From: a virus
IMG/VR virus record: IMGVR_UViG_3300021085_000033
Span: 1-59,892 of that record
Strand: one strand, 5' to 3'
DNA length: 59,892 bases
Numbering within the stretch: position 1 is the stretch's first letter; every line of letters starts with the position of its first letter. The translations under genes were made by a program, and so were the position numbers. Positions 1 to 59,892 of this stretch are shown piece by piece. The notes under the pieces were generated by a model. That model worked only from the letters and a program-made list of their open reading frames with translations. It was not told where the DNA came from and ran no database searches.

Positions 1-5
1 TGATA

Positions 6-131
6 GGGTCTTTTTTGTTGCTGAGCATTGAGGCGCAACACTAAACAAAGCCCTTGCGTTTGGAAGAGATGGTTACTGATGATAGCTTCGCCAATGATCC
101 GGATGAATAGTACACACCGGATAGAGACCTA
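6..131. repeat. Terminal direct repeat, left copy (126 bp)
   Basis: These bases are identical to 59767-59892. The match stops at base 5: the window begins TGATA where the right copy is preceded by TAGTG. The simplest reading is end overlap of a circular or circularly permuted genome. A genuine short terminal repeat is the alternative. Five non-matching bases at the very edge are unexpected for a pure assembly overlap. Confidence 0.9.
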
Positions 132-360
132 TGGCTTTTGGAAAAAGCTGTAGTATAAATGCTCCAAACAAAAGTGTTAGCGAGTGATGGATTCCTATAC
201 CTTTCCTGCTCGTGGGTGCCGGAGAATGCGATGAGTCAACCTTAAGCTAATCTCTTTCCTCTATAGGGTTCTATACCTTATGGGGGATTTGAAGGTCTGC
301 TCAGATATCACCAAAAGCTATTCAGCTGTAAGCAACATCAACCCTCTATAAGAATTAGTC

Positions 361-391
361 GGGGAGTGGGGGGTCTTAACCCCCCTCCCCC
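361..391 (+). terminator. GC-rich hairpin in the left leader
   Basis: A G-rich strand (361-373) faces a C-rich strand (380-391) across a TCTTAA loop, with a two-base bulge. The stem is very strong but no T-run follows, so it is either a terminator without a U-tract or a structural element of the leader RNA. It lies about 110 bases before the ERF start codon. Confidence 0.4.
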
Positions 392-425
392 TACACAACA
401 CCTGAATGTAAAGGTGGTAACAAAT

Positions 426-441
426 ACAAGTTTATACTTGT
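426..441. promoter_or_regulatory. Palindromic operator candidate upstream of the early genes
   Basis: ACAAGTTTATACTTGT is a perfect 6-bp inverted repeat around a 4-base centre. It overlaps the presumed -33 region of the promoter-like pair at 438-468. This is a typical place for a dimeric repressor to control the early operon. The binding protein is unknown. Confidence 0.45.
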
Positions 442-468
442 CTAGATGCTTGGCATTTAGTATATTGC
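438..468 (+). promoter_or_regulatory. Weak Bacteroidota-type promoter for early genes
   Basis: TTGT (438-441), 19 bases, then TATATTGC (461-468) resembles the Bacteroidota pattern TTTG-N19/21-TAnnTTTG with mismatches in both boxes. It lies 35 bases before the ERF start and overlaps a palindrome. Confidence 0.35.
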
Positions 469-503
469 AACACAATTAAGAGTCTAATTTAAATTAAATA
501 CAT

Positions 504-1076
504 ATGACTTTAGGAGAGAAGCTGTCCTCGATACAGCAAGAATTCAAGGCTAAGAAAAGCCGTTACAACAGCTTTGGGAAGTATAACTTCCGCAGTGCTG
601 AAGACATCTTAGAGGGACTAAAACCCTTTAACGCCAAGTACAAAGTTTACTTTCTTGTAAACGAAGACATAGACATTACTTCAGGTGTACCCGTTGTAAC
701 TTCTACAGCTAGTATTCACGATGTAGAAAGTGATCAGTCTATCTTAACCAAAGCTATTGTAGGTGTAGACACCAATCAAAAGGGTATGCAGTTACCTCAG
801 GCTTTTGGTTCAGCCAGTTCGTATGGTAAGAAATATGCCCTAGGGAACCTACTACTGATTGATGATACAGCTGATGCTGATGCAACAAACGGGCACGGCA
901 AAGCTACCGCACCTACAAGTGCACCGGCAAAGAAGGATGACAGCTTCCAACAATCTATTGAGTATCTAAAGAGCACACCTGATGATAAAAAAGGTATGGT
1001 ACTTAAGATGGTTCTAGAGAAGTACGGCAACAAGTTCTCACCTAAGCAGGTTGAAGCACTTAAGAAATTCGTTTAA
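504..1076 (+). CDS. erf: ERF-family single-strand annealing protein
   Basis: The 190-residue protein has the features of the ERF family (P22 essential recombination function): an N-terminal segment with FGKYNFRSAEDIL (residues about 24-36), and the family's glycine-rich stretch QAFGSASSYGKKYALGNLL near residues 99-117. A low-complexity Ala/Thr/Pro linker follows, then a basic C-terminal domain. ERF proteins bind single-stranded DNA as rings and anneal complementary strands during phage recombination and genome circularisation. The start follows an A/T-rich leader (TTTAAATTAAATACAT). Its stop overlaps the start of the exonuclease gene as TAATG, so the two are probably translationally coupled, as expected for an annealing protein-exonuclease pair. 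Confidence 0.93.
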   Translation: MTLGEKLSSIQQEFKAKKSRYNSFGKYNFRSAEDILEGLKPFNAKYKVYFLVNEDIDITSGVPVVTSTASIHDVESDQSILTKAIVGVDTNQKGMQLPQAFGSASSYGKKYALGNLLLIDDTADADATNGHGKATAPTSAPAKKDDSFQQSIEYLKSTPDDKKGMVLKMVLEKYGNKFSPKQVEALKKFV

Positions 1077-1876
1077 TGGAATTTGCTAAGAAATTAGTTG
1101 AGAGGACAGGTAAACCATACCTGTCTTACTCAGCTTTAAAGTACGCCGCTGATGGTGGCAGACAGCAAGATATGAAGCTGTTTGAACTATATATTAGAGG
1201 GTTACTGAGAAAAGACAGCCCCGCGCTATCATTTGGATCGCTATATGATATGATGTTGTTAGAGCCTGAAAAGGTAAACGACAGCTTTTATGTCATAGAT
1301 GACAGCTCTATTATTGAAGAGATTGGAGGTAAGAACCCACGCGCCACGAAAAGGTACAAAGAGTGGGTCGCTTCACACGAAGACAGCAGAACTAAAGTAT
1401 CCGAAGACGATTGGCAAATGGCTGTTGATATGATCAATAGGCTTGATGCTTCAGAGGTTATGGACCCTGAGACTGGAGAGCTTATACCCGTGAGGTCTTT
1501 TTTGCAAGGTGAGGCTCAGGTAGAGTTTAACACTTGGATTGAAGATGTTCCCGTGAGGGGATTCTTTGATGTTCAAGGAGATGACTTTGTAACGGACAGC
1601 AAGTCTACACGTAACGTGTATGGTTTTAGATACGATGTAAAGAGCTTTGATTACGATATCCAAGCATACATCTACACTCAGGTGGCAGGAACCGATACAT
1701 TTTATTGGGTGGCTCAGGGAAAGGCTAAGCCTTACCTTACAGCTGTGTATAAAGCATCACCTCAGATATTGGAGTCTGGGAAGAGAAAGTTTTGGAGTGC
1801 CGTTGAGAATATTGATCGGTGGCTACAAGACCCTAGTAAAGAGACGGATAGCTTCGCCATATACGGAGAAATCTAG
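1076..1876 (+). CDS. PD-(D/E)XK exonuclease, RecE/DUF3799-like
   Basis: The 266-residue protein has the signature of phage and RecE-type exonucleases: an early SALKYA segment, GSLYDMMLLEP near residues 53-63, then a catalytic core GFFDVQGDDFVTDSKST (about 162-178) giving the D-(x)n-D-x-K motif, and YDIQAYIY (about 192-199) matching the downstream QxxxY. It probably resects double-stranded DNA to give the single strands used by the ERF protein encoded directly upstream. The TAATG junction couples the two genes. The closest family assignment is from memory. Confidence 0.88.
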   Translation: MEFAKKLVERTGKPYLSYSALKYAADGGRQQDMKLFELYIRGLLRKDSPALSFGSLYDMMLLEPEKVNDSFYVIDDSSIIEEIGGKNPRATKRYKEWVASHEDSRTKVSEDDWQMAVDMINRLDASEVMDPETGELIPVRSFLQGEAQVEFNTWIEDVPVRGFFDVQGDDFVTDSKSTRNVYGFRYDVKSFDYDIQAYIYTQVAGTDTFYWVAQGKAKPYLTAVYKASPQILESGKRKFWSAVENIDRWLQDPSKETDSFAIYGEI

Positions 1877-1883
1877 CTTTTTA

Positions 1884-1915
1884 TTTGTTTATTAAATGTG
1901 AATAAAGTAAATTTG
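1884..1915 (+). promoter_or_regulatory. Consensus Bacteroidota promoter for the SSB-like gene
   Basis: TTTG (1884-1887), a 20-base spacer and TAAATTTG (1908-1915) match the Bacteroidota primary sigma consensus exactly. The spacer holds TGTGAATAA (1897-1905), the complement of the DnaA-box form TTATTCACA, so a DnaA-type protein could block or modulate this promoter. Transcription would begin just before the SSB-like start at 1939. Confidence 0.8.
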
Positions 1916-1938
1916 TTTAATAATTAAATTTAATTACA

Positions 1939-2229
1939 ATGACGCAAGACAAAATTTTTGCACAAGGGTTCTCATTCAAGAGAAATGCGAACGCTCCCGA
2001 ATTCGTAGTAGGGAAACAATCTATCAAGGTAGATGAAGCAGTAGCTTTTTTACAAGCTAATCAGAAAAACGGATGGGTAAACCTTGAAGTTAAACAAGCT
2101 AAGAACGGAAACTTCTATATGGAGTTAGACACTTGGCAACCAACGGGCGGTAATGCACCGGCAGGCAGTGCAAGTAACGCAAACAACCCGTTTGCACCAA
2201 CAACTTCTGAGGGTGGTTTACCATTCTAG
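1939..2229 (+). CDS. Small SSB-like single-stranded DNA-binding protein
   Basis: The 96-residue protein has a compact N-terminal beta-rich part with several aromatic and basic residues (SFKRN, NGWVNLEVKQAKNGNFYMEL), then a flexible Gly/Ala/Asn/Pro tail ending in EGGLPF. That ending resembles the acidic-hydrophobic tip of bacterial SSB proteins (DDDIPF) that recruits partners. Its own consensus promoter and a strong terminator suggest abundant expression, as expected for SSB. It follows the recombination genes. The fold is inferred from the tail and context, not from a recognised OB-fold motif. Confidence 0.6.
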   Translation: MTQDKIFAQGFSFKRNANAPEFVVGKQSIKVDEAVAFLQANQKNGWVNLEVKQAKNGNFYMELDTWQPTGGNAPAGSASNANNPFAPTTSEGGLPF

Positions 2230-2244
2230 TAGAGTATTAGATAA

Positions 2245-2279
2245 GGAGGTGGGGTCTAGGCTTCACCTCCCTATTTTTT
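2245..2279 (+). terminator. Intrinsic terminator after the SSB-like gene
   Basis: GGAGGTG (2245-2251) pairs with CACCTCC (2264-2270), followed by TATTTTTT. This is a classic rho-independent terminator, so the SSB transcript can be made as a separate short mRNA. Confidence 0.85.
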
Positions 2280-2281
2280 AT

Positions 2282-2500
2282 ATGGAGGTTGAGATCTCAA
2301 TCTTTAAAGCCAAAAACTGGCACAAGAGACACAATTGGATCGTAAGTGTTATCAAGGATCAAAATAAAATACTTCAGGAGGATGCTAAAACAAGAGCAAG
2401 ACTCAACGACGAATACTACGGGTCCAAGTACAAAGGACAAAGAGGTATCCGAATCGAGAAAATCAAAAGCTGTAAACAAATCGGAAAAACAGCTTGGTGA
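2282..2500 (+). CDS. Hypothetical small basic protein
   Basis: The 72-residue product begins MEVEISIFKAKNWHKRHNW and is rich in Lys, Arg and aromatic residues. The frame stays open upstream to 2153, but the ATG at 2282 is chosen because it lies just after the SSB gene and its terminator. The family is not recognised. The charge suggests nucleic-acid binding, but that is inference only. Confidence 0.6.
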   Translation: MEVEISIFKAKNWHKRHNWIVSVIKDQNKILQEDAKTRARLNDEYYGSKYKGQRGIRIEKIKSCKQIGKTAW

Positions 2501-2527
2501 TGATTACGAATTTTTATATTGGAAATA

Positions 2528-2809
2528 ATGAGTGAGGACAAAGAATTTGAGAAGTTTAATAAGGCTGTTAAATTAGCATTACTTCTTCAGTCATCCCTAG
2601 AGATTATGGATGAGATGCGTGGTCTAAAGATGTATAGACACGACATAAAGAACCTGATGAACAATCTAGAAAAAAAGATTGAAAGGCACTTACGCGAGGC
2701 ATTAGACGAAATGGGTAAAGGTGATGAGTTTATAATGATGCAAATTCAGCGCGGTGTAGATAAGATCTTAGATAGCACATTAGAAGAAATACATAATGAA
2801 GCTTTATGA
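2528..2809 (+). CDS. Hypothetical helical protein
   Basis: The 93-residue, mostly helical and charged protein starts MSEDKEFEKFNKAVKLALLL. A TTG nine bases upstream is in frame, but the ATG at 2528 is preferred. Its stop overlaps the next start as ATGA (2806-2809). No family was recognised. Confidence 0.65.
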   Translation: MSEDKEFEKFNKAVKLALLLQSSLEIMDEMRGLKMYRHDIKNLMNNLEKKIERHLREALDEMGKGDEFIMMQIQRGVDKILDSTLEEIHNEAL

Positions 2810-2946
2810 GTAAGATGAAACAATTCCTACGCATTGCAAATGCGAGGTTAAGAAAAGTGTACCCTAACAAGACACAGAGAAAAGCTTGGGCTGCTAATAT
2901 GTGGCGCAGGTATGTTGAGAGACAGAATATAGAAAGAGATTTATAG
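2806..2946 (+). CDS. Hypothetical small basic protein (46 aa)
   Basis: The reading frame MSKMKQFLRIANARLRKVYP... ends RQNIERDL and encodes 46 residues with about a quarter Lys/Arg. The start overlaps the stop of the previous gene (ATGA), the coupling style used throughout this genome. The stop lies inside the left arm of a terminator hairpin. Function is unknown. Confidence 0.6.
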   Translation: MSKMKQFLRIANARLRKVYPNKTQRKAWAANMWRRYVERQNIERDL

Positions 2947-3006
2947 AGGGAGGGGTTTTACTAACTTAAATTAGAACGGAAATGGTTATTCGTTCCCTCC
3001 CTTTAT
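2946..3006 (+). terminator. Long-stem terminator-like hairpin
   Basis: GGGAGGG (2948-2954) pairs with CCCTCCC (2995-3001), followed by TTTAT. Inside, GAACG and CGTTC form a second helix. It closes the transcript before the iteron region. Confidence 0.6.
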
Positions 3007-3247
3007 AACCTTTTACACCAACGAAAAATAGGCGCAAACATAAAAAAACGGGCGCAAACCTTTACATTGTATGTGTAAGCATATAAAAAACGGGAAAACC
3101 TTTACATTGTATGCAAACACATATAACCAACGATGTCAAGTAAACTGCACAAGATGCTTGACAAAAATAGGCGCATAAAATGGAGATGTGGCGCATAAAT
3201 GGCGCATAAAATCCAATTATGGCGCAAACCTTTAACACCAAAGAGAG
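2947..3247. other. Iteron region, candidate replication origin
   Basis: This gene-free stretch of about 300 bases contains GGCGCA six times, at 3031, 3051, 3170, 3190, 3201 and 3221. Several are extended to GGCGCATAAA or GGCGCAAACCTTTA. A 16-base direct repeat ACCTTTACATTGTATG occurs at 3058-3073 and 3098-3113. Clustered, same-strand short repeats beside A-rich tracts are typical of initiator-bound origins. The location within the replication genes fits. They could also be operator sites. Confidence 0.5.
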
Positions 3248-3721
3248 ATGAGTAATAATCTAAATAAATTTCTTAGTCATTTAGACAATAGCACTGCGGG
3301 TGTTTTTACAGCAGCTTTATACTTTTATCAAAAGGGTCTAGATGTTCGTATAGGTGGTTTAAGAAAATGCACCTCGCATCAAAACTATATGGATTTTGTT
3401 GATGATGGTGATCTATTCGTATACAACCAAGGAGAATCAAACAGGATAGAGGTGAAGAACTTATCAGCTCAGTTTACCTGCGCAGAAGACTGGCCGTTTA
3501 GGGACTTTATGGTATGTGCAAAAAAAGCATACGATAACGCAACTCCAAAGCCATACGCCTATATGATATTCAACAAGGATAGAACACATATGGCGATTGT
3601 TAAAGGTGATACGCATAAGCACTGGAAAACTGTATCAAGAACAGATAGAAGATACGATAACTACACGCAGGATTTTTATATATGTGACCTAGAGCACATT
3701 CAATTTAAAAGTATCAGGTAA
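3248..3721 (+). CDS. Predicted PD-(D/E)XK-like nuclease-fold protein
   Basis: The 157-residue protein contains DGDLFVYNQGESNRIEVKNLS (about residues 54-74), where a D followed by E-x-K has the spacing of a PD-(D/E)XK catalytic site, and later a conserved-looking YMIFNKDRTHMAIV strand pair. The fold is inferred from this motif only. The gene follows the iteron region and leads the next operon. It could process DNA at the origin or attack host DNA. Confidence 0.5.
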   Translation: MSNNLNKFLSHLDNSTAGVFTAALYFYQKGLDVRIGGLRKCTSHQNYMDFVDDGDLFVYNQGESNRIEVKNLSAQFTCAEDWPFRDFMVCAKKAYDNATPKPYAYMIFNKDRTHMAIVKGDTHKHWKTVSRTDRRYDNYTQDFYICDLEHIQFKSIR

Positions 3722-3822
3722 TGATAACACTAGTACTAGTACTGATTATGTCGGTGTATATGATCAGAAGAGAACGCAAAGCTATTAAACAGCTAAGAAA
3801 AGAATTAGAGCGCTATGATTAA
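3721..3822 (+). CDS. Small single-pass membrane protein (33 aa)
   Basis: The frame starts at the ATG that overlaps the last base of the previous gene and encodes MITLVLVLIMSVYMIRRERK followed by a basic, helical tail ending LERYD. The first 15 residues form one transmembrane segment. The stop overlaps the following gene (start 3815). Function is unknown. It could be a small holin-like or membrane-targeting peptide. Confidence 0.55.
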   Translation: MITLVLVLIMSVYMIRRERKAIKQLRKELERYD

Positions 3823-4075
3823 AGACTATATTTTAGAGCAGTATGCGGACACTGATGATGTGTTGTTTGCTGACGGATTTGATGAAGCCATCATAGGCTT
3901 CTCACCTAACGACTGGAGAGTAGTCTACTCAAGAGAGCTATGTATACAAATCCTGATGAAGGATGATGACATACCTGAGGAAGAAGCTGTTGACTTTTTA
4001 GAGTACAATACATTCAACGCATATGTAGGGGATAAGACCCCGATATGGGTAGATACCTTTGATTGGATGAAATGA
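3815..4075 (+). CDS. Conserved phage protein of unknown function
   Basis: This 86-residue acidic protein has GFDEAIIGFS, RVVYSRELCIQIL and AYVGDKTPIWVD motifs. I remember this pattern from short hypothetical proteins of many marine phages. No enzymatic motif is visible. It overlaps genes on both sides by a few bases. Confidence 0.7.
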   Translation: MIKDYILEQYADTDDVLFADGFDEAIIGFSPNDWRVVYSRELCIQILMKDDDIPEEEAVDFLEYNTFNAYVGDKTPIWVDTFDWMK

Positions 4076-4203
4076 TTGACATTATTCTAGGTGTTGTACT
4101 CGTAGGGGGATGGAACACCTTTTTAATTTTAAAGATGAGAAGAGATGGTAAGAAATTATCTAAGGAAAAAGAGACACATCAGGGAGACTCAGAAGTTTCT
4201 TGA
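4072..4203 (+). CDS. Small membrane protein (43 aa)
   Basis: The start overlaps the previous stop (ATGA). The product begins MIDIILGVVLVGGWNTFLIL, a single transmembrane segment, then turns strongly basic (KMRRDGKKLSKEKE). It resembles the 33-residue membrane protein at 3721 in plan, so the pair may act together, but no family is known to me. Confidence 0.55.
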   Translation: MIDIILGVVLVGGWNTFLILKMRRDGKKLSKEKETHQGDSEVS

Positions 4204-4204
4204 T

Positions 4205-4342
4205 ATGCTAGTTATTGACAATACTAATCTATCTATACAGGCAAGCAGGTTTGGTTGGACTAATGAAATTCAAAAATCAATTACCAATAATGCAATGCTT
4301 ATACGCAAGTATCAACGTAGATTACGTTTAATTATGATGTAA
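4205..4342 (+). CDS. Hypothetical small protein (45 aa)
   Basis: The frame is open from an ATG at 4145, but the ATG at 4205 avoids a 59-base overlap with the membrane protein upstream and lies one base after its stop. The product is MLVIDNTNLSIQASRFGWTN followed by a basic tail. It ends in TAATG with the GIY-YIG gene. Confidence 0.45.
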   Translation: MLVIDNTNLSIQASRFGWTNEIQKSITNNAMLIRKYQRRLRLIMM

Positions 4343-4695
4343 TGCAAGAATGTGTGTGGTGTAAAGAAAGTAAACCCTTTACAGAATTTCATAGAAAAGG
4401 TGATGGATACAGAGCCGGATGTAAGAAATGTCGTAAAGATAGAGGTCATTTCAAAACTAAAAGATTTTGGGACGGACACTATACTGTTTACTATCTACCT
4501 GAGCATCACTACGTGGGTATGACTAATGCGTTAAGAAACAGATTAAGGGAGCATAGATCTAGAAACAAAAGAATAACAGAAGGTTATGAAATAATAGGAG
4601 TGTACGAAAGAGCTGTAGATGCTCATTTAACTGAGACGGTATTACACGCTATGGGATACAACGGTTTTTATTATAAAGTAAAGAAAAATAAATAA
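4342..4695 (+). CDS. GIY-YIG nuclease with N-terminal zinc finger
   Basis: Residues 1-32 carry CVWCKESKPFTEFHRKGDGY followed by CKKC, a four-cysteine zinc-binding module common in phage and homing endonucleases. Residues about 48-72 carry YTVYYLPEHHYVGMTNALRNRLREH, which fits the GIY-YIG pattern: Y, YVG, then the catalytic Arg and helix. The later E (about 96) could be the metal-binding residue. It may be a homing endonuclease, a repair nuclease or a host-DNA nuclease. Confidence 0.8.
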   Translation: MQECVWCKESKPFTEFHRKGDGYRAGCKKCRKDRGHFKTKRFWDGHYTVYYLPEHHYVGMTNALRNRLREHRSRNKRITEGYEIIGVYERAVDAHLTETVLHAMGYNGFYYKVKKNK

Positions 4696-4696
4696 T

Positions 4697-4903
4697 ATGG
4701 CATACTTAGACAACAAGGAGCACAAGCACATCATTGATTGCGTACTCCATCAAAACGCACAGCTGTTCCAAAACTTAGGAAAGGACAGCTCAAGATCAGA
4801 ATATGAAAAGGCTAAGATAGCGGAGCGTCAAAAGCTCCGCCGTATCAGAGACATTGATCCTGAAAAGATTGACCGACTCATTAAAGATTCTTTAGATGAC
4901 TAA
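4697..4903 (+). CDS. Hypothetical protein (68 aa)
   Basis: This is a charged helical protein, MAYLDNKEHKHIIDCVLHQN..., ending in IKDSLDD, and it overlaps the next gene by eight bases. Family not recognised. It sits between a nuclease and a DUF1599-type gene. Confidence 0.6.
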   Translation: MAYLDNKEHKHIIDCVLHQNAQLFQNLGKDSSRSEYEKAKIAERQKLRRIRDIDPEKIDRLIKDSLDD

Positions 4904-5402
4904 GGATGATATAGTAAGAGTATGCGACAACACAAAGAACCTTCTAGTAAAGAAGAACAAGGCGTACGGAGACAGCGCACTCAACCCATTAGGCATCTTT
5001 GGAAACGGAGATGCTGTGGTGTCTTTAGGTGCGCGGATGGACGACAAGCTTATGCGTCTCAAAAGTCTAGGGATGGGCAAAGATTCAGTAGATACTTTAT
5101 ATGACTTGCACGGGTACATAACTTTACTTATCATTGCAATAGAGAGAAAAGAGCACATAAATAGTATGGACTCAGTCTGCGATGACGATAGCAACACAGG
5201 TAATTTAATTAAAGAAAGAGAGAATGCAGGAGAAAATAACGCTGTTCAAAAACATAACGAGCACTCAGGACCCACACCACTCTACGCTGAAAACAGCACT
5301 GGAGCGTATCAAGACTGGCAGGAGCAAATCCTTAATCGAGAAAGTGAGAGGGCTATACTCGGTGGACCAGCACGGAAATCCAGTACCGGACAAGACAGCT
5401 AA
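4896..5402 (+). CDS. DUF1599 / nucleotide-modification-associated domain protein
   Basis: The first 88 or so residues carry KNKAYGDSALNPLGIFGNGD, RMDDKLMRLKS and DTLYDLHGYITLLIIAIERK, the pattern of the DUF1599 (Nmad1) all-alpha domain found in phages near nucleotide-metabolism genes. It may act on modified or non-canonical nucleotides. The remaining 80 residues are low-complexity. The last 179 bases overlap, in another frame, the real N-terminus of the primase-helicase. That overlap is unusually long, so the C-terminal tail may be a by-product of an open frame or of a sequence error. Confidence 0.75.
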   Translation: MTKDDIVRVCDNTKNLLVKKNKAYGDSALNPLGIFGNGDAVVSLGARMDDKLMRLKSLGMGKDSVDTLYDLHGYITLLIIAIERKEHINSMDSVCDDDSNTGNLIKERENAGENNAVQKHNEHSGPTPLYAENSTGAYQDWQEQILNRESERAILGGPARKSSTGQDS

Positions 5403-7053
5403 GAAAGAGTTACCTGTAGTCTTATTTAGTGGTAAGTTTGACTACAGAGCAGACGAAGGTCTAGTAGAGCATAATGGCTTAGTCATACTAGACTTTGATG
5501 ACATTGATGTAACTACGTTAAAGTCTCAAATAGCTTGCGACAAGTATACTTATGCCTGTTGGATATCTCCATCAGGTAATGGACTAAAGGTTCTTGTTAG
5601 AATTAAGCACACTGATCGCCATAGAGATCACTATAGAGCTATCCTAGCACACTTTGAGCGTGAATATGAGGTAGAGGTAGATTCTACATCTATCAACGAG
5701 TCTAGAGCCTGTTATGAGTCTTGGGATGAAGATCTTGTTTACAATAAAGATGCAGAGGTATTTACAGGTATGGTTTCCGTTCGTGAGGAACGTGAGAAAT
5801 TAGCTGTAGTTGCCCCTACAAAAGGTACTGATTACAATAAGGTGGCTATCATTGTATCTATGATACGTAGAGCACCTGAAGGTGAGAAGCATAGAGAGCT
5901 TATTAAAGCAGCATATCTTGCAGGTGGATATATTACGGCAGGTCGTATGGATGAGCAGGAGATCTATGAGATTATGCTCAATGAGATTGAGAAGAAGAAT
6001 CCAACGGACATCAACCACGCAAAGAGTACAATCATAGATGGCATAGAGGCAGGTAAAGACACACCGCCATCAGAAGTGGTTAATAAAGAGAATCAGGTAC
6101 GAAGAGAGATGCTGGTACTTGATAACGATTACAGCTTCCTTTCGGATGATAAAGATGATTTTTCTTGGATAGACTCCTATGCCAATGGAGACATTAAACT
6201 AGGTCTTGACACTGGCGATAAAATACTAGATAACTATTTTAGATACAAGCCTGAGTTCCTTATTATAAACGGACACTCTAATGTAGGTAAGACCACTATG
6301 GCGCTTTATATGATCGTTAACTCCTCTGTACGGCACAACTGGAAGTGGATTATATACTCCTCTGAAAATAAAACAGCCAGTATTAAGATGCGACTTATGG
6401 AGTTTGTATGTGGTGTAAAGATCCACGAGATGAGTCAAACAGAAAGAGCCAACTCCTTTAAATGGGTGTCAAATCACTTTGTCATCATAGGCAATGAAGA
6501 TGTCTACAGCTATAAAGACCTGATTATTTTTGCTGAGAAAATGATACATATGAATGGCAAGTATCAAGGATTCTTTATAGATCCATACAATAGCCTTAAG
6601 ATACAAATGTCTCACGGTAGCAGAATATCTACACACGAGTATCACTACGAAGCGGCATCAGAGTTCCTGACTTTCGCCAAGCGTAATGATATAGCTGTAT
6701 GGCTAAATACACACGCTGTAACGGAAGCTCAGAGACGTAAAGGTGATGATGGTCTGCCAGTAGCACCATATGCTGAGGACACTGAAGGCGGGGGTAAGTT
6801 CGTGAATAGAGCCGATTCGTTCCTCACGTTCCATAGAAAAATCCAGTCACCTGAGTACTACATACGTAGAACTGTTGAGTTTCACGTTCGTAAGGTTCGT
6901 GAGACAGAGACCGGAGGAGAGCCCACACCTTGGGATGAACCATTCTACTTTAAGATGAATGATGAGAACACTGGATTTGATTCTCAAGAAAAACTTACAG
7001 CACTATTTAAGCCTTTGGAATTTGGTTATATGCAGTCTACAATAGAAGTGTAA
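5224..7053 (+). CDS. Primase-helicase fusion protein
   Basis: The N-terminal part (residues 1-200) begins ITLFKNITSTQDPHHSTLK and includes VILDFDDID (87-95) and WISPSGNGLKVLV (113-125). This is the BT4734/VirE-N type primase-like domain common in Bacteroidota elements. The C-terminal half is a RecA/DnaB-like helicase, with Walker A GHSNVGKT (350-357), a Walker-B-like FFIDPYNS strand and a polar loop with TEGGGKFVNRAD. It should prime and unwind DNA at the phage fork. The start inside the DUF1599 gene is well supported because the family motif begins at residue 5. Confidence 0.87.
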   Translation: MQEKITLFKNITSTQDPHHSTLKTALERIKTGRSKSLIEKVRGLYSVDQHGNPVPDKTAKKELPVVLFSGKFDYRADEGLVEHNGLVILDFDDIDVTTLKSQIACDKYTYACWISPSGNGLKVLVRIKHTDRHRDHYRAILAHFEREYEVEVDSTSINESRACYESWDEDLVYNKDAEVFTGMVSVREEREKLAVVAPTKGTDYNKVAIIVSMIRRAPEGEKHRELIKAAYLAGGYITAGRMDEQEIYEIMLNEIEKKNPTDINHAKSTIIDGIEAGKDTPPSEVVNKENQVRREMLVLDNDYSFLSDDKDDFSWIDSYANGDIKLGLDTGDKILDNYFRYKPEFLIINGHSNVGKTTMALYMIVNSSVRHNWKWIIYSSENKTASIKMRLMEFVCGVKIHEMSQTERANSFKWVSNHFVIIGNEDVYSYKDLIIFAEKMIHMNGKYQGFFIDPYNSLKIQMSHGSRISTHEYHYEAASEFLTFAKRNDIAVWLNTHAVTEAQRRKGDDGLPVAPYAEDTEGGGKFVNRADSFLTFHRKIQSPEYYIRRTVEFHVRKVRETETGGEPTPWDEPFYFKMNDENTGFDSQEKLTALFKPLEFGYMQSTIEV

Positions 7054-7082
7054 TAAATATTACAAATTGTTAGGAATTTAAC

Positions 7083-7106
7083 ACTCTGTGTATTAGCTTT
7101 GTAGAA
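7083..7106 (+). promoter_or_regulatory. Promoter -7 box before the resolvase gene
   Basis: TAGCTTTG, matching the TAnnTTTG element, lies about six bases before the ATG at 7107. The -33 box is not clear. The RNA would be leaderless or nearly so, as at several minus-strand genes in this genome. Confidence 0.5.
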
Positions 7107-7484
7107 ATGAAGATAGACTACAATGAAGTTACACTCATATTACCAAAGCCTCCAAGCCTTAACAAATGGTATTCGGGAAAGCATTGGTCAATTAGAAAAA
7201 AACAAAAAGAATCCTACAGCGCAAGCATCAAGGATCAGCTTGAAAGAATCGATAAGTTTACTATGGATAGATTTAAAGTTGATGTTGAGTATAATTGTCG
7301 CTATGACGTTGACAATGCTATTACTTGTGTCAAGTTTTTGGCGGATTATCTACGTGGGGATGGTTATGTTGTGGACGACACTCCGAAGTATTTCTTCTCA
7401 CAATCGACAACCTTTAACCAAGATCTAAACAAAGATGAATTCAAAGCTACCATTCGGTGTTATGGATACTCAACACGTGAGTAA
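7107..7484 (+). CDS. rusA: RusA-family Holliday junction resolvase
   Basis: The 125-residue protein shows the RusA pattern: PPSLNKWYSGKHWSIRKKQK near residues 15-34, YDVDNAITCVKFLADYL (about 66-82) with the catalytic DxDN, and VVDDTPKYF (about 88-96). RusA dimers cut four-way junctions, which fits a phage with ERF-type recombination and branched replication intermediates that must be resolved before packaging. Length is normal for the family (about 120). Confidence 0.9.
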   Translation: MKIDYNEVTLILPKPPSLNKWYSGKHWSIRKKQKESYSASIKDQLERIDKFTMDRFKVDVEYNCRYDVDNAITCVKFLADYLRGDGYVVDDTPKYFFSQSTTFNQDLNKDEFKATIRCYGYSTRE

Positions 7485-7686
7485 ATCCTATTTTACAGCT
7501 ACCTCTAGAGTCAGTGACTTAATGACCGAGCTGTATGAAGACCTACACGATTACAAGGGCAGACCTCTTGTAGATACTGAACAAGTAATAGACAAGATCA
7601 ATGCATACAAGCGTGTGGTCCGTACAGAACTTGAACTTATTAAATCAGCTGTAGAACAATATGAGGAAGATAGGAATAGTAAATGA
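7462..7686 (+). CDS. Hypothetical helical protein (74 aa)
   Basis: The ATG at 7462 is chosen over 7435 to reduce overlap with the resolvase gene. The product MDTQHVSKSYFTATSRVSDL... is acidic and helical with a coiled-coil-like C-terminus. No family was recognised. It overlaps the next gene by 26 bases. Confidence 0.6.
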   Translation: MDTQHVSKSYFTATSRVSDLMTELYEDLHDYKGRPLVDTEQVIDKINAYKRVVRTELELIKSAVEQYEEDRNSK

Positions 7687-8080
7687 ATCGCACCTGTTTG
7701 ACCTGATCAAGCAGTTTGTGATTACCGACCTACTTCCTTCAGAGGTTAAGATGTCTAGATATGACTGCTACTCTTTAGAACATAATGTAGATATAGAACT
7801 CAAGTGCCGTAAAAAACACTATGACGATCTGCTTATAGAGAAGAAAAAGTATGACGCGTTAATAGAAAGATCGGTTAATCACGGAACCAAGCCACTATAC
7901 ATAAATTCCACACCTATTGGTGTATGGGCGTTTAGATTACTGGATATAGAAGAGCCTACGTGGGAAGAGAGAGGTATGCCGAAAACCTCTGAATTTAGAC
8001 AGCGGCAGTTCATCACAAAGGCTGTAGGTTACTATAATATTTCTAAAGGCAAGGACATTACCGACCTACTTATTTTGTAA
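7661..8080 (+). CDS. Predicted PD-(D/E)XK endonuclease-like protein
   Basis: The 139-residue protein contains HNVDIELKCRKKHYDDLLIEKKKYDAL (about residues 41-67), where D-(x)-E-x-K and the following basic helix match the catalytic core of PD-(D/E)XK nucleases. PLYINSTPIGVWAF adds another strand pair. It follows the resolvase gene and may process DNA ends or junctions. The substrate is unknown. Confidence 0.6.
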   Translation: MRKIGIVNESHLFDLIKQFVITDLLPSEVKMSRYDCYSLEHNVDIELKCRKKHYDDLLIEKKKYDALIERSVNHGTKPLYINSTPIGVWAFRLLDIEEPTWEERGMPKTSEFRQRQFITKAVGYYNISKGKDITDLLIL

Positions 8081-8121
8081 CTTGCACGTTCACTTTTTTC
8101 TTAACTAAAAATATCAAAGAG

Positions 8122-8244
8122 ATGGCTCAAGATTTCAATCTAAGCGACGATTTCGCAGACTTCGTAGACGAACTAACAACATCAGAAAAAAACGATAGTG
8201 CTTGTTCTATAGACAACCCAGATTGCGAAGGATGTGGTAGCTAA
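8122..8244 (+). CDS. Small acidic protein with a cysteine-rich end (40 aa)
   Basis: The frame encodes MAQDFNLSDDFADFVDELTT... and ends in CSIDNPDCEGCGS. It is strongly acidic and carries three cysteines in the last 13 residues, including a CxxC. No family is recognised. It has its own A-rich leader and is followed by a terminator-like hairpin, so it is probably a real small gene, perhaps a host-protein inhibitor or redox partner. Confidence 0.55.
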   Translation: MAQDFNLSDDFADFVDELTTSEKNDSACSIDNPDCEGCGS

Positions 8245-8278
8245 GGCTCGCTGAACAAAACCATCACAACTTAATTTA

Positions 8279-8306
8279 AAGGGGGGGCTACGGTCCCCCT
8301 AATTTT
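8279..8306 (+). terminator. Terminator-like GC hairpin
   Basis: A run of seven G (8281-8287) faces CCCCC (8295-8299) across a short loop, followed by TAATTTT. It separates the small acidic gene from the sigma factor gene. Confidence 0.6.
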
Positions 8307-8317
8307 ACCCCAATTAA

Positions 8318-9070
8318 ATGAAATTAACAGAGAGACACATTAGGGATTTCTTCCCACGGGATATGCGGTTTACGCATTACGTAGCAAAAATATACGGATA
8401 CAACTTTAAAGATGGCTTTGCAGCAGAGAAAGCAAACTCAATTGCTATGGAGCGTGTTATAGAAATGTATAATAAAGGTATGGAGTTTGAAAGTAAAGAA
8501 CATCTATACGGATATGTTACAACAACATTCAGATACGCAATACTTAACTCTTTTGATAAAAGAGCAGCAGATAAGCTAGAATATTATAATGAATCACAGC
8601 TGACCTATGGTGACGGCTACGAAGAATACAATAAGTTCTTACACACGGCTGTAGTAGAACCTGAAGAGTACGATAATTCTGTAGACAAGATTATACAGAT
8701 TATGAAAGGTACAATGAATCCTATAGAGTTTAAAGTATTTGAGCTTAAATACAATTATAATTACACTACACCTATTATAGCTAGAGAAGTTGAACTATCT
8801 TGTGCTAAGGTTACTAGCATACAGAAAAGAATTAAAAATAAATTCAATAAAATAAAAGAGAAACTAGATGAAGATGGAAGAGAGAGTGAAAAAAAGCGTA
8901 ATGAGATCAGAAAGAACAAAGCTATCGAGAGATCTCGTAAACAAGCTGATATTAGATTACGAGTTGAAGCACGGAATAAACGTGCTGAAGAAGACGAGAA
9001 AGAGAGAATACGTCGTGCCGAGACATTGTCTTGGATTAATATTAACTCAAAAGTTCAATATGACCTTTAA
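8318..9070 (+). CDS. Phage sigma-70-like factor (with a possible frameshift)
   Basis: Residues about 38-85 (ERVIEMYNKGMEF then HLYGYVTTTFRYAILNSFDK) look like sigma region 2. Residues about 132-180 (MNPIEFKVFELKYNYNYTTP then SCAKVTSIQKRIKNKF) look like region 4 with its helix-turn-helix. It probably redirects host RNA polymerase to phage late promoters. Region 4 ends near base 8870. The last 57 residues are merely charged and overlap, in another frame, a well-conserved DnaA domain. At 8890-8896 the sequence A AAA AAG in frame would allow a -1 shift to a stop (TAA, 8899-8901) that overlaps the DnaA-like start as TAATG. The true protein may therefore be about 194 residues. Confidence 0.75.
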   Translation: MKLTERHIRDFFPRDMRFTHYVAKIYGYNFKDGFAAEKANSIAMERVIEMYNKGMEFESKEHLYGYVTTTFRYAILNSFDKRAADKLEYYNESQLTYGDGYEEYNKFLHTAVVEPEEYDNSVDKIIQIMKGTMNPIEFKVFELKYNYNYTTPIIAREVELSCAKVTSIQKRIKNKFNKIKEKLDEDGRESEKKRNEIRKNKAIERSRKQADIRLRVEARNKRAEEDEKERIRRAETLSWININSKVQYDL

Positions 9071-9389
9071 GTATACTGGTGATCTGTTAGGTGTGGACCA
9101 CGCCACAATTATTCACGGCTGCAAGAATACTATAAACTTTATGACTCTAGGTGATAGCGACTATACTAACGCTATGGTAGATTGGAGATTAATCTTTGAT
9201 GAAAACCATATAGATATATCAAATGAGCTTGACGCAAGACAAAGAATTAAGGCTCGCATTGTTAATATCATTAGCGATGGCATCGTAGACCGAGTAATTA
9301 AAGTGGAAGACCGAGAACAAATTTTGACGGAAGTGTTAGAAAGTATGTGTCCCACACCTGAAGAAACAGAAGGGATATCTTTATATTAG
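8901..9389 (+). CDS. DnaA domain IV (DNA-binding) protein without AAA+ domain
   Basis: Residues 28-70 (KKTRKREYVVPRHCLGLILT, then KYTGDLLGVDHATIIHGCKN) match domain IV of DnaA, whose signature is GGRDHSTVxHA and which binds DnaA boxes. No ATPase domain is present and the 162-residue protein continues with an acidic C-terminus. It could recruit or block the host initiator, or mark the phage origin. A start at 8868 is also open, but the ATG at 8901 gives the TAATG junction used elsewhere here. DnaA-box-like TGTGAATAA sequences occur at 1897, 57214 and 57226. Confidence 0.8.
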   Translation: MRSERTKLSRDLVNKLILDYELKHGINVLKKTRKREYVVPRHCLGLILTQKFNMTFKYTGDLLGVDHATIIHGCKNTINFMTLGDSDYTNAMVDWRLIFDENHIDISNELDARQRIKARIVNIISDGIVDRVIKVEDREQILTEVLESMCPTPEETEGISLY

Positions 9390-9430
9390 TACTGTATTAA
9401 ATTACAATTCCCCCTCTCTCTGAAATGATT

Positions 9431-9451
9431 AGACCCCTTACGGGGTCTTTT
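9431..9451. terminator. Bidirectional terminator between convergent gene blocks
   Basis: AGACCCC (9431-9437), TTAC loop, GGGGTCT (9442-9448) followed by TTT forms a perfect 7-bp hairpin at the meeting point of the plus-strand early genes and the minus-strand late genes. Confidence 0.85.
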
Positions 9452-9564
9452 CATTTTCTCCTACCCTTGCAACAGCTGTTGTCGCATTCTACGGGTCTGT
9501 TCTCACAATATTTTATTGATCCTTTCGGTTGTATTTGAGTCTTCTTCTTTCTCTTATTTGTCAA
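9451..9564 (-). CDS. Possible small cysteine-rich basic protein (37 aa)
   Basis: A TTG start at 9564 opens a frame encoding TNKRKKKTQIQPKGSIKYCE and ending ECDNSCCKGRRK. It overlaps the end of the spanin gene. Its basic, Cys-containing tail resembles the small protein at 54328-54483 (CYCDESKDCKKKR), which favours a real gene. The non-ATG start keeps confidence low. Confidence 0.35.
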   Translation of the reverse strand: MTNKRKKKTQIQPKGSIKYCENRPVECDNSCCKGRRK

Positions 9565-9970
9565 ACTGTTTCATTATTATTTTAAACACTAAGAACGCTA
9601 GCCCCATATATATAGCTAGGTTTTTTATCTTGTCCCACAGCGATTCCTTTTCTACGTACACGATCTTGTCGTAAGGAACCTCAACGATACTAATAATCGT
9701 ATCCGAGTCGCATATGGCGTCTATAGTAATCGTGTCGTTCACCTTTACTATGTTCACTCTCAGCCTGTCCTTCACTAGTGTTATAGTGTCGTGTTGCTTC
9801 ATAATCACAGTATCCGTGATAGCCACAGGTGGGCTGACAACCGTGTCCGTCACAACCAGCGTGTCTTTTTCCAGAATAGTAGGGTCCTTGTGCACCGCTT
9901 TCTTTAAGTGCCATTGAGCGCTGCAACTCGTTAATAACAGCACGAGAGTTAATTTTACCAGCCATTTCAT
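9554..9970 (-). CDS. Unimolecular spanin (lipoprotein with C-terminal membrane anchor)
   Basis: The protein starts MKWLVKLTLVLLLTSCSA, a lipoprotein signal with the lipid-modified Cys at about residue 16. It continues as a beta-rich, Thr/Val-rich periplasmic stretch and ends with a transmembrane helix (IYMGLAFLVFKIIM, about 120-133). Outer-membrane lipid plus inner-membrane helix in one chain is the plan of u-spanins such as T1 gp11, which fuse the two membranes at the end of lysis. It lies directly downstream of the endolysin-type and holin-type genes, which supports the role. Confidence 0.8.
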   Translation of the reverse strand: MKWLVKLTLVLLLTSCSAQWHLKKAVHKDPTILEKDTLVVTDTVVSPPVAITDTVIMKQHDTITLVKDRLRVNIVKVNDTITIDAICDSDTIISIVEVPYDKIVYVEKESLWDKIKNLAIYMGLAFLVFKIIMKQFDK

Positions 9971-10443
9971 CCTACGCTATCAAAGTCTACATATGTTATA
10001 CTCACCGATTGCCCTTCTTCCAACGCCTTAGCAATTGGAGGATAGACTCTTTTATACGCATTAACACTCGCGCCAACCATACCATCGCTAGAGCCAAAGT
10101 TTGCCTGTTGAGAATCACCAAGAAGTAAACACCCAGCAGTGTGTTCGTCAGTATTACCAGTGTGAATAAGGATATACTCAAAGCCAGGCACATCACGTAC
10201 CCATAACATTCCTTTGTGCATTTCACCATATTTTTTAGTATATCTGCCGTGGAATCCGCCTGTTGTTCTTAGTGTTATTTTATACGTGCCAGAAGGTATT
10301 CTAGTCTCACCAGCAATCTTATCTTCGCGATGCTCGTCTTCCAGTGTGTAACACAGAAACTTACGCTTACCACCACTAACGTCAAACAACGCACCATTAG
10401 TGCTGTCTTTTTGACTGCTAAATCTTAGTACCTCTAGCTCCAT
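9967..10443 (-). CDS. DUF5675 family protein, candidate endolysin
   Basis: The 158-residue protein has ETRIPSGTYKITLR, GGFHGRY, HKGMLWVRDVPGFEYILIHTGN and HTAGCLLLG. The H-x-G-N and T-x-G-C arrangement is that of the DUF5675 family, which recalls the His/Cys site of L,D-transpeptidases. No signal peptide is visible. Lying between holin and spanin genes, it is the best candidate for the peptidoglycan-attacking lysis enzyme. Family is from memory. Confidence 0.72.
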   Translation of the reverse strand: MELEVLRFSSQKDSTNGALFDVSGGKRKFLCYTLEDEHREDKIAGETRIPSGTYKITLRTTGGFHGRYTKKYGEMHKGMLWVRDVPGFEYILIHTGNTDEHTAGCLLLGDSQQANFGSSDGMVGASVNAYKRVYPPIAKALEEGQSVSITYVDFDSVG

Positions 10444-10676
10444 TACTCAGCTTTCTTAGCGAACTTCTCGATACCAGAGATACCAAAGCTACCTAGAGTC
10501 ACGATCACAAAGCTGTTGTAAGTAAACTCATTAATTACTAAATCTTTTCCGCAAGCCCCGCTAATAACATCAGCAAGCATAACAACTACCATTACAGCAA
10601 AGGAAAGAAAGCCTATAATAGTTTTCTCGTTCCAGCTGTTGTCGTCTTTAAAAATAGAAACAAACCTTTTCATCAT
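10443..10676 (-). CDS. Holin-like membrane protein
   Basis: The 77-residue protein carries a basic N-terminus, one hydrophobic helix (IIGFLSFAVMVVVMLADVIS, about 20-39) and a second (FVIVTLGSFGISGI, about 56-69), ending in a charged tail. Size, two membrane segments and position upstream of the endolysin-like and spanin genes fit a holin. Starts and stops of the three lysis genes abut or overlap, so they are co-expressed. Confidence 0.7.
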   Translation of the reverse strand: MMKRFVSIFKDDNSWNEKTIIGFLSFAVMVVVMLADVISGACGKDLVINEFTYNSFVIVTLGSFGISGIEKFAKKAE

Positions 10677-13600
10677 CTTCTTCTTAAGTTATTAAATATG
10701 AATCTTTCTTCTTCTTGATCAAAGTTTCTCTTAATGATATCTTTAGCCTTTTTAGATAACTCAGGATTACCTTTAGAAATAGCAATTCTTTTTATAGCGT
10801 AGTAATCTTCCCTTACCGAATCCAAGTGTCTGTATCGCTTATCTATATTTCCGGCATCTTTTAATGGCTTATTACTAGCTATGTCTTTTACACTGTATCT
10901 AAATTGATCTAAGATATTATACTGGTAATCCCTCATAAAAGATCTCTCTCCTATGGTAAGAGATAAGTCTTTAGCTGTTTCTCCTTCCGTAAATAAATCA
11001 ATAGCGTTCTTTTCATTCTTAGAAACCACGTCTCTATATGACGAAGAGATAAACGGTGGAACAATAAATGTCTTAGCTGTATAGCCTAGGAAAGCCAGCG
11101 CGTTTTCAACAGCGGTATCTGACTTGTCAAACAACTTTCTACCATATATGTCTTCTCCTTTTACAGCTCTGAATATATAATCAGCAGCAATGTTTGGACG
11201 AATAAAAGTATTAAGCAAAGATCCCCATCCTGCTGGAGAGGTTAAATCACCTACCGTCCCGTATGGATCTTCAGAGGAGTAGTTGTATACACGTACATCA
11301 CCATTCTTTTTAATAGACTTAACGATTAGTGACTGACCTTTCATCCATTCTGGAGACACTCTTTTAGCATCTTCAGCTAGCTCTTCATCTTCATCGTCTA
11401 AGAATAACTCTTGGAATCCTTCAACCATAGCATACTTTAGTGCCAATGCACTCAGTGTACCCACAAGTCTTTTTCCTGCTGAAGCTTTATATGCTTTTGT
11501 TTGCTCTTCGTTTAGTTTGTTCCCATTCTTATCTACGCCATTTATGGCGATCTTCATATCCTCAACGCCGTTTAAAATGTTGCTAGACATACTACGTATA
11601 GATTCAAACTGGAACGACACGAAGTCACCAACTATAGGTATTACAGCTAGCTTGTCGTAGAACTTAGGAAGTCTAGAGAACGTAGGTGTATTTTGTTTCA
11701 CAAATTCTGCTGCATCATCGTGAACCCTGTCCTTCTGAGCTTCAGTTAAGCTTTCATACTCTTTACCGTAAATCTTCATAGCAAAGGATTCAACTTCCAT
11801 ACGGAAGATAACAAGCTTAGTGTAGTCATCTACAGCTGAGTATTTCTCTTGAAGAAACTTATCAAAGTTAGATAGACTAGAGTATACCTTTTTAAAAGCT
11901 CTTTTATAAGCCTTTTCATCTCCATCATACATATACTGATAAGCCGCATCATTAATGCCAATTAGCTGTGCATCAACGTTTGCACCAAGTAGACCTTTTT
12001 TACCCATAACTTTAAGCCAAGCTTTTGTTTGGGGGTCAGTCATAATCTTATCGCTATTCACCGTTAGTGTAAGGCGATCTTTTAAATCCTTGTACATTCT
12101 AGGATTAGCGAGAACACCATTGACTAGCATAAAATACCAACCACCTGTAAGGTTCTTTCTCCAAGTGGGTATGTTCCAAATAACTTTAGACTTACGACCT
12201 ATCTTCAATAAAGAGAAATAGGCTTGAAGCCAAGCCTTATCAGACTCATACAAAGGCTTTCTATCAAAGATGTTCATAATCTCCTCGTGTACATACTTAC
12301 CATTTAAAGGTGAGTAAGGGTCCTTTACAAACTTGTATAGAGGTGCCTTTGCTGGATCTGGCTCTGAGTCTAGTATATATTCATCCCAAACACCCTGAGA
12401 CATATCAAGAAGACCCTGAACCATACGTCCTTTATATAGTATGTTTGCCTGAGCCTGTACTGTAGCAGAGAATCTAGTCACCGGGTCTTTCTCTACCCCT
12501 AACAGTTCCTGTATGTGATAAGCGATATCCTTTTTCATCTGAAATGATGAGCTAGGAATTCTAATATCAGCTCCAGTTACCGAAGGTGCTTTTTTAATAT
12601 TTTCTAGTTTGTTTATATACAGGTCAATAGACTCGTGAGCTTGCTTGTTTATATCGCTAATAGAGTCTTGTATTGTTTGATCAATTTCCTCTTCACTCAA
12701 TCCTGCTTTCTTGAGTACAGCTAGCTGTCTAGCGACAATCATATCACGCTCAGCTTGTATAGCTTTTTTTCTTGCTTTGTCTTTGATCTTATACTTCTTG
12801 TCTGTAAAGAATCTGTACCTTGTTTTAAGGTATGTACCAGCGTTGTTTGTTATGGCAAACTTAAGCTCTGTTGCTAAAGTCTCAAATGCTGGGTCATCTA
12901 CTATTTGGTTTCCAAAAGACTCTACCATAGCATCAGCATCTCTTAACAAATCTAGTATTCTCACACCTTTACTTGTCTTGCTTAGCTTTTTAGAAATAGC
13001 TGTTCTATCAATTCCCTCCATATAATCGGACATCATATCAAGAGTTTCTTTGTCTTTAGCTAGCCTGCGTAGGTTTTTAGATATTTCACGTCCCTCTTTT
13101 ACAGCTAGGGTTACCTGCCCTTCTTTAGATTCAAAAAGTATACGAGCTTGTTTCTCTATATTTGTCCATACAAATTGGCTAGCAATCTTTTGGAATATAT
13201 TCTTCTTGTATACCGAAGGCTGAATATCCATATCATCCAGCTCTAATTGGAATCTTACGGGATCGCCATTAGCGTCTTTATATCCAGACACCTCAAACGC
13301 CATATCGTTTCTGTCTGCATACAATACATCTTTAGCGTAAACTAAACCGCCTATCTGAACCACTTCACTTGCTCCTACTACAGGCTTACCATTTCTCCTA
13401 TCGTAGAAGTAGCTGTGACGGAATGGGTTCATTCCAATCTGTCTCCAAGGTGAGCCCTTGCGAGCTGCACCCGGATAGCTGTTCTCTATGGCGACAATCT
13501 CCTCAACTTTCTTGACAGCTGCAGCATCCTTCTCTTCTTTAGTCTTACCCTCAAAGTTTTTCCATTCACCGTGCATACGAGCAATAGTACTCTTGTTTTG

Positions 13601-16600
13601 CTTTTCAAGGGTGTCCATATTTTTACCAGCGGCAATAAAGGCAGCGATTTTAGGATTGCTACCAAACTGTACATTGGTTGCCCAAGCGACAGATCCATAG
13701 GTTAACGACTTGCCTGAAGCTCCTTTATCGTGTACGGATACTATCCATATATTTCTATTCTTGTATGCAGGAATATCTAAACGTAAGCCTACAATTGTTC
13801 CGTCTTCTAGCTCTACGTTCAACAGCTTACCCTTGTTACTATCAAGTGCATCCGCCATATCCTTAGTAGACGCAGGCAGAAAGAACTTAGTGATAGCTTC
13901 AATAGGTTGTGCAATACGAACTGTTTCTTGGTATTCAGCATTGGTAATCTTACCCTGTAGTAATTCAAGTGCTGCACTTTGTACAGGTGTAGCCCTGTTT
14001 ACAATCGCTGGGTTTACCTGACCCTTACCGAACAAGCTAGCCTGCCAGTCTATCTGTTCTCTAGCTATAGATAAATCTTTACCCTCGTATATAGCACCAA
14101 CATCGCCAACAGCTGTCTTTATCATTACGGGTGTACCCGGCTTTTCAATAGATAGACCTGTCTTCTTAGATATTACAGTTTTACTTTCCTCAGGAACTAC
14201 GTCTAACACGTAGTTCTTTTTACTAGGCATTCCTACAACCTCTCCTAATATAGCGTGAGGATACGTGTCGTGAATATTAGCCTCAGCCTCTACACCCTCA
14301 GGTTTAATTATAAGAGACATATCTCCATTAGAGTATTCATTCTTTTTCAAGAACTCATCTCTAATTAATTCGTGGAATTCGTTTAGCTTTGGTACACCAA
14401 GATCCTCGTGCAAGAACTTGTGTATGTCTAGATTCATTTTAACTGTTGTGCCAGCATTAAGAAGGTCAGAAGCAATCTTTGTTCTAATGGGATGGTCTAC
14501 AACCTTAACCCCTTTCTCTAAAGCACTCTTAACAGCTGACCACTTCTTACTCTTGTCATCCTTTAATATGTTTAGAGCTATCTTAGTAAACTCTTCATAG
14601 CTACCTTCTTTTATTTCAACGCCATTGTATGTCTGCCCTATTAACTTAGACATACCTGCTTCTATCTCTGCTATAATAGTTTTAGTTGTCCCCTTAGAAA
14701 AGTTGAAACTACTTTTCTCAGAGCCTGCCATAAACCAAATGAAGTCAGCCTTAGCAACTCTTTCGTTTAGTGTCTTTATACTTAATCCAGAAGCCCAAGC
14801 TATCTTCTTAGCTTTGTTATCCTTATCATAAGCGAATCCAACACCACCCTCTAAGTTAGTTGTTACACCTGTCTTCTTATTGTTATAACTACCTCTCTTG
14901 AGCTGATCAGACATCCATATCCAAACGTTAGGCTCTCTATTGTTTTTCTTTTTGAAGTCGCTAAAAAGCTTCTTGACATCTACAAGGTCGGATTTCTTTA
15001 TATAGGTACCCTCTGTTTTTATCTGCTGTCTAGAAGTCTTTACATCTGTAGAAGATATCTCAACAGGGCTATCCGTCAAAGGTTGGGTTTGATCCAATAC
15101 CTTTTCCTTAGCTGTCGGGTCTACACGTCCCTGTAGTGCATCAACAAAACCGTTAATAAAGTTTAGGGCGTCCTCTCTAGTTTTAATCTTATCAACAAGG
15201 TTCTTATCTACTATACCAATCTTGGATAGAAACTTAACAACAGCTGCTCTAATCTTATCTATAAAGGATAACTGTTTTGCTTTTGGCATACCCTCTGAAG
15301 CTGTAGATAATAAACCTACATACTGAGCTAGGAACTCCTCGGCTATTAACGCGTCTTCTTTAGTTTTTCCTTCACCGTATACTTTCCTCTCAATGTACCG
15401 GTCTCTAAATGCCGCTAGCTCTTTAGCGAGTTCACGCTCGCTATTAGAGCCTTTGTTAAGCTCGTTCTCTATCGCGTTAGTGAATTGTACAATCTTCTTA
15501 TCATCCATCCTTACAGATGAGATATAAGCGTGCAGCATCTCGTGAGGCAGCGTGCTCATATCAGCGGAATCAATATTTACAACTATGGTATTATCAAAGT
15601 ATGAACCCTTAGATGCAAATGAATCTTTTCCTGTCTTGTAAGACCTGTAAGCAACAGAGTCGCTTTGGTTAAAGAACAACACCTTTACTCTTCTCGCTCC
15701 TGAAGACTTTAGTATCTTCTCAAAGTTATTAACCATAGCGGTTAACTGCTCTCCTTGTTTAGCTGTGAATCTCTTTGCGCTAGCTGTTCCTTCTTTGCCT
15801 ATGTCTTCAACCTTAATAGCTCTAGACATCAACCCTTCTATAGGATCAATCTCAGGCTTAGGATCTGCAATACCAGACATAGAAGCTACGTGCTGAGCAT
15901 ACTCTTTGGTGTTCTTTTCAAACTTGCCTATGTTAGGCATCTTGCTTATCTGCTCGTTAGAAACAAATATCTCACCCCCCTGTTCTTTCATACGACCAGT
16001 ATCTTCGGTGGTCTTAAAGGTTATACCTTTATCACCGTACTCAATGGTCATCTTACCTGTCTGAACATTTCTTGGGTCTGTAGTTGGACCGCTTTTGGTA
16101 AGCGGCTTAACAGAACCGTTCTCCTCTAGAAGAGTTATCTCTACTTCTTCAGTTTTTATCTGTTGCTTTGCTTGTTTCTTCGGTGCTGGTTTTTTCTTAG
16201 CTGTGGGCTGGGGAGCACTAAGCTTAGCTATTCTTTTTTTAGACTTTCGTATATCAGACTTTAAAGCATTGATATCTTCTTTGTAGATGCCAATGTTTCC
16301 ATTTATCTCATCAACATTGTCTTGAAGCTCTGCTCTGATCTCCTCTATCTTCTCGGCTTTCTGTTCCTTGGATAGTTTAGATTTACGAACAGCTGCAATA
16401 TCTTCTTTAGCCTTGTCCTTAGCTTCTTTAATGTTGCCTTTTTCAATAGTGATCTCTTCGTTAAGATCCTCAATACGAAATTCAGCATCCTCAATTGTAT
16501 TTTCTTCAACACCTATAGTCTCAGTATCAATTTCCTGTACAGGTTCTGCCTTAGCTGTTGGTTCTTCTTTAGCTAATCTTTTCTTAAGAGTTTTTACCGC

Positions 16601-18796
16601 TGGTCCATATGACTTATCACTAACCCTAGTGATTGTTCCATCCTCTTCTTGTTTAACCTCAAAGAATGAATTAATGTTTTTGTCTTTTAGTGGATACCTA
16701 GCAAAGAATCTTGTGTTTCCTTCACTGTCTTTTTGAGATACTACATCTTGAGGTTTAATCTCAGCATCTAAAGGTATTGAAGGCGTCTTAGGCTGCTCAA
16801 CCACTGTTTCTTCAGCAGCTGCTTCTTTATCCTCTTGGACAGGCTTTTCTACAACCTCTTCTGCTGTATCTACTTCAGCAGGAGCTTCTTCAGCAGGAGC
16901 TTCTTCGGTAGGAGCTTCAGCTGTCTTTTCTGTTGGCTCAGCGTCACGATACTTATTCTCTATTTCAATAATGGAGTTGGTAAGCTCTTGTACCTTCTTT
17001 GTATCTTTATCTGCAACGGCAGTCTTTAACTGTTCCTCAAGATCAGATACAGCTTTTTTATCTTCTTCAGAAAAGATTTCTCTGTCTATTTTTACTTCCT
17101 CTGTTTCTTTAACTTCTTCATCAAGTTCAACAGCCCTATCACCTCTGTCAGAGAATTCTATATCTTGACCGAACTCTTTATACTTAGCGTCAAACTCTTC
17201 AAGCTTGTCGTTAATAGCCTCCTTGACAGCCTGCTGTGCATCACCTGTTAGGCTTCCGTCAGAGTATTTTGCGTTCAGCTCTTCTATCTCCGTGCCTAGT
17301 TCAGACAGCTGTGATAGCTGTGCTTCATCAGCACCTCTAAGCTCAGACATTGTTCTCATCTGAAGGTTAGCCTTTCTGCGTTGCAGCTGACCTATTAGCT
17401 TATCTATAGACTTGTCTTTACCAAACTCTGAGCTTTCTTTTAAAGAAGCTATCTTAGCATTGATCTGCTTAATCTGTCCTGCGTTACGGTATTGAGACGC
17501 AGCAACAACATCTTGAAACCTCTTAGGGTCTTTCTTAGCGAGCTTAAGTAAGCTCTTCTGAGCCTCTGTAATGTTACCACTACCCTCTAGATTCTTAGAT
17601 ACACCGTCCATAAAAGACTGTGCCTTAGACCCTCCTGTGGATACTATCTTAGAAGTAGGATCTGCAAGCGTTTCTAATAATACATCACGCAACGAAATCT
17701 CTTGCCCTGCGGCTAGTGAACCTAACGCTTCACCAGTACCACCAGCAAGTGACTCTACTGTTGTTTCTACAACGTCTTTGTATAATATTTTGCGACCAGC
17801 TTTTGACGACTGCTCTATAACTTCTTCAGCTGTTCCCTTTGCTAGTTGCTCAATAATCTCTTCACCAACTTCACCTACTATCTTCTTTGAGACTTTACCA
17901 GCAACACCACCTGAGATACCGTCTATAAGACCAATAACTCCAGCTCTCTTAGCTGCTTTAGACTTGATTTTCCCAATAAGCTCCTCGTTAGCAAAAGCTT
18001 GCTTTAACTCTTTAGCATCTGTAATGTCTATACCCTCTTCATCAAGCATAGCCATAATAGTAGTACCGTATTCATTGATAGCAGACGTTGCAAACGCAAA
18101 GCCACCAGCAGCACCTACAGCTGTACCTATACCGGGTACAACCGTTCCAGCCGCAGCCCCCGTACCTACAGAAGCAGCTGTCAATGGAGTTTCAGCAGCA
18201 GCTCCCATAGAGATGAAAGACTCAGGAAGCGTTCTACCTAGGTCGTACATAAACCCTACAAAGCCATCATTCTTATTATAAAAGAAGTCCCCTTCCTTAG
18301 GCTGGTTTTGTTGAATAACCTTCTGAATATCTGCGATCTCTTCAAAGTCTACACTTCTAAGACCAGCATCAGATTCAGCTAATAAGATACCTGTTTTTGC
18401 AGCAGCTACAGAACGATTAACCATCTTGTTACCGTACTCTGGATTTTCTTTTAGAACTTCCATTAAGGTAGGCTGGTCTCTAAGTACTCTACTTTCAGAT
18501 AAGTCTAAAGGACCTGTACCAATTGGAGATGTTTCAGATAGATAATCTAAGAAAGATTTTTTATGCTGCTTAACTTCAGGAGTTTCCTCTGGAGATACTG
18601 ATTCGCCAACCGAAGATACTGAAGGAGTAGACTCTTCTTTTTTTTTTGGCTCTTCAAAAGATACAATGTTTTCGTACTCTGGATACTTGGCTACTATTTT
18701 TTTAGCCAATTCAACATCATCGATGTCATTGTATTCAGGATACTTCGCTTTTACTTTCTGAGCGAATTCATATACTGTAAGCTGCTTATCTGACAT
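10673..18796 (-). CDS. Giant polyvalent ejection protein with zinc peptidase domain (2707 aa)
   Basis: The N-terminus has a repeated short motif (KVKAKYPEYNDIDDVELAKK, then KYPEY) seen in phage internal virion proteins. A Glu/Lys-rich, partly coiled region (about 420-920) follows. Near residue 1085 is LPHEMLHAY, an HExxH zinc-peptidase signature. Further on are domains resembling the large polyvalent protein-associated families. The segment WNIPTWRKNLTGGWYFMLVNG near residue 2220 is typical of LPD38. Such proteins are packed in the capsid and injected with DNA, where several domains counter host defences or prepare the cell envelope. It takes up 14% of the genome and ends the leftward virion operon before the lysis genes. 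Confidence 0.75.
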   Translation of the reverse strand: MSDKQLTVYEFAQKVKAKYPEYNDIDDVELAKKIVAKYPEYENIVSFEEPKKKEESTPSVSSVGESVSPEETPEVKQHKKSFLDYLSETSPIGTGPLDLSESRVLRDQPTLMEVLKENPEYGNKMVNRSVAAAKTGILLAESDAGLRSVDFEEIADIQKVIQQNQPKEGDFFYNKNDGFVGFMYDLGRTLPESFISMGAAAETPLTAASVGTGAAAGTVVPGIGTAVGAAGGFAFATSAINEYGTTIMAMLDEEGIDITDAKELKQAFANEELIGKIKSKAAKRAGVIGLIDGISGGVAGKVSKKIVGEVGEEIIEQLAKGTAEEVIEQSSKAGRKILYKDVVETTVESLAGGTGEALGSLAAGQEISLRDVLLETLADPTSKIVSTGGSKAQSFMDGVSKNLEGSGNITEAQKSLLKLAKKDPKRFQDVVAASQYRNAGQIKQINAKIASLKESSEFGKDKSIDKLIGQLQRRKANLQMRTMSELRGADEAQLSQLSELGTEIEELNAKYSDGSLTGDAQQAVKEAINDKLEEFDAKYKEFGQDIEFSDRGDRAVELDEEVKETEEVKIDREIFSEEDKKAVSDLEEQLKTAVADKDTKKVQELTNSIIEIENKYRDAEPTEKTAEAPTEEAPAEEAPAEVDTAEEVVEKPVQEDKEAAAEETVVEQPKTPSIPLDAEIKPQDVVSQKDSEGNTRFFARYPLKDKNINSFFEVKQEEDGTITRVSDKSYGPAVKTLKKRLAKEEPTAKAEPVQEIDTETIGVEENTIEDAEFRIEDLNEEITIEKGNIKEAKDKAKEDIAAVRKSKLSKEQKAEKIEEIRAELQDNVDEINGNIGIYKEDINALKSDIRKSKKRIAKLSAPQPTAKKKPAPKKQAKQQIKTEEVEITLLEENGSVKPLTKSGPTTDPRNVQTGKMTIEYGDKGITFKTTEDTGRMKEQGGEIFVSNEQISKMPNIGKFEKNTKEYAQHVASMSGIADPKPEIDPIEGLMSRAIKVEDIGKEGTASAKRFTAKQGEQLTAMVNNFEKILKSSGARRVKVLFFNQSDSVAYRSYKTGKDSFASKGSYFDNTIVVNIDSADMSTLPHEMLHAYISSVRMDDKKIVQFTNAIENELNKGSNSERELAKELAAFRDRYIERKVYGEGKTKEDALIAEEFLAQYVGLLSTASEGMPKAKQLSFIDKIRAAVVKFLSKIGIVDKNLVDKIKTREDALNFINGFVDALQGRVDPTAKEKVLDQTQPLTDSPVEISSTDVKTSRQQIKTEGTYIKKSDLVDVKKLFSDFKKKNNREPNVWIWMSDQLKRGSYNNKKTGVTTNLEGGVGFAYDKDNKAKKIAWASGLSIKTLNERVAKADFIWFMAGSEKSSFNFSKGTTKTIIAEIEAGMSKLIGQTYNGVEIKEGSYEEFTKIALNILKDDKSKKWSAVKSALEKGVKVVDHPIRTKIASDLLNAGTTVKMNLDIHKFLHEDLGVPKLNEFHELIRDEFLKKNEYSNGDMSLIIKPEGVEAEANIHDTYPHAILGEVVGMPSKKNYVLDVVPEESKTVISKKTGLSIEKPGTPVMIKTAVGDVGAIYEGKDLSIAREQIDWQASLFGKGQVNPAIVNRATPVQSAALELLQGKITNAEYQETVRIAQPIEAITKFFLPASTKDMADALDSNKGKLLNVELEDGTIVGLRLDIPAYKNRNIWIVSVHDKGASGKSLTYGSVAWATNVQFGSNPKIAAFIAAGKNMDTLEKQNKSTIARMHGEWKNFEGKTKEEKDAAAVKKVEEIVAIENSYPGAARKGSPWRQIGMNPFRHSYFYDRRNGKPVVGASEVVQIGGLVYAKDVLYADRNDMAFEVSGYKDANGDPVRFQLELDDMDIQPSVYKKNIFQKIASQFVWTNIEKQARILFESKEGQVTLAVKEGREISKNLRRLAKDKETLDMMSDYMEGIDRTAISKKLSKTSKGVRILDLLRDADAMVESFGNQIVDDPAFETLATELKFAITNNAGTYLKTRYRFFTDKKYKIKDKARKKAIQAERDMIVARQLAVLKKAGLSEEEIDQTIQDSISDINKQAHESIDLYINKLENIKKAPSVTGADIRIPSSSFQMKKDIAYHIQELLGVEKDPVTRFSATVQAQANILYKGRMVQGLLDMSQGVWDEYILDSEPDPAKAPLYKFVKDPYSPLNGKYVHEEIMNIFDRKPLYESDKAWLQAYFSLLKIGRKSKVIWNIPTWRKNLTGGWYFMLVNGVLANPRMYKDLKDRLTLTVNSDKIMTDPQTKAWLKVMGKKGLLGANVDAQLIGINDAAYQYMYDGDEKAYKRAFKKVYSSLSNFDKFLQEKYSAVDDYTKLVIFRMEVESFAMKIYGKEYESLTEAQKDRVHDDAAEFVKQNTPTFSRLPKFYDKLAVIPIVGDFVSFQFESIRSMSSNILNGVEDMKIAINGVDKNGNKLNEEQTKAYKASAGKRLVGTLSALALKYAMVEGFQELFLDDEDEELAEDAKRVSPEWMKGQSLIVKSIKKNGDVRVYNYSSEDPYGTVGDLTSPAGWGSLLNTFIRPNIAADYIFRAVKGEDIYGRKLFDKSDTAVENALAFLGYTAKTFIVPPFISSSYRDVVSKNEKNAIDLFTEGETAKDLSLTIGERSFMRDYQYNILDQFRYSVKDIASNKPLKDAGNIDKRYRHLDSVREDYYAIKRIAISKGNPELSKKAKDIIKRNFDQEEERFIFNNLRRR

Positions 18797-18798
18797 AA

Positions 18799-20037
18799 TT
18801 ATGGCAATAGTATTCCTAGACGATCATTGCTATTTGCAGATGACCCGTTTTCTTCTTGCGAAGATACGTAATTTCTAGAAGCTGTTGGTCTATAGTAGTC
18901 TATTGCGCCTTTGCTTTTAGAGTTTATGAAGCTAATATCTTTATCCGTAGCCTCTCTAGTTTCGTACTCTTTTTCTTTTACAGTTTTAAACTCTCCGTCG
19001 ACTACTTTGTCTACTTCAACAACTCTAGCCTCAGTAACATAAACCCTACCATCTTCATCATATCCAAATGACTCTATGTCATCTATCTTTGAAGGCATAG
19101 GATACATAGTTAATCTAGACACGTTTGAAGGGGGTCTAAATAAATCAACTGTAGATTCCGGATATGGCTGTAGCATTTGGAAGCTCTTATCTATAGATCC
19201 TCTACCATCCTTGTCGTCTTTCTGTTTGAGATCACTAGGCAATACTTTCATATAGTTCTCTACTAGCTCCTGCTTGTACTTCTCTATAAACTCTTCTCTT
19301 TTTTCTTCAGGCTGGTTACGCAAGAATTCTAGCTCCTCCATAGTGTTAAGAGTACCATCTTCACCGCCAGCAAATCCATTACGAATACCGCCCCAAGCCA
19401 TTGCCTTTTCTACAGAAGACTCATTGGCATTAATAAAAGAATCAGCAAGACTCTCCGCATATCTACGAGCAGAGGTAGCGTTTAGCTGTCCTGTATCATT
19501 GTAGAAATCTTTTATCTTGGCTGAGCTCATCTGAGCCATTTTCTGAGCCTGATCTACAGGATTAGCTAGATCGTATTTCATAGACTTAGCAACGACAAAT
19601 GGTTCTTGTACAGCTAATACAATATCATCAGCTGTTCGCTTTGTACGTCTGTACTCATCAGATAACGATAAGAATTCCTGACCACTAATAGAGTACTTAC
19701 TAGGGTCTGCTTTATATGCAGCAACCTGAGACCGATATTGATCAGCGTTAGCTATAGCTGTGCCTGCTAATTGTGCGTACGCGCCGTAAGCCTCATCAGC
19801 CTTTCTGCGAGCACCTCTATCTCCTGACTCTACAGCACTATCTAATTCTTGTTGATATGCATCCCAAGCTTCTTGAACAGCTGGTTTATCTCCTTCTAGG
19901 TATGCCCCCTCCTTCTTCTTGTTGGAGTCAACCCAATCGTTCATCTCATTGATGTTTTGACGCTTCTGCTGCATAGCATTTTGTGCCATTCCCCCGAAGT
20001 CAGGTGTCTTGATTATATTTGATGGTACAAATTCCAT
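18799..20037 (-). CDS. Putative internal virion protein (412 aa)
   Basis: This is a mostly helical, charged protein with no enzyme motif. It starts MEFVPSNIIKTPDFGGMAQN, includes long Ala/Glu/Gln helices and ends in a Ser/Asn-rich tail. It lies between the giant ejection protein and the 321-residue putative internal protein, with a start overlapping the previous stop, so a role in the ejected core of a podovirus-like particle is inferred. Confidence 0.55.
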   Translation of the reverse strand: MEFVPSNIIKTPDFGGMAQNAMQQKRQNINEMNDWVDSNKKKEGAYLEGDKPAVQEAWDAYQQELDSAVESGDRGARRKADEAYGAYAQLAGTAIANADQYRSQVAAYKADPSKYSISGQEFLSLSDEYRRTKRTADDIVLAVQEPFVVAKSMKYDLANPVDQAQKMAQMSSAKIKDFYNDTGQLNATSARRYAESLADSFINANESSVEKAMAWGGIRNGFAGGEDGTLNTMEELEFLRNQPEEKREEFIEKYKQELVENYMKVLPSDLKQKDDKDGRGSIDKSFQMLQPYPESTVDLFRPPSNVSRLTMYPMPSKIDDIESFGYDEDGRVYVTEARVVEVDKVVDGEFKTVKEKEYETREATDKDISFINSKSKGAIDYYRPTASRNYVSSQEENGSSANSNDRLGILLP

Positions 20038-21002
20038 TACTTGAATTGAGGTTTGTTTAATAGAGAACGAACGAACTTGTGTAGATCTGAGCTTCCTGAT
20101 TTAGCAAACTTTTGCATCTGCTTAGCCTGCTTAGGGTTAAAGATGTATTCACCGCCAGTCATTTCACCAATCTTAGCGCCATCCTTCATAATGTTTATAG
20201 GGTTTTCCTTGTGTGAGAATTTACCCGGAGTCTTTTGAACACCACCCTTTTTCATTGTCTTCATATCCGGCTCTATTTGAAGTGCGCCAAGTACTTTTCC
20301 ATCAGTAACACTCGGAGTAACTACAACTTCATCTAGCATCACACTTCCTTCTGGAATACCAACACCAGATGTAGCGCTAGTGCCAGTTTGTGACATAGCA
20401 TTTTCTGGCTGATAAAACATAGAAGGTCCGCTAGACTTTTTAGACTTTTTAGTCTTTACTCCAGATGTTTTCTTGCCTATAAGACCTTCTGCTTTAGCTC
20501 CTTGAAACTGAACACCAGCTTCCAATACATCACCAAGACCTCCAGAGATGTTCTGCTGACCTGCAGAGATAGCATTCATTGCCAAGTCTTCCTCACGATT
20601 CTGTCTAGTAACATCACGCTGACGTTGATATTCAGCACCTCTGGTAGCTTGAGTCATAGCCTGCATAATCTCTGCCTGCTGTTGAGTTAGCGCTTGTGTC
20701 TTCGCCCCAGATCCTGATGCGGTAACAGCTCCGATACCTCCAATTACTCCACGGCTTCCGGCTTGCTGTAGTGCAGCTGTAGATGTAGCCATACTCTTGT
20801 TGATCTCATCTATCCTGCGCTTAGATATTTCGCTAGCCCTTGCTTGCTTGATTAAATCAGCATACTCAGAAGGCGTTCCAGTAGGTGCCTCATAAGCGCC
20901 AGCAAGAGCTTGCTTACCCTTGCTTTTTTGCCAAGCGCCATATCCGGCTTTTGCTACACCGGCAGCACCCTTGGCTAATAACATCATTGTAATTGGATCC
21001 AT
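20037..21002 (-). CDS. Putative internal virion protein (321 aa)
   Basis: The N-terminus MDPITMMLLAKGAAGVAKAGYG is a small-residue hydrophobic helix like that of T7-type internal protein B. Gln/Ala-rich helices follow, then a C-terminal module IGEMTGGEYIFNPKQAKQMQK that I remember from virion proteins of Bacteroidota phages. A -7 box TATTTTTG lies only four bases before the start, so its mRNA is probably leaderless. It probably forms part of the ejection apparatus. Confidence 0.6.
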   Translation of the reverse strand: MDPITMMLLAKGAAGVAKAGYGAWQKSKGKQALAGAYEAPTGTPSEYADLIKQARASEISKRRIDEINKSMATSTAALQQAGSRGVIGGIGAVTASGSGAKTQALTQQQAEIMQAMTQATRGAEYQRQRDVTRQNREEDLAMNAISAGQQNISGGLGDVLEAGVQFQGAKAEGLIGKKTSGVKTKKSKKSSGPSMFYQPENAMSQTGTSATSGVGIPEGSVMLDEVVVTPSVTDGKVLGALQIEPDMKTMKKGGVQKTPGKFSHKENPINIMKDGAKIGEMTGGEYIFNPKQAKQMQKFAKSGSSDLHKFVRSLLNKPQFK

Positions 21003-21006
21003 ACTG

Positions 21007-21014
21007 CAAAAATA
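21007..21014 (-). promoter_or_regulatory. Promoter -7 box for a leaderless internal-protein mRNA
   Basis: Read on the minus strand this is TATTTTTG (TAnnTTTG) followed by CAGT and the ATG of the 321-residue protein. The start codon would lie at about the transcription start. Confidence 0.5.
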
Positions 21015-21020
21015 CTAATT

Positions 21021-24000
21021 TTAGTTATGCGCTTTAGAATCAGCGATGATTGTGTTTATCGCAAATAACTCTATAGGCTCTGTTGTTGTTTTTTCTATTC
21101 TTACTTTCATATAGTAGTCTCTGATCTGATCACCCTCAATAGCTGAGTCACCAACCACTACCAATAAATCACCAGCTGTAGCCGATACATTACCACTAAA
21201 TACTATGGTGTCTCCATTCACAGATACTGGGCTTACAGCTTTGCTTATAAGCGTGGCTCCAGATACACCGTATAATGTAGCTGTGCTACCTAGCGGGAAC
21301 GATGTAGATATCTTAGTAGAGAATGTTACGTCTGTATCGTTAACCACATCTGACGCAACTTCTCCAAGTGAGAATATCTCGCTTGTGCTAGACACTGAAG
21401 AAATTGTAGATGCATATGAAGATGTTGATCCGTGTATATACGAATAGTAGAACCCTTCCTTCTTACTGAAAGAGCTTTCAGCTATCGTAGATGTCTGGTC
21501 AGTAGTATATACTGTAGCTGACCACGGAGAATTACCTTCCAGCGACATAGATTCAAACGTCTTGATAGATGATGGTTCTGCATTAGACACAACCTCTACT
21601 ACAGAAGCTACAGCTTCACTACCGTACCAGCTGTTTCTGTTGGCAGTTTCATCGTGTTTGTATATTTTACCGTTCTTGAATGTATACATTACAGAGTGTA
21701 CAGAATCCACACGCTCAGGAACAAAAGAGTATAGCGTTGTCCAAACTCTGTCGTTTATTGAGTATGCAGCTGTGAATGCACTTACAGTGCTTGATGATGG
21801 ATCAATACCACCTACATCATCTGATGTACAATAGTTGTTGTCAAATATGAACGATGGTGTATACATATTTACACGTATAGCAACAAAGAAATCAAACGAA
21901 CTATTCGTAGCTACTCCTAGTACATTACTTGCTTGATATGGCAGTGACACATATACTGGTGCTCCGCTTGACAGCTGATCTAAGTATACTACTGCTTCTA
22001 CACCTGAGTCAAAGTAGTCACACGTTTCGTCAAAAGTTCTTGGGTCGTTAGAGAATCCAAACACTGCCGACGGATTGTATTGTGTCTGTACTAAGACTTG
22101 AGTTCCAGACGAATCCAAAGACACTGGATAACTGTAGTCACCTACGGTAACAGCAGATTCTGTAACCTCTCCAGAGTGTATTACATAGTGGTCATTATCA
22201 GAGTCAATACCGCCGCCAACTAAATGTGAGCTGTACTTAGATACGCTCTCAAACCTATCTTCAAAGTATGAAGACATATTTACATCGCTAACGATTGTAA
22301 TTCCCTGCGAGTCTATACGCAGCACCTTGGCTGCATTAACATCAGCAAAGTATGTCATACCATCCTTAAAGGCGACAGACTCTGGGTGATTACCAACTCC
22401 GTATTCACCTACGTAATAGGCTTCAGCGCCTAATACATTCGTGTCTACAGTTACTAAGTTCTCACCAGATCCAGTTTGAATGATGTTTCTGTTTACAGGG
22501 AGTCTACCTGTTCTCTTCTCTTGTAGGTAGTATAGCACATCGTTGTATCCAACCATATACTTGATACTTCCGTACTCGTAGGATATGTCCTTATAGTTGG
22601 CTAGAGACAAGTTGAATGAAGACAGGTTCAAGCTCAGGCTGTCCTCAGCATCAAAGTCAGAATAGGTTATAGAGCCACTACGCTTAACTTTCTTTGCGTC
22701 TGGTATATAAGCTATAGGACGGCCAATAGAAGTGCTCTTAGAATCAAAGAAATCACTTACAGAGTAGTCTTCTATGTATTCAATAACTGCGTTCTGTCTT
22801 TGCCATCTTTGTGTAGACCAGTTAGTAGGCTGCTTATTCTCTATGAATAGGTTTCTCAAGCGCCAATACACATCCCCTTTCTCAATCTCTATAACCGTTT
22901 GTGGATTAGTTACTGTATATGTGGCAGATGGCGGTGTGGAATTAGCTGTACCGTATACATAGTATCCAGAATCATCATTCTTTACATAGTCTACGTATAT
23001 ATCGTAATCGTTAGAGAATAGTATATCCCCCGGAAATACTTTTATAGATGTAGTAAACTGCACATCAGTAGCTGTACTACCAGCAACAATAGTTACAGGT
23101 ACAGAGGTTGATGTTCTGTCATCATTGTGAGATCCATTAATTATAGTGTAGTTCGTACCTATCTCATAATATATCTCAGTGTCAGATTTCTTTTTGTTTT
23201 TTACGATCTCAACTATACATCTATCAAACCAAGCACTTTCGTTAGCGATGATTTTCTTGCGTGTAAAGTTTGTTGCATCAGGATTTTGTTTTACAACAAG
23301 GAATGAACCTGTAGTAGCAGAGATTGCCGCTTCATTTATCTTGTTTAGAATTGGGTTATTGTCATCTTCTAACAGTGTTACAAAATCCACGACCTCAAAA
23401 TCTAGAGAGGTTCTAGCGTTTCCTGAAAACTTAACAATTCTTAGTCGATCTCCTTTTTCAAATGTGTATGATATGTCCGCCCCTTCTCCTTTTATATATC
23501 CACCATCTTTATCAAACAACTGGTTTAATGATACGTATATGGTTCTTGAAGATGAGAAGCTGCTTAACTTAAAGTCTTCTCTAAATGGAACATACGCGCC
23601 TTGAACACCATACATAAGCTTCAGCTCTGTATTTCCACTACCAGTGTATACTGGTGCCCAACGCTTAGCCCAATCTGGTGGATCATTCTTAAGACGTACT
23701 ACAGCTGTAGATCTACCCGTTATTGCCGGAGTGTTGTTAGCAAGGTTTGTTAGAGACTTCCTACTCCCCAGCGCAGACATATACACAGAGCCAAGCTCTT
23801 GCACACCTGAGCTGCGGTTCCTGTCATCATAGTATACAACACCGAGTTTGTGTGAAGACCCAGACTTGAAAGCCCTGTATCCATTGGCATTCTCCATCGC
23901 TACAAAACTACCTACAGATAAATCTTCATTAGACCAGTCTATAGCGTATGGTGGGTTATTTATAGTGTTCTGTAGTTTTATAACCTCAGCGTTTACTACT

Positions 24001-25628
24001 TCTCTTTTATTGCCGCCGAAGTAAAATGAGTTTAGGTATAACTCAGCTTTTACAAATCTAAACCTAAACTGAGAGCTATTAGATGAGTTCCAGAAGTCTA
24101 TTTCAAATTCTAACTTGCCCTTGAAGTCTCCAGACTCATTTGTAAATGGTGTGCTAAATCCAGTTCTCAATGTGGTTAATGATTGGCCACCATCCAATGG
24201 AGATAAAAGAGATATATATCTGTCTCCATCTAATTTAAACTTAACTAAATCAGATACGTCTTGTTTATTTGTTCCAATAGGAATGTCTATAATTCGCTTT
24301 ACTGCAACGCCATTCATAAAGAATTGTATACCGTCCTTAGCTTCGTCTAATCCAATTGTTTTTGCATTGTCTCCATTCTCATCTGCACTTGTTACATAGT
24401 AATCACGAGCAAAGTTTAGGTTATTCCCACCGCTGTCCGTTATAGTAATCTCATCAGCTCTATACACAAAATTTATAAACAGCTTGCCACCATCTGGGAA
24501 ACTGTTAGGTAATGATGAGTAATCAATTTCAACGTAACCTAATAATACAGCAGCTGTAATATTATATACCGGCTCTTCATCGTAGTGGTTTGGTAACACC
24601 TCAGCTTGAGATATATTTACATTATCGTATCCTTCGGTATATCCGCCGTACATTAACCTGCCGCTAGTGATCTCTTGAGAGTCAGCTAACTGAGGAACAT
24701 TATCATATAGTTTGTTCTGCTCTGTTGCTGGCAATGCCGTACCCAACTTATCGTTAGTAAACCTGATAGTCTTTACTCCGGTGCCAACTGTGTTGCCTGC
24801 CTCCTCGATAAGGTAGAACGTGCCTTCATTACCTTCACGTGCGTATACAGCTATCTTATCCACATCTGCAGGTGAGTTGCTTACAGATACATTAATTTGA
24901 TTCCAATAGTTCAACTGTCCAGCAGTAGAAAAAGAATCTCTTAGCTGTGGCACAGATATACCAAGTTCAGAATATGGTGACATCGCACTGTGCTCACCAT
25001 CTTCATAGATGTATTTGTAAGCGAACTGGAAGTTCTTTTCTTTTATTCTGTTTTCCTTAACCGTACTATTGTTAGCCAAGGCAACGTAAGGTGGATCTAA
25101 TGGTGGTTGCTTTGCAGCAGTGATCACCAATAGCTTCTCCTTATCAGTACCAGTCAACAGCTGTGGATATCCGTTTACGATAGCCTTAGTAGTGTTGATC
25201 TTTTTAGGATCTGTGAGACCGTCGTTGAAGTACAGCAGTACATCTCCGTTGATGTTCACATATATATTGCCTTTAACTAAACCGTTCTCAGTAAACTCTA
25301 ATACAGAGTCTCTCATTACACGTTGCGCTTGATTAGCTCCTACGCTGTAACGATAGATGCTGTGATCATCATTGCTGTTCCAAATAAAGTAGAAGATAAA
25401 TCCTAGCTGCTCATCAGATACACTACCAATAACCTTGTTGGTGCCAGCAGGTAATGCGTGACTAAGGTCAATAGCTGTATTGCCATAAGCATTCTTAAGG
25501 ACCATTGCATCGCCATCTTCCTCGGTTGATACACGGACGTTTAAAGCATCCGTCATTTCAACCGACTTAATCAAGCGTTCATCATCGTCCTTGTTTAAGT
25601 ATCTCGGTGTAAGTTTATGTACAGCCAT
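21021..25628 (-). CDS. Tail nozzle / stabilisation protein (1535 aa)
   Basis: The N-terminus MAVHKLTPRYLNKDDDERLIK followed by DALNVRVSTEEDGDAMVLKN and repeated beta-propeller-like strands resembles the large tail nozzle proteins of crAss-like and T7-like podoviruses (T7 gp12 role). The rest is beta-rich, with Ser/Thr/Asp repeats. It lies between the ring-protein genes and internal virion genes, the expected order. It would form the end of the short tail. Homology is judged from the start motif and context only. Confidence 0.65.
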   Translation of the reverse strand: MAVHKLTPRYLNKDDDERLIKSVEMTDALNVRVSTEEDGDAMVLKNAYGNTAIDLSHALPAGTNKVIGSVSDEQLGFIFYFIWNSNDDHSIYRYSVGANQAQRVMRDSVLEFTENGLVKGNIYVNINGDVLLYFNDGLTDPKKINTTKAIVNGYPQLLTGTDKEKLLVITAAKQPPLDPPYVALANNSTVKENRIKEKNFQFAYKYIYEDGEHSAMSPYSELGISVPQLRDSFSTAGQLNYWNQINVSVSNSPADVDKIAVYAREGNEGTFYLIEEAGNTVGTGVKTIRFTNDKLGTALPATEQNKLYDNVPQLADSQEITSGRLMYGGYTEGYDNVNISQAEVLPNHYDEEPVYNITAAVLLGYVEIDYSSLPNSFPDGGKLFINFVYRADEITITDSGGNNLNFARDYYVTSADENGDNAKTIGLDEAKDGIQFFMNGVAVKRIIDIPIGTNKQDVSDLVKFKLDGDRYISLLSPLDGGQSLTTLRTGFSTPFTNESGDFKGKLEFEIDFWNSSNSSQFRFRFVKAELYLNSFYFGGNKREVVNAEVIKLQNTINNPPYAIDWSNEDLSVGSFVAMENANGYRAFKSGSSHKLGVVYYDDRNRSSGVQELGSVYMSALGSRKSLTNLANNTPAITGRSTAVVRLKNDPPDWAKRWAPVYTGSGNTELKLMYGVQGAYVPFREDFKLSSFSSSRTIYVSLNQLFDKDGGYIKGEGADISYTFEKGDRLRIVKFSGNARTSLDFEVVDFVTLLEDDNNPILNKINEAAISATTGSFLVVKQNPDATNFTRKKIIANESAWFDRCIVEIVKNKKKSDTEIYYEIGTNYTIINGSHNDDRTSTSVPVTIVAGSTATDVQFTTSIKVFPGDILFSNDYDIYVDYVKNDDSGYYVYGTANSTPPSATYTVTNPQTVIEIEKGDVYWRLRNLFIENKQPTNWSTQRWQRQNAVIEYIEDYSVSDFFDSKSTSIGRPIAYIPDAKKVKRSGSITYSDFDAEDSLSLNLSSFNLSLANYKDISYEYGSIKYMVGYNDVLYYLQEKRTGRLPVNRNIIQTGSGENLVTVDTNVLGAEAYYVGEYGVGNHPESVAFKDGMTYFADVNAAKVLRIDSQGITIVSDVNMSSYFEDRFESVSKYSSHLVGGGIDSDNDHYVIHSGEVTESAVTVGDYSYPVSLDSSGTQVLVQTQYNPSAVFGFSNDPRTFDETCDYFDSGVEAVVYLDQLSSGAPVYVSLPYQASNVLGVATNSSFDFFVAIRVNMYTPSFIFDNNYCTSDDVGGIDPSSSTVSAFTAAYSINDRVWTTLYSFVPERVDSVHSVMYTFKNGKIYKHDETANRNSWYGSEAVASVVEVVSNAEPSSIKTFESMSLEGNSPWSATVYTTDQTSTIAESSFSKKEGFYYSYIHGSTSSYASTISSVSSTSEIFSLGEVASDVVNDTDVTFSTKISTSFPLGSTATLYGVSGATLISKAVSPVSVNGDTIVFSGNVSATAGDLLVVVGDSAIEGDQIRDYYMKVRIEKTTTEPIELFAINTIIADSKAHN

Positions 25629-25631
25629 TTA

Positions 25632-26375
25632 TTAGTATTTAGGAGACTGTCTGAAGTTCTTGCGTAGCATTGCTAATGCATCCTGCTTACCAAATGACTT
25701 CATACGAGCGTTAGCCTTACGTCTTTCATTGTAGTATTCTTGTCTTGCTCTAGCTTTCTCGTTAGCTGGAACATTACTCTTTCTCTCAATGATCTTGTAG
25801 TACATATAAGCACGTAGTGCCTCTTCAATAAATATGTGTACCACAGGGTTTTCAGATCTAGCTTCGTCACCTACATACTCAATAAGTACCTTAGCTACAG
25901 CTGAGTTAGTTGACAGCTCGATTCTGTTTTGCTCAAAGTTGATACGGTATTCTCCAAGACCTTTACCGCCACCAAGTCCATACAATCGTCCGTTAGATGT
26001 ATTAGAGATGTAGTCTCTGTATACATAAGACTCAAACGCTTCTTGGTACGATGGGAACCCTGCCTGAGTATTCGTCTTAAGCAAGTTCATATGTTTGTTT
26101 TCTACAAAGCTGTAGACCAATCCATCAGATCCTAGCACTCCAAGTTTTGTAAGTCCCACGAAATCAACAGGTAAGTCAACGACACTTAAATTAGAGTCTA
26201 CATCCAGCTCGGCTGTCTTGATTCGTTGGTTCATATCAAAACCAATCTCACGCATACCTCGCAAAGCAAAGTTCCTTACAACAACATCACTAACGTTAGA
26301 TGCATAATCATCACCAGCTAAGGTAAGTATGAAGTCATTGGCTACTTGATTTATAGATACTGTTTCCTGTGACAT
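25632..26375 (-). CDS. Ring / tail adaptor protein
   Basis: This 247-residue protein has SINQVANDFILTLAGDDYAS near its start, DLPVDFVGLTKLGVLG and a basic C-terminus. It forms a pair with the equally long protein encoded just upstream. Such pairs of 240-250-residue proteins before the nozzle gene are typical ring or adaptor proteins that connect the portal to the tail in crAss-like phages. Assignment is by context and general similarity. Confidence 0.55.
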   Translation of the reverse strand: MSQETVSINQVANDFILTLAGDDYASNVSDVVVRNFALRGMREIGFDMNQRIKTAELDVDSNLSVVDLPVDFVGLTKLGVLGSDGLVYSFVENKHMNLLKTNTQAGFPSYQEAFESYVYRDYISNTSNGRLYGLGGGKGLGEYRINFEQNRIELSTNSAVAKVLIEYVGDEARSENPVVHIFIEEALRAYMYYKIIERKSNVPANEKARARQEYYNERRKANARMKSFGKQDALAMLRKNFRQSPKY

Positions 26376-27118
26376 TATTTATTTTCGTCTTTCTGCTTCT
26401 CAACAGCTGCAAACTGAGCAACATCTGCATCTCGCAAGTTAATACCAATCATCTGTGCAATCTCAATGACAAGGTCCATATAGTAGTGCTCTGGCAACTC
26501 AAAGTCAATACTACTGCTAGGGCTGTAAATCTCAACACCGGGAACTGTAGACACATAACCAAATGATGGCTGTGATGCAATCTTAGCTCCAGTAATAGCA
26601 TTAAGTCCTTCAGGTAGCTTGTAGTAGCGTAGATCAATTCTATTGATCGTCGTAGGGAACACTTCAATATCAGAAGATACAATAGCAACAGGAGCCTCAG
26701 CGCTTGGCTTTGAGATGTCGCTAGCTAGTACACGATCAATGTCTCTCTGATTGTATACGATTTGAATCTCAGTACCTAAGAATGTTCCAAGTGCATATGT
26801 AGACTTAGTATTCATAGAGATTATTCTACCAAGAACTGATGGCTTCTCAAATACACCATTAAGTTTTGTTACCGTCTGCTTCTTTGCGAACACAGAAAGA
26901 TCTTCATCTATTTGTTTTTGTTTGGCTCTATCGCCTCCTTGATCAAAACCTGCTCTGCGTAAACGCAATGCGTTCATACCGCTGTCAAACAGCCTGTTGT
27001 ATATATTCATCTGTGCGGCAGCAGCGAACTCGTTAAAGACCGCTGGGCTTACAAAGCCCTTCTGGTCCTTGTTAACCAAGTCCTTCAAGGTGCTATATAC
27101 TCTATTTACACTTGCCAT
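26375..27118 (-). CDS. Ring / head-tail connector protein
   Basis: The segment KDLVNKDQKGFVSPAVFNEFAAAAQMNIYN (about residues 12-41) is characteristic, in my memory, of ring proteins of crAss-like podoviruses. The remainder is mixed alpha-beta with a YKLPEGLN segment. Its stop overlaps the next start. A terminator and a TATCTTTG promoter lie directly upstream, so it heads the tail transcription unit. Confidence 0.6.
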   Translation of the reverse strand: MASVNRVYSTLKDLVNKDQKGFVSPAVFNEFAAAAQMNIYNRLFDSGMNALRLRRAGFDQGGDRAKQKQIDEDLSVFAKKQTVTKLNGVFEKPSVLGRIISMNTKSTYALGTFLGTEIQIVYNQRDIDRVLASDISKPSAEAPVAIVSSDIEVFPTTINRIDLRYYKLPEGLNAITGAKIASQPSFGYVSTVPGVEIYSPSSSIDFELPEHYYMDLVIEIAQMIGINLRDADVAQFAAVEKQKDENK

Positions 27119-27138
27119 TAGATAATTCTTTGTTAAGG

Positions 27139-27146
27139 CAAAGATA
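27139..27146 (-). promoter_or_regulatory. Promoter -7 box for the tail genes
   Basis: Minus-strand TATCTTTG, a perfect TAnnTTTG element, lies just after the terminator at 27154-27181 and 20 bases before the ring-protein start. Confidence 0.6.
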
Positions 27147-27153
27147 CAAAAAA

Positions 27154-27181
27154 GAAGGGGCTACATTTCTGCAACCCCTTC
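27154..27181 (-). terminator. Terminator with GAAA tetraloop upstream of the tail genes
   Basis: On the minus strand GAAGGGG pairs with CCCCTTC around a TTGCA-GAAA-TGTAG inner stem, followed by six T. The same inner stem and loop occur in the terminator at 33893-33918. It ends transcripts of the head gene at 27205. Confidence 0.82.
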
Positions 27182-27204
27182 ATACATAGTAACTTATAAG
27201 TATC

Positions 27205-28035
27205 TTATAGTCTGTCTAGTTCTTCTAGCAATCGATCATATACAGGAGCACCCTTTTCTGTCAAGCAGAAACGAGTCATCACATCTACAGGATCTAGACC
27301 TGCAGCAGCTGTAACAATCAAACGGTTAGTATCAAACCAGTACATACCATCAGCCTTCTTGTTCAAGATTTGGAAGTCAATAGCCTGAAGTACAGCTGAC
27401 TTACACTTAACCTGTGGGTTGTCAAACAACTCTACAAAACGTGTAGGGTTCTTCTTAGCGTCCATCAATAGGTCACGACGGATTTCAGCACTCTTGCGCT
27501 TAGTGTTAATACCTAAGAACATTGCCACTGGTAAAAGCTCAGATATATCTTTATCACGAACCATAGATATAGCATCAAATTGTGTGAACTCACGCTCTAG
27601 ATCTTCTTCAGCAGAGCGAGACTTGTCAATCATTTCAAATAAACCACCACCATTTGCTCTGTTGTCAGGGTGACTTAATAAAAACTGTAAAAGGTTTGGT
27701 TTTTCAACAGGAACAAACAACATCTTATCTCTAAATACAATATGCTCACGTTGTGCGTGTTCACTTTGATCCTCTACATAGATAGATGGTTCGTTAGGTG
27801 CGTATCTTATCTGACGAACTTTGTTTTGTTCTTTGTCAAAAACTGTTACGTTTGTTCTAATAGGACACACAATACCACCGCCACTAATAATCTTAAATGA
27901 AGATGGTTTAGATTGGGTATTGTCAAACTCCTTAAAGGAGTATTCTTTTTTAGCAGCTATAGGGGCCGCTGTAGTTTTTGTAGAAGCTGTAGACGCAGAT
28001 TTGCGCGCGCTTGCTGAGGGCTTTGTATTTGCCAT
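27205..28035 (-). CDS. Putative head-associated virion protein
   Basis: The 276-residue protein starts with a low-complexity Ser/Ala/Thr/Lys segment (residues 1-30). A beta-rich domain follows (FKIISGGGIVCPIRTNVTVFDKE) and then helices with basic and acidic clusters. It lies directly downstream of the capsid gene, with a terminator on each side. A capsid decoration or head-completion role is inferred from position only. Confidence 0.5.
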   Translation of the reverse strand: MANTKPSASARKSASTASTKTTAAPIAAKKEYSFKEFDNTQSKPSSFKIISGGGIVCPIRTNVTVFDKEQNKVRQIRYAPNEPSIYVEDQSEHAQREHIVFRDKMLFVPVEKPNLLQFLLSHPDNRANGGGLFEMIDKSRSAEEDLEREFTQFDAISMVRDKDISELLPVAMFLGINTKRKSAEIRRDLLMDAKKNPTRFVELFDNPQVKCKSAVLQAIDFQILNKKADGMYWFDTNRLIVTAAAGLDPVDVMTRFCLTEKGAPVYDRLLEELDRL

Positions 28036-28075
28036 TGTTGTAATAATTAAATGAAATTAAAAAGTAAAGATGAAA

Positions 28076-28098
28076 GGGGAGACCGAAGCCTCCCCATC
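28076..28098 (-). terminator. Terminator after the capsid gene
   Basis: On the minus strand GGGGAG and CTCCCC enclose G-C(TTCG)G-T, a UUCG-capped hairpin, followed by TTTC. It probably ends or stabilises the abundant capsid mRNA. Confidence 0.7.
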
Positions 28099-28114
28099 AT
28101 CATATGTTTTGACC

Positions 28115-29452
28115 TTACTTGATCAATACGTGTTGGTTAGCTGCACGAGTAACCAAGTTACACTCAGAACGGTAGTTGAACTGCAAGCTATCTTCGTTAG
28201 TGTTAGAAACACCTAAGATAGAACCTGTCATCCAGTGCTCCATTTCACGAGAGTATCCGTTAACAGCTTTGTAGTTCATCTCTAAAGCCGCAGCACGCTC
28301 GCCAGACTTAGGATCAATTACAGATGTCAATGGAATCATTACACCCTTGTAAGCAGAACCACCTAACAATGTTGGGTCGTTCAACAATTTCCAAGGCTTC
28401 TTGTGGAATGTGTATCCACCACGAGTGAATGATTGGAATCCTAGTTTTACAGCTTGGTCAGCATTAGCGAATGCACCAAATGCACCAGCACCTACTGTTG
28501 GACCACCTGTGGCAAATCCAGCAGCACCATTAAGGCTAGCTACCATATCGTCAATCTCTAACAACTCAGCTGTGTTCGCGTAGATAGCGTACTCAGGAGC
28601 AGAACCTTGCTTGTCCAATTCAGCAACAATTAGGTCAAGATCACCCAATCCGTTTGTAGCGAATGATGGAGCTACGATACCACGATCCTCAATAGCAGCA
28701 AAGTAACCTTCAGAACCTTGAACGGTTTTTCCACCTACAGTAGCTGTATCATTCTGTCCTAACAACATCATCATCTCACGCTTGTCAAGGAAACGCTGAC
28801 GAGTGTCTGCCTCACCTTTGATGTACCAACGGTAATCACCACCACCTAAGTTGATGTAACCAATGTTAGTAGCTTGAGAACCGGTAACCTTAAATGTCTC
28901 TTTCAAGATCATATATGGGTTAGTACGGAAAACAACATTGCTTTCCAAGAAGCGGTTAGGCTGGTCAGAACCTTCAGCGTACAAGTTACCAATGATAGGA
29001 GCATTCAATGCATTACCAGCAGCAGCAGCTGCGACAACAGTACCTAAAACCTCTACGGTTACAGCACCAGTGCTTTCATTGATAGCTGTAACTACGTAAC
29101 GATCTACACCGTGAAGGATAACGTCGTTTACACGAACAGTCATTACCTCGCTACCTGCTAGGTCAACAGTGAACTGAGTAGCAGAATCCCACTCACCTAC
29201 TTGCTTAGCGTGCAAGCGAGCTTCTTCAAAGTATTCTACTTGTTTTGCAGAACCGTTAGCTTTTACAGCTCCGGTCATTTGCAAGAATCCAGTGATACCT
29301 TGATCACCGTATGTTTTTACTAAAGCTTCACGTACGTCTGGACGGTCTACTTTGTTGATGAAGTCACCTAGTGCGGTGTACTTCGCTGGATCCAACTGAC
29401 GGAAAGCGCTCTGTACGCCACCGCTAATTGAAGGAGTTCCTGTTAGTGCCAT
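28115..29452 (-). CDS. Major capsid protein
   Basis: The 445-residue protein begins MALTGTPSISGGVQSAFRQL and has the mixed alpha-beta, Ala/Gly-rich composition and size of HK97-fold capsids, with the P-domain-like section AEYAIYANTAELLEIDDMVA and C-terminal GYSREMEHWMTGSILG. It is encoded directly after the acidic scaffold-like gene and before a UUCG terminator, the usual order for capsid genes. No signature motif is decisive, so the call relies on size, composition and context. Confidence 0.72.
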   Translation of the reverse strand: MALTGTPSISGGVQSAFRQLDPAKYTALGDFINKVDRPDVREALVKTYGDQGITGFLQMTGAVKANGSAKQVEYFEEARLHAKQVGEWDSATQFTVDLAGSEVMTVRVNDVILHGVDRYVVTAINESTGAVTVEVLGTVVAAAAAGNALNAPIIGNLYAEGSDQPNRFLESNVVFRTNPYMILKETFKVTGSQATNIGYINLGGGDYRWYIKGEADTRQRFLDKREMMMLLGQNDTATVGGKTVQGSEGYFAAIEDRGIVAPSFATNGLGDLDLIVAELDKQGSAPEYAIYANTAELLEIDDMVASLNGAAGFATGGPTVGAGAFGAFANADQAVKLGFQSFTRGGYTFHKKPWKLLNDPTLLGGSAYKGVMIPLTSVIDPKSGERAAALEMNYKAVNGYSREMEHWMTGSILGVSNTNEDSLQFNYRSECNLVTRAANQHVLIK

Positions 29453-29473
29453 TTTCTTTTAGTTATAAATGGG

Positions 29474-30598
29474 TTATAAAAATCTTAATGTCTTATCTGC
29501 ACCAAGCGCATCAATGATTTGCTTAGCGAGATCATCCTGTGGCTGTGCCTGAGCCACACCAGGGCTTTGACTAGATACGTTAGACGCTTGCTCAACGATC
29601 TTACGCTGCCCATCACTTAAACCCTGCTGATATAGACTTTTCGCAATCGCATCTATATTATCCACCACGGCTTGGTGTGTATTGAACTTGTCGTAATCCC
29701 ATTGACCATCGTTACTCACGTACTGATCAAAGAAAGATTCTAAGTTGCTATTCTTATCTACAAGCTGATTCTTGTATTCGTCAGTAATACCGAAGTTAAA
29801 CTCACCACTAGGCAAGTCAAAGGATAACGCCTCTAACGCTTCAGTCTCCTGTCTCATACTTTGAATCCACTGCTCGTCAATAGGACTAGTAGCTGTAGAA
29901 TCATTATTGTCTACCGGCAAAGTGTAAGAGCTGCGCAACTCTTCAATCTGCGTTCTAGACTTATTAGCATCAATTTTAAGCTGAAGCTTAGATAGCTTTA
30001 TTTCATCATCTATATACAAATCTTCATCAAGCTTGTACTTAGATCCTAAAAGCATATCAACCTCCTCAGACGACAAGTCTGGGTACTCATTGATCATTGA
30101 CATCTTTACAGCTGTCATATCATCCATTTCGGACGGGTTGATCGATTGGTACTTAAACCAGTCTTCTGGTGAACGTCCGGTATTCTCGACAAAGTCGGCA
30201 ATAACCTTAATTCGCTCATCAATTTCTGCTTCTTGTGGAGTAAGCATTCCCTTCAAAGTGTCAATACTATCTAGCTGTACCCCTAGCGTTTCGCTCAAGT
30301 ACTGTGCTACAATATCATCACTAATCTGAGGCGCTTGCTCCTCAATTTCTGTATTTAAAGAACTTTGCTCTGGCTCACTAGGAGCTTCAGCCTCTGTTTC
30401 TACTGTATCTTGAGCCGAGTCAACTTCCGTTTGCGGCTCAGTAGCTGGTTCAGAAAAGTCAAAGTCAGCAACCACACCCTCTGGGATACCTGATTCCTGC
30501 ATTGGCTCTTGAGATGCTTGCACCTCTTCTGCACTAGCTGTTTCCATTTCAAATCCAGCGTCACCTAGTACGCTTTCTAATTCGTTTTCGCTACTCAT
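29474..30598 (-). CDS. Scaffolding protein
   Basis: The 374-residue protein is very acidic in its first 110 residues (repeated Glu/Asp/Ser/Pro/Gln), then helical with coiled-coil potential, and has a Gln-rich C-terminus ending in ALGADKTLRFL. Acidic, helical proteins encoded directly before the major capsid gene are typical capsid scaffolds. It has its own promoter element (TAATTTTG, minus strand) upstream. Confidence 0.7.
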   Translation of the reverse strand: MSSENELESVLGDAGFEMETASAEEVQASQEPMQESGIPEGVVADFDFSEPATEPQTEVDSAQDTVETEAEAPSEPEQSSLNTEIEEQAPQISDDIVAQYLSETLGVQLDSIDTLKGMLTPQEAEIDERIKVIADFVENTGRSPEDWFKYQSINPSEMDDMTAVKMSMINEYPDLSSEEVDMLLGSKYKLDEDLYIDDEIKLSKLQLKIDANKSRTQIEELRSSYTLPVDNNDSTATSPIDEQWIQSMRQETEALEALSFDLPSGEFNFGITDEYKNQLVDKNSNLESFFDQYVSNDGQWDYDKFNTHQAVVDNIDAIAKSLYQQGLSDGQRKIVEQASNVSSQSPGVAQAQPQDDLAKQIIDALGADKTLRFL

Positions 30599-30629
30599 AG
30601 CATTTGTTTTAAATTGAACTTTTATGTTA

Positions 30630-30637
30630 CAAAATTA
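30630..30637 (-). promoter_or_regulatory. Promoter -7 box for the scaffold-capsid unit
   Basis: Minus-strand TAATTTTG fits TAnnTTTG. It is located about 32 bases before the scaffold start and just after a terminator, as in the other terminator-promoter modules of the late region. Confidence 0.5.
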
Positions 30638-30641
30638 AATA

Positions 30642-30661
30642 AAAAAGAAACACAGTTTCCC
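30642..30661 (-). terminator. Terminator at the end of the two-component operon
   Basis: On the minus strand GAAAC-TGT-GTTTC is followed by six T. The stem is short (5-6 bp) but the T-run is complete. It separates the signalling operon from the scaffold-capsid unit. Confidence 0.55.
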
Positions 30662-30701
30662 GTACTCCTTTGCTATTCAGTTATTTAGAATATGTTTTGT
30701 T

Positions 30702-31244
30702 TTATCTATATTCATTGAAGTACTTTATTACTTCACTCTCTAGTTTTGAGTCCATTACATAAGTTCCATCGTACTCTACACTAGTGAATGTATCCTCATC
30801 ATCTTCTGTTATTTCAATCTTGTATTCTACATCATTGTAAACAACTTTAAAATACTCACTACGCTTTATCATCTTGATATCTTCATTAGAATGAAAGACA
30901 GCCTCAACGTCTTTGTGGTCAAGCCCCGGTAAGTTTTTTAATCTACATACATAACGAGCATAGTTATTGCCTTGAGTGTCCACTATGAAGTTTTCTTTTA
31001 ACGTGGTCATTATGTAAAATTGCTGTTCCTTATCTAACCCCCCGTAATCAAATCTACCTGTAAATTTAACTAGTGGGAAATCCATAATTACAGTTTTGAC
31101 ATCTTTGGATAACTCACCAAAGTCAACTTCTGTTTTTACAGCTGAAGGCTTTGTGGGTTCTGAGTCGTATGGCAACAACATAATGTCGTAATACAACTTT
31201 AGACCTATTTTGTCTTTTATATTTTTAGTCTTTGTCCGTTGCAT
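30702..31244 (-). CDS. Unknown protein, last gene of the two-component operon
   Basis: The 180-residue protein starts with a basic stretch (MQRTKTKNIKDKIGLK) and then has alternating strands with conserved-looking DFPLVKFTGRFDYGG and VVYNDVEYKIEITEDDED segments. No family was recognised. It overlaps the upstream membrane-protein gene by 20 bases, so it is translated from the same mRNA as the kinase and receiver genes. It is a candidate output or target of that pathway. Confidence 0.65.
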   Translation of the reverse strand: MQRTKTKNIKDKIGLKLYYDIMLLPYDSEPTKPSAVKTEVDFGELSKDVKTVIMDFPLVKFTGRFDYGGLDKEQQFYIMTTLKENFIVDTQGNNYARYVCRLKNLPGLDHKDVEAVFHSNEDIKMIKRSEYFKVVYNDVEYKIEITEDDEDTFTSVEYDGTYVMDSKLESEVIKYFNEYR

Positions 31245-31770
31245 ACTTTACACCCATAATTGTACCGACTATACTAAAGGCATTAGTAAGCAGTATACCG
31301 AACATATTAGACCAAGTACTTCCTATGATTTGTGTATCTGTACCAGAGCCTATTGCCCAAGCGTACATAACTGTAGTTAACACACCTACACCTACAATAA
31401 CATATAAAGCAACCTTAACTATAGTGCTTATAAGCTCAAACTGTGTGCGCTTCTGCATTACCTCTAAATCCTCTAATGCTTCGTCACGCAGCATCTTACT
31501 TTCTTCTAGTGAATTCTGAAGCTCTATAACTAAAGCTTCCTTAATTACAGCTACCTCTTCAAGCTCTTTGTTTTGCTTCTGTACTTGCTTTGTTATCTGT
31601 AGTCTTTTCTTTCTAGAGGATATATCTTTACGCTTACACTCTTCAATGTATTCTTTAACAACAGGATCAGAGGTGTCTGAAAAAAGCTTAACGAAGTTTC
31701 CTTCTATATAAACCTTCTTAGCCTTAGCTTTTAGTATAGCCTCTTTTACTGTGTCCTTAGAACTTATCAT
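31225..31770 (-). CDS. Coiled-coil membrane protein of the two-component operon
   Basis: Residues about 40-105 form a long charged coiled coil (KKRLQITKQVQKQNKELEEV and following). Two hydrophobic helices follow (about 113-137 and 150-172). No enzyme motif is visible. It overlaps the receiver gene by four bases (ATGA). A membrane protein with a cytosolic coiled coil could be the effector or scaffold on which the receiver acts. This is inference from operon structure. Confidence 0.7.
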   Translation of the reverse strand: MISSKDTVKEAILKAKAKKVYIEGNFVKLFSDTSDPVVKEYIEECKRKDISSRKKRLQITKQVQKQNKELEEVAVIKEALVIELQNSLEESKMLRDEALEDLEVMQKRTQFELISTIVKVALYVIVGVGVLTTVMYAWAIGSGTDTQIIGSTWSNMFGILLTNAFSIVGTIMGVKYATDKD

Positions 31771-32207
31771 CTATATATCTTAAAGGAATTTGTTTTGTCT
31801 TTGTACCCCTCGTAGTCTTCTTTAAATTCTTCTAAGCGTGGCTCAATTTCATCAGACTTAATAATCCAAAACTGTGCGCCTGCTTTCTTAGCTTTTTCTA
31901 TTTCTTGTTTGTCATCAGAAGAAGATATAATACCAATGACACAGCCATTACCGTATTCAAAATTAATCTTGCGAATCATCTCAATACCATCAAAGCTACT
32001 GCCTATAATGTTTAGGTCTACGAATACACACTCAGGCTTTTCATCATTAGGGTCATCGGGAAACCATTCTTTAAATTTTTTATTTGCTTCATCAGAAGAG
32101 TCTAGGGCTTCTAGTGAGAGTGTTATATCAAGGATGCTGCACGCATCTTCAAATACCAAGTGGAATAGGTCTTCATCGTCTATAAGTAGTATAGAGTTTA
32201 TCATCAT
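31767..32207 (-). CDS. Single-domain response regulator receiver (CheY-like)
   Basis: The 146-residue protein has all receiver landmarks: the acidic pair D10-D11 in LLIDDED, phospho-acceptor D64 in VFVDLNI, Ser95/Ser96 in GIISSSDD and K117 in WIIKSDE. It has no DNA-binding or enzyme output domain, so it must act by protein contact, like CheY or Spo0F. It overlaps the histidine kinase gene upstream (ATGA) and the membrane coiled-coil gene downstream. The K-S (rather than K-P) after K117 is a small deviation. Confidence 0.92.
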   Translation of the reverse strand: MMINSILLIDDEDLFHLVFEDACSILDITLSLEALDSSDEANKKFKEWFPDDPNDEKPECVFVDLNIIGSSFDGIEMIRKINFEYGNGCVIGIISSSDDKQEIEKAKKAGAQFWIIKSDEIEPRLEEFKEDYEGYKDKTNSFKIYR

Positions 32208-33430
32208 TTTATCTTTATAAGTAATTTAGTTCCTTGTTGTTGTTTTTCAGCTCTAATTGTAAATCCGTGTTCTTTTAATATAGCAAGACAGATATTTAAC
32301 CCAAGTCCACTACCGCCTTCATCTTGATTCTGTTTTCTAGTGTAAGGCTTTGAGAATTCAACGAACTCTTCTTGGGTGATGCCCCTTCCGTTATCTTCAA
32401 CGCATAGGGTATAATCATTCTGCATATATATGGATACAAATTTAGTAGAGCTGTCGTTGTACTTTAAACCATTGCGTATTAAGTTATCAATGGCAGTACA
32501 GAACAAGGGTTCATTAACTAGTAATGATGGAAGCAGTCCTATTTGAACTTGTTTTATATATGATGTACTCTTAAGATAATCTGTTAAAATGTGTGTAACG
32601 TTATGCTTTTCTTTATCTAGCTGTGCATCTTCTTTAACCAAGTTGGTAAACTCTTTTACACCAGCGTAAACTTTCTGCGTGTGACGCAGACCTTCTTCAA
32701 GCATTTTAAGTGGTGCTTGTATATTTAGGTTTTTAATATCGTCTTCTGTGATCCTGCGTTTTAAGGAGCTTAAACCTCTAGGCATATATGTGTTTATACC
32801 GCTATGCATATCGTGCCTTAGAATCTTCGCAGCGTGTTCTAAGTAGGAGTTTTTTTGATTTACTAAAGTCTCAGTTTCGTGCTGTAGTGTTACGTCTGTT
32901 GCAATCTTTAAAACCTTACTGTATTCTCCCTTTTTGTTTTTTACAGGCGTGTAGTGACCAAACAGCCAAATCGGTTCTCCGTTTTTAGATATACGCTCAA
33001 ATTCACCGCTTATAGTTTTGCCCGATTTAAGCTGCCTCCAGAAATTATCATACTCCAAGCTTTCCTTGTAGTCTTCGGGGACTAGCTTGCTGTGATGTGT
33101 ACCTTTAGGGTTATAGTATCCAGTAAGCTTTCCGAACTTATCATTTGCTGACTTAATGATGCCATCCATATCCATAGTTACCACTATGTTAGAATTATCA
33201 ATAGCCTTCATTTGCATATCAATATTTTCTTCTTTTATCCTTGTTGAGTTTACAAAGCTGTATACAACGTAAGAAAAGAATGGCATAAATGTAATAACAC
33301 ATCCATACCCGAATTCAGCCAGTAAGTAAGAGGGTTCACAGAATCTAAATACAATGCAGGTTTGCACTGCAAAAAACACAAGCATTATTGCACCAGATAC
33401 AATTAGACATATTTTTGATATGCGATTCAT
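32204..33430 (-). CDS. Membrane PAS sensor histidine kinase
   Basis: The 408-residue protein has two membrane helices (about 7-27 and 38-61) and a PAS domain (about 72-185, with WLFGHYTPVKNKKGE). The H-box is ILRHDMHSGIN with the phosphorylated His206. The ATPase domain has N-box IDNLIRNGLKYN (314-325), G1 EDNGRGI (345-351) and G2 GGSGLGL (372-378). All catalytic residues are present, so it should be active. H-box HD (not HE) is a less common form. It is encoded between a holin-like and a receiver gene with overlapping codons on both sides. Very few phages carry a complete kinase; the input may be a membrane, redox or small-molecule cue. Confidence 0.94.
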   Translation of the reverse strand: MNRISKICLIVSGAIMLVFFAVQTCIVFRFCEPSYLLAEFGYGCVITFMPFFSYVVYSFVNSTRIKEENIDMQMKAIDNSNIVVTMDMDGIIKSANDKFGKLTGYYNPKGTHHSKLVPEDYKESLEYDNFWRQLKSGKTISGEFERISKNGEPIWLFGHYTPVKNKKGEYSKVLKIATDVTLQHETETLVNQKNSYLEHAAKILRHDMHSGINTYMPRGLSSLKRRITEDDIKNLNIQAPLKMLEEGLRHTQKVYAGVKEFTNLVKEDAQLDKEKHNVTHILTDYLKSTSYIKQVQIGLLPSLLVNEPLFCTAIDNLIRNGLKYNDSSTKFVSIYMQNDYTLCVEDNGRGITQEEFVEFSKPYTRKQNQDEGGSGLGLNICLAILKEHGFTIRAEKQQQGTKLLIKIK

Positions 33431-33582
33431 TCATTTTTCTTACGAAGAAAATACCAGCGCTGCGCTGTATATCCGATAGATATAATAAGTAACAACATCT
33501 TCAGTGCTGTTTCAACTTGAGACATAGAGATGCTAAGAGTTGTAGCGTTTAATAGTAGTACTTTGATGTCTGTCTCGTCCAT
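33427..33582 (-). CDS. Small holin-like membrane protein (51 aa)
   Basis: The product MDETDIKVLLLNATTLSISM continues with SQVETALKMLLLIISIGYTAQRWYF, one transmembrane helix, and ends KKNE. The ATLSIS-S-x-E plus one-helix plan resembles the putative holins of marine T7-like phages. The start overlaps the previous stop as TAATG and the stop overlaps the kinase start as ATGA, so it is tightly coupled to the sensor kinase. A second lysis-timing protein or a virion-envelope protein is possible. Confidence 0.65.
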   Translation of the reverse strand: MDETDIKVLLLNATTLSISMSQVETALKMLLLIISIGYTAQRWYFLRKKNE

Positions 33583-33872
33583 TACCATTTAACCTTATTT
33601 GCCCAGTATGCAGCGCTTAATACACCCTTAGCTATATTCCTGCCGTGACGAGCTTTAAATGATTTGCGTTTAGCTTTCATCTTAGCAGACTCCCCTGCCT
33701 TTGGCTTACCTGCTGTAGATGCACCCTGCTCACCGAAGCGGATGGTCTTGATCTTATCGCCCACCTTAGCAACCACAATGTGTGATTTCTTAGGGTGGTT
33801 AGGAGTACGCTTAGGCTTGTTAAAACCGCTAACTCCTGCTCGTTCTAAACGTGAATCCTTCTTTGCTTTCAT
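33582..33872 (-). CDS. Conserved basic phage protein (96 aa)
   Basis: The protein has RLERAGVSGFNKPKRTPNHP, KSHIVVAKVGDKIKTIRFG and a C-terminus ending AAYWANKVKW. I remember nearly the same sequence from many cyanophages and other marine phages, where its function is unknown. It is very basic. It is the first gene of the two-component operon, behind a TATCTTTG box only about six bases from its start. Confidence 0.82.
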   Translation of the reverse strand: MKAKKDSRLERAGVSGFNKPKRTPNHPKKSHIVVAKVGDKIKTIRFGEQGASTAGKPKAGESAKMKAKRKSFKARHGRNIAKGVLSAAYWANKVKW

Positions 33873-33877
33873 AACAG

Positions 33878-33885
33878 CAAAGATA
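33878..33885 (-). promoter_or_regulatory. Promoter -7 box of the two-component operon
   Basis: Minus-strand TATCTTTG followed by CTGTT and the ATG of the first gene. The mRNA is probably leaderless. Located directly after a terminator, it makes the signalling operon a separate transcription unit. Confidence 0.62.
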
Positions 33886-33892
33886 TAAAAAA

Positions 33893-33918
33893 AGAGGGCT
33901 ACATTTCTGTAACCCTCT
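33893..33918 (-). terminator. Terminator with GAAA tetraloop upstream of the two-component operon
   Basis: On the minus strand AGAGGG and CCCTCT close a TTACA-GAAA-TGTAG inner stem, followed by a run of T. The inner stem and loop are nearly identical to the terminator at 27154-27181. Confidence 0.83.
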
Positions 33919-33943
33919 CAGTGTCAAACAATTGGTTATAAAG

Positions 33944-34201
33944 TTATTCTGTAACCTCTTCAGCTTCTTCTACAACCTCTTCGTACTCCCCAGTCTTGAG
34001 GTCTACCGTGATTGCGCCGTAAGCTTCTTCTAGCTTTTTCTGTTCTGCTTGCAAAGATTCCTCCATAGCTGTAACTTGGAGTTGTGCTTTGTGAGCGTTG
34101 TTCATTACATCACCAAGGATCGTCTTCGCTTGGTTCAAGTTGGATACAGCACCTTGGATGGCGCTTAGTTCCTCTTCTTTGAGCTTAGCCTTTTCAGCCA
34201 T
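33944..34201 (-). CDS. Coiled-coil protein (85 aa)
   Basis: This is an almost entirely helical acidic protein, MAEKAKLKEEELSAIQGAVS..., ending in a Glu/Val repeat tail. It resembles short coiled-coil proteins found near fibre genes of marine phages. Role not known. A TATATTTG box (34235-34242, minus strand) lies upstream. Confidence 0.6.
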   Translation of the reverse strand: MAEKAKLKEEELSAIQGAVSNLNQAKTILGDVMNNAHKAQLQVTAMEESLQAEQKKLEEAYGAITVDLKTGEYEEVVEEAEEVTE

Positions 34202-34234
34202 AATCTTTAAATATTTAAGTTAATTAACGTGGTA

Positions 34235-34242
34235 CAAATATA
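34235..34242 (-). promoter_or_regulatory. Promoter -7 box upstream of the coiled-coil gene
   Basis: Minus-strand TATATTTG fits TAnnTTTG. It lies about 33 bases before the start of the 85-residue protein. No clear -33 box is seen. Confidence 0.4.
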
Positions 34243-34252
34243 ATGCAAATAT

Positions 34253-34636
34253 CTATTCAGCTGTCGGTTCGTCAGCAGGCTCTAAGACAACTTCTGTAGC
34301 AGGCTCTGAGATTGTCAAAGTGACAGAAGAAGGCGATGCAAGTTCTGTTAGCTGTGAGTCTAATGAAGCTTCTATTTCAGTAACGCGCTCTGCTGTTAAT
34401 GCTGCTTTAGTCCAAGCAATCATATTTTCGTGAGTTACAGAATCAAAAGCTGTAAATCCAGATAAGTCAGCAGTCTCTAGAGTTTGCGTTCCAATGCTTG
34501 TAGCGCTGTGTGTTCCGTCTGTTACTGTTACACGCCAGTGTACATTATAGACTACCTGAGATTCGGTTGTTCCGTTCTCGTCTGTGTGTGTTGGATACGC
34601 ATCTACTGTGCGACAATCCCAAGTGTAAGTGTTCAT
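34253..34636 (-). CDS. Conserved marine-phage virion-associated protein (127 aa)
   Basis: The start MNTYTWDCRTVDAYPTHTDE and the segments VVYNVHWRVTVTDG and AWTKAALTAERVTEIEASLD are those of a protein I remember as widespread in cyanophages and other marine phages, of unknown function and near tail-fibre genes. The C-terminus is an acidic Pro/Glu/Thr tail. Confidence 0.7.
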   Translation of the reverse strand: MNTYTWDCRTVDAYPTHTDENGTTESQVVYNVHWRVTVTDGTHSATSIGTQTLETADLSGFTAFDSVTHENMIAWTKAALTAERVTEIEASLDSQLTELASPSSVTLTISEPATEVVLEPADEPTAE

Positions 34637-34703
34637 AGTTTATTTATTTATGTAAAGAAAAATTTTTCATCTGTTAAATCCAATTTTGTAGATTGTTATT
34701 TTA

Positions 34704-35585
34704 TTAATACAAAGATGCAGAACCTCCTGCAGAAGTTTGACTCCAATTTCCTGTAGTGTCGTCTAATCCCCCTCCTTCAGCTGTAGCTTCAAACCCTAAG
34801 CTTGTAGCTAAACTTGCATCTCCTGCTGTTATAGGAACTCCACTGTTATACAGAGTTGTAACCTCTGTTGATGTCAACAATCTATTAAACCAAAAAGCAA
34901 CATTATCATACTCAGCATTCCTATCACCAGCACCATTAAATGCTACGTTAATATACATATGCGTTTTTGCAAATGCTGCTCTTGTACCATTAGCTGTTGT
35001 AATAGTAGTGTTAAAGGCAACACCGTTCCAATACAGCTTTAAGCCATTTGTTGCTACACTTTGAGTAGGATCAAACGTTCCTGCCAAATGTACAAAACCA
35101 TCTGAATTCACAGGACCTGTTGATGAACTGTGCCATTTAGATATGTTTCCAGATGCTGAGTTTTGGTTAAGTGCCCAGTTTATGTGATGATTAGACGTTC
35201 CTGCTCTATATCTAAATACAAATCTATTAAACCCATAATCATATATAAGCATTAGCCTATTTGAATTAGATCCACTGTTTGAATTTATTTCAAATAGTAA
35301 TACGTTTGTGTCTGAAGCTGCCCACGAAGGTTTGATCCATAAACTAAAAGAAAAAGGTCCAGCACTAGTCCCAGCATTACCTGTGAATTCTGCACCACCG
35401 TCATTTTCTCCAAAGTTCCAGTAGTATAGGCTTTCAGTAGCAGCACTATATCCATAAAAGTCACTCATATCAAAAGGCGCTGTAAACCCAGCATCTAATG
35501 AAAGTACTTTTAAAGAATTACTTGTGTTACCTAACTCAGCTTTGATATCTGAAATAGTTATTTTCCCACTGGTTTGCAATGCCAT
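34704..35585 (-). CDS. LamG/concanavalin-like receptor-binding protein
   Basis: After an N-terminal module (MALQTSGKITISDIKAELGN to DFYGYS, about residues 1-47) that is common to phage particle proteins, the rest is a LamG-type jelly roll, with FSFSLWIKPSW, GFVHLAGTFDP, NGLKLYWNGV and a closing YDNVAFWFNRLLTSTEVTTLY. Such domains bind sugars. It lies downstream of the two fibre genes and probably contributes to host attachment. Confidence 0.8.
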   Translation of the reverse strand: MALQTSGKITISDIKAELGNTSNSLKVLSLDAGFTAPFDMSDFYGYSAATESLYYWNFGENDGGAEFTGNAGTSAGPFSFSLWIKPSWAASDTNVLLFEINSNSGSNSNRLMLIYDYGFNRFVFRYRAGTSNHHINWALNQNSASGNISKWHSSSTGPVNSDGFVHLAGTFDPTQSVATNGLKLYWNGVAFNTTITTANGTRAAFAKTHMYINVAFNGAGDRNAEYDNVAFWFNRLLTSTEVTTLYNSGVPITAGDASLATSLGFEATAEGGGLDDTTGNWSQTSAGGSASLY

Positions 35586-35586
35586 C

Positions 35587-38500
35587 TTATCTGTTTTTCA
35601 GTTGTTCTTCTAAGCTTTCTACTTTAGCAGTAAGCTCTTTAACAGCTTCAATAAGTACAGCTGTAATATTGCCGTATGCAACAGATAGCATTTCGTCTTT
35701 ATGCTCTGACACCAGCTGTGGTAGCACGGCTTGTACTTCTTGGGCTATAACCCCTATAGACTGTTTTTCTTCACCTATTTTATTGTAAGTAACACCTCGC
35801 ATCGCCTTGACTGATTCAAGAGCATTAGGCAATGTCTTTACGTTTTCTTTAAGTCTAGCATCAGAGAATGCTGTAATATCGCCATCCGCTGTTAAGTTAC
35901 CATTAGAGTCTAACGAAATACCTGCGCCGTTAAAATTGGTATAAGTAATCCTATATGCATTCTGGCTATAGTCAATACCGGCCTTCCAAACATTGGTTCC
36001 ATCATCGTATTCGGTAAACGCATCTGCAGAAACACCGGATATTAGCATCGCACCAAATGTTGAACCTGCTACGTGTAGCTGCCTAGAGGGACTCGTAGTC
36101 CCGATACCAACGTTGCCGGTGTTGGTAATACGGAAATGTTCGTCCGCATTGGTGCTTACAGTAAAGTTATTTGTATCTAACGAAACATAGTTCCAAGTAC
36201 GGCTATCCGTACCTATTGCAAGTATTTGAGTTCCATCATTTGTCGGTCTAATATATGAGTTGGTTCTGCTCATATAAAATCCATAGCCGTGCATACGTGT
36301 TTCAGAACCATCACTGAAGACAGACTGAACATAACTATCAGAAGTGCCGTCACCTGATTTTATGTTTCCTATAACCTGTAGTTTCTGAGCAGGACTCGTA
36401 GTCCCGATCCCAACGTTGCCTCCGTTTTCAATATGTAATTTTGTAGATCCCGCTGTGTTTAGGAAAGAAAAATCGCCATCTGAACCCATTTGTATTTTTG
36501 GATCTCCTGAAGATGCAGAGGTATTGAATGATATGAATGAATTGTTAGATACAAGCGCAATATTACCAGCAACAGACAGCTTTTGACTAGGACTAGTAGT
36601 CCCGATACCTACGTTGCCTGAGCTGGTAATACGCATACGCTCATCAAATGAGCCAGTGTTGCTAGATGTAAAAAACGCAAGCGCTGATTTACTGTCAAAC
36701 CAAGCGTTGCCAAGATGCCTAATGCCAGCGTTACCGTATGTCGCACCAGTATTCTCAAACAACAGCTCGTTGTAGTTTTGGTATGCTGTTCCAGATACAG
36801 TGGCAAGATTAGCGGCAATTCTAAGGTTTGTAGCGTCCTCATTTCCAGCAATTCGCATAGTGCCATTTACATCTAGCTTGTAAGCTGGACTAGTCGTCCC
36901 GATACCTACGTTGCCAGTGTTGGCAATACGGAAATGCTCAGTGGCATCTTTGGCTACTACAAAGTAATTCGTATTAACGTTTACGTAGTTCCAAGTATTG
37001 CCATCATTACCAAAAGCCATTACAGCATTCTTGTCAGCCGTCGGCCTGATATAAGCTGTTGTTCTGTTTGTTTGAAGACCATACCCTCTAATCTCGGTAT
37101 AAGCTCCATCGCTATGGTATGCTCTAATCGCCGTATCTATTCCGGCGGAGCCGTCGCCAGTTTGAAGGTTAGTAGAAGGGCTATTGGTTTTTATACCAAC
37201 GCCAGTAGAGTTAGCCATCATCCAAGTGATGTCTAGATCATCAGTAGCTGGTTGGTCGTATTCAGTATCCGTTCTACCAACTTTAAACAGGTTGTCGCCA
37301 ATTTGAACAGCGCCGTGAGCTGTTGCTGAATTCCCCGGTGCACGCAGCATCAGGTAATCGCCGGAGGTAGATCCCCACCCAACAGTCATCATTGCTTGCC
37401 AAGGCTCTACCCACCCGCTATTATAGTAAGCCAGTGGGTTGGTGTTTGACACTGTAATAGGCCCCTGCACGTGTAGCTTGCTCTGAGGACTCGTAGTCCC
37501 GATACCAACGTTGCCTCCATTGAAATGTGAAACAGCATTTGGTCTACTGTCTAGTCTAATAATGTTTGCGTTGTATTGGTCTTTTAATGCAAAGTCCGCG
37601 CCAGTAGCTGTTGGATTTAGGTATGCAGTTTCTAAATTAGAAAGCTGCCATCCTTGTATACCGTCTACATCTAAACGTCTAGAGGGACTAGTAGTGCCAA
37701 TACCAACTCTACTCGTAGACCCATCAATAAACATTTGTGTGCTTCCACCCGCTACGAAGCCTATATCATCTGCAGAGCCTGCTCTTAACCACACGTCATC
37801 ATACGCGTATAGGTCTATTTGCCTACCGCTTACTTGTGTTGTATCTGTTACAGCACTTGTAACCGCTGAGGTTGTTACCTTTTGGATTTGATGCTCAGTA
37901 TCTCCTTCAAATGTTATCGCACCGTTAACGTCTAGTGTGGAAGCTGGACTAGTAGTCCCGATACCTAAGTTGCCGCTGCTATTCAAAGTCATATTTTGGC
38001 TTATGCTAACAGCTCCACCAATCACTGATGTTTGGCCACCCCCAGAATACCATCTATGTTCGTTACCGTTGATATAGTATGCGCCTCTTGTTAATGTAGC
38101 TCCTGAAGAACTGACAAATCCGTGAGAGGTAGCTGTATCTGGTTTTAAGCCGTATCCTATCATTGGACCACCTGAGCTTCTCACCCCACCTAGAACAATA
38201 ATATTACCGTTGCTATAGGTTCCATATGCTAATACAGATCCGTTTGTAGATGTTGCACCGAGCGTAATGCTATTAGTTGTTGAGCTTCCTCGGCTGGTTA
38301 CGGTTGCGAGCGTATCTGTTTCAGTATATGAGGTTAGGTAGTTCTGACTAGTAACCCAAGACTGTGTAGCTAATGTATTGCTGTTCCAAGTAAGTGCAGA
38401 CGTTTGAAGGTCCATTGCTCCACCTGCATCCAGTGTAATATCGTTGGCCTGAATGATGAAGTCTTTCCACACGCCATTGTCCCAGTCTCTAGAACGTAAT

Positions 38501-39585
38501 CTACCTAGGCTGGTTCCCGACAATTGGTAGTCTATCACGACAGCTTCGTTAACACCGGCTGGATTAGATCTAATACCACCCTCAAGTGTCATTACGCCAT
38601 CAACGTGCAGTTCACTAGAAGGACTTGTAGTACCAATCCCGACGTTGCCGCCCGCTTCAATGCGCATTCTTTCACTTCCCGCGAAAGCGGAACCACCAAT
38701 CGCTCTTGTTCTAAATACCAAGCCATCTCCCGCAGCAGCTATAACACTTTTTGTACTATCGTTCGCAAAAGCTATTACAGGGGCGTTTGTTCCGTTATCA
38801 CCTGAGCTTCTAGTAAAGTAAACACCACCACCAGCTTCATTAACAGATAACTTTCCAACAGGCACAGTTGTCCCAATACCAACGTTGCCATCGTGATTAA
38901 TTCGTACACGCTCAACTTGTTTTGTTTGCAGTGATATATATCCGTTAGCCCCTGAAGAACCAGCATCTAAAAGTATGCGAGATATTAAAGAAGTATTATC
39001 TCCGATATGTACAGTAGCAGAGCCATCAGACTTAATAAGGTTTCTTGCGTAACCGCTTCCTCCAAATTTACCTAACAAGCCTCTTCCGCTAGAAGCCATA
39101 TAGATACTACCGTTGTAGTTATCAAATCCAAATGTATTCCCAGATGTAACACCTATAGACCCCACTACATCTAACTTAGCTGAAGGACTAGTAGTCCCGA
39201 TGCCGACGTTGCCGCTAGGTGTGATACGCATATACTCAGTAGCAGAGTCGTTACCTGTAAATAGTATAGCTGATCCACTATTTGAGTGCTGACTGTCTAT
39301 CACTAAGTGGTTGTTCGTGGAATCCCACTTGATTGTAGAAGAACTATTGTGCCAATCTCCAATAGTTATTGCTGGGTTTGATGATTCACCACCGTTAATA
39401 AGTACACCATAATATTGTGATGTACTTGCGTTCACAGAAAAGTTTCCTACAACGTGTAGTTTTCTTAAAGGGTTAGAAGCACCAATACCAACGTTGCCAG
39501 TAGTAGAGATAACAACATCACTTGTTCCTCCAATGGTTAGCTTTCCAGAAATCTCCGTGTCTATATTAAAAACGTTAGTTGGCAT
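35587..39585 (-). CDS. Tail fibre with GIGTTSP repeats and S74 chaperone domain
   Basis: The 1332-residue protein contains twelve copies of a NVGIGTTSPxxKLxV-type beta-helix turn separated by variable segments, a modular repeat fibre. Residues from about 1235 form an intramolecular chaperone (Peptidase S74): FSDARLKENVKTL, then GVIAQEVQAVLPQLV, and a C-terminal coiled coil. The S-D in FSDARLKEN is where S74 domains cut themselves off after trimerisation. It is probably a receptor-binding fibre. The repeat units are also similar at the DNA level, which favours recombination between them. Confidence 0.9.
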   Translation of the reverse strand: MPTNVFNIDTEISGKLTIGGTSDVVISTTGNVGIGASNPLRKLHVVGNFSVNASTSQYYGVLINGGESSNPAITIGDWHNSSSTIKWDSTNNHLVIDSQHSNSGSAILFTGNDSATEYMRITPSGNVGIGTTSPSAKLDVVGSIGVTSGNTFGFDNYNGSIYMASSGRGLLGKFGGSGYARNLIKSDGSATVHIGDNTSLISRILLDAGSSGANGYISLQTKQVERVRINHDGNVGIGTTVPVGKLSVNEAGGGVYFTRSSGDNGTNAPVIAFANDSTKSVIAAAGDGLVFRTRAIGGSAFAGSERMRIEAGGNVGIGTTSPSSELHVDGVMTLEGGIRSNPAGVNEAVVIDYQLSGTSLGRLRSRDWDNGVWKDFIIQANDITLDAGGAMDLQTSALTWNSNTLATQSWVTSQNYLTSYTETDTLATVTSRGSSTTNSITLGATSTNGSVLAYGTYSNGNIIVLGGVRSSGGPMIGYGLKPDTATSHGFVSSSGATLTRGAYYINGNEHRWYSGGGQTSVIGGAVSISQNMTLNSSGNLGIGTTSPASTLDVNGAITFEGDTEHQIQKVTTSAVTSAVTDTTQVSGRQIDLYAYDDVWLRAGSADDIGFVAGGSTQMFIDGSTSRVGIGTTSPSRRLDVDGIQGWQLSNLETAYLNPTATGADFALKDQYNANIIRLDSRPNAVSHFNGGNVGIGTTSPQSKLHVQGPITVSNTNPLAYYNSGWVEPWQAMMTVGWGSTSGDYLMLRAPGNSATAHGAVQIGDNLFKVGRTDTEYDQPATDDLDITWMMANSTGVGIKTNSPSTNLQTGDGSAGIDTAIRAYHSDGAYTEIRGYGLQTNRTTAYIRPTADKNAVMAFGNDGNTWNYVNVNTNYFVVAKDATEHFRIANTGNVGIGTTSPAYKLDVNGTMRIAGNEDATNLRIAANLATVSGTAYQNYNELLFENTGATYGNAGIRHLGNAWFDSKSALAFFTSSNTGSFDERMRITSSGNVGIGTTSPSQKLSVAGNIALVSNNSFISFNTSASSGDPKIQMGSDGDFSFLNTAGSTKLHIENGGNVGIGTTSPAQKLQVIGNIKSGDGTSDSYVQSVFSDGSETRMHGYGFYMSRTNSYIRPTNDGTQILAIGTDSRTWNYVSLDTNNFTVSTNADEHFRITNTGNVGIGTTSPSRQLHVAGSTFGAMLISGVSADAFTEYDDGTNVWKAGIDYSQNAYRITYTNFNGAGISLDSNGNLTADGDITAFSDARLKENVKTLPNALESVKAMRGVTYNKIGEEKQSIGVIAQEVQAVLPQLVSEHKDEMLSVAYGNITAVLIEAVKELTAKVESLEEQLKNR
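36082..39510 (-). repeat. Dispersed coding repeats GGCAACGTTGG in the fibre gene
   Basis: The codons for GNVGIGTTSP recur with strong nucleotide identity, for example near 36085, 36405, 36595, 36890, 37490, 37945, 38630, 38870, 39190 and 39490. Most read GTAGTCCCGATACCAACGTT on the plus strand with one or two changes. Synonymous positions are conserved too, so recent duplication or gene conversion is likely. Confidence 0.75.
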
Positions 39586-39588
39586 ATC

Positions 39589-42500
39589 TTACTTTTCTTC
39601 TAATTTTTTAAGTCTTTCTTCAAGTGAATCAATAACAGACTGTTGCTTCTGTACCTGTTGCAAAAGTACAACAGATAGACGTGCGTAGTCTATACCGTTT
39701 ACTTCTCCGTCCTTATATCCAATAACCTCTGGGAAGATTTCTTCAACCTCTTCAGCGATGAGACCAATGTCTGTTTTATCATTTTTCTTAAGATCGTAAC
39801 GTACAGGACGAAGCTTCATTACATCTCCAGTTTTATCTTCTAAATCTTCTACATTCTTCTTGTATTTGATAGAAGAGTTGGAGTATGAAGTAGCTGTAAC
39901 CGTACCCGTTACCTCTAGGTCTCCAGTTATGTATGCATCATTATTTACAACTAAGTCTCCAGTGAACTCACCAGTTCCACCTACAGCAAAGTTGGCTTGA
40001 CCTCCTAATGTAGATCCACTATACTGACCTCCAAGAACTGAGTTGAAAGCCATTCTCTCTTGTAATAAACCAGTATCAAAAGCCAATACAACCCCTCCGT
40101 CTCTAGATATTCTGAAGTTTGATAGGAACTTGAGGTCAATATTTGTGAACGGAATACCAGCTCCTATACCCAAACTTTCTGTGTTTGCAGTTGGGTTTAT
40201 AGCTCCACCACCCTTGAACTGTATTTCGCTAGGCTTGATCCAAGTATGGTTAGTAGTACCTGAGTAAACCTGCATATTGTTCGTTGTGGTATTCCCTCTG
40301 TCTGTTACAGACTGCAGGGTATCAATCTCTGTATAAGATTGTAAATACCTTCCGTCTAGATTTACAGTGAGGCCTGCAAGAGACCCAGTGCGACCAATTG
40401 TAAGAACTCCTGTTCCAGATGCCCAGCTAATATTATCTACATAGTTATCGGGAACGGTTGCTGTGAGGTCCGATAGAGATCCAGTTCTACCTATAGTTAA
40501 TACTCTAGTACTAGTATTAAAAGATAATGCATCTACGTAGTTATCAGGTATGGTAGCTGTCAGATCAGACAGCGCTCCTGTTCTACCTATAGTAATTACT
40601 CTACTAGTTGTGTTAAATGCTAAGGCATCAACATAATTATCTGAACTTGCTACAGCACCATCAATAGTTACAACACCTGCTGCTTGCGTTACAGCTACAC
40701 CATTAGCTCCTCTGAATATAACAGTATCTGTACCAGTGCTAGCTCCACCCGCAACCAAGTTTACATCAACACCAGAAGAAACATTTGTTGAAACGTTTAA
40801 ATCGTAGGTGCTATCTGTATCATCAAACAATGCTGATAAGTCTACAGTAAATGTGGTTGAGTCATCTCTAGTAAACGTTGCTATACCAGTAGCTCCATTC
40901 AATGTACCACTAACTAATCTAGCTAGGTTTGTATCATCAAGGTATAGACTTAGATCTAAGTTAGTACTTGTTCCATCCTCATCAACATAGCTAAGTATGT
41001 TTGAAGATAGAGATAAAGAGGTAAGTGTCTCATCTGCAGCCGCTACAGTGATTACATCCGCAGCTTGAGTGACGGTTACATTATTACCTCCAACAATAGA
41101 TACAGAATCAGTACCACTTCCAGACCCGCCGGCTGTAAGTACAATGTTAGCACCGCTAACAGCGTTTGTAGTAGATACTGTGTATGTTGTATCAGTATCG
41201 TCTAGATACGCAAGTAATGAAAGGTTGGTAAAACCTCCGTCTTCATCCCTGTAAGTGATAGTATCATTTGCTAATGATATAGAAGTAGTAGTCTCGTGAG
41301 GGACATCAATAGTTACATTGCCACCAACCAAACTTACAGTTGCGTCATTGATACCTCTAAAGTTTACAGTATCTAATGTACCGTCGCTTCCATCAAGAGT
41401 AATGTCAACTCCAGATGTTGCATTAGCTGCTTTTAGTAAGTCGTAAGTAGTATCTACGTATGCACTTAAATCTAGTGTTGTGGTCACACCATCTTCGTCA
41501 ACATACGCAATGATATTGCTTGCAAATGAAATAGATGTAGTCGTTTCGTGTGGTGCATCAATGGTAATTGTACCAGCAGACTGAGTTACCGTAACATCAT
41601 TTGTTCCAACGATGTCTATAACATCATTGTTAGTACCATCCGTGAGTGTAACAGTCACTGTTCCATTTGCAGCACCTCCTGACAATAAATCGTATGTAGT
41701 ATCCTGAGACGATATAGAGATAGATCCTGCTGCTGGTGTACCAATAGTTACGTTTGTTCCCCCAACAATAGCTACGTCATCAATAAGCCCGTAAGGGTTT
41801 CTAAGTTCAATAGGAACTTGGTTCGCAGCTAGGGAACCGGTAGTTAAGTTGTAGTCGTATAAGTCAAGGTTTAATACTGTACCTGCGTTATCCTCATCAG
41901 TGTAAGTGATTTCGTTACCAGAGAAGGATATAGATGTTGTGGTCTCGTGAGGGGCATCAATAGTTATTGTTCCAGCGGATTGAGTGACAGCTACATCATT
42001 AGTCCCTACAATGGTTATAACATCGTCATTGGTTCCGTCAGTAAGCGTTACTGTAACGGTTCCGTTTGCAGTGCCACCAACATTTAGATCATACGTTGTA
42101 TCCTGAGATGCAATAGATATTACATTCTGCGATGGGTTACCAATAGTAACATTTGTAGATCCTAGTATACTAATACTTGAAGAACCACCAGCAGCATCGT
42201 TTAATACTACCGGCATTGTATTTGACGCTAACGTGCCTTGAGCAATCTCGTAGTCGTACACATCCAAAACCAAATCCGTAGATGTATTGTTTTCATCTAC
42301 ATAGGTTATTGTATTCGTAGAGCTAGTGAAAGATATAGATGTAACCGTTTCTACTAATGATGCCAGCGAAACTATGTTCCCCGTGCCGTCTTCATCTGTA
42401 TATGTTAATCTAGCGTTGGCGCTATTGAATGATAACGAAGTGGTTGTTTCGTGAGGAGCATCAACTACAATGTCTCCATTTATAAGACTTACAGATACAT

Positions 42501-45066
42501 CGTTAGCCCCCTTAATGTTGAGGGTGTCTGTCGTACTATCCGACCCAACTAATGAAACATCAACACCAGCTGTAGCATTTGCTGCCGCATTTAAATCGTA
42601 GGTAGTATCATATGATAATCCAGTGAGGTCTATATTTGTGTAAGTATTATCTTCATCTCTGTACCGTAAAGTTCCAGAGTTGAATGATAGCGAAGTAGTG
42701 GTCTCGTGAGGAGCAGAAATGGTGATTACATCATTTGCTTGCGTAACAGTTACATCTGCAGCACCTACGATGTTGATACTATCTGTTGTTGAGTCGCTAC
42801 CAACAAGGTTTACATCCACACCTGAAGATACATTATCTGAAGTGGATACCGTATATGTGGTATCTGTATCATCGTATAGTGCGGATATGTCAACCGTTAG
42901 CGTGCCGCCATCTAATTGAGTAGCTGTAATAACACCAGTAGACGAGTTGAAAGATAGCGCCTCTATCGTATTGTTATACGCATAGTTCCAGTTATCAATA
43001 CTATCTTTAGTAACCACAGCTGAAGTCTCGTCAGAAGCCTTGTAAATAATAAGACCGTCTTGATCTAAAGACATTACTTTAATGTAGTAGCCTGTAGAGA
43101 ACTCGTTGGTGTACCAGTGGTGCGATTCTGAATCAGGAGACTTAGCAGCATAGATGGCTCCATCAGTATTGAGACCAAAGAAACCTATAGGGTCTACTTG
43201 AGAGTCACCCGGAAGAATACTATAATCTCCATATGTTAACTCCACCTTGGTCTTAATAGTATCTTCTTGTAGGTAAAGGTCGGACTCGTTTATCGGGTTA
43301 TTGTAGAATGGCGCTGTTACAGCAAAGTAATCATCCTGAGATCCAGCATTTGCAAAATTTAAAGTTGATCCATTTTGCTTATTGCTAGCTGTTGGATTCA
43401 ACAAAGTGCCTGTCTGGGGAACAACCCTATGTTCTATGCTACCGATAAGGTTTAATGTACCGTCAGCGTCTACATCATATATATCGTTATAGTAGAATAC
43501 ATTTGCTCCGCTATCGTATTGTAGGTGGTACAGATATAGTATGCCGTAGTAGCTATCATATAACACACCACCAGAATGATCTGCAGATGGTATAACCACA
43601 GATGTAATCAAACTAAAGGTTTCGTCAGATAGCTTTAATCTAAACAAATTCGCTCCTTGTGTACTAACCGTCATCCAAATAGAATTTGAATAAAGATCGA
43701 TAGCTGGCGGACTAACGGCACCAATAGTTCCTATATTCGGTACAGCTGATGGTACTCTGTAGTCAGATGTATTTATAACTCTTGACGGCTCTACAAAAGA
43801 TCCAGTAAGCTGCATCTTGTAGATCTCCATATCATCTAGAAAGGAAGGGGATGTGTACTTTCGTGCCCAGTATAAATATCCATTGTATACATCTAAGATC
43901 TTTGTATTATCATTTTTATGACCTGAGATATTTAATGATTGATTGTCAGAAACAAAAGCTAATACATCATTAGATATAGATACATAAACTATTTTACCTT
44001 GACCGTTTAATAAAATGACTGTGCTGTTATCTGCGTCGTAGTAAAGACTTATTAAACCATCTATCAGTCCATATAGGTTTATAGTGTGAAGCGGTGTTGC
44101 TGTTGTGCCGTCAAAAGAAAATAATGTTACACCCGGACGCTGAATAGAACCACCAAAATTAGTAATCTTTTCAGAGAATCCAATGAATCTTGTTGAGCTT
44201 ATAGAAACGAATTTGTCGTAGTCTGGGTCACTCAAATATGTTCCCTCCCATACGTTCACGTAGTCTCCAGTAGATACATCTAAAAGAGCTATGCTAAAAT
44301 CTGGAGCACCAGATACCGGCTGTGGACCATACGAAGAAAGATACTTATCGTTAGAGTAGAAGAAGCCGTACCTACTAGGCGTAGTGAATGTACTGTCGAT
44401 TATGTCGACTCCAGTGATTGTAACCTCTGTAACAGCTTCCTCTACAGCTGGATTGTAATGTAATCCAATAGCTGCTGTATCAGCTGTATTATCCGTAGAA
44501 ACGAACATAGCGTTTACAGTTTCATACTCCTTGCTGTCTACAAGGGAGCTTGTGGAAGACTGGTACTTAGGAATGTATTGATCGCTTAGGTCTGCCCCTA
44601 GAGAAGATCCTGTTAGATATCTACCGTCTAGATTTACAGTTACGTCCGGTTGGTTCTGTACATTTAATGTGAGCGTACCATCATTAGAATTAAATGATGC
44701 AGCGTTTAAGAAGTCGTTAGTATTGTCTAGGTAAGACGATAAGTCAATAGATGTAGTATCACCCTCCTCATCAGAGTATTGCAAAGAGTTACCAACTAAC
44801 GACAAGGTTGTTAGCGTCTCAGAAGTTAGTAACCCCGTATCGTCAAAGCTGATGTTTACAGTATTATTCTCTTTATTGATGATAATACGGCTGTCACCAG
44901 TAACGATATTAACATATCCTTCGCCAGCCCCAGCCGCCGCTAAAGTGTCATAGGAAATAAAAGCCGTAGTAGGCTCTAATACCGTAATCTGGGAATTAGA
45001 TATAGGAGCAGGAACCGTAACACTCAGGTTCGTGCTGTTGTTGTTTATTGTTATAATGTTACTCAC
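39589..45066 (-). CDS. Large repeat tail fibre with S74 chaperone domain (1825 aa)
   Basis: The N-terminal 800 residues are beta-rich. The middle contains about ten repeats around ETTTSISF, TYTDEDN and DVTVTQSAGTITIDAPH. The C-terminus has SNSSIKYKKNVEDLEDKTGD, GLIAEEVEEIFPEVIG and a coiled coil, which is the S74 intramolecular chaperone. It follows the 120-residue adaptor gene, overlapping it by eight bases, and precedes a second S74 fibre. The larger protein may attach to the particle and carry the second, or the two may recognise different receptors. Confidence 0.88.
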   Translation of the reverse strand: MSNIITINNNSTNLSVTVPAPISNSQITVLEPTTAFISYDTLAAAGAGEGYVNIVTGDSRIIINKENNTVNISFDDTGLLTSETLTTLSLVGNSLQYSDEEGDTTSIDLSSYLDNTNDFLNAASFNSNDGTLTLNVQNQPDVTVNLDGRYLTGSSLGADLSDQYIPKYQSSTSSLVDSKEYETVNAMFVSTDNTADTAAIGLHYNPAVEEAVTEVTITGVDIIDSTFTTPSRYGFFYSNDKYLSSYGPQPVSGAPDFSIALLDVSTGDYVNVWEGTYLSDPDYDKFVSISSTRFIGFSEKITNFGGSIQRPGVTLFSFDGTTATPLHTINLYGLIDGLISLYYDADNSTVILLNGQGKIVYVSISNDVLAFVSDNQSLNISGHKNDNTKILDVYNGYLYWARKYTSPSFLDDMEIYKMQLTGSFVEPSRVINTSDYRVPSAVPNIGTIGAVSPPAIDLYSNSIWMTVSTQGANLFRLKLSDETFSLITSVVIPSADHSGGVLYDSYYGILYLYHLQYDSGANVFYYNDIYDVDADGTLNLIGSIEHRVVPQTGTLLNPTASNKQNGSTLNFANAGSQDDYFAVTAPFYNNPINESDLYLQEDTIKTKVELTYGDYSILPGDSQVDPIGFFGLNTDGAIYAAKSPDSESHHWYTNEFSTGYYIKVMSLDQDGLIIYKASDETSAVVTKDSIDNWNYAYNNTIEALSFNSSTGVITATQLDGGTLTVDISALYDDTDTTYTVSTSDNVSSGVDVNLVGSDSTTDSINIVGAADVTVTQANDVITISAPHETTTSLSFNSGTLRYRDEDNTYTNIDLTGLSYDTTYDLNAAANATAGVDVSLVGSDSTTDTLNIKGANDVSVSLINGDIVVDAPHETTTSLSFNSANARLTYTDEDGTGNIVSLASLVETVTSISFTSSTNTITYVDENNTSTDLVLDVYDYEIAQGTLASNTMPVVLNDAAGGSSSISILGSTNVTIGNPSQNVISIASQDTTYDLNVGGTANGTVTVTLTDGTNDDVITIVGTNDVAVTQSAGTITIDAPHETTTSISFSGNEITYTDEDNAGTVLNLDLYDYNLTTGSLAANQVPIELRNPYGLIDDVAIVGGTNVTIGTPAAGSISISSQDTTYDLLSGGAANGTVTVTLTDGTNNDVIDIVGTNDVTVTQSAGTITIDAPHETTTSISFASNIIAYVDEDGVTTTLDLSAYVDTTYDLLKAANATSGVDITLDGSDGTLDTVNFRGINDATVSLVGGNVTIDVPHETTTSISLANDTITYRDEDGGFTNLSLLAYLDDTDTTYTVSTTNAVSGANIVLTAGGSGSGTDSVSIVGGNNVTVTQAADVITVAAADETLTSLSLSSNILSYVDEDGTSTNLDLSLYLDDTNLARLVSGTLNGATGIATFTRDDSTTFTVDLSALFDDTDSTYDLNVSTNVSSGVDVNLVAGGASTGTDTVIFRGANGVAVTQAAGVVTIDGAVASSDNYVDALAFNTTSRVITIGRTGALSDLTATIPDNYVDALSFNTSTRVLTIGRTGSLSDLTATVPDNYVDNISWASGTGVLTIGRTGSLAGLTVNLDGRYLQSYTEIDTLQSVTDRGNTTTNNMQVYSGTTNHTWIKPSEIQFKGGGAINPTANTESLGIGAGIPFTNIDLKFLSNFRISRDGGVVLAFDTGLLQERMAFNSVLGGQYSGSTLGGQANFAVGGTGEFTGDLVVNNDAYITGDLEVTGTVTATSYSNSSIKYKKNVEDLEDKTGDVMKLRPVRYDLKKNDKTDIGLIAEEVEEIFPEVIGYKDGEVNGIDYARLSVVLLQQVQKQQSVIDSLEERLKKLEEK

Positions 45067-45421
45067 TTACGTCTTCATTTACTTTAAACACTCCGTACAA
45101 CCAAGTCTTAACAACACCGCTTTGATCACTCTGTAGATCATACACGTATATACCACCATCAACAGTTTCCATAGTTGATGCTGGTGCAGTTATAGTCAAG
45201 ACACCTAGTGCTGTACCAGTGTAAGTAAATGAAGAGTCTGGAATAATATCAGGTGTTGATGTATCGGTTTCCTTTACATCCATCTTCCAAACATAGCCAG
45301 AGCTAAGATCAATTGGAACTCCATCTCCATCTTTAAACGTGAAAGACACGGTAAAGGTGTCTCCTTTTCTGCAGGTGATATCTACTCTCTGAGATATGTC
45401 TAAGTTGATTTCTGTTGCCAT
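45059..45421 (-). CDS. Fibre adaptor-like beta-rich protein (120 aa)
   Basis: The protein shows DISQRVDITCRKGDTFTVSF, then DLSSGYVWKMDVKE and GGIYVYDLQSDQSGVVKTWLYGVFKV, the strand pattern of the small N-terminal domains (BppU-like) that link fibres to tails. It lies directly before the large fibre gene and behind a TACCTTTG box four bases from its ATG. Confidence 0.6.
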   Translation of the reverse strand: MATEINLDISQRVDITCRKGDTFTVSFTFKDGDGVPIDLSSGYVWKMDVKETDTSTPDIIPDSSFTYTGTALGVLTITAPASTMETVDGGIYVYDLQSDQSGVVKTWLYGVFKVNEDVSE

Positions 45422-45425
45422 ATTG

Positions 45426-45433
45426 CAAAGGTA
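45426..45433 (-). promoter_or_regulatory. Promoter -7 box for the fibre unit (leaderless)
   Basis: Minus-strand TACCTTTG followed by CAAT and the ATG of the adaptor gene. The start codon lies at about the transcription start. Confidence 0.5.
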
Positions 45434-45448
45434 CTAAATCATTGGTTA

Positions 45449-47860
45449 TTAAATACTTAGAAGATCTGATTCGTCAGCAAGCTCTCCTCTATTGCCTTGG
45501 CGTTGAGAGATAAGCTTTGACTGCTCTAAAGCCTGCTTCTTAACACGCTGATCTTTGCGATCTTCTTTCATAACCTCTGCGGAATTCTTAACGCGGCTTT
45601 CAACCTGTTGTTCAGCTATACCATATTCTCCTCTAAGCTTTTCAAGCTCCATACGCATCTGATGCTCTAGCTGAGCTAGCTGCGCCTTCATCTGGAACTC
45701 CATCTGCTTTTTCTGCATCTCTAGTTGTATAAGCGCCTGCTCCTTCTGAACTTCTGCCTGCATACTTGCTTGAGCTGCTTGAGCGTTAGCTTGAGATTGA
45801 GCTTGGATGTTTTCTTGCTGCATCGCTTGCATCTGAGCCATACGCTTCTTACGACGAATAATCAACAAGCGCTCTGCTTGATCAACGTCCTTGATATTAC
45901 GGATAGCCATAGCATCTTCTAGGTCGATCTCTTTCTGAGACAATGCAATCTGAATGTTCTGCTCTAGGTACTGACGGTCAGTATCGCTGAGGTCGCTCAA
46001 TACACGTACACCGAAGTTATACATAGGCAAATCCTTAAAGCTGTTCAGAACCTGCATATTTGTCTTGCCGATAGCTTTCTCGTAAACAGCATACAATACA
46101 GACTTGCTTGGCAGGATCTGTAAGCACTTAACGATATCTTCACACACCCTGCGGTAGTAAATCATTGCTGAGTTAGTGATGTCATAAAGCGCATTGTTAG
46201 ATGCATTTACAGCCATCTGGTTAACGCCTACTAGTGCCTCACCTTTAGGTGTTGTTCCGTCTACTACTTCGTTAATACCCGTAGCATCACGAATCATACG
46301 CAAGTAGTGGTTGTATAGAGCGATAAGCTCATTGATGTTTCGGATGCTGTTGTTGATCTCACGAATAGGCGGGTTCTGGAATCCCCCTTCAGGGTTCTTA
46401 GAACGATAGTACATCACACCAGTCTGCTCGTAGATATCTTGAATCTGAAGTGGTGATAGTTCACCGCCACGCCCAAGGTCTACGTTCTCAAGACCTTCAA
46501 TGTCTATAATGATACCATCAGGCTTGGCTTTAGCAACAGCTTGTTGTAGCTTAAGATGCGTAAGCTGTAGTTGATCAGCAAATCCAATAACGCTAGATAC
46601 TAGCGACTTAGGCATCATCTGACGAATATTTGTTGCTACAACACTGTAAGATAAACGAGCACGTGTTAAATCGTGGATGTTCTTAGGAACGTTGTTGCAC
46701 TGCTTGTAGTTATATACGTGATCTGTACCTATGATATAGCTACCTCCATATACAGTAGCGTTATTCATATTAACGATCTCTCTATCGTAGACAGAGTTCT
46801 TTGGAATTTCAAACTTTTCTCCCTTGAAGTAGAATCCTGTATTTCCAAATCGAGACATCTTCTTCTCGTAAACCATAGAGTCTACAGACATAAACTCAAA
46901 GTCAAGAACCTGAATACTATACTCATCGTATGGCATCTCCTGAACGTTAACGGTATCTCCTAGCTGTCTACGTGTAAAAGCATTTGGATCGTTACCATAT
47001 TTGTTCATTACGCTCTGAGCCATATTGTGGTATTCTTTCTCGGTAAACTGAGTGCCAGCAATACGTTTAAGCTCTGAGATAGACATAGTCTTTATATGTC
47101 CAGCATAAACCAAATCAGAGAATGTAGGATCTTCGGTGAAGTTGTGAATAAACAACTTAGGGTCTACATATTCCTGATTGATACCGTAATTAGGATCATT
47201 GGTTCTCTTTGACACCGCCATACCACAGTTAACTAAGTCTTCAACAACACGGCGATATACACGCTCGTCAAAGTTGTTCCAGCTTAAAGTCATCTGGGTG
47301 CCCAGCTGTGCAGCAACTTCAGCGTCAGTCTTCACATTTGTTTCTAGGAATATCTCTGCTTCTTCTGGAGTTTCAGGCAGTCTGTCTGGATCTGTATCTA
47401 CTTGTAGACCAGCTTCTTTAGCCTCCTTAAACTTATCCTTATTCTCGATGCGTGCTGCAATCTTTCTTTTCTTTATGTCTTTCTCGCTCTGTGATAACGG
47501 GTCTACAGCTTCAATCTGCGGATAGCGATAAGACGAAATGATTTTGTTGACAACGATCTTTGCAAACTTAGGAATGATAGGCACTGGAGTCCAGTCAATG
47601 GACATTAATGTACCATCTCCGTTATCCGGATCTAAACTATTAAGTATCTGTTTATAGATGGAAGTATCTTGTGTACCAGCGCCATAAGCACGCGCACGCT
47701 CAAATTCCTTGTAGCGTTTTCCGTATACGCTATTCTGATTGTCTAGACCTCCCCATTGTGCAAGCATAGCCTTAGCATATTGCAATCCATATTTAGGATC
47801 TAGCTTTGCTGATACATCTGCTAGCGGATTAGGGAAACCGCCTTTCATATTTTTATTCAT
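45449..47860 (-). CDS. Portal protein
   Basis: The 803-residue protein begins MNKNMKGGFPNPLADVSAKL and has LQYAKAMLAQWGG, YKQILNSLDPDNGDGTLMSI and IIPKFAKIVVNKIISSYRYP, which resemble portals of crAss-like phages. Residues after about 680 are a Gln/Met/Ala-rich coiled coil (the tunnel or barrel region of long portals). It lies just downstream of the large terminase, as is usual. A TATCTTTG box lies upstream at 47886-47893. Confidence 0.8.
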   Translation of the reverse strand: MNKNMKGGFPNPLADVSAKLDPKYGLQYAKAMLAQWGGLDNQNSVYGKRYKEFERARAYGAGTQDTSIYKQILNSLDPDNGDGTLMSIDWTPVPIIPKFAKIVVNKIISSYRYPQIEAVDPLSQSEKDIKKRKIAARIENKDKFKEAKEAGLQVDTDPDRLPETPEEAEIFLETNVKTDAEVAAQLGTQMTLSWNNFDERVYRRVVEDLVNCGMAVSKRTNDPNYGINQEYVDPKLFIHNFTEDPTFSDLVYAGHIKTMSISELKRIAGTQFTEKEYHNMAQSVMNKYGNDPNAFTRRQLGDTVNVQEMPYDEYSIQVLDFEFMSVDSMVYEKKMSRFGNTGFYFKGEKFEIPKNSVYDREIVNMNNATVYGGSYIIGTDHVYNYKQCNNVPKNIHDLTRARLSYSVVATNIRQMMPKSLVSSVIGFADQLQLTHLKLQQAVAKAKPDGIIIDIEGLENVDLGRGGELSPLQIQDIYEQTGVMYYRSKNPEGGFQNPPIREINNSIRNINELIALYNHYLRMIRDATGINEVVDGTTPKGEALVGVNQMAVNASNNALYDITNSAMIYYRRVCEDIVKCLQILPSKSVLYAVYEKAIGKTNMQVLNSFKDLPMYNFGVRVLSDLSDTDRQYLEQNIQIALSQKEIDLEDAMAIRNIKDVDQAERLLIIRRKKRMAQMQAMQQENIQAQSQANAQAAQASMQAEVQKEQALIQLEMQKKQMEFQMKAQLAQLEHQMRMELEKLRGEYGIAEQQVESRVKNSAEVMKEDRKDQRVKKQALEQSKLISQRQGNRGELADESDLLSI

Positions 47861-47885
47861 CGTTTCGCTGAATCGTTATCAACTG

Positions 47886-47893
47886 CAAAGATA
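47886..47893 (-). promoter_or_regulatory. Promoter -7 box for the portal gene
   Basis: Minus-strand TATCTTTG, a consensus TAnnTTTG element, about 26 bases before the portal start. Confidence 0.5.
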
Positions 47894-47900
47894 ATGATTA

Positions 47901-50024
47901 TTAACGTATGATTGGTTTTAACTTCCTGAAGAACTGTTTGTTAGAGAAGTCAGTCTTTTTATTTTCTTTCTGAACACGCTGGGCTGCCAATAAAGCAAGA
48001 CCAGAAGATATAGTAAGGTCATATGCGGTACGGTTATCTATCTTGAAATTAATCCAATCTTCAAGTGTTCTTTCAAAGTACATACGTCCGTAATCACCAT
48101 TCTCATTAAGACCTATATGCTCGTGAATATATGCCTCAATAGATTGAGCGTGAGCTTGAATAACATCCTGAGAGTTAGACGGTATCCCCTTAGTTTTTAC
48201 AGCTACTCTAGCTGTTGACTTTAGATGCTCTGGTCTATTCATAAGATAACCATCATAACCCCTGTTCTCAAAGTATCTAGCTATACCGTACTTGTTATTC
48301 TCTATAAGAATTTCATAACCGTAGTATACAGCAGCCATAAGAACATCTTCATAGAAAATTCTAGCAAGCGGTGGACGTGAAGCATACTCTAATACAAACA
48401 TATTAGAAGGGTATTCCATATTAAACTTATTATATAAATGGTATGCACCCTTAGATCCCCTTCCGTCAACAGTGGCATCAAGATCATAGCTATCCACTCC
48501 TCCGCATCCTAGATGTTTATTACCCGGTATTTTCTTTCCGTTTTCGGACAATACTTTGTTTCTAAGCTCTACAGGTGGTAACCAAGCTACTCTAAACCTA
48601 CCGTCTGGATCTGGCCTAAACAAGACCTCTGTGTCTTGAGCGCCATTGTTCCAAACAAAGTTTCCTCTAACCACAGGATGGGGGTACATCTCTTGATTGT
48701 GCTCTATCTGTTCGTAGATCTTACCAATATTAAATAAGCTAGCTTTTGTAGAATCCCTAAACGCTTCTTCAGCTGTAAAGGGAAACTGACGTATAACCTC
48801 ATTAAGCTCATTACTGTTATTTGATAACGCTTTTCGTTCATTCTTTAAATACGTTCTAGCACCAATATCAATATATTCATCATCTATCCCTTCTACAGCT
48901 TCATCAGGATCATTTATCACAGGGTTGCCATAGCGGTCAAAGAATCCCTCTAGTGCCTCATATGCCGGTACAAATATCCTATACAGCATACTCTTTGTGC
49001 GTCCGTTGGCGTTACGCTCAGTAGGGTCCGACATATCCCAAAGATCACGGTAGTTCCTACCGCCTTTATCTAATGGGTTAACGGTGGATCCAATAATAGC
49101 CTTACCTACAAACTTACGACCCACCATTAAACAAGTACGTTGTATACGCCATACTTCTAAGATGTCTTCAGGACGCTCAAACTTACCAGCTTCATCAATA
49201 AATATAACCTTAAGTTTCTCACCGTCATATGCGTTGGATGTGGTGTTGCGCCAATTGATTATTGTGTTAAGTGCTTCACCGCCACCAGCAGTCTTATTCT
49301 TTTTGGTAATACGTTTTGAAGGTTCCCGAAATGCCAACTCTGTACGGGGGTTTGTAGTACCATCTTGTATAGGCTTAAAGAAAAAGGGGTAGTGTCTATA
49401 CATACCTACAACTTTCTTCATAAAGATATTCTCCTGAGCGTCCTTACCAGTCTTAGACATAATACCTACGGTGACGTCATAGGTTGAAGTCCCTACATCG
49501 TCTAGCACAGAAGAAGCTACGTTTGTATATCCTGAACGGCGACACTTAGTATACATTTGTCCAGCACATCTTGGATCAACAAAACAAGCTTCAAGATGGA
49601 TCATAATGTCTCTCTGGAAGCTTAGGTAGTACCCGTAAAAACTAGCATCAATCTTACTCCACTGAAGCATCATATAATGCTTTCCGGTAATGTATGTAGG
49701 TACACCGTTATTGTAGAACCATAGACCATTATTACGGCGTTCAAATTCCCTGCGTATATATGGCTCGTACTTTTTCTTAAACTCTTTAGGCATATCATAC
49801 CACTCGTCCATAGACTTTATGCGTGCAAGTTCTACAGGCATATCCTGTCGCTTCCAACGTTGTTCTTCTACAGCTAGGTCGTTGTAAAGTATACGTTCGT
49901 GACTAGGTTGCTTAGGTAGCTGTATAGCAAGATTGGCGATTTCTATAACATCACCTTCAGTATCATTAGGGCATATGTTAATAACCTTATCTTCGTATCC
50001 TTTTATATCTTTAAGTACACCCAT
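47901..50024 (-). CDS. terL: Terminase large subunit
   Basis: The 707-residue protein contains NNGLWFYNNGVPTYITGKHY and GYYLSFQRDIMIH, an adenine-binding and ATPase region typical of crAss-like terminases, a degenerate Walker A area (KCRRSGYTNVASS), Walker B KVIFIDEAGKF and IIGSTVNP as the coupling motif. The C-terminal nuclease domain has GGVDSYDLDATVDG and later acidic residues. It packages DNA into the prohead. It overlaps the 98-residue upstream gene by one base. Confidence 0.9.
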   Translation of the reverse strand: MGVLKDIKGYEDKVINICPNDTEGDVIEIANLAIQLPKQPSHERILYNDLAVEEQRWKRQDMPVELARIKSMDEWYDMPKEFKKKYEPYIRREFERRNNGLWFYNNGVPTYITGKHYMMLQWSKIDASFYGYYLSFQRDIMIHLEACFVDPRCAGQMYTKCRRSGYTNVASSVLDDVGTSTYDVTVGIMSKTGKDAQENIFMKKVVGMYRHYPFFFKPIQDGTTNPRTELAFREPSKRITKKNKTAGGGEALNTIINWRNTTSNAYDGEKLKVIFIDEAGKFERPEDILEVWRIQRTCLMVGRKFVGKAIIGSTVNPLDKGGRNYRDLWDMSDPTERNANGRTKSMLYRIFVPAYEALEGFFDRYGNPVINDPDEAVEGIDDEYIDIGARTYLKNERKALSNNSNELNEVIRQFPFTAEEAFRDSTKASLFNIGKIYEQIEHNQEMYPHPVVRGNFVWNNGAQDTEVLFRPDPDGRFRVAWLPPVELRNKVLSENGKKIPGNKHLGCGGVDSYDLDATVDGRGSKGAYHLYNKFNMEYPSNMFVLEYASRPPLARIFYEDVLMAAVYYGYEILIENNKYGIARYFENRGYDGYLMNRPEHLKSTARVAVKTKGIPSNSQDVIQAHAQSIEAYIHEHIGLNENGDYGRMYFERTLEDWINFKIDNRTAYDLTISSGLALLAAQRVQKENKKTDFSNKQFFRKLKPIIR

Positions 50025-50320
50025 TAGCGTTTAGCAAACTGCTCACTGAAACCACCACCAAAGTCTTGATCACCTTCAATACCTCCAGTTTCCTTAAGTT
50101 CTTTAATCATCGTCTCAAGCTTTTGATACTCAGTAATTAATTCCTTTGCGTCTAAAGCAGATTCCTTAATACTTTTTAATTCAGCACGCCTACCAGATCC
50201 ACTCTGCTCAGTGTCAATAGGTCGTTTTATTTCTTCAGTGATATTACGTATAGCCTCAGCCATAGCTTCCAACAGCTCCTCACCTGCTTTAACGCTGCTG
50301 AATATTCTTTTACGACCCAT
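50024..50320 (-). CDS. Small helical protein, possible small terminase
   Basis: The 98-residue basic and helical protein MGRKRIFSSVKAGEELLEAM... has a coiled-coil core and a Gly-rich tail. It overlaps the terminase start (TAATG). Position and size suggest a small terminase or packaging partner, but no DNA-binding helix-turn-helix is evident. Confidence 0.5.
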   Translation of the reverse strand: MGRKRIFSSVKAGEELLEAMAEAIRNITEEIKRPIDTEQSGSGRRAELKSIKESALDAKELITEYQKLETMIKELKETGGIEGDQDFGGGFSEQFAKR

Positions 50321-50904
50321 TAAAATCCAGTTGCGTAGATATGATCAATGTGCGTACGATAAACTTCCTTTCCGTCAACCTTCATACGGTAGTCTGCGTG
50401 CTTCATAATCATCACCTTATCACCAGCTTTTAGACCTAGGTCTCTAACTACAGGTGAGTCATACACGACATATCCGAATTGATTGTATTCGGGTTTCTTT
50501 AGATTAGTAATGATTCCGCTCTCTGTAATCTCTTCATCAGGCTGGACCTCTGGATCGAGGAATATCCACTCTGACAACAGCTGTACATCGCCATCTTTGT
50601 TCTTGTAGGCGTAGGCTTGTGTAGACTGGCTATTGTTGGGATTGTACTTGACATAGTATATATCGTCTTGAACACGCTGTCTTGTTCCGTTTCCAGCAAT
50701 AAGCACGTGATGATGAAAGTAGAGTGTGTCACCAACCTCGGCTCCTGTATCGTACTTTAAAGGTACAGCTACAATCTCAGCTTCCATCTTTCGGTTCTCA
50801 AACTCGTTCCAATTTGGATCGATGTAAATAGTTGTGTCGCCTACTTCAACTTCATCGTTAAAGGCTTTAGGTAGACGCACAAAGAAGTCATAAATTGCTT
50901 TCAT
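50320..50904 (-). CDS. GroES-like co-chaperonin
   Basis: The C-terminal section GLKAGDKVMIMKHADYRMKVDGKEVYRTHIDHIYA (about residues 156-190) is very like the GroES core GDKVLFGKYAGTEVKVDG with the closing strand, and an earlier EVGDTLYFHHHVLIAGNG section gives the first beta-barrel half and mobile-loop region. At 194 residues it is longer than host GroES, like phage co-chaperonins. It could help the host GroEL fold capsid or fibre proteins, as T4 gp31 does. Confidence 0.7.
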   Translation of the reverse strand: MKAIYDFFVRLPKAFNDEVEVGDTTIYIDPNWNEFENRKMEAEIVAVPLKYDTGAEVGDTLYFHHHVLIAGNGTRQRVQDDIYYVKYNPNNSQSTQAYAYKNKDGDVQLLSEWIFLDPEVQPDEEITESGIITNLKKPEYNQFGYVVYDSPVVRDLGLKAGDKVMIMKHADYRMKVDGKEVYRTHIDHIYATGF

Positions 50905-50925
50905 ATTAAATTGAATTATGCTTAA

Positions 50926-51159
50926 TTAAGAAAAGTCGCAGTCGTACTCTAGAAGTACAGGCATACCCTCAACAGATTTCCAAAGCATTACGCCGTCTGC
51001 TGGGTGCTTTATATATATAAGGTATCTCTGAGTTCCATATTTATGTAGATGTTTATCATCTAATATGATAGTATCGACAATGCTTTCCCCTGCTTTTTGA
51101 CCTATGTAGTAAGCCATAGCCTTAAGGGGATTTACCCCAATGATAATTTTTCTAATCAT
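50926..51159 (-). CDS. Conserved small protein of unknown function (77 aa)
   Basis: The protein MIRKIIIGVNPLKAMAYYIG... contains DTIILDDKHLHKYGTQRYLIYIK and LWKSVEGMPVLLEYD. A similar arrangement occurs, in my memory, beside terminase genes of crAss-like phages. The function is not known. Confidence 0.65.
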   Translation of the reverse strand: MIRKIIIGVNPLKAMAYYIGQKAGESIVDTIILDDKHLHKYGTQRYLIYIKHPADGVMLWKSVEGMPVLLEYDCDFS

Positions 51160-51190
51160 TTTAATTTAAATTATATAAATAACACGGAAC

Positions 51191-51529
51191 TTAGTTTACA
51201 TCCCCGTCTCTTCGTGATAAGTTAATCCAATAATCTATGCTTGAGGTGTTATTCCTTTTTTCTTCTTCTACCTCCGCACGGTATATCTCCACCACGTAAG
51301 ACAATAGATCGTCTAATTCATCCTCGTCTTCAACGTCTACCATAGACAGCAAACTCATATTTACCATAGGTTCGCCATCCTCGTCAATGCTTGCGGAGTC
51401 AGGATTAATAAAGCCGACAGCTATGGTTCCAATGAATTCTTTTTCTAGGCCGTGTTTCTTAACGGTTTCTTTGACCGCGAGTATGAGATCTTGAATCTCA
51501 AGCAAGCAATCTTTGATTTCTTCTTTCAT
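51191..51529 (-). CDS. Hypothetical acidic protein (112 aa)
   Basis: The protein is helical at its N-terminus (MKEEIKDCLLEIQDLILAVK) and has a strongly acidic centre with DVEDEDELDDLLSYVVEIYR. No family was recognised. It lies between the head-fibre-like gene and the small conserved gene in the same operon. Confidence 0.6.
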   Translation of the reverse strand: MKEEIKDCLLEIQDLILAVKETVKKHGLEKEFIGTIAVGFINPDSASIDEDGEPMVNMSLLSMVDVEDEDELDDLLSYVVEIYRAEVEEEKRNNTSSIDYWINLSRRDGDVN

Positions 51530-51535
51530 ATTAAA

Positions 51536-52519
51536 TTAGTTTCCTACTTCTTTTACGGTAAACGAAACTCTCGTATCTTGACTTAGCGAAATAGAGCCAG
51601 TAGTCGTAGATATTTCAATTCTAAATTTCTCGTTTACGCCAAGCATAAATATACTCCAGAAAGAATCAGCGTGGCTGCCGGTAGTAGTCTTACTTCGTAT
51701 GACGGATTTTATATCGTTCCAAGCCGTTCCATTATACTTTTGCAATGTGTAAGTGATAGCAGAGTTGTTTGATGTAGTTTCTGTGAAGGCAGTAATATCT
51801 ACGTATACAGGAACAGCTGCAGAAGATTGGTTTTCAATTGTTCCATTAGAAGCGTCTAGTACTAACTGTGCCGTACCGATTTTAAAATGGAAGCTAGTGC
51901 TATCAGTAGTATTGCTTACTGTCGTATATGGCACTATTGAAGAAGATCCAGAGGTTGATAAAGTTATGTCGCTGGGAACAGCACCGATTAACATCTCCTC
52001 AAAACCAGCAGCTGTAGACTCAAATGTTAACGTACTTGTTGAGTTGTTATACGATATGCTCATACCGCTTCCAGCGTCAAACAATACATTACCACTTGTG
52101 TTAGCTCCAATAAAGTTTAATCCGTTGTTAGCATCTACGATGCCACCAATAAGACCTATTTCTCCAGATGTGTAGTTAACCCAGTTTGTGCCATCAAAGT
52201 AAAGCATATCTCCGTTACCGACATTCACCAATGCGACATCTGTAAGGTCATCCAAAGCAACAGCGCCACCACCAGAACCAACAGGTACCAATATGACATC
52301 GTTGTTTCCATCCAGCGCAAGTGCTGTAGCTGACGATCCACTGGCTGGAGCAGTAGTGAACTTCAATGCGTCTACCTGAACCTTATCTGTGGATACTGAT
52401 AACGCAGTAGCTGTGCCACCACCATCTTCTACAGATTTCACTGTAGCGTTAGCGCCGCCCTCTACGTGTAGTAAATTTCCGTACTTATCTTTGATCTTCT
52501 GACCTGCTAATGTAGCCAT
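51536..52519 (-). CDS. Head-fibre or capsid-decorating protein
   Basis: The N-terminus MATLAGQKIKDKYGNLLHVE is the short capsid-binding type seen in fibre proteins. A repetitive Gly/Ser/Thr/Asn beta-structured shaft follows, and a C-terminal domain of about 140 residues (EEMLIGAVPSDITLST to FTVKEVGN) could be a C1q-like head. It is the first gene of the leftward late operon, behind a TATCTTTG box. Confidence 0.55.
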   Translation of the reverse strand: MATLAGQKIKDKYGNLLHVEGGANATVKSVEDGGGTATALSVSTDKVQVDALKFTTAPASGSSATALALDGNNDVILVPVGSGGGAVALDDLTDVALVNVGNGDMLYFDGTNWVNYTSGEIGLIGGIVDANNGLNFIGANTSGNVLFDAGSGMSISYNNSTSTLTFESTAAGFEEMLIGAVPSDITLSTSGSSSIVPYTTVSNTTDSTSFHFKIGTAQLVLDASNGTIENQSSAAVPVYVDITAFTETTSNNSAITYTLQKYNGTAWNDIKSVIRSKTTTGSHADSFWSIFMLGVNEKFRIEISTTTGSISLSQDTRVSFTVKEVGN

Positions 52520-52534
52520 ACCGTTTTAATTAGT

Positions 52535-52552
52535 TAACTTTGCACAAAGATA
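52535..52552. promoter_or_regulatory. Overlapping divergent promoters of the late genes and the regulator
   Basis: TAACTTTG (52535-52542) on the plus strand and TATCTTTG (52545-52552) on the minus strand are both TAnnTTTG elements separated by two bases and form an imperfect palindrome, TAACTTTGCACAAAGATA. The left-moving promoter drives the late genes and the right-moving one the winged-helix gene at 52573. Their overlap means that polymerase or a regulator on one must exclude the other. No clear -33 boxes are seen, so an activator or the phage sigma factor may be needed. Confidence 0.6.
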
Positions 52553-52572
52553 CTAATTTAATTCTACAGCTT

Positions 52573-53031
52573 ATGCCAAAGGGCAGGGTAGCGAAGTCTA
52601 AGATGTTCAGAGACTTCTCATACATCAATGACAAATTCATCAAAGACAATTATCTAAAGCTGTGGCACCCTGTAATGAGAGATATGTCCACGAACTATGA
52701 TGTCAATGAATCGCAGGTAAGGTTTATGCTTTTTGTTTATGATCTAGAGTTTTGGACCAGAGACTGGATTGCAGAGCAGTATGGCAATAAGAAGTGGGGT
52801 ACAAGCAAGACTATTATCTATCCACTGTTAAAGAAGGGCTACCTATACAAACACTTTAACAGATATGCACCTAACAGTGAAAAGAATGACCACCTGTTCC
52901 GTGAGGAGCTAGGTGAGAACTACCGTATACGCTACGCCCTATCCCAGAAAGGTAGAATCTTTGTAGCTAGGTTTTATAATAAGATGCAGGGAGAGGTTAA
53001 GATCAATGCGCCTTCTTCACGCGAAATTTAG
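52573..53031 (+). CDS. Winged helix-turn-helix regulator (MarR-like)
   Basis: The frame is open upstream, but the ATG at 52573 (MPKGRVAKSKMFRDFSYIND) is preferred. Residues 50-115 read as a winged helix: FMLFVYDLEFWTRDWIAEQY, GTSKTIIYPLLKKGYLYKHF, and a wing ending YALSQKGRIFVARFY. It is encoded divergently from the late genes across an 18-bp palindromic double promoter, so it is a likely regulator of its own and of the late promoter. Its 3' end overlaps a converging small gene. Confidence 0.72.
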   Translation: MPKGRVAKSKMFRDFSYINDKFIKDNYLKLWHPVMRDMSTNYDVNESQVRFMLFVYDLEFWTRDWIAEQYGNKKWGTSKTIIYPLLKKGYLYKHFNRYAPNSEKNDHLFREELGENYRIRYALSQKGRIFVARFYNKMQGEVKINAPSSREI

Positions 53032-53167
53032 CCTCTAGGCTAGCTCCCTTGTGTGCTACAAACTTCCCCTCGTGCTGCATAAGATAATGACGACCCTTCT
53101 CAGTCATCCAATGATAACCAGAAGGAGCCTTCACCATCTCGTGTGTTTTAGATTTTTTAGCCTTCAT
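53003..53167 (-). CDS. Small basic protein (54 aa)
   Basis: The frame encodes MKAKKSKTHEMVKAPSGYHW, then MTEKGRHYLMQHEGKFVAH, and ends RVKKAH. The start overlaps the previous stop (TAATG). It resembles short lysine-rich phage proteins of unknown role and its end overlaps the winged-helix gene by 29 bases on the opposite strand. Confidence 0.65.
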   Translation of the reverse strand: MKAKKSKTHEMVKAPSGYHWMTEKGRHYLMQHEGKFVAHKGASLEAKFRVKKAH

Positions 53168-53403
53168 TATCTGAATCTCTTAGTTTTTTTAGCTATATCC
53201 TCAGGCTGAGCAACAAACTGCTTGCCTTTCTTCTTTCCTTTAGCTTTTGCTCTATTGGTTGCAGCTTTTTCAATAGCTGTAAGTGCAGCCCAAGCAGCCT
53301 TAGGTAGGTATCTCTTCTTACCCTCACTAGGCTTACCATCACTAGTGGTCCATTTTTGTTTGGTCCAGTCCTTTAAAGACTTCTGTGATTTCTTCAGGTT
53401 CAT
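53167..53403 (-). CDS. Conserved lysine-rich phage protein (78 aa)
   Basis: The segments MNLKKSQKSLKDWTKQKWTT, GKKRYLPKAAWAAL and KGKQFVAQPEDIAKKTKRFR are those of a protein found, in my memory, in many cyanophages and other marine phages. It is strongly basic and probably binds DNA or the virion interior, but its function is not established. Confidence 0.8.
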   Translation of the reverse strand: MNLKKSQKSLKDWTKQKWTTSDGKPSEGKKRYLPKAAWAALTAIEKAATNRAKAKGKKKGKQFVAQPEDIAKKTKRFR

Positions 53404-53585
53404 TACTTGTACCCTCCTCCTGCTGCTTTGTATTCTTTAGCTAACAGCTGAGCTTTACGTGCAGACCACTTACCAGGATCACCACCTCTGCTGCCTGCCA
53501 TAATCTTATTGAACAGCCGCTTACGCATTCCGGGCTTTGTGTAGTTGCCTGCTTCGTTTACTTTAGATTTCTTTTTAGCCCTCAT
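53403..53585 (-). CDS. Conserved basic phage protein, DUF5872-like (60 aa)
   Basis: The stretch MRKRLFNKIMAGSRGGDPGK followed by WSARKAQLLAKEYKAAGGGYK is a widespread phage motif that I associate with DUF5872. No catalytic residues are known. It overlaps its neighbours by one base each. Confidence 0.78.
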   Translation of the reverse strand: MRAKKKSKVNEAGNYTKPGMRKRLFNKIMAGSRGGDPGKWSARKAQLLAKEYKAAGGGYK

Positions 53586-53962
53586 TACTTCTTCTTTAGC
53601 TTCATAACACCACCCATATTGTATTTATCGCTAGGGTACTTAATAGGAGCTTTAACATCAGAGTCTGAGAAAATCATACCTGTTTTTTTGTGCTTGTCTA
53701 CAAACTTTTTATCACTAGCGCTCAATGACCTATAATCTAAATCATTATACATACTAGATATCGCAGCTGTTTTTGCCTTAAAATCATCCATTGGAGAAAA
53801 CTTTTTACCTGTCTTCTTTAATCTATCCATATAAGACTTGTATGCTGTTTTAGCAAAACCTTCTTGTTGCTTAATATACGAGCTTGACAGCTTGGTTACC
53901 TTTGGAGCTTTTTCAGGACCTACTAGTTTACCACCTTTTTGATATTTTTTCTTAGCTTCCAT
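53585..53962 (-). CDS. Lysine-rich protein (125 aa)
   Basis: The start MEAKKKYQKGGKLVGPEKAP and the end NMGGVMKLKKK share a K-rich/GG style with the next gene upstream. The middle is helical, with Tyr and Ser. It is probably a structural or DNA-binding protein. No family was recognised. Confidence 0.65.
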   Translation of the reverse strand: MEAKKKYQKGGKLVGPEKAPKVTKLSSSYIKQQEGFAKTAYKSYMDRLKKTGKKFSPMDDFKAKTAAISSMYNDLDYRSLSASDKKFVDKHKKTGMIFSDSDVKAPIKYPSDKYNMGGVMKLKKK

Positions 53963-54327
53963 TACTTCTTCTTTGCACGTAGCATCTTGAAGTCAGAACC
54001 AGAGATCTTGCCGTCCTTGTTAGCATCAAGCTTCACCTGACCACCCTTTAAGTACATCTTACCTCCTTGAGATAAATACTTCTCAGCAATCTTAGTAGCT
54101 TGAGCTTTAGTAGCACCTTCTTTGATAGCTTGACGGTATGCGCGTTCTGCTTCTTTGCGTCTCTTTAAGTACTCACGCTCTCCACGAGCCTCTTCTTTTT
54201 CTTCTTTTGTAGGTTCTTTGTAACCCGGTGGCTTTGGTGGACCGTAAGTTGGTTTCTTTTGTGGTGTAACACCACCTTTATCGTACATCTCGTACTTTCC
54301 GCCTTTACCGTACTTCTTTAGTTTCAT
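53962..54327 (-). CDS. Basic protein with a C-terminal EF-hand-like loop (121 aa)
   Basis: The protein begins MKLKKYGKGGKYEMYDKGGV, has a Pro-rich segment and a charged helix, and ends with VKLDANKDGKISGSDFKMLR, whose D-x-N-x-D-G-x-I-x-x-x-D spacing is that of a single EF-hand or dockerin calcium loop. One loop alone would need pairing with another protein to bind calcium strongly. It is the second gene of the leftward small-gene operon. Confidence 0.7.
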   Translation of the reverse strand: MKLKKYGKGGKYEMYDKGGVTPQKKPTYGPPKPPGYKEPTKEEKEEARGEREYLKRRKEAERAYRQAIKEGATKAQATKIAEKYLSQGGKMYLKGGQVKLDANKDGKISGSDFKMLRAKKK

Positions 54328-54483
54328 CTATCTTTTCTTTTTACAATCCTTAGACTCATCACAGTAGCACACCTCATCACTACCACAGGCAAATGGCTCC
54401 GGTACATCAATCTCAAATCTAGTGATCCTGAGAAGTGTAGCACACATTGATACAATGCCTATTAGTATTATTGCTCCTGTCAT
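54328..54483 (-). CDS. Small membrane protein with cysteine-rich tail (51 aa)
   Basis: The frame MTGAIILIGIVSMCATLLRI is a membrane helix. It continues to a short domain with CGSDEVCYCDESKDCKKKR at its end. Two tandem TATCTTTG boxes lie directly upstream (the nearer only five bases from the ATG) and the two TTTAGGC palindromes lie beyond, so this is the first gene of a regulated leftward operon. Function unknown. Confidence 0.65.
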   Translation of the reverse strand: MTGAIILIGIVSMCATLLRITRFEIDVPEPFACGSDEVCYCDESKDCKKKR

Positions 54484-54488
54484 AGTTG

Positions 54489-54505
54489 CAAAGATAACAA
54501 AGATA
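54489..54505 (-). promoter_or_regulatory. Tandem promoter -7 boxes of the leftward small-gene operon
   Basis: Minus-strand TATCTTTG occurs twice (54489-54496 and 54498-54505). The nearer box is five bases from the start codon, so the transcript is leaderless. No matching -33 box is seen, which suggests activation or weak basal activity. Confidence 0.5.
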
Positions 54506-54543
54506 TCATAACTGTCTGACAGCTAGAATATAACGCTAATATT

Positions 54544-54593
54544 TTTAGGCTTACCTAAACCTGACGTATCTTATAGTTTTAGGCTTGCCTAAA
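54544..54593. promoter_or_regulatory. Two palindromic operators, TTTAGGC type
   Basis: TTTAGGCTTACCTAAA (54544-54559) and TTTAGGCTTGCCTAAA (54578-54593) are inverted repeats on the same pattern, 34 bases apart or about three helical turns. The second is a perfect palindrome. Tandem sites in phase are typical of repressor or activator dimers that contact each other. They lie upstream of the leftward operon. The winged-helix protein at 52573 is one candidate binder. Confidence 0.68.
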
Positions 54594-55372
54594 CCTCCTA
54601 CACCCCCAGTAAACACTGACTTGACAATCTCAAAAATAAGCTGTAACTTTACTGCATTAAGAGAAACGATATCAGTCGGTAGCATAATTCCTCAATCACT
54701 CACCGACACAACTTCTTATAGGGGTGGCGCTCAACGCCGCACCCACCCCTACAACCCCAAACAAACAGAACAACTCTGTATAAAGGTATACTATACTCTA
54801 TTTTTAGCTGTGCATCACCCCCCTCTCTACAGCAACCCAAAACTATTGATCCCACTGGGCGCTTTTAAAGCGCAAAACAATTATACACCATACCAACCTA
54901 CGCCCTCCCCGAAAACATACCCTTAAAACACATCTATACACCCCCTACAACATTCTATTACAGCCAAAAACATACCCCCTGTTTTTTGATATCAGTTCTA
55001 TATGGAGTGGGGATTATATATATGTTAGAATCATAAAAGTGTCGGCCCGAAGTCGATACGTTTACCCCACCCCCCTCTAACGTAATTGTCTTTCGCTCAG
55101 GGTTTTACCTTTTCTGACTTGGTGTCCTGCTTCAACCTGATGCTGATAACCGCTTGAGACTTAGCTCGTTGTGACCGAGTTATGAGTAAGGTAAGAACAA
55201 TCCACCCCCACCCATTTTACCACACATTTACCCACTCAGCTACACAGCGTTACTACCTGATTGAGCCCCTGAATAGCAAGGTTAGGTACACTGCCTGAAA
55301 AAAACTTTGCATTGCTGAGGCTAGTGTTGTCGGGGTTTTGTATGTCTCAGTGTTAATTACTTTGTTGATATG

Positions 55373-55404
55373 TTTGTGTATATGATAGCTGTATTGTACA
55401 TTTG
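55373..55404 (+). promoter_or_regulatory. Consensus promoter of the right-arm genes
   Basis: TTTG (55373-55376), a 20-base spacer and TACATTTG (55397-55404) match the Bacteroidota consensus exactly. It lies 28 bases before the first right-arm start codon and drives the rightward small genes. Confidence 0.82.
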
Positions 55405-55431
55405 CCCAATAACCATTTAAATATTTGCTTT

Positions 55432-55599
55432 ATGAAACTTTACAAAAAAGGAATTTCGCTGAACGTTGCTGAGTTGAATGCTTTACAGCACATCCTTGAT
55501 TCAGGAATCCACAATGCTCAATCTATGGGTTGCAATCCTGACCGATACAACACGCTCCAATCTATTAAGAGCCGTTTAGATAGCGCTAGAGCCAAGTAG
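55432..55599 (+). CDS. Hypothetical protein (55 aa), first right-arm gene
   Basis: The ATG at 55432 follows the repeated leader ending TTTGCTTTATG. The product MKLYKKGISLNVAELNALQH... is helical and basic. No family was recognised. Its stop codon TAG is immediately followed by, and overlaps, stem I of a hammerhead ribozyme (55598-55649). Confidence 0.65.
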   Translation: MKLYKKGISLNVAELNALQHILDSGIHNAQSMGCNPDRYNTLQSIKSRLDSARAK

Positions 55600-55649
55600 T
55601 TATACTGATGAGTCCTGATAGGACGAAACCCCTACGGGGGTCTATAACT
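55598..55649 (+). ncRNA. Type I hammerhead ribozyme
   Basis: All parts of the hammerhead are present in order: stem I AGTTATA (55598-55604), core CTGATGA (55605-55611), stem II GTCC-TGATA-GGAC (55612-55624), core GAAA (55625-55628), stem III CCCC-TACG-GGGG (55629-55640), the dinucleotide TC (55641-55642) and stem I return strand TATAACT (55643-55649). Every stem is perfectly paired. Self-cleavage is expected between 55642 and 55643. This would separate the upstream gene, whose stop codon overlaps stem I, from the leader of the next gene. The new 5' end would be a hydroxyl on the mRNA for 55674. Confidence 0.92.
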
Positions 55650-55673
55650 TTTACTAATTAAATTAAATGCTTT

Positions 55674-55940
55674 ATGACTAATCAATTTAAAAACCGCAAA
55701 GCCAACTTTGTTGAGGAAATCACTTACACCATCGTAATGGTTCACAAGGGTTCTTCTTACACTGAAAGACTCACCTTTAAGGAGTTGTTCTTCTACAATG
55801 AAGATAAAGAAGACCGCGAGTTAGTATTCGCACTTAATGAGGAATTTGAAGACATCCTTAAAATGAAGCAGGGTGACCAAATGCCTGTTAGGGTTGTTAG
55901 AGACCTAGATGAGTACGGCGTAATTGAAAGAACGCACTAA
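55674..55940 (+). CDS. Hypothetical protein (88 aa) downstream of the ribozyme
   Basis: The protein MTNQFKNRKANFVEEITYTI is mixed alpha-beta with charged stretches (FFYNEDKEDRELVFALNEEF). No family was recognised. Its leader ends TTAAATTAAATGCTTTATG, the repeated right-arm type, and its mRNA 5' end would be made by the hammerhead ribozyme. Confidence 0.7.
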   Translation: MTNQFKNRKANFVEEITYTIVMVHKGSSYTERLTFKELFFYNEDKEDRELVFALNEEFEDILKMKQGDQMPVRVVRDLDEYGVIERTH

Positions 55941-55953
55941 CACTAACCAATAG

Positions 55954-55997
55954 CATCACCAACACCTCGCACTGAAATAAATGCGGGGTTTTGGTGG
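55954..55997 (+). terminator. Intergenic hairpin, terminator-like
   Basis: CACCAA and TTGGTG with CCTCGCA and TGCGGGG form a long stem, with TTTT on the right side. It has the same plan as the hairpin at 56669-56709 and lies before the next GGTATAACTAATT leader. Confidence 0.55.
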
Positions 55998-56022
55998 TAT
56001 AACTAATTAAATTAAATGCTTT

Positions 56023-56361
56023 ATGAAATCAATCAATCCAACTGAAGACCTACTGAATCTGCACCGCCTAGATGCTACGATTCTAAATGCAAGTGATGAC
56101 TTCAAGAACGACCTAGGTCAGCGCATTACATTCTTTGAAGACCCTACCCTAGGTGAAGAGGGCTGTGTATGGGTATCGTTCCCTGAGCACAGCGTAGCGT
56201 TCCGTAGCGACTTCTATGAGACCGATGATATGACCTTAAAAACGGGCAGTGTATTCTCTTTCCTTGAGTGCGTTGAAAATAGATGGTCACCCGATGAAGA
56301 TATGGATTACGTACCTCGCCTAGTAGATGGTAAGATGCTCCTTAAATTTGATGCTGAATAG
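56023..56361 (+). CDS. Hypothetical protein (112 aa)
   Basis: This is an acidic protein, MKSINPTEDLLNLHRLDATI..., with GCVWVSFPEHSVAFRSDFYE and EDMDYVPRLVDGKMLLKFDAE segments. No family was recognised. It has the repeated right-arm leader. Its stop lies in the first arm of the structured element that follows. Confidence 0.7.
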   Translation: MKSINPTEDLLNLHRLDATILNASDDFKNDLGQRITFFEDPTLGEEGCVWVSFPEHSVAFRSDFYETDDMTLKTGSVFSFLECVENRWSPDEDMDYVPRLVDGKMLLKFDAE

Positions 56362-56436
56362 CAGTCCTCAGGGGGACTTTAAATAGGCTTTAGGCCCTGA
56401 GCGTGACCACTGCGGTGGTCGGTAGCAATAATGCTA
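56359..56436 (+). other. Structured intergenic RNA with three helices
   Basis: Helices are TAGCA (56359-56363) with TGCTA (56432-56436), CTCAGGG (56367-56373) with CCCTGAG (56395-56401), and GACCAC-TGCG-GTGGTC (56405-56420). A second TAGCA (56423-56427) could pair with the same TGCTA instead, giving two alternative folds. The stop codon of the preceding gene is the start of the first arm. No known family was recognised. Confidence 0.5.
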
Positions 56437-56455
56437 AACTTAAATTAAATGCTTT

Positions 56456-56653
56456 ATGAAAAATGCAAAATTCATCACACCCGCTAACCCTAATTTCATT
56501 ACTCCTGAAGAAGCTAAAGAGCTACTGACCAATGTACGTGCTGACCTTGATAAACTCATTGCACTAGGTGAGAGCTACTACCACTTCCAATCGGCTCAGG
56601 CTACCCACAAATACCTGAAGAAGGCTAAGAATGCCTTAAAAGGGGTCAGCTAG
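56456..56653 (+). CDS. Hypothetical protein (65 aa)
   Basis: This is a helical protein, MKNAKFITPANPNFITPEEA, then a coiled basic C-terminus. It starts after the leader TTAAATTAAATGCTTTATG. No family was recognised. Confidence 0.65.
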   Translation: MKNAKFITPANPNFITPEEAKELLTNVRADLDKLIALGESYYHFQSAQATHKYLKKAKNALKGVS

Positions 56654-56668
56654 TTAGCTGTAGACCTC

Positions 56669-56709
56669 AGCACCTCGCCTGACCTTGGAAACTTGGTCGG
56701 GCTTTGGTG
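56669..56709 (+). terminator. Intergenic hairpin, terminator-like
   Basis: GCCTGACC pairs with GGTCGGGC (8 bp), flanked by CACC and GGTG, followed by the GGTATAACTAATT leader of the next gene. Its flanks resemble the hairpin at 55954-55997. Confidence 0.55.
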
Positions 56710-56731
56710 GTATAACTAATTTAATAGTCTT

Positions 56732-56950
56732 ATGAAAAGAGCAACTAAACTAGAAAAGGGTCGTTACCAAATCACAATCAAAGGTCACGCTTACAGAATT
56801 GTAAAAGGCGGAAACCTGAATCCGGGATGGTGGATTTGGGAAGGTAAGAAATGTCAATGGAGAGGTAAAAGTAAATTCAATTGCGAGGTGTTTTTGAACT
56901 ACAGAAACCCGGCTTACCTTTCTTGTGATGTAAGGTATTTTCGCAACTAA
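56732..56950 (+). CDS. Hypothetical basic aromatic protein (72 aa)
   Basis: The protein MKRATKLEKGRYQITIKGHA... is beta-rich, with many Trp, Tyr and basic residues (GWWIWEGKKCQWRGKSKF) and two cysteines. It looks like a small beta-barrel that could bind nucleic acid or another protein. Family not recognised. Confidence 0.65.
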   Translation: MKRATKLEKGRYQITIKGHAYRIVKGGNLNPGWWIWEGKKCQWRGKSKFNCEVFLNYRNPAYLSCDVRYFRN

Positions 56951-56966
56951 TTTAATTTAACGCTTT

Positions 56967-57119
56967 ATGAAGCTACTTGCACTGATCTTAGGACTACTAT
57001 TATGTTCTTGCGCACCTCAATCTGAATTAAGATACATCATCATAGAGAATAACAATTCTATAGATGTTTGGACATCTGACCACTTCACCATAACGGATAC
57101 GGCTATCTACATAAAATAA
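56967..57119 (+). CDS. Small lipoprotein (50 aa)
   Basis: The frame encodes MKLLALILGLLLCSCAPQSE, a clear lipoprotein signal (LCSC, lipid Cys at about 15), then a short domain ending TDTAIYIK. Membrane-anchored small proteins made early by phages can block superinfection at the envelope. That is inference. It has the right-arm leader. Confidence 0.68.
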   Translation: MKLLALILGLLLCSCAPQSELRYIIIENNNSIDVWTSDHFTITDTAIYIK

Positions 57120-57127
57120 TAACCACT

Positions 57128-57172
57128 CCCGTTGGCGCCTTTAGGGTGCACCTAGGTCGTGCTAGGAACGGG
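57128..57172 (+). ncRNA. Compact three-way-junction RNA element
   Basis: CCCGTT (57128-57133) pairs with AACGGG (57167-57172). Inside, GCGCC (57135-57139) pairs with the strand ending at 57149, and CCTAG (57151-57155) pairs with CTAGG (57162-57166). Coaxial packing of three short helices in 45 bases suggests a fold. No known family was recognised. It follows the lipoprotein gene directly. Confidence 0.45.
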
Positions 57173-57213
57173 AACTAACAACCAAGTATTTATACTCAGC
57201 ACTTGATACTGAA

Positions 57214-57234
57214 TGTGAATAAAGTTGTGAATAA
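57214..57234. promoter_or_regulatory. Two tandem DnaA-box-like sites
   Basis: TGTGAATAA at 57214-57222 and 57226-57234 is the complement of TTATTCACA, which fits the general DnaA-box form TTATNCACA. The two are 12 bases apart on the same strand in a non-coding region. A third copy lies at 1897-1905 in the SSB promoter. They are likely targets of host DnaA or of the phage DnaA domain IV protein. Confidence 0.5.
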
Positions 57235-57319
57235 GTTAGGATTTACGGAATACGTTTCGTAGATTAGCTAAAGCAAATGAGGGTAAGACCTCAGCGTTCT
57301 TTGACATTATGGAAATTAA

Positions 57320-57442
57320 ATCAGTCTGATGAGGCTAGGTCATTCACCTAGCTGTACCTACGGGTACGACCCCTGAGATGGGGCGAAACCACGTGATACG
57401 GGAAGCGTATTGGCTACGGCACTTCGGTGCTTGGTCACTGAT
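57320..57442 (+). ncRNA. Hammerhead-like RNA with enlarged stems II and III
   Basis: Stem I ATCAGT (57320-57325) is fully complementary to ACTGAT (57437-57442). CTGATGA (57326-57332), GAAA (57385-57388) and a TC dinucleotide (57435-57436) sit where a type I hammerhead needs them. Between the two core strands there are three hairpins (GCTAGGT/ACCTAGC, GTACC-TACG-GGTAC, CCCC/GGGG) closed only by one G-C pair. The stem III region is also branched (CCA/TGG, ATACG/CGTAT, GCAC-TTCG-GTGC). Activity is uncertain because stem II is weakly closed. The return strand ACTGATA is the same as in the downstream GGTTACTGATA elements. Confidence 0.55.
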
Positions 57443-57458
57443 AACTAATTAAATGCTT

Positions 57459-57605
57459 ATGATACACGACAAAAGAATATGCGTGAAAACATCTAGCGCT
57501 GACCTACGTGAGATGACTAGCATACAGCTAGACAAGTTGTATGAAGACCTGAGAGTTTTGCAATTTCAGGCGCAGTACGAACTGCTATCAAGAGGGGGCG
57601 AATGA
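57459..57605 (+). CDS. Hypothetical protein (48 aa)
   Basis: The frame MIHDKRICVKTSSADLREMT..., ending QAQYELLSRGGE, starts after a TAATTAAATGCTTATG leader. It is helical and charged. Its stop codon lies in the loop of a hairpin (57592-57611). No family was recognised. Confidence 0.6.
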   Translation: MIHDKRICVKTSSADLREMTSIQLDKLYEDLRVLQFQAQYELLSRGGE

Positions 57606-57622
57606 CCCCTCGGTTACTGATA
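57592..57622 (+). repeat. Stop-codon hairpin plus GGTTACTGATA, copy 1
   Basis: GAGGGG (57592-57597) and CCCCTC (57606-57611) form a hairpin whose loop contains the stop codon TGA. GGTTACTGATA (57612-57622) follows without a gap and leads into the start of the next gene at 57641. Confidence 0.6.
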
Positions 57623-57640
57623 ACTTAAATTAATTGCTTT

Positions 57641-58003
57641 ATGAACAAACAAGATTTTGCTCAGCTGTTGGAGATGCACGATTGGTACTACGAACGTAGC
57701 GAAGACCCAAAGGTCTACAAAAGAGGTAGTGAACAGCGTAAAATGATCTTCAAAGCAAAAGCACAGCTAGGTGAGGATGGAGAATACCTTTACCTGAAGT
57801 ATGCTAAGCGCTACGAAGAGAATACCAATAGACCGATAGGCGCTCCAAGGAAAGAGCGCGTGTTTAAGGACATTATGTGTAAGTCTAATGGTAAGCTAGG
57901 CGTACTGATAGACAAGAGCCCAAACGGGTTTCTAGAGATTAAGTTCAAGGATGAGTACCGAACCCAATATCTACACCCTGACAAAGTGTTTATGCTAGAC
58001 TAG
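57641..58003 (+). CDS. Hypothetical protein (120 aa)
   Basis: This is a mixed alpha-beta protein, MNKQDFAQLLEMHDWYYERS, with KMIFKAKAQLGEDGEYLYLK and LGVLIDKSPNGFLEIKFKDE. The N-terminal part may be an alpha-helical binding domain. No family was recognised. The stop codon lies in a hairpin loop. Confidence 0.7.
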   Translation: MNKQDFAQLLEMHDWYYERSEDPKVYKRGSEQRKMIFKAKAQLGEDGEYLYLKYAKRYEENTNRPIGAPRKERVFKDIMCKSNGKLGVLIDKSPNGFLEIKFKDEYRTQYLHPDKVFMLD

Positions 58004-58021
58004 GTCTAGCGGTTACTGATA
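57994..58021 (+). repeat. Stop-codon hairpin plus GGTTACTGATA, copy 2
   Basis: GCTAGA (57994-57999) and TCTAGC (58005-58010) form a hairpin with the stop TAG in its five-base loop. GGTTACTGATA (58011-58021) follows directly. Confidence 0.6.
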
Positions 58022-58038
58022 ACTTAAATTAATGCTTT

Positions 58039-58245
58039 ATGATAAGTAGAATGGAAATCCTGAAGAACGGCTACGTAATGATAGCTGAGAAACTAGACAG
58101 CGAAGATTTACACGGCGCTATGGCTATGGCTAAGGGACTAGGACTTATAGACCTAGTCAATGAGATAGGCGAACTTATGTACTGCGCTGATGATGAGTAC
58201 GAGCCATTTAGAAAAGGTTTAATCAAACACCTGATAGAGGAATGA
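58039..58245 (+). CDS. Hypothetical acidic protein (68 aa)
   Basis: The protein MISRMEILKNGYVMIAEKLD... is helical and acidic. An ATG at codon 5 is an alternative start. It overlaps the next gene by four bases (ATGA) without an intergenic element. Function unknown. Confidence 0.65.
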   Translation: MISRMEILKNGYVMIAEKLDSEDLHGAMAMAKGLGLIDLVNEIGELMYCADDEYEPFRKGLIKHLIEE

Positions 58246-58388
58246 GAAAATACACGATTGAAAACTATTACGGCGGTGAAAGAGATGATGAACTGCTGTA
58301 CGCGGACAGCTACAAAGAGGCTAGAAAACTACAAGGTGGTGAGTTCTCTTTGATTATTAATAACGTTACTAAAGTTGTAAGAGAATGA
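58242..58388 (+). CDS. Hypothetical protein (48 aa)
   Basis: The frame MRKYTIENYYGGERDDELLY..., ending NNVTKVVRE, is mixed alpha-beta. ATGA overlaps on both sides couple it to its neighbours. No family was recognised. Confidence 0.6.
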   Translation: MRKYTIENYYGGERDDELLYADSYKEARKLQGGEFSLIINNVTKVVRE

Positions 58389-58654
58389 CAAGTAGAGAAA
58401 AGATGTTGGAAATACTCGGAAAGTACTTTCCAATCACCGGAACAACTGAAGACTTTGATGGCTCCGAGGGAGGCATATGGATTTGTGGTGAGTGTGACTA
58501 CACTACCCCCAAAGGTATTCCTTACTTTAACTATTACGCCCACAGCAAGTCTTACGAATTCGGTGTGCTGAATAGCTTAACAAAGATTACCGATAAGCAC
58601 GGGTGGGGATTCCAATGGTATGACCCCGGAACGATAATGGTGTACCCTGATTAG
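58385..58654 (+). CDS. Hypothetical protein (89 aa)
   Basis: The protein MTSREKMLEILGKYFPITGT has a segment GSEGGIWICGECDYTTPKGI with a CxxC pair and an aromatic-rich C-terminus (HGWGFQWYDPGTIMVYPD). The CxxC may bind metal. No family was recognised. Its stop lies in a hairpin. Confidence 0.68.
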   Translation: MTSREKMLEILGKYFPITGTTEDFDGSEGGIWICGECDYTTPKGIPYFNYYAHSKSYEFGVLNSLTKITDKHGWGFQWYDPGTIMVYPD

Positions 58655-58672
58655 GGTCACCGGTTACTGATA
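58640..58672 (+). repeat. Stop-codon hairpin plus GGTTACTGATA, copy 3
   Basis: GTG-ACCCT and AGGGT-CAC (58640-58660, one-base bulge) enclose the stop codon TAG. One C separates the hairpin from GGTTACTGATA (58662-58672). Confidence 0.6.
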
Positions 58673-58689
58673 TCTTAAAACACTTTATT

Positions 58690-58962
58690 ATGCCTAAGAA
58701 ACATAGAAACCTTAACGGAGACCTATGCTACACGTTTGCGTGGGAGCAGGGTGGTGGTAATCACGTATATGCCTACAGCAAGAAAGCCGCAATTAGATTA
58801 GCCAAGAAAGTTGGCGCTGGGACACACGATAGACACGGGAAAAAATACAAAAAGACATATCCTCTTTCAGTGTTGACCCCTCAAGAAGAATCATTCCGCT
58901 CAGTATATCTAGAAGAATTGATGGAGTTTGATCGGAACCTGTACCTAGCGTACAGCCTATAA
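58690..58962 (+). CDS. Hypothetical basic protein (90 aa)
   Basis: The protein MPKKHRNLNGDLCYTFAWEQ is basic in its first 60 residues, with AYSKKAAIRLAKKVGAG, then acidic (EELMEFDRNLYLAYSL). It may bind nucleic acid. No family was recognised. Confidence 0.65.
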   Translation: MPKKHRNLNGDLCYTFAWEQGGGNHVYAYSKKAAIRLAKKVGAGTHDRHGKKYKKTYPLSVLTPQEESFRSVYLEELMEFDRNLYLAYSL

Positions 58963-58970
58963 TATAAAGT

Positions 58971-59127
58971 CGGAGCATAAGCAGTCCCGGAGGTCTTCGG
59001 GATAGAAGAGTATTCTGCCAATTCAATTCAATTTAAGGTCAAGGTGTGCTCCTAGCCCTAGCGGGTAGTAACATACACCAAAGATTACTAAAGACTGACA
59101 GCAAGGAAAGACTTGCGGTTACTGATA
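58971..59127 (+). other. Structured intergenic RNA ending in GGTTACTGATA, copy 4
   Basis: GGAGCA near 58972 can pair with TGCTCC near 59047. Inside are TCCCG/CGGGA and, after it, CCC-TAGC-GGG. The last hairpin is GCAAG (59101-59105) with CTTGC (59112-59116), directly followed by GGTTACTGATA (59117-59127). Here the hairpin is not at a stop codon, unlike copies 1-3. It may be a small RNA between two genes. Confidence 0.5.
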
Positions 59128-59158
59128 TTTTTAATTAACTTGGCTTAAAACATTTAAT

Positions 59159-59356
59159 ATGTATGAGATTAAAAACCAATTCAGCTCAGGAGAGCTAAAA
59201 GCTATATCGATATGCATTAGCTTTATGATTGATGACGTTAACGAAGAGCTAGAGAGCTACGAGAACGCAAGTATGACTGAGGCAGCACAAACCTCTAGAG
59301 AGGTCTTGAGTGGTCTATATGAAGTGCTTAACAAGATTAGAAATTTAACCCTATAA
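59159..59356 (+). CDS. Hypothetical helical protein (65 aa)
   Basis: The protein MYEIKNQFSSGELKAISICI continues as acidic helices. An antitoxin-like or inhibitor-like small protein is possible, but no motif shows this. Confidence 0.65.
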   Translation: MYEIKNQFSSGELKAISICISFMIDDVNEELESYENASMTEAAQTSREVLSGLYEVLNKIRNLTL

Positions 59357-59362
59357 TTTATT

Positions 59363-59530
59363 ATGATACTACAAGACTTGAAAGATGATATGTACTCGCT
59401 AGTAGAACGTGTACGTGTAAGAGCTGAACTGGCTGACCGAACACTAGATGCCCACGATATGGCTCGTATAGAAGCCCTGATGGGGCAGATAGAAGTATTT
59501 ACTAAGCAACACAGCAGTAATTGTGAATAG
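59363..59530 (+). CDS. Hypothetical helical protein (55 aa)
   Basis: The frame MILQDLKDDMYSLVERVRVR..., ending FTKQHSSNCE, is helical and amphipathic. It starts after TATAATTTATTATG. No family was recognised. Confidence 0.6.
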   Translation: MILQDLKDDMYSLVERVRVRAELADRTLDAHDMARIEALMGQIEVFTKQHSSNCE

Positions 59531-59544
59531 TACGATACAACTTG

Positions 59545-59576
59545 CGCTAAAGGGGTTTTTAAAAACCTTTTTAGCG
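59545..59576. terminator. 32-bp palindromic terminator
   Basis: CGCTAAA-GG-GGTTTTT and AAAAACC-TT-TTTAGCG form a symmetric stem with two G-U pairs in either direction. The symmetrical form terminates on both strands. It ends the right-arm transcripts. Confidence 0.72.
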
Positions 59577-59585
59577 ATAGGTTCT

Positions 59586-59657
59586 ATGAAGATGTTAGCA
59601 CACGTATTAGGAATACTGATAATATATTTCTTTAGCTATGTAGATAAATGGATTTAA
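59586..59657 (+). CDS. Tiny membrane peptide (23 aa)
   Basis: The frame encodes MKMLAHVLGILIIYFFSYVD plus KWI, one transmembrane helix. It starts just after the palindromic terminator. Such tiny hydrophobic frames can be toxins or incidental. The evidence is only the hydrophobicity and good spacing. Confidence 0.35.
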   Translation: MKMLAHVLGILIIYFFSYVDKWI

Positions 59658-59661
59658 TCCT

Positions 59662-59669
59662 TATATTTG
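59662..59669 (+). promoter_or_regulatory. Promoter -7 box of the terminal RNA
   Basis: TATATTTG fits TAnnTTTG. The presumed RNA starts near 59676 and runs through the terminal repeat. The -33 region is weak. Confidence 0.45.
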
Positions 59670-59675
59670 CATCAA

Positions 59676-59777
59676 CAAACAATCCTCTCCGCAATTGTGA
59701 TTGTTTTAGAAGTATACATTTAAGACCCTATTGGGAGTAACCGAGTGCGGAGCGGTGAAACTAGTGGGGTCTTTTTT
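59676..59777 (+). ncRNA. Candidate small RNA before the terminal repeat
   Basis: About 100 bases between a TATATTTG box and a T-run contain ACAATC/GATTGT, CTCCGCA with TGCGGAG, and AGACCC (59723-59728) with GGGTCT (59767-59772), followed by TTTTT. This is the layout of a structured short RNA with its own terminator. The terminal repeat starts inside the terminator stem. No known family was recognised. Confidence 0.42.
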
Positions 59778-59892
59778 GTTGCTGAGCATTGAGGCGCAAC
59801 ACTAAACAAAGCCCTTGCGTTTGGAAGAGATGGTTACTGATGATAGCTTCGCCAATGATCCGGATGAATAGTACACACCGGATAGAGACCTA
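59767..59892. repeat. Terminal direct repeat, right copy (126 bp)
   Basis: Identical to bases 6-131. See the left copy. It begins within the right arm of the small-RNA terminator and contains a GGTTACTGAT motif (59832) like the right-arm elements. Confidence 0.9.

Follow-up and report, generated by a model that had tools for sequence, protein, structure and literature searches.

Type I hammerhead ribozymes are known from intergenic positions of phages and prophages (Rfam RF00163), where they cluster around single genes and have been proposed to process long transcripts, and cleavage of clustered examples has been shown (Perreault et al. 2011, PMC3088659). In the haloviruses HF1/HF2, a hammerhead called HHphage is found 13 nt upstream of the start codon of an early gene, and a mapped mRNA 5' end falls within three nucleotides of the hammerhead cut (PMC3088659, PMC7230728). 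Hammerhead variants are also known, including forms with a one-base-pair stem II (PMC3088659), permuted forms (PMC10085705), and the RAGATH-1 hammerhead (RF03152). It was suggested earlier, on statistical grounds, that any ribozyme class may fill such places, and the function of the many hammerheads and other self-cleaving ribozymes close to phage genes is still described as unknown (PMC10085705).

The hammerhead analyzed here was found in an uncultivated phage, IMG/VR virus record IMGVR_UViG_3300021085_000033, all 59,892 bases of which (positions 1-59,892) are referred to as the window. It agrees with the phage hammerheads of RF00163 in its core, its three helices, its type I topology, and its intergenic position, and like those of PMC3088659 it belongs to a cluster around single genes. 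It differs from them in scoring under the Rfam gathering score, in its origin in a phage with a probable Bacteroidota host, and in sharing an arm of small genes with a Pistol ribozyme and a large hammerhead-like element. Like HHphage it lies shortly 5' of a phage gene start, but HHphage belongs to an archaeal virus and has a variant core with an insertion, whereas the core in the window is canonical. Because intergenic phage hammerheads, their clusters, and transcript processing were all described in 2011 (PMC3088659), both this type of hammerhead and its proposed use were already known. Judged by sequence, the less ordinary part of the arm is the large element, for now named hammerhead-like.

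Genome setting and probable host

The terminase and portal proteins of the window matched tailed-phage PHROGs families. Every one of the closest annotated terminases was less than 60% identical, and the majority were from Flavobacterium and Cellulophaga phages. A pattern search for flavobacterial promoter motifs, in which the sigma-A -7 box is TAnnTTTG (PMC9723704), gave 6 matches in the window compared with 0.98 expected. The nearest terminases and the promoter enrichment together make a host in the Bacteroidota likely. Both ends of the window were joined within a single related contig (L002), which makes the genome either circular or circularly permuted.

From about 55.4 kb the small-gene arm extends to the right, with a predicted Bacteroidota-type promoter, TTTG-N20-TACATTTG, located 5' of its first gene (55373-55404, + strand). 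When annotated phages were searched by blastn with the arm (54400-59892), there were zero matches, and IMG/VR was therefore used as the source of relatives. Five arm proteins had no match in a PHROGs search.

Structure and position of the hammerhead

The hammerhead occupies positions 55599-55648 on the + strand (55598-55649 with the outermost A-U pair) and has the layout GTTATA-CTGATGA-GTCCTGATAGGAC-GAA-ACCCCTACGGGGGT-C^TATAAC, in which all of the invariant hammerhead nucleotides and a GUC site are found. Stem I has 6 bp (55599-55604/55643-55648), or 7 with the A55598-T55649 pair. The CUGAUGA core strand (55605-55611) is followed by stem II (55612-55624), with 5 bp (GTCCT/AGGAC) and a GAU triloop, by the GAA core strand (55625-55627), and by stem III (55628-55641), with 5 bp (ACCCC/GGGGT) around a TACG loop. 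C3, U4, G5, A6, N7, G8, and A9 are in place in the first core strand and G12, A13, and A14 in the second; the A15.1-U16.1 pair, counted within stem III, is A55628-U55641, and H17, which must not be G, is C55642 (C17). The predicted cleavage site, GUC^U, is thus between 55642 and 55643, as expected from the hammerhead mechanism.

This reading agrees with a first-pass annotation made from the sequence alone, which had described a canonical hammerhead with three perfect stems, both core strands, and a cleavage site at 55598-55649. The annotation had put the cut at 55642/55643, a prediction that fits the place of H17 relative to the core, and had stem I beginning on the stop codon of the upstream gene. 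In the open reading frame list, that small gene (54 aa from ATG; 55435-55599, +) ends with TAG at 55597-55599, so that the stop abuts stem I, which begins at 55599. The downstream gene (55674-55940, +) encodes 88 aa and had no PHROGs match. With the upstream stop at 55597-55599 and the next open reading frame at 55674, the cut would leave a leader of 31 nt (55643-55673, +), predicted to be unstructured (minimum free energy (MFE) 0). No Shine-Dalgarno sequence was found in this leader, the 3' part of which was repeated 5' of other arm genes (blastn). It follows from this anatomy that the predicted cut would separate two genes and provide the downstream mRNA with a short 5'-hydroxyl leader.

In the MFE structure, the RNA alone adopts the three-way junction with an open stem I. 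Predicted pairing probability within a 326-nt context was about 0.24 for the A/U-rich stem I, whereas the stem II and stem III pairs had values of 0.76-0.94. The MFE structure has a UUU bulge in the extension of stem I, and no tertiary contact between stems I and II could be assigned, for which reason cleavage could be slow.

Model scores and covariation

The Rfam hammerhead search proposed in the first-pass annotation gave a divided result: RF00163 matched the hammerhead (E 2.6e-4 in a search of 5.5 kb), but the score of 29.7 bits is under the gathering score of 34, which is a curated threshold rather than a biochemical definition. This cut-off is strict for short phage hammerheads: complete hammerheads are present at the majority of 15 loci, and just one of the 15 passed. 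A covariance model from 15 sequences of other phages, with the window and its close relatives left out, scored the hammerhead at 66.8 bits (E about 7e-21), compared with 12.3 bits for the next-best place in the window. This model was built on an ungapped 50-nt alignment, which replaced a MAFFT alignment that misplaced stem III. The score was 69.5 bits with a model of 40 phage sequences that included the window sequence itself. With a strict type I finder, the hammerhead was the sole site in the genome, and none were found in 20 dinucleotide shuffles.

Alignment of the 40 phage sequences showed 95.5% of cells paired, compared with 65.7% after shuffling. The covariation score was 0.73, compared with 0.15 for shuffled and at most 0.13 for slid alignments; all three stems covaried, and 13 of the 16 pairs had changes on both sides. 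Conservation of the core was far above that of the stems. Loss of the core bases in related phages, which according to the first-pass annotation would refute it, was not seen. The 40-sequence set is biased, since the finder used to collect it demands pairing, and a test with sites picked by the core and stem II alone was added for that reason: 86 of 105 distinct sites also completed stems I and III, compared with 1.8% when the flanks were shuffled. Together with the presence of the same ribozyme at similar junctions in related phages, the complete core, the covariation, and the leave-out model give good support to a type I hammerhead at this gene junction.

Position of hammerheads across phage contigs

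A set of 114 type I hammerheads in the IMG/VR contigs fetched was examined for position relative to genes. A stop and a start codon were present on the two sides of 70% of them, compared with 15% of random positions, and 103 of the 114 had an ATG-initiated open reading frame no more than 60 nt from the cut (35% at random; median 25 nt), although this random-position control is only approximate because the contigs had been chosen for the hammerheads they carry and the genes of phages lie close together. Measured from the base at which stem I begins, a stop codon ended at -10 to +8 in 82 of 109 hammerheads, compared with approximately 11% at random, and the distribution of stop-codon ends peaked directly before stem I. 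The longest series was found in a 51-kb phage contig (L003/G002), in which nine hammerheads follow one another on a single strand over about 4.3 kb (L215 849-5119, +). Most of these lie directly between two open reading frames, and the preceding gene usually ends with a TAA that falls inside stem I or at its start. Other contigs contained four to seven hammerheads each.

Other elements at the junctions of the arm

Two further putative self-cleaving elements in the same arm had been overlooked in the first-pass annotation. The first is a Pistol ribozyme between two small genes (56363-56427, +), which scored 54.9 bits with Rfam RF02679 (gathering score 34.5) and spans model positions 1-68, a full-length match. 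Its predicted cut, 56422/56423, is 33 nt before the ATG at 56456. Compared by model score alone, it fits the whole of the Pistol family model (RF02679; PMC4604425), and it differs from that description in being one among several junction modules in a single arm. Pistol was also found in L023 and L189, and these relatives scored 71.7 and 70.6 bits.

Two hairpins are located at other junctions of the arm: hairpin A (55957-55996, +), at the junction next to the hammerhead and conserved in L002, L023, and L029, and hairpin B (56671-56709, +), at a further junction and conserved in L002 and L023. Both have a ribozyme-like placement directly 5' of the repeated leader, and they may be terminator-like, a processing site, or something else.

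A large hammerhead-like element

The second overlooked element, 125 nt long (57319-57443, +), recurs in conserved form in 7 further viral contigs (L002, L006/L033, L029, L189, L207, L208, and L209). It contains a stem I (57320-57325/57437-57442), CUGAUGA (57326-57332), GAAA, a GGU-H site, and a branched stem III, while a G-C pair and three hairpins replace stem II. The predicted cut (57436/57437) is 22 nt before the ATG at 57459. The core, the A15.1-U16.1 pair, H17, and stem I were present in all 7 distinct sequences, and all of these were invariant except at H17 (C or U) and at one G-U pair in stem I. Compensatory changes were found in the hairpins of this element labeled 1, 2, and A, and its hairpin 3 was invariant; among the loops, CCCC-UGAGAU-GGGG was invariant and a GRRAG loop was conserved. 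Pairs of the second hairpin were counted by hand, as MAFFT shifts that hairpin. Because stems I and III hardly vary, their covariation neither supports nor contradicts the assignment. In place of a continuous stem II there is at most one G-C pair and then the three hairpins, which is why the element is termed hammerhead-like rather than a standard hammerhead.

A model built from the large elements alone was searched against 949 kb, and the next matches after the element itself were the small hammerheads of the window, L002, L033, and L189, which scored about 14-15 bits (E 0.2-0.5), weak matches yet in exactly the right places. Rfam gave no match to the large element up to E 10, and blastn found none among annotated phages. 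Of nine viral matches to the large-element pattern, two (L204 and L206) were rejected as chance matches by their sequence. The pattern occurred at 63 sites in 84,980 bacterial and archaeal species genomes, where about 58 were estimated by chance; two of the 63 had plausible stems I and III and the conserved third hairpin was missing throughout, so these genomes yielded no relative of the large element.

Like the published hammerhead variants, the large element keeps the core, and it may close stem II by a single G-C pair, but it is unlike them in the three-hairpin domain that replaces stem II and in its branched stem III. With no Rfam match up to E 10 and no account of it in the publications consulted, it is apparently undescribed. 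Perhaps the three-hairpin domain stabilizes the fold or senses a ligand or protein. If this is a true hammerhead architecture, it would widen the range of forms that hammerheads take. Upstream of the element, about 180 nt of non-coding sequence (57120-57300, +) are 92-93% identical in L002 and L029, and the adjoining genes differ.

Exchange of elements among relatives

The small hammerhead was identical in L002 and nearly identical in L023, L189, L153, and L033, and the neighboring genes differed. At this early-arm junction both flanking genes were exchanged among the window, L002, L023, L189, and L153: the upstream 54-aa gene has a homolog in L189, and unrelated genes are found instead in L002, L023, and L153. 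Around one gene family (F0), the elements themselves varied. On its 5' side were Pistol (window and L023), hairpin A (L029), the large element (L033), or none of these (L002), and on its 3' side were hairpin B (window, L002, and L023) or a second hammerhead form (L029, 1228-1281). The hammerhead, Pistol, the second hammerhead form, and the large element were all present in a single arm in L189. A tentative interpretation, which is less likely than not, is that the arm is an operon punctuated by interchangeable self-cleaving modules and that the large element represents a novel hammerhead architecture with a three-hairpin domain in the place of stem II.

Proposed role in transcript processing

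The element at 55599-55648 is probably a functional type I hammerhead at which the polycistronic transcript of the small-gene arm is cut in cis. From its observed sequence, structural conservation, position, and orientation we infer cleavage, the ends of the products, and any effect on mRNA life or translation, as follows. RNA polymerase would start near the promoter at 55373-55404 and transcribe the arm, and once the hammerhead had been transcribed the RNA would fold and cut itself after C55642. The upstream mRNA would retain the ribozyme body, giving it a 3' end that is protected by a hairpin and carries a 2',3'-cyclic phosphate, and the downstream mRNA would begin with the 31-nt unstructured leader and a 5'-hydroxyl, the ends that hammerhead and Pistol chemistry predicts (PMC4604425). 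Pistol and the large hammerhead-like element would give the same outcome at other junctions of the arm. For each of the three modules, the body of the ribozyme would remain upstream and a leader of 22-33 nt would go to the downstream mRNA. The leaders were predicted to be unstructured for both hammerhead forms and to contain a small hairpin for Pistol; none has a Shine-Dalgarno sequence, which is usual in the Bacteroidota (PMC6847099).

Unmasking of the start codon was considered as a role and is weakly supported, with the predicted accessibility of the start region nearly unchanged by cleavage of the small hammerhead (0.63 before and 0.68 after). Effects on mRNA ends and stability are therefore favored over a role of this kind. 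Stem I and part of the core would lie beneath a ribosome that has reached the stop codon at 55597-55599, and cleavage may thus have to compete with translation.

Which of the two ends matters most bears on a second explanation, that an active ribozyme chiefly makes the 3' end of the upstream message, with the hairpin and cyclic phosphate substituting for a terminator and the fate of the downstream RNA being secondary. This role would suit the hammerhead, Pistol, and the large element, all of which would leave the ribozyme body with the upstream product. It would also suit the stop codons adjoining or overlapping stem I, as seen in the majority of phage hammerheads, and the terminator-like hairpins A and B at equivalent junctions. 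However, the next ATG follows at a short distance that varies little (median 25 nt), which suggests selection on the downstream end too, and in L207, L208, and L209 the large element precedes the first gene of the arm, where the nearby upstream open reading frames are short and doubtful. That the 3' end is the main purpose is rather unlikely.

The exchange of flanking genes around near-identical junction elements, and the leader repeat found before many genes, might instead indicate that the conserved junctions are homologous linkers at the DNA level, by which small genes are exchanged through recombination, and that ribozyme activity is incidental. Pure DNA homology would not be expected to produce compensatory substitutions, which keep the pairing while the sequence changes, or a core so much better conserved than the stems, and this explanation is improbable. 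It is very improbable that pairs of ribozymes excise segments, such as 55643-56422 from the hammerhead to Pistol, that are then ligated to circular RNAs. Such segments would end in a 5'-hydroxyl and a 2',3'-cyclic phosphate, on which RtcB-type ligases act. But clustered phage hammerheads gave no circular or spliced products (Perreault et al., PMC3088659), and the modules that flank genes vary among phages. That the site is a chance look-alike or an inactive relic, as its score under the Rfam cut-off might suggest, is the least probable explanation of all, given the empty shuffled genomes, the leave-out E-value, and a sequence that is the same or nearly so in five relatives with different neighbors.

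The preferred role as a cut point within the transcript is in keeping with the wider comparison. The position between stop and start codons, the exchange of ribozyme classes around a gene family, and the series of up to nine successive hammerheads suggest that phage transcripts are cut gene by gene.

Candidate elements in isolate phages

The comparative data also name isolate phages that carry such predicted elements. Flavobacterium phage elemoF, for which Flavobacterium sp. BAL314 is the laboratory host strain, has a probable hammerhead with a weak stem II (MT497071 16045-16102, - strand; L214 2046-2103), which scored 31.7 bits and is 22 nt before a gene start; an annotated short open reading frame overlaps it on the opposite strand. 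Agrobacterium phage OLIVR1 has an unannotated hammerhead (MT234338 3960-4009; L212 3960-4009, +), which scored 58.1 bits and is located 20 nt upstream of gp13.
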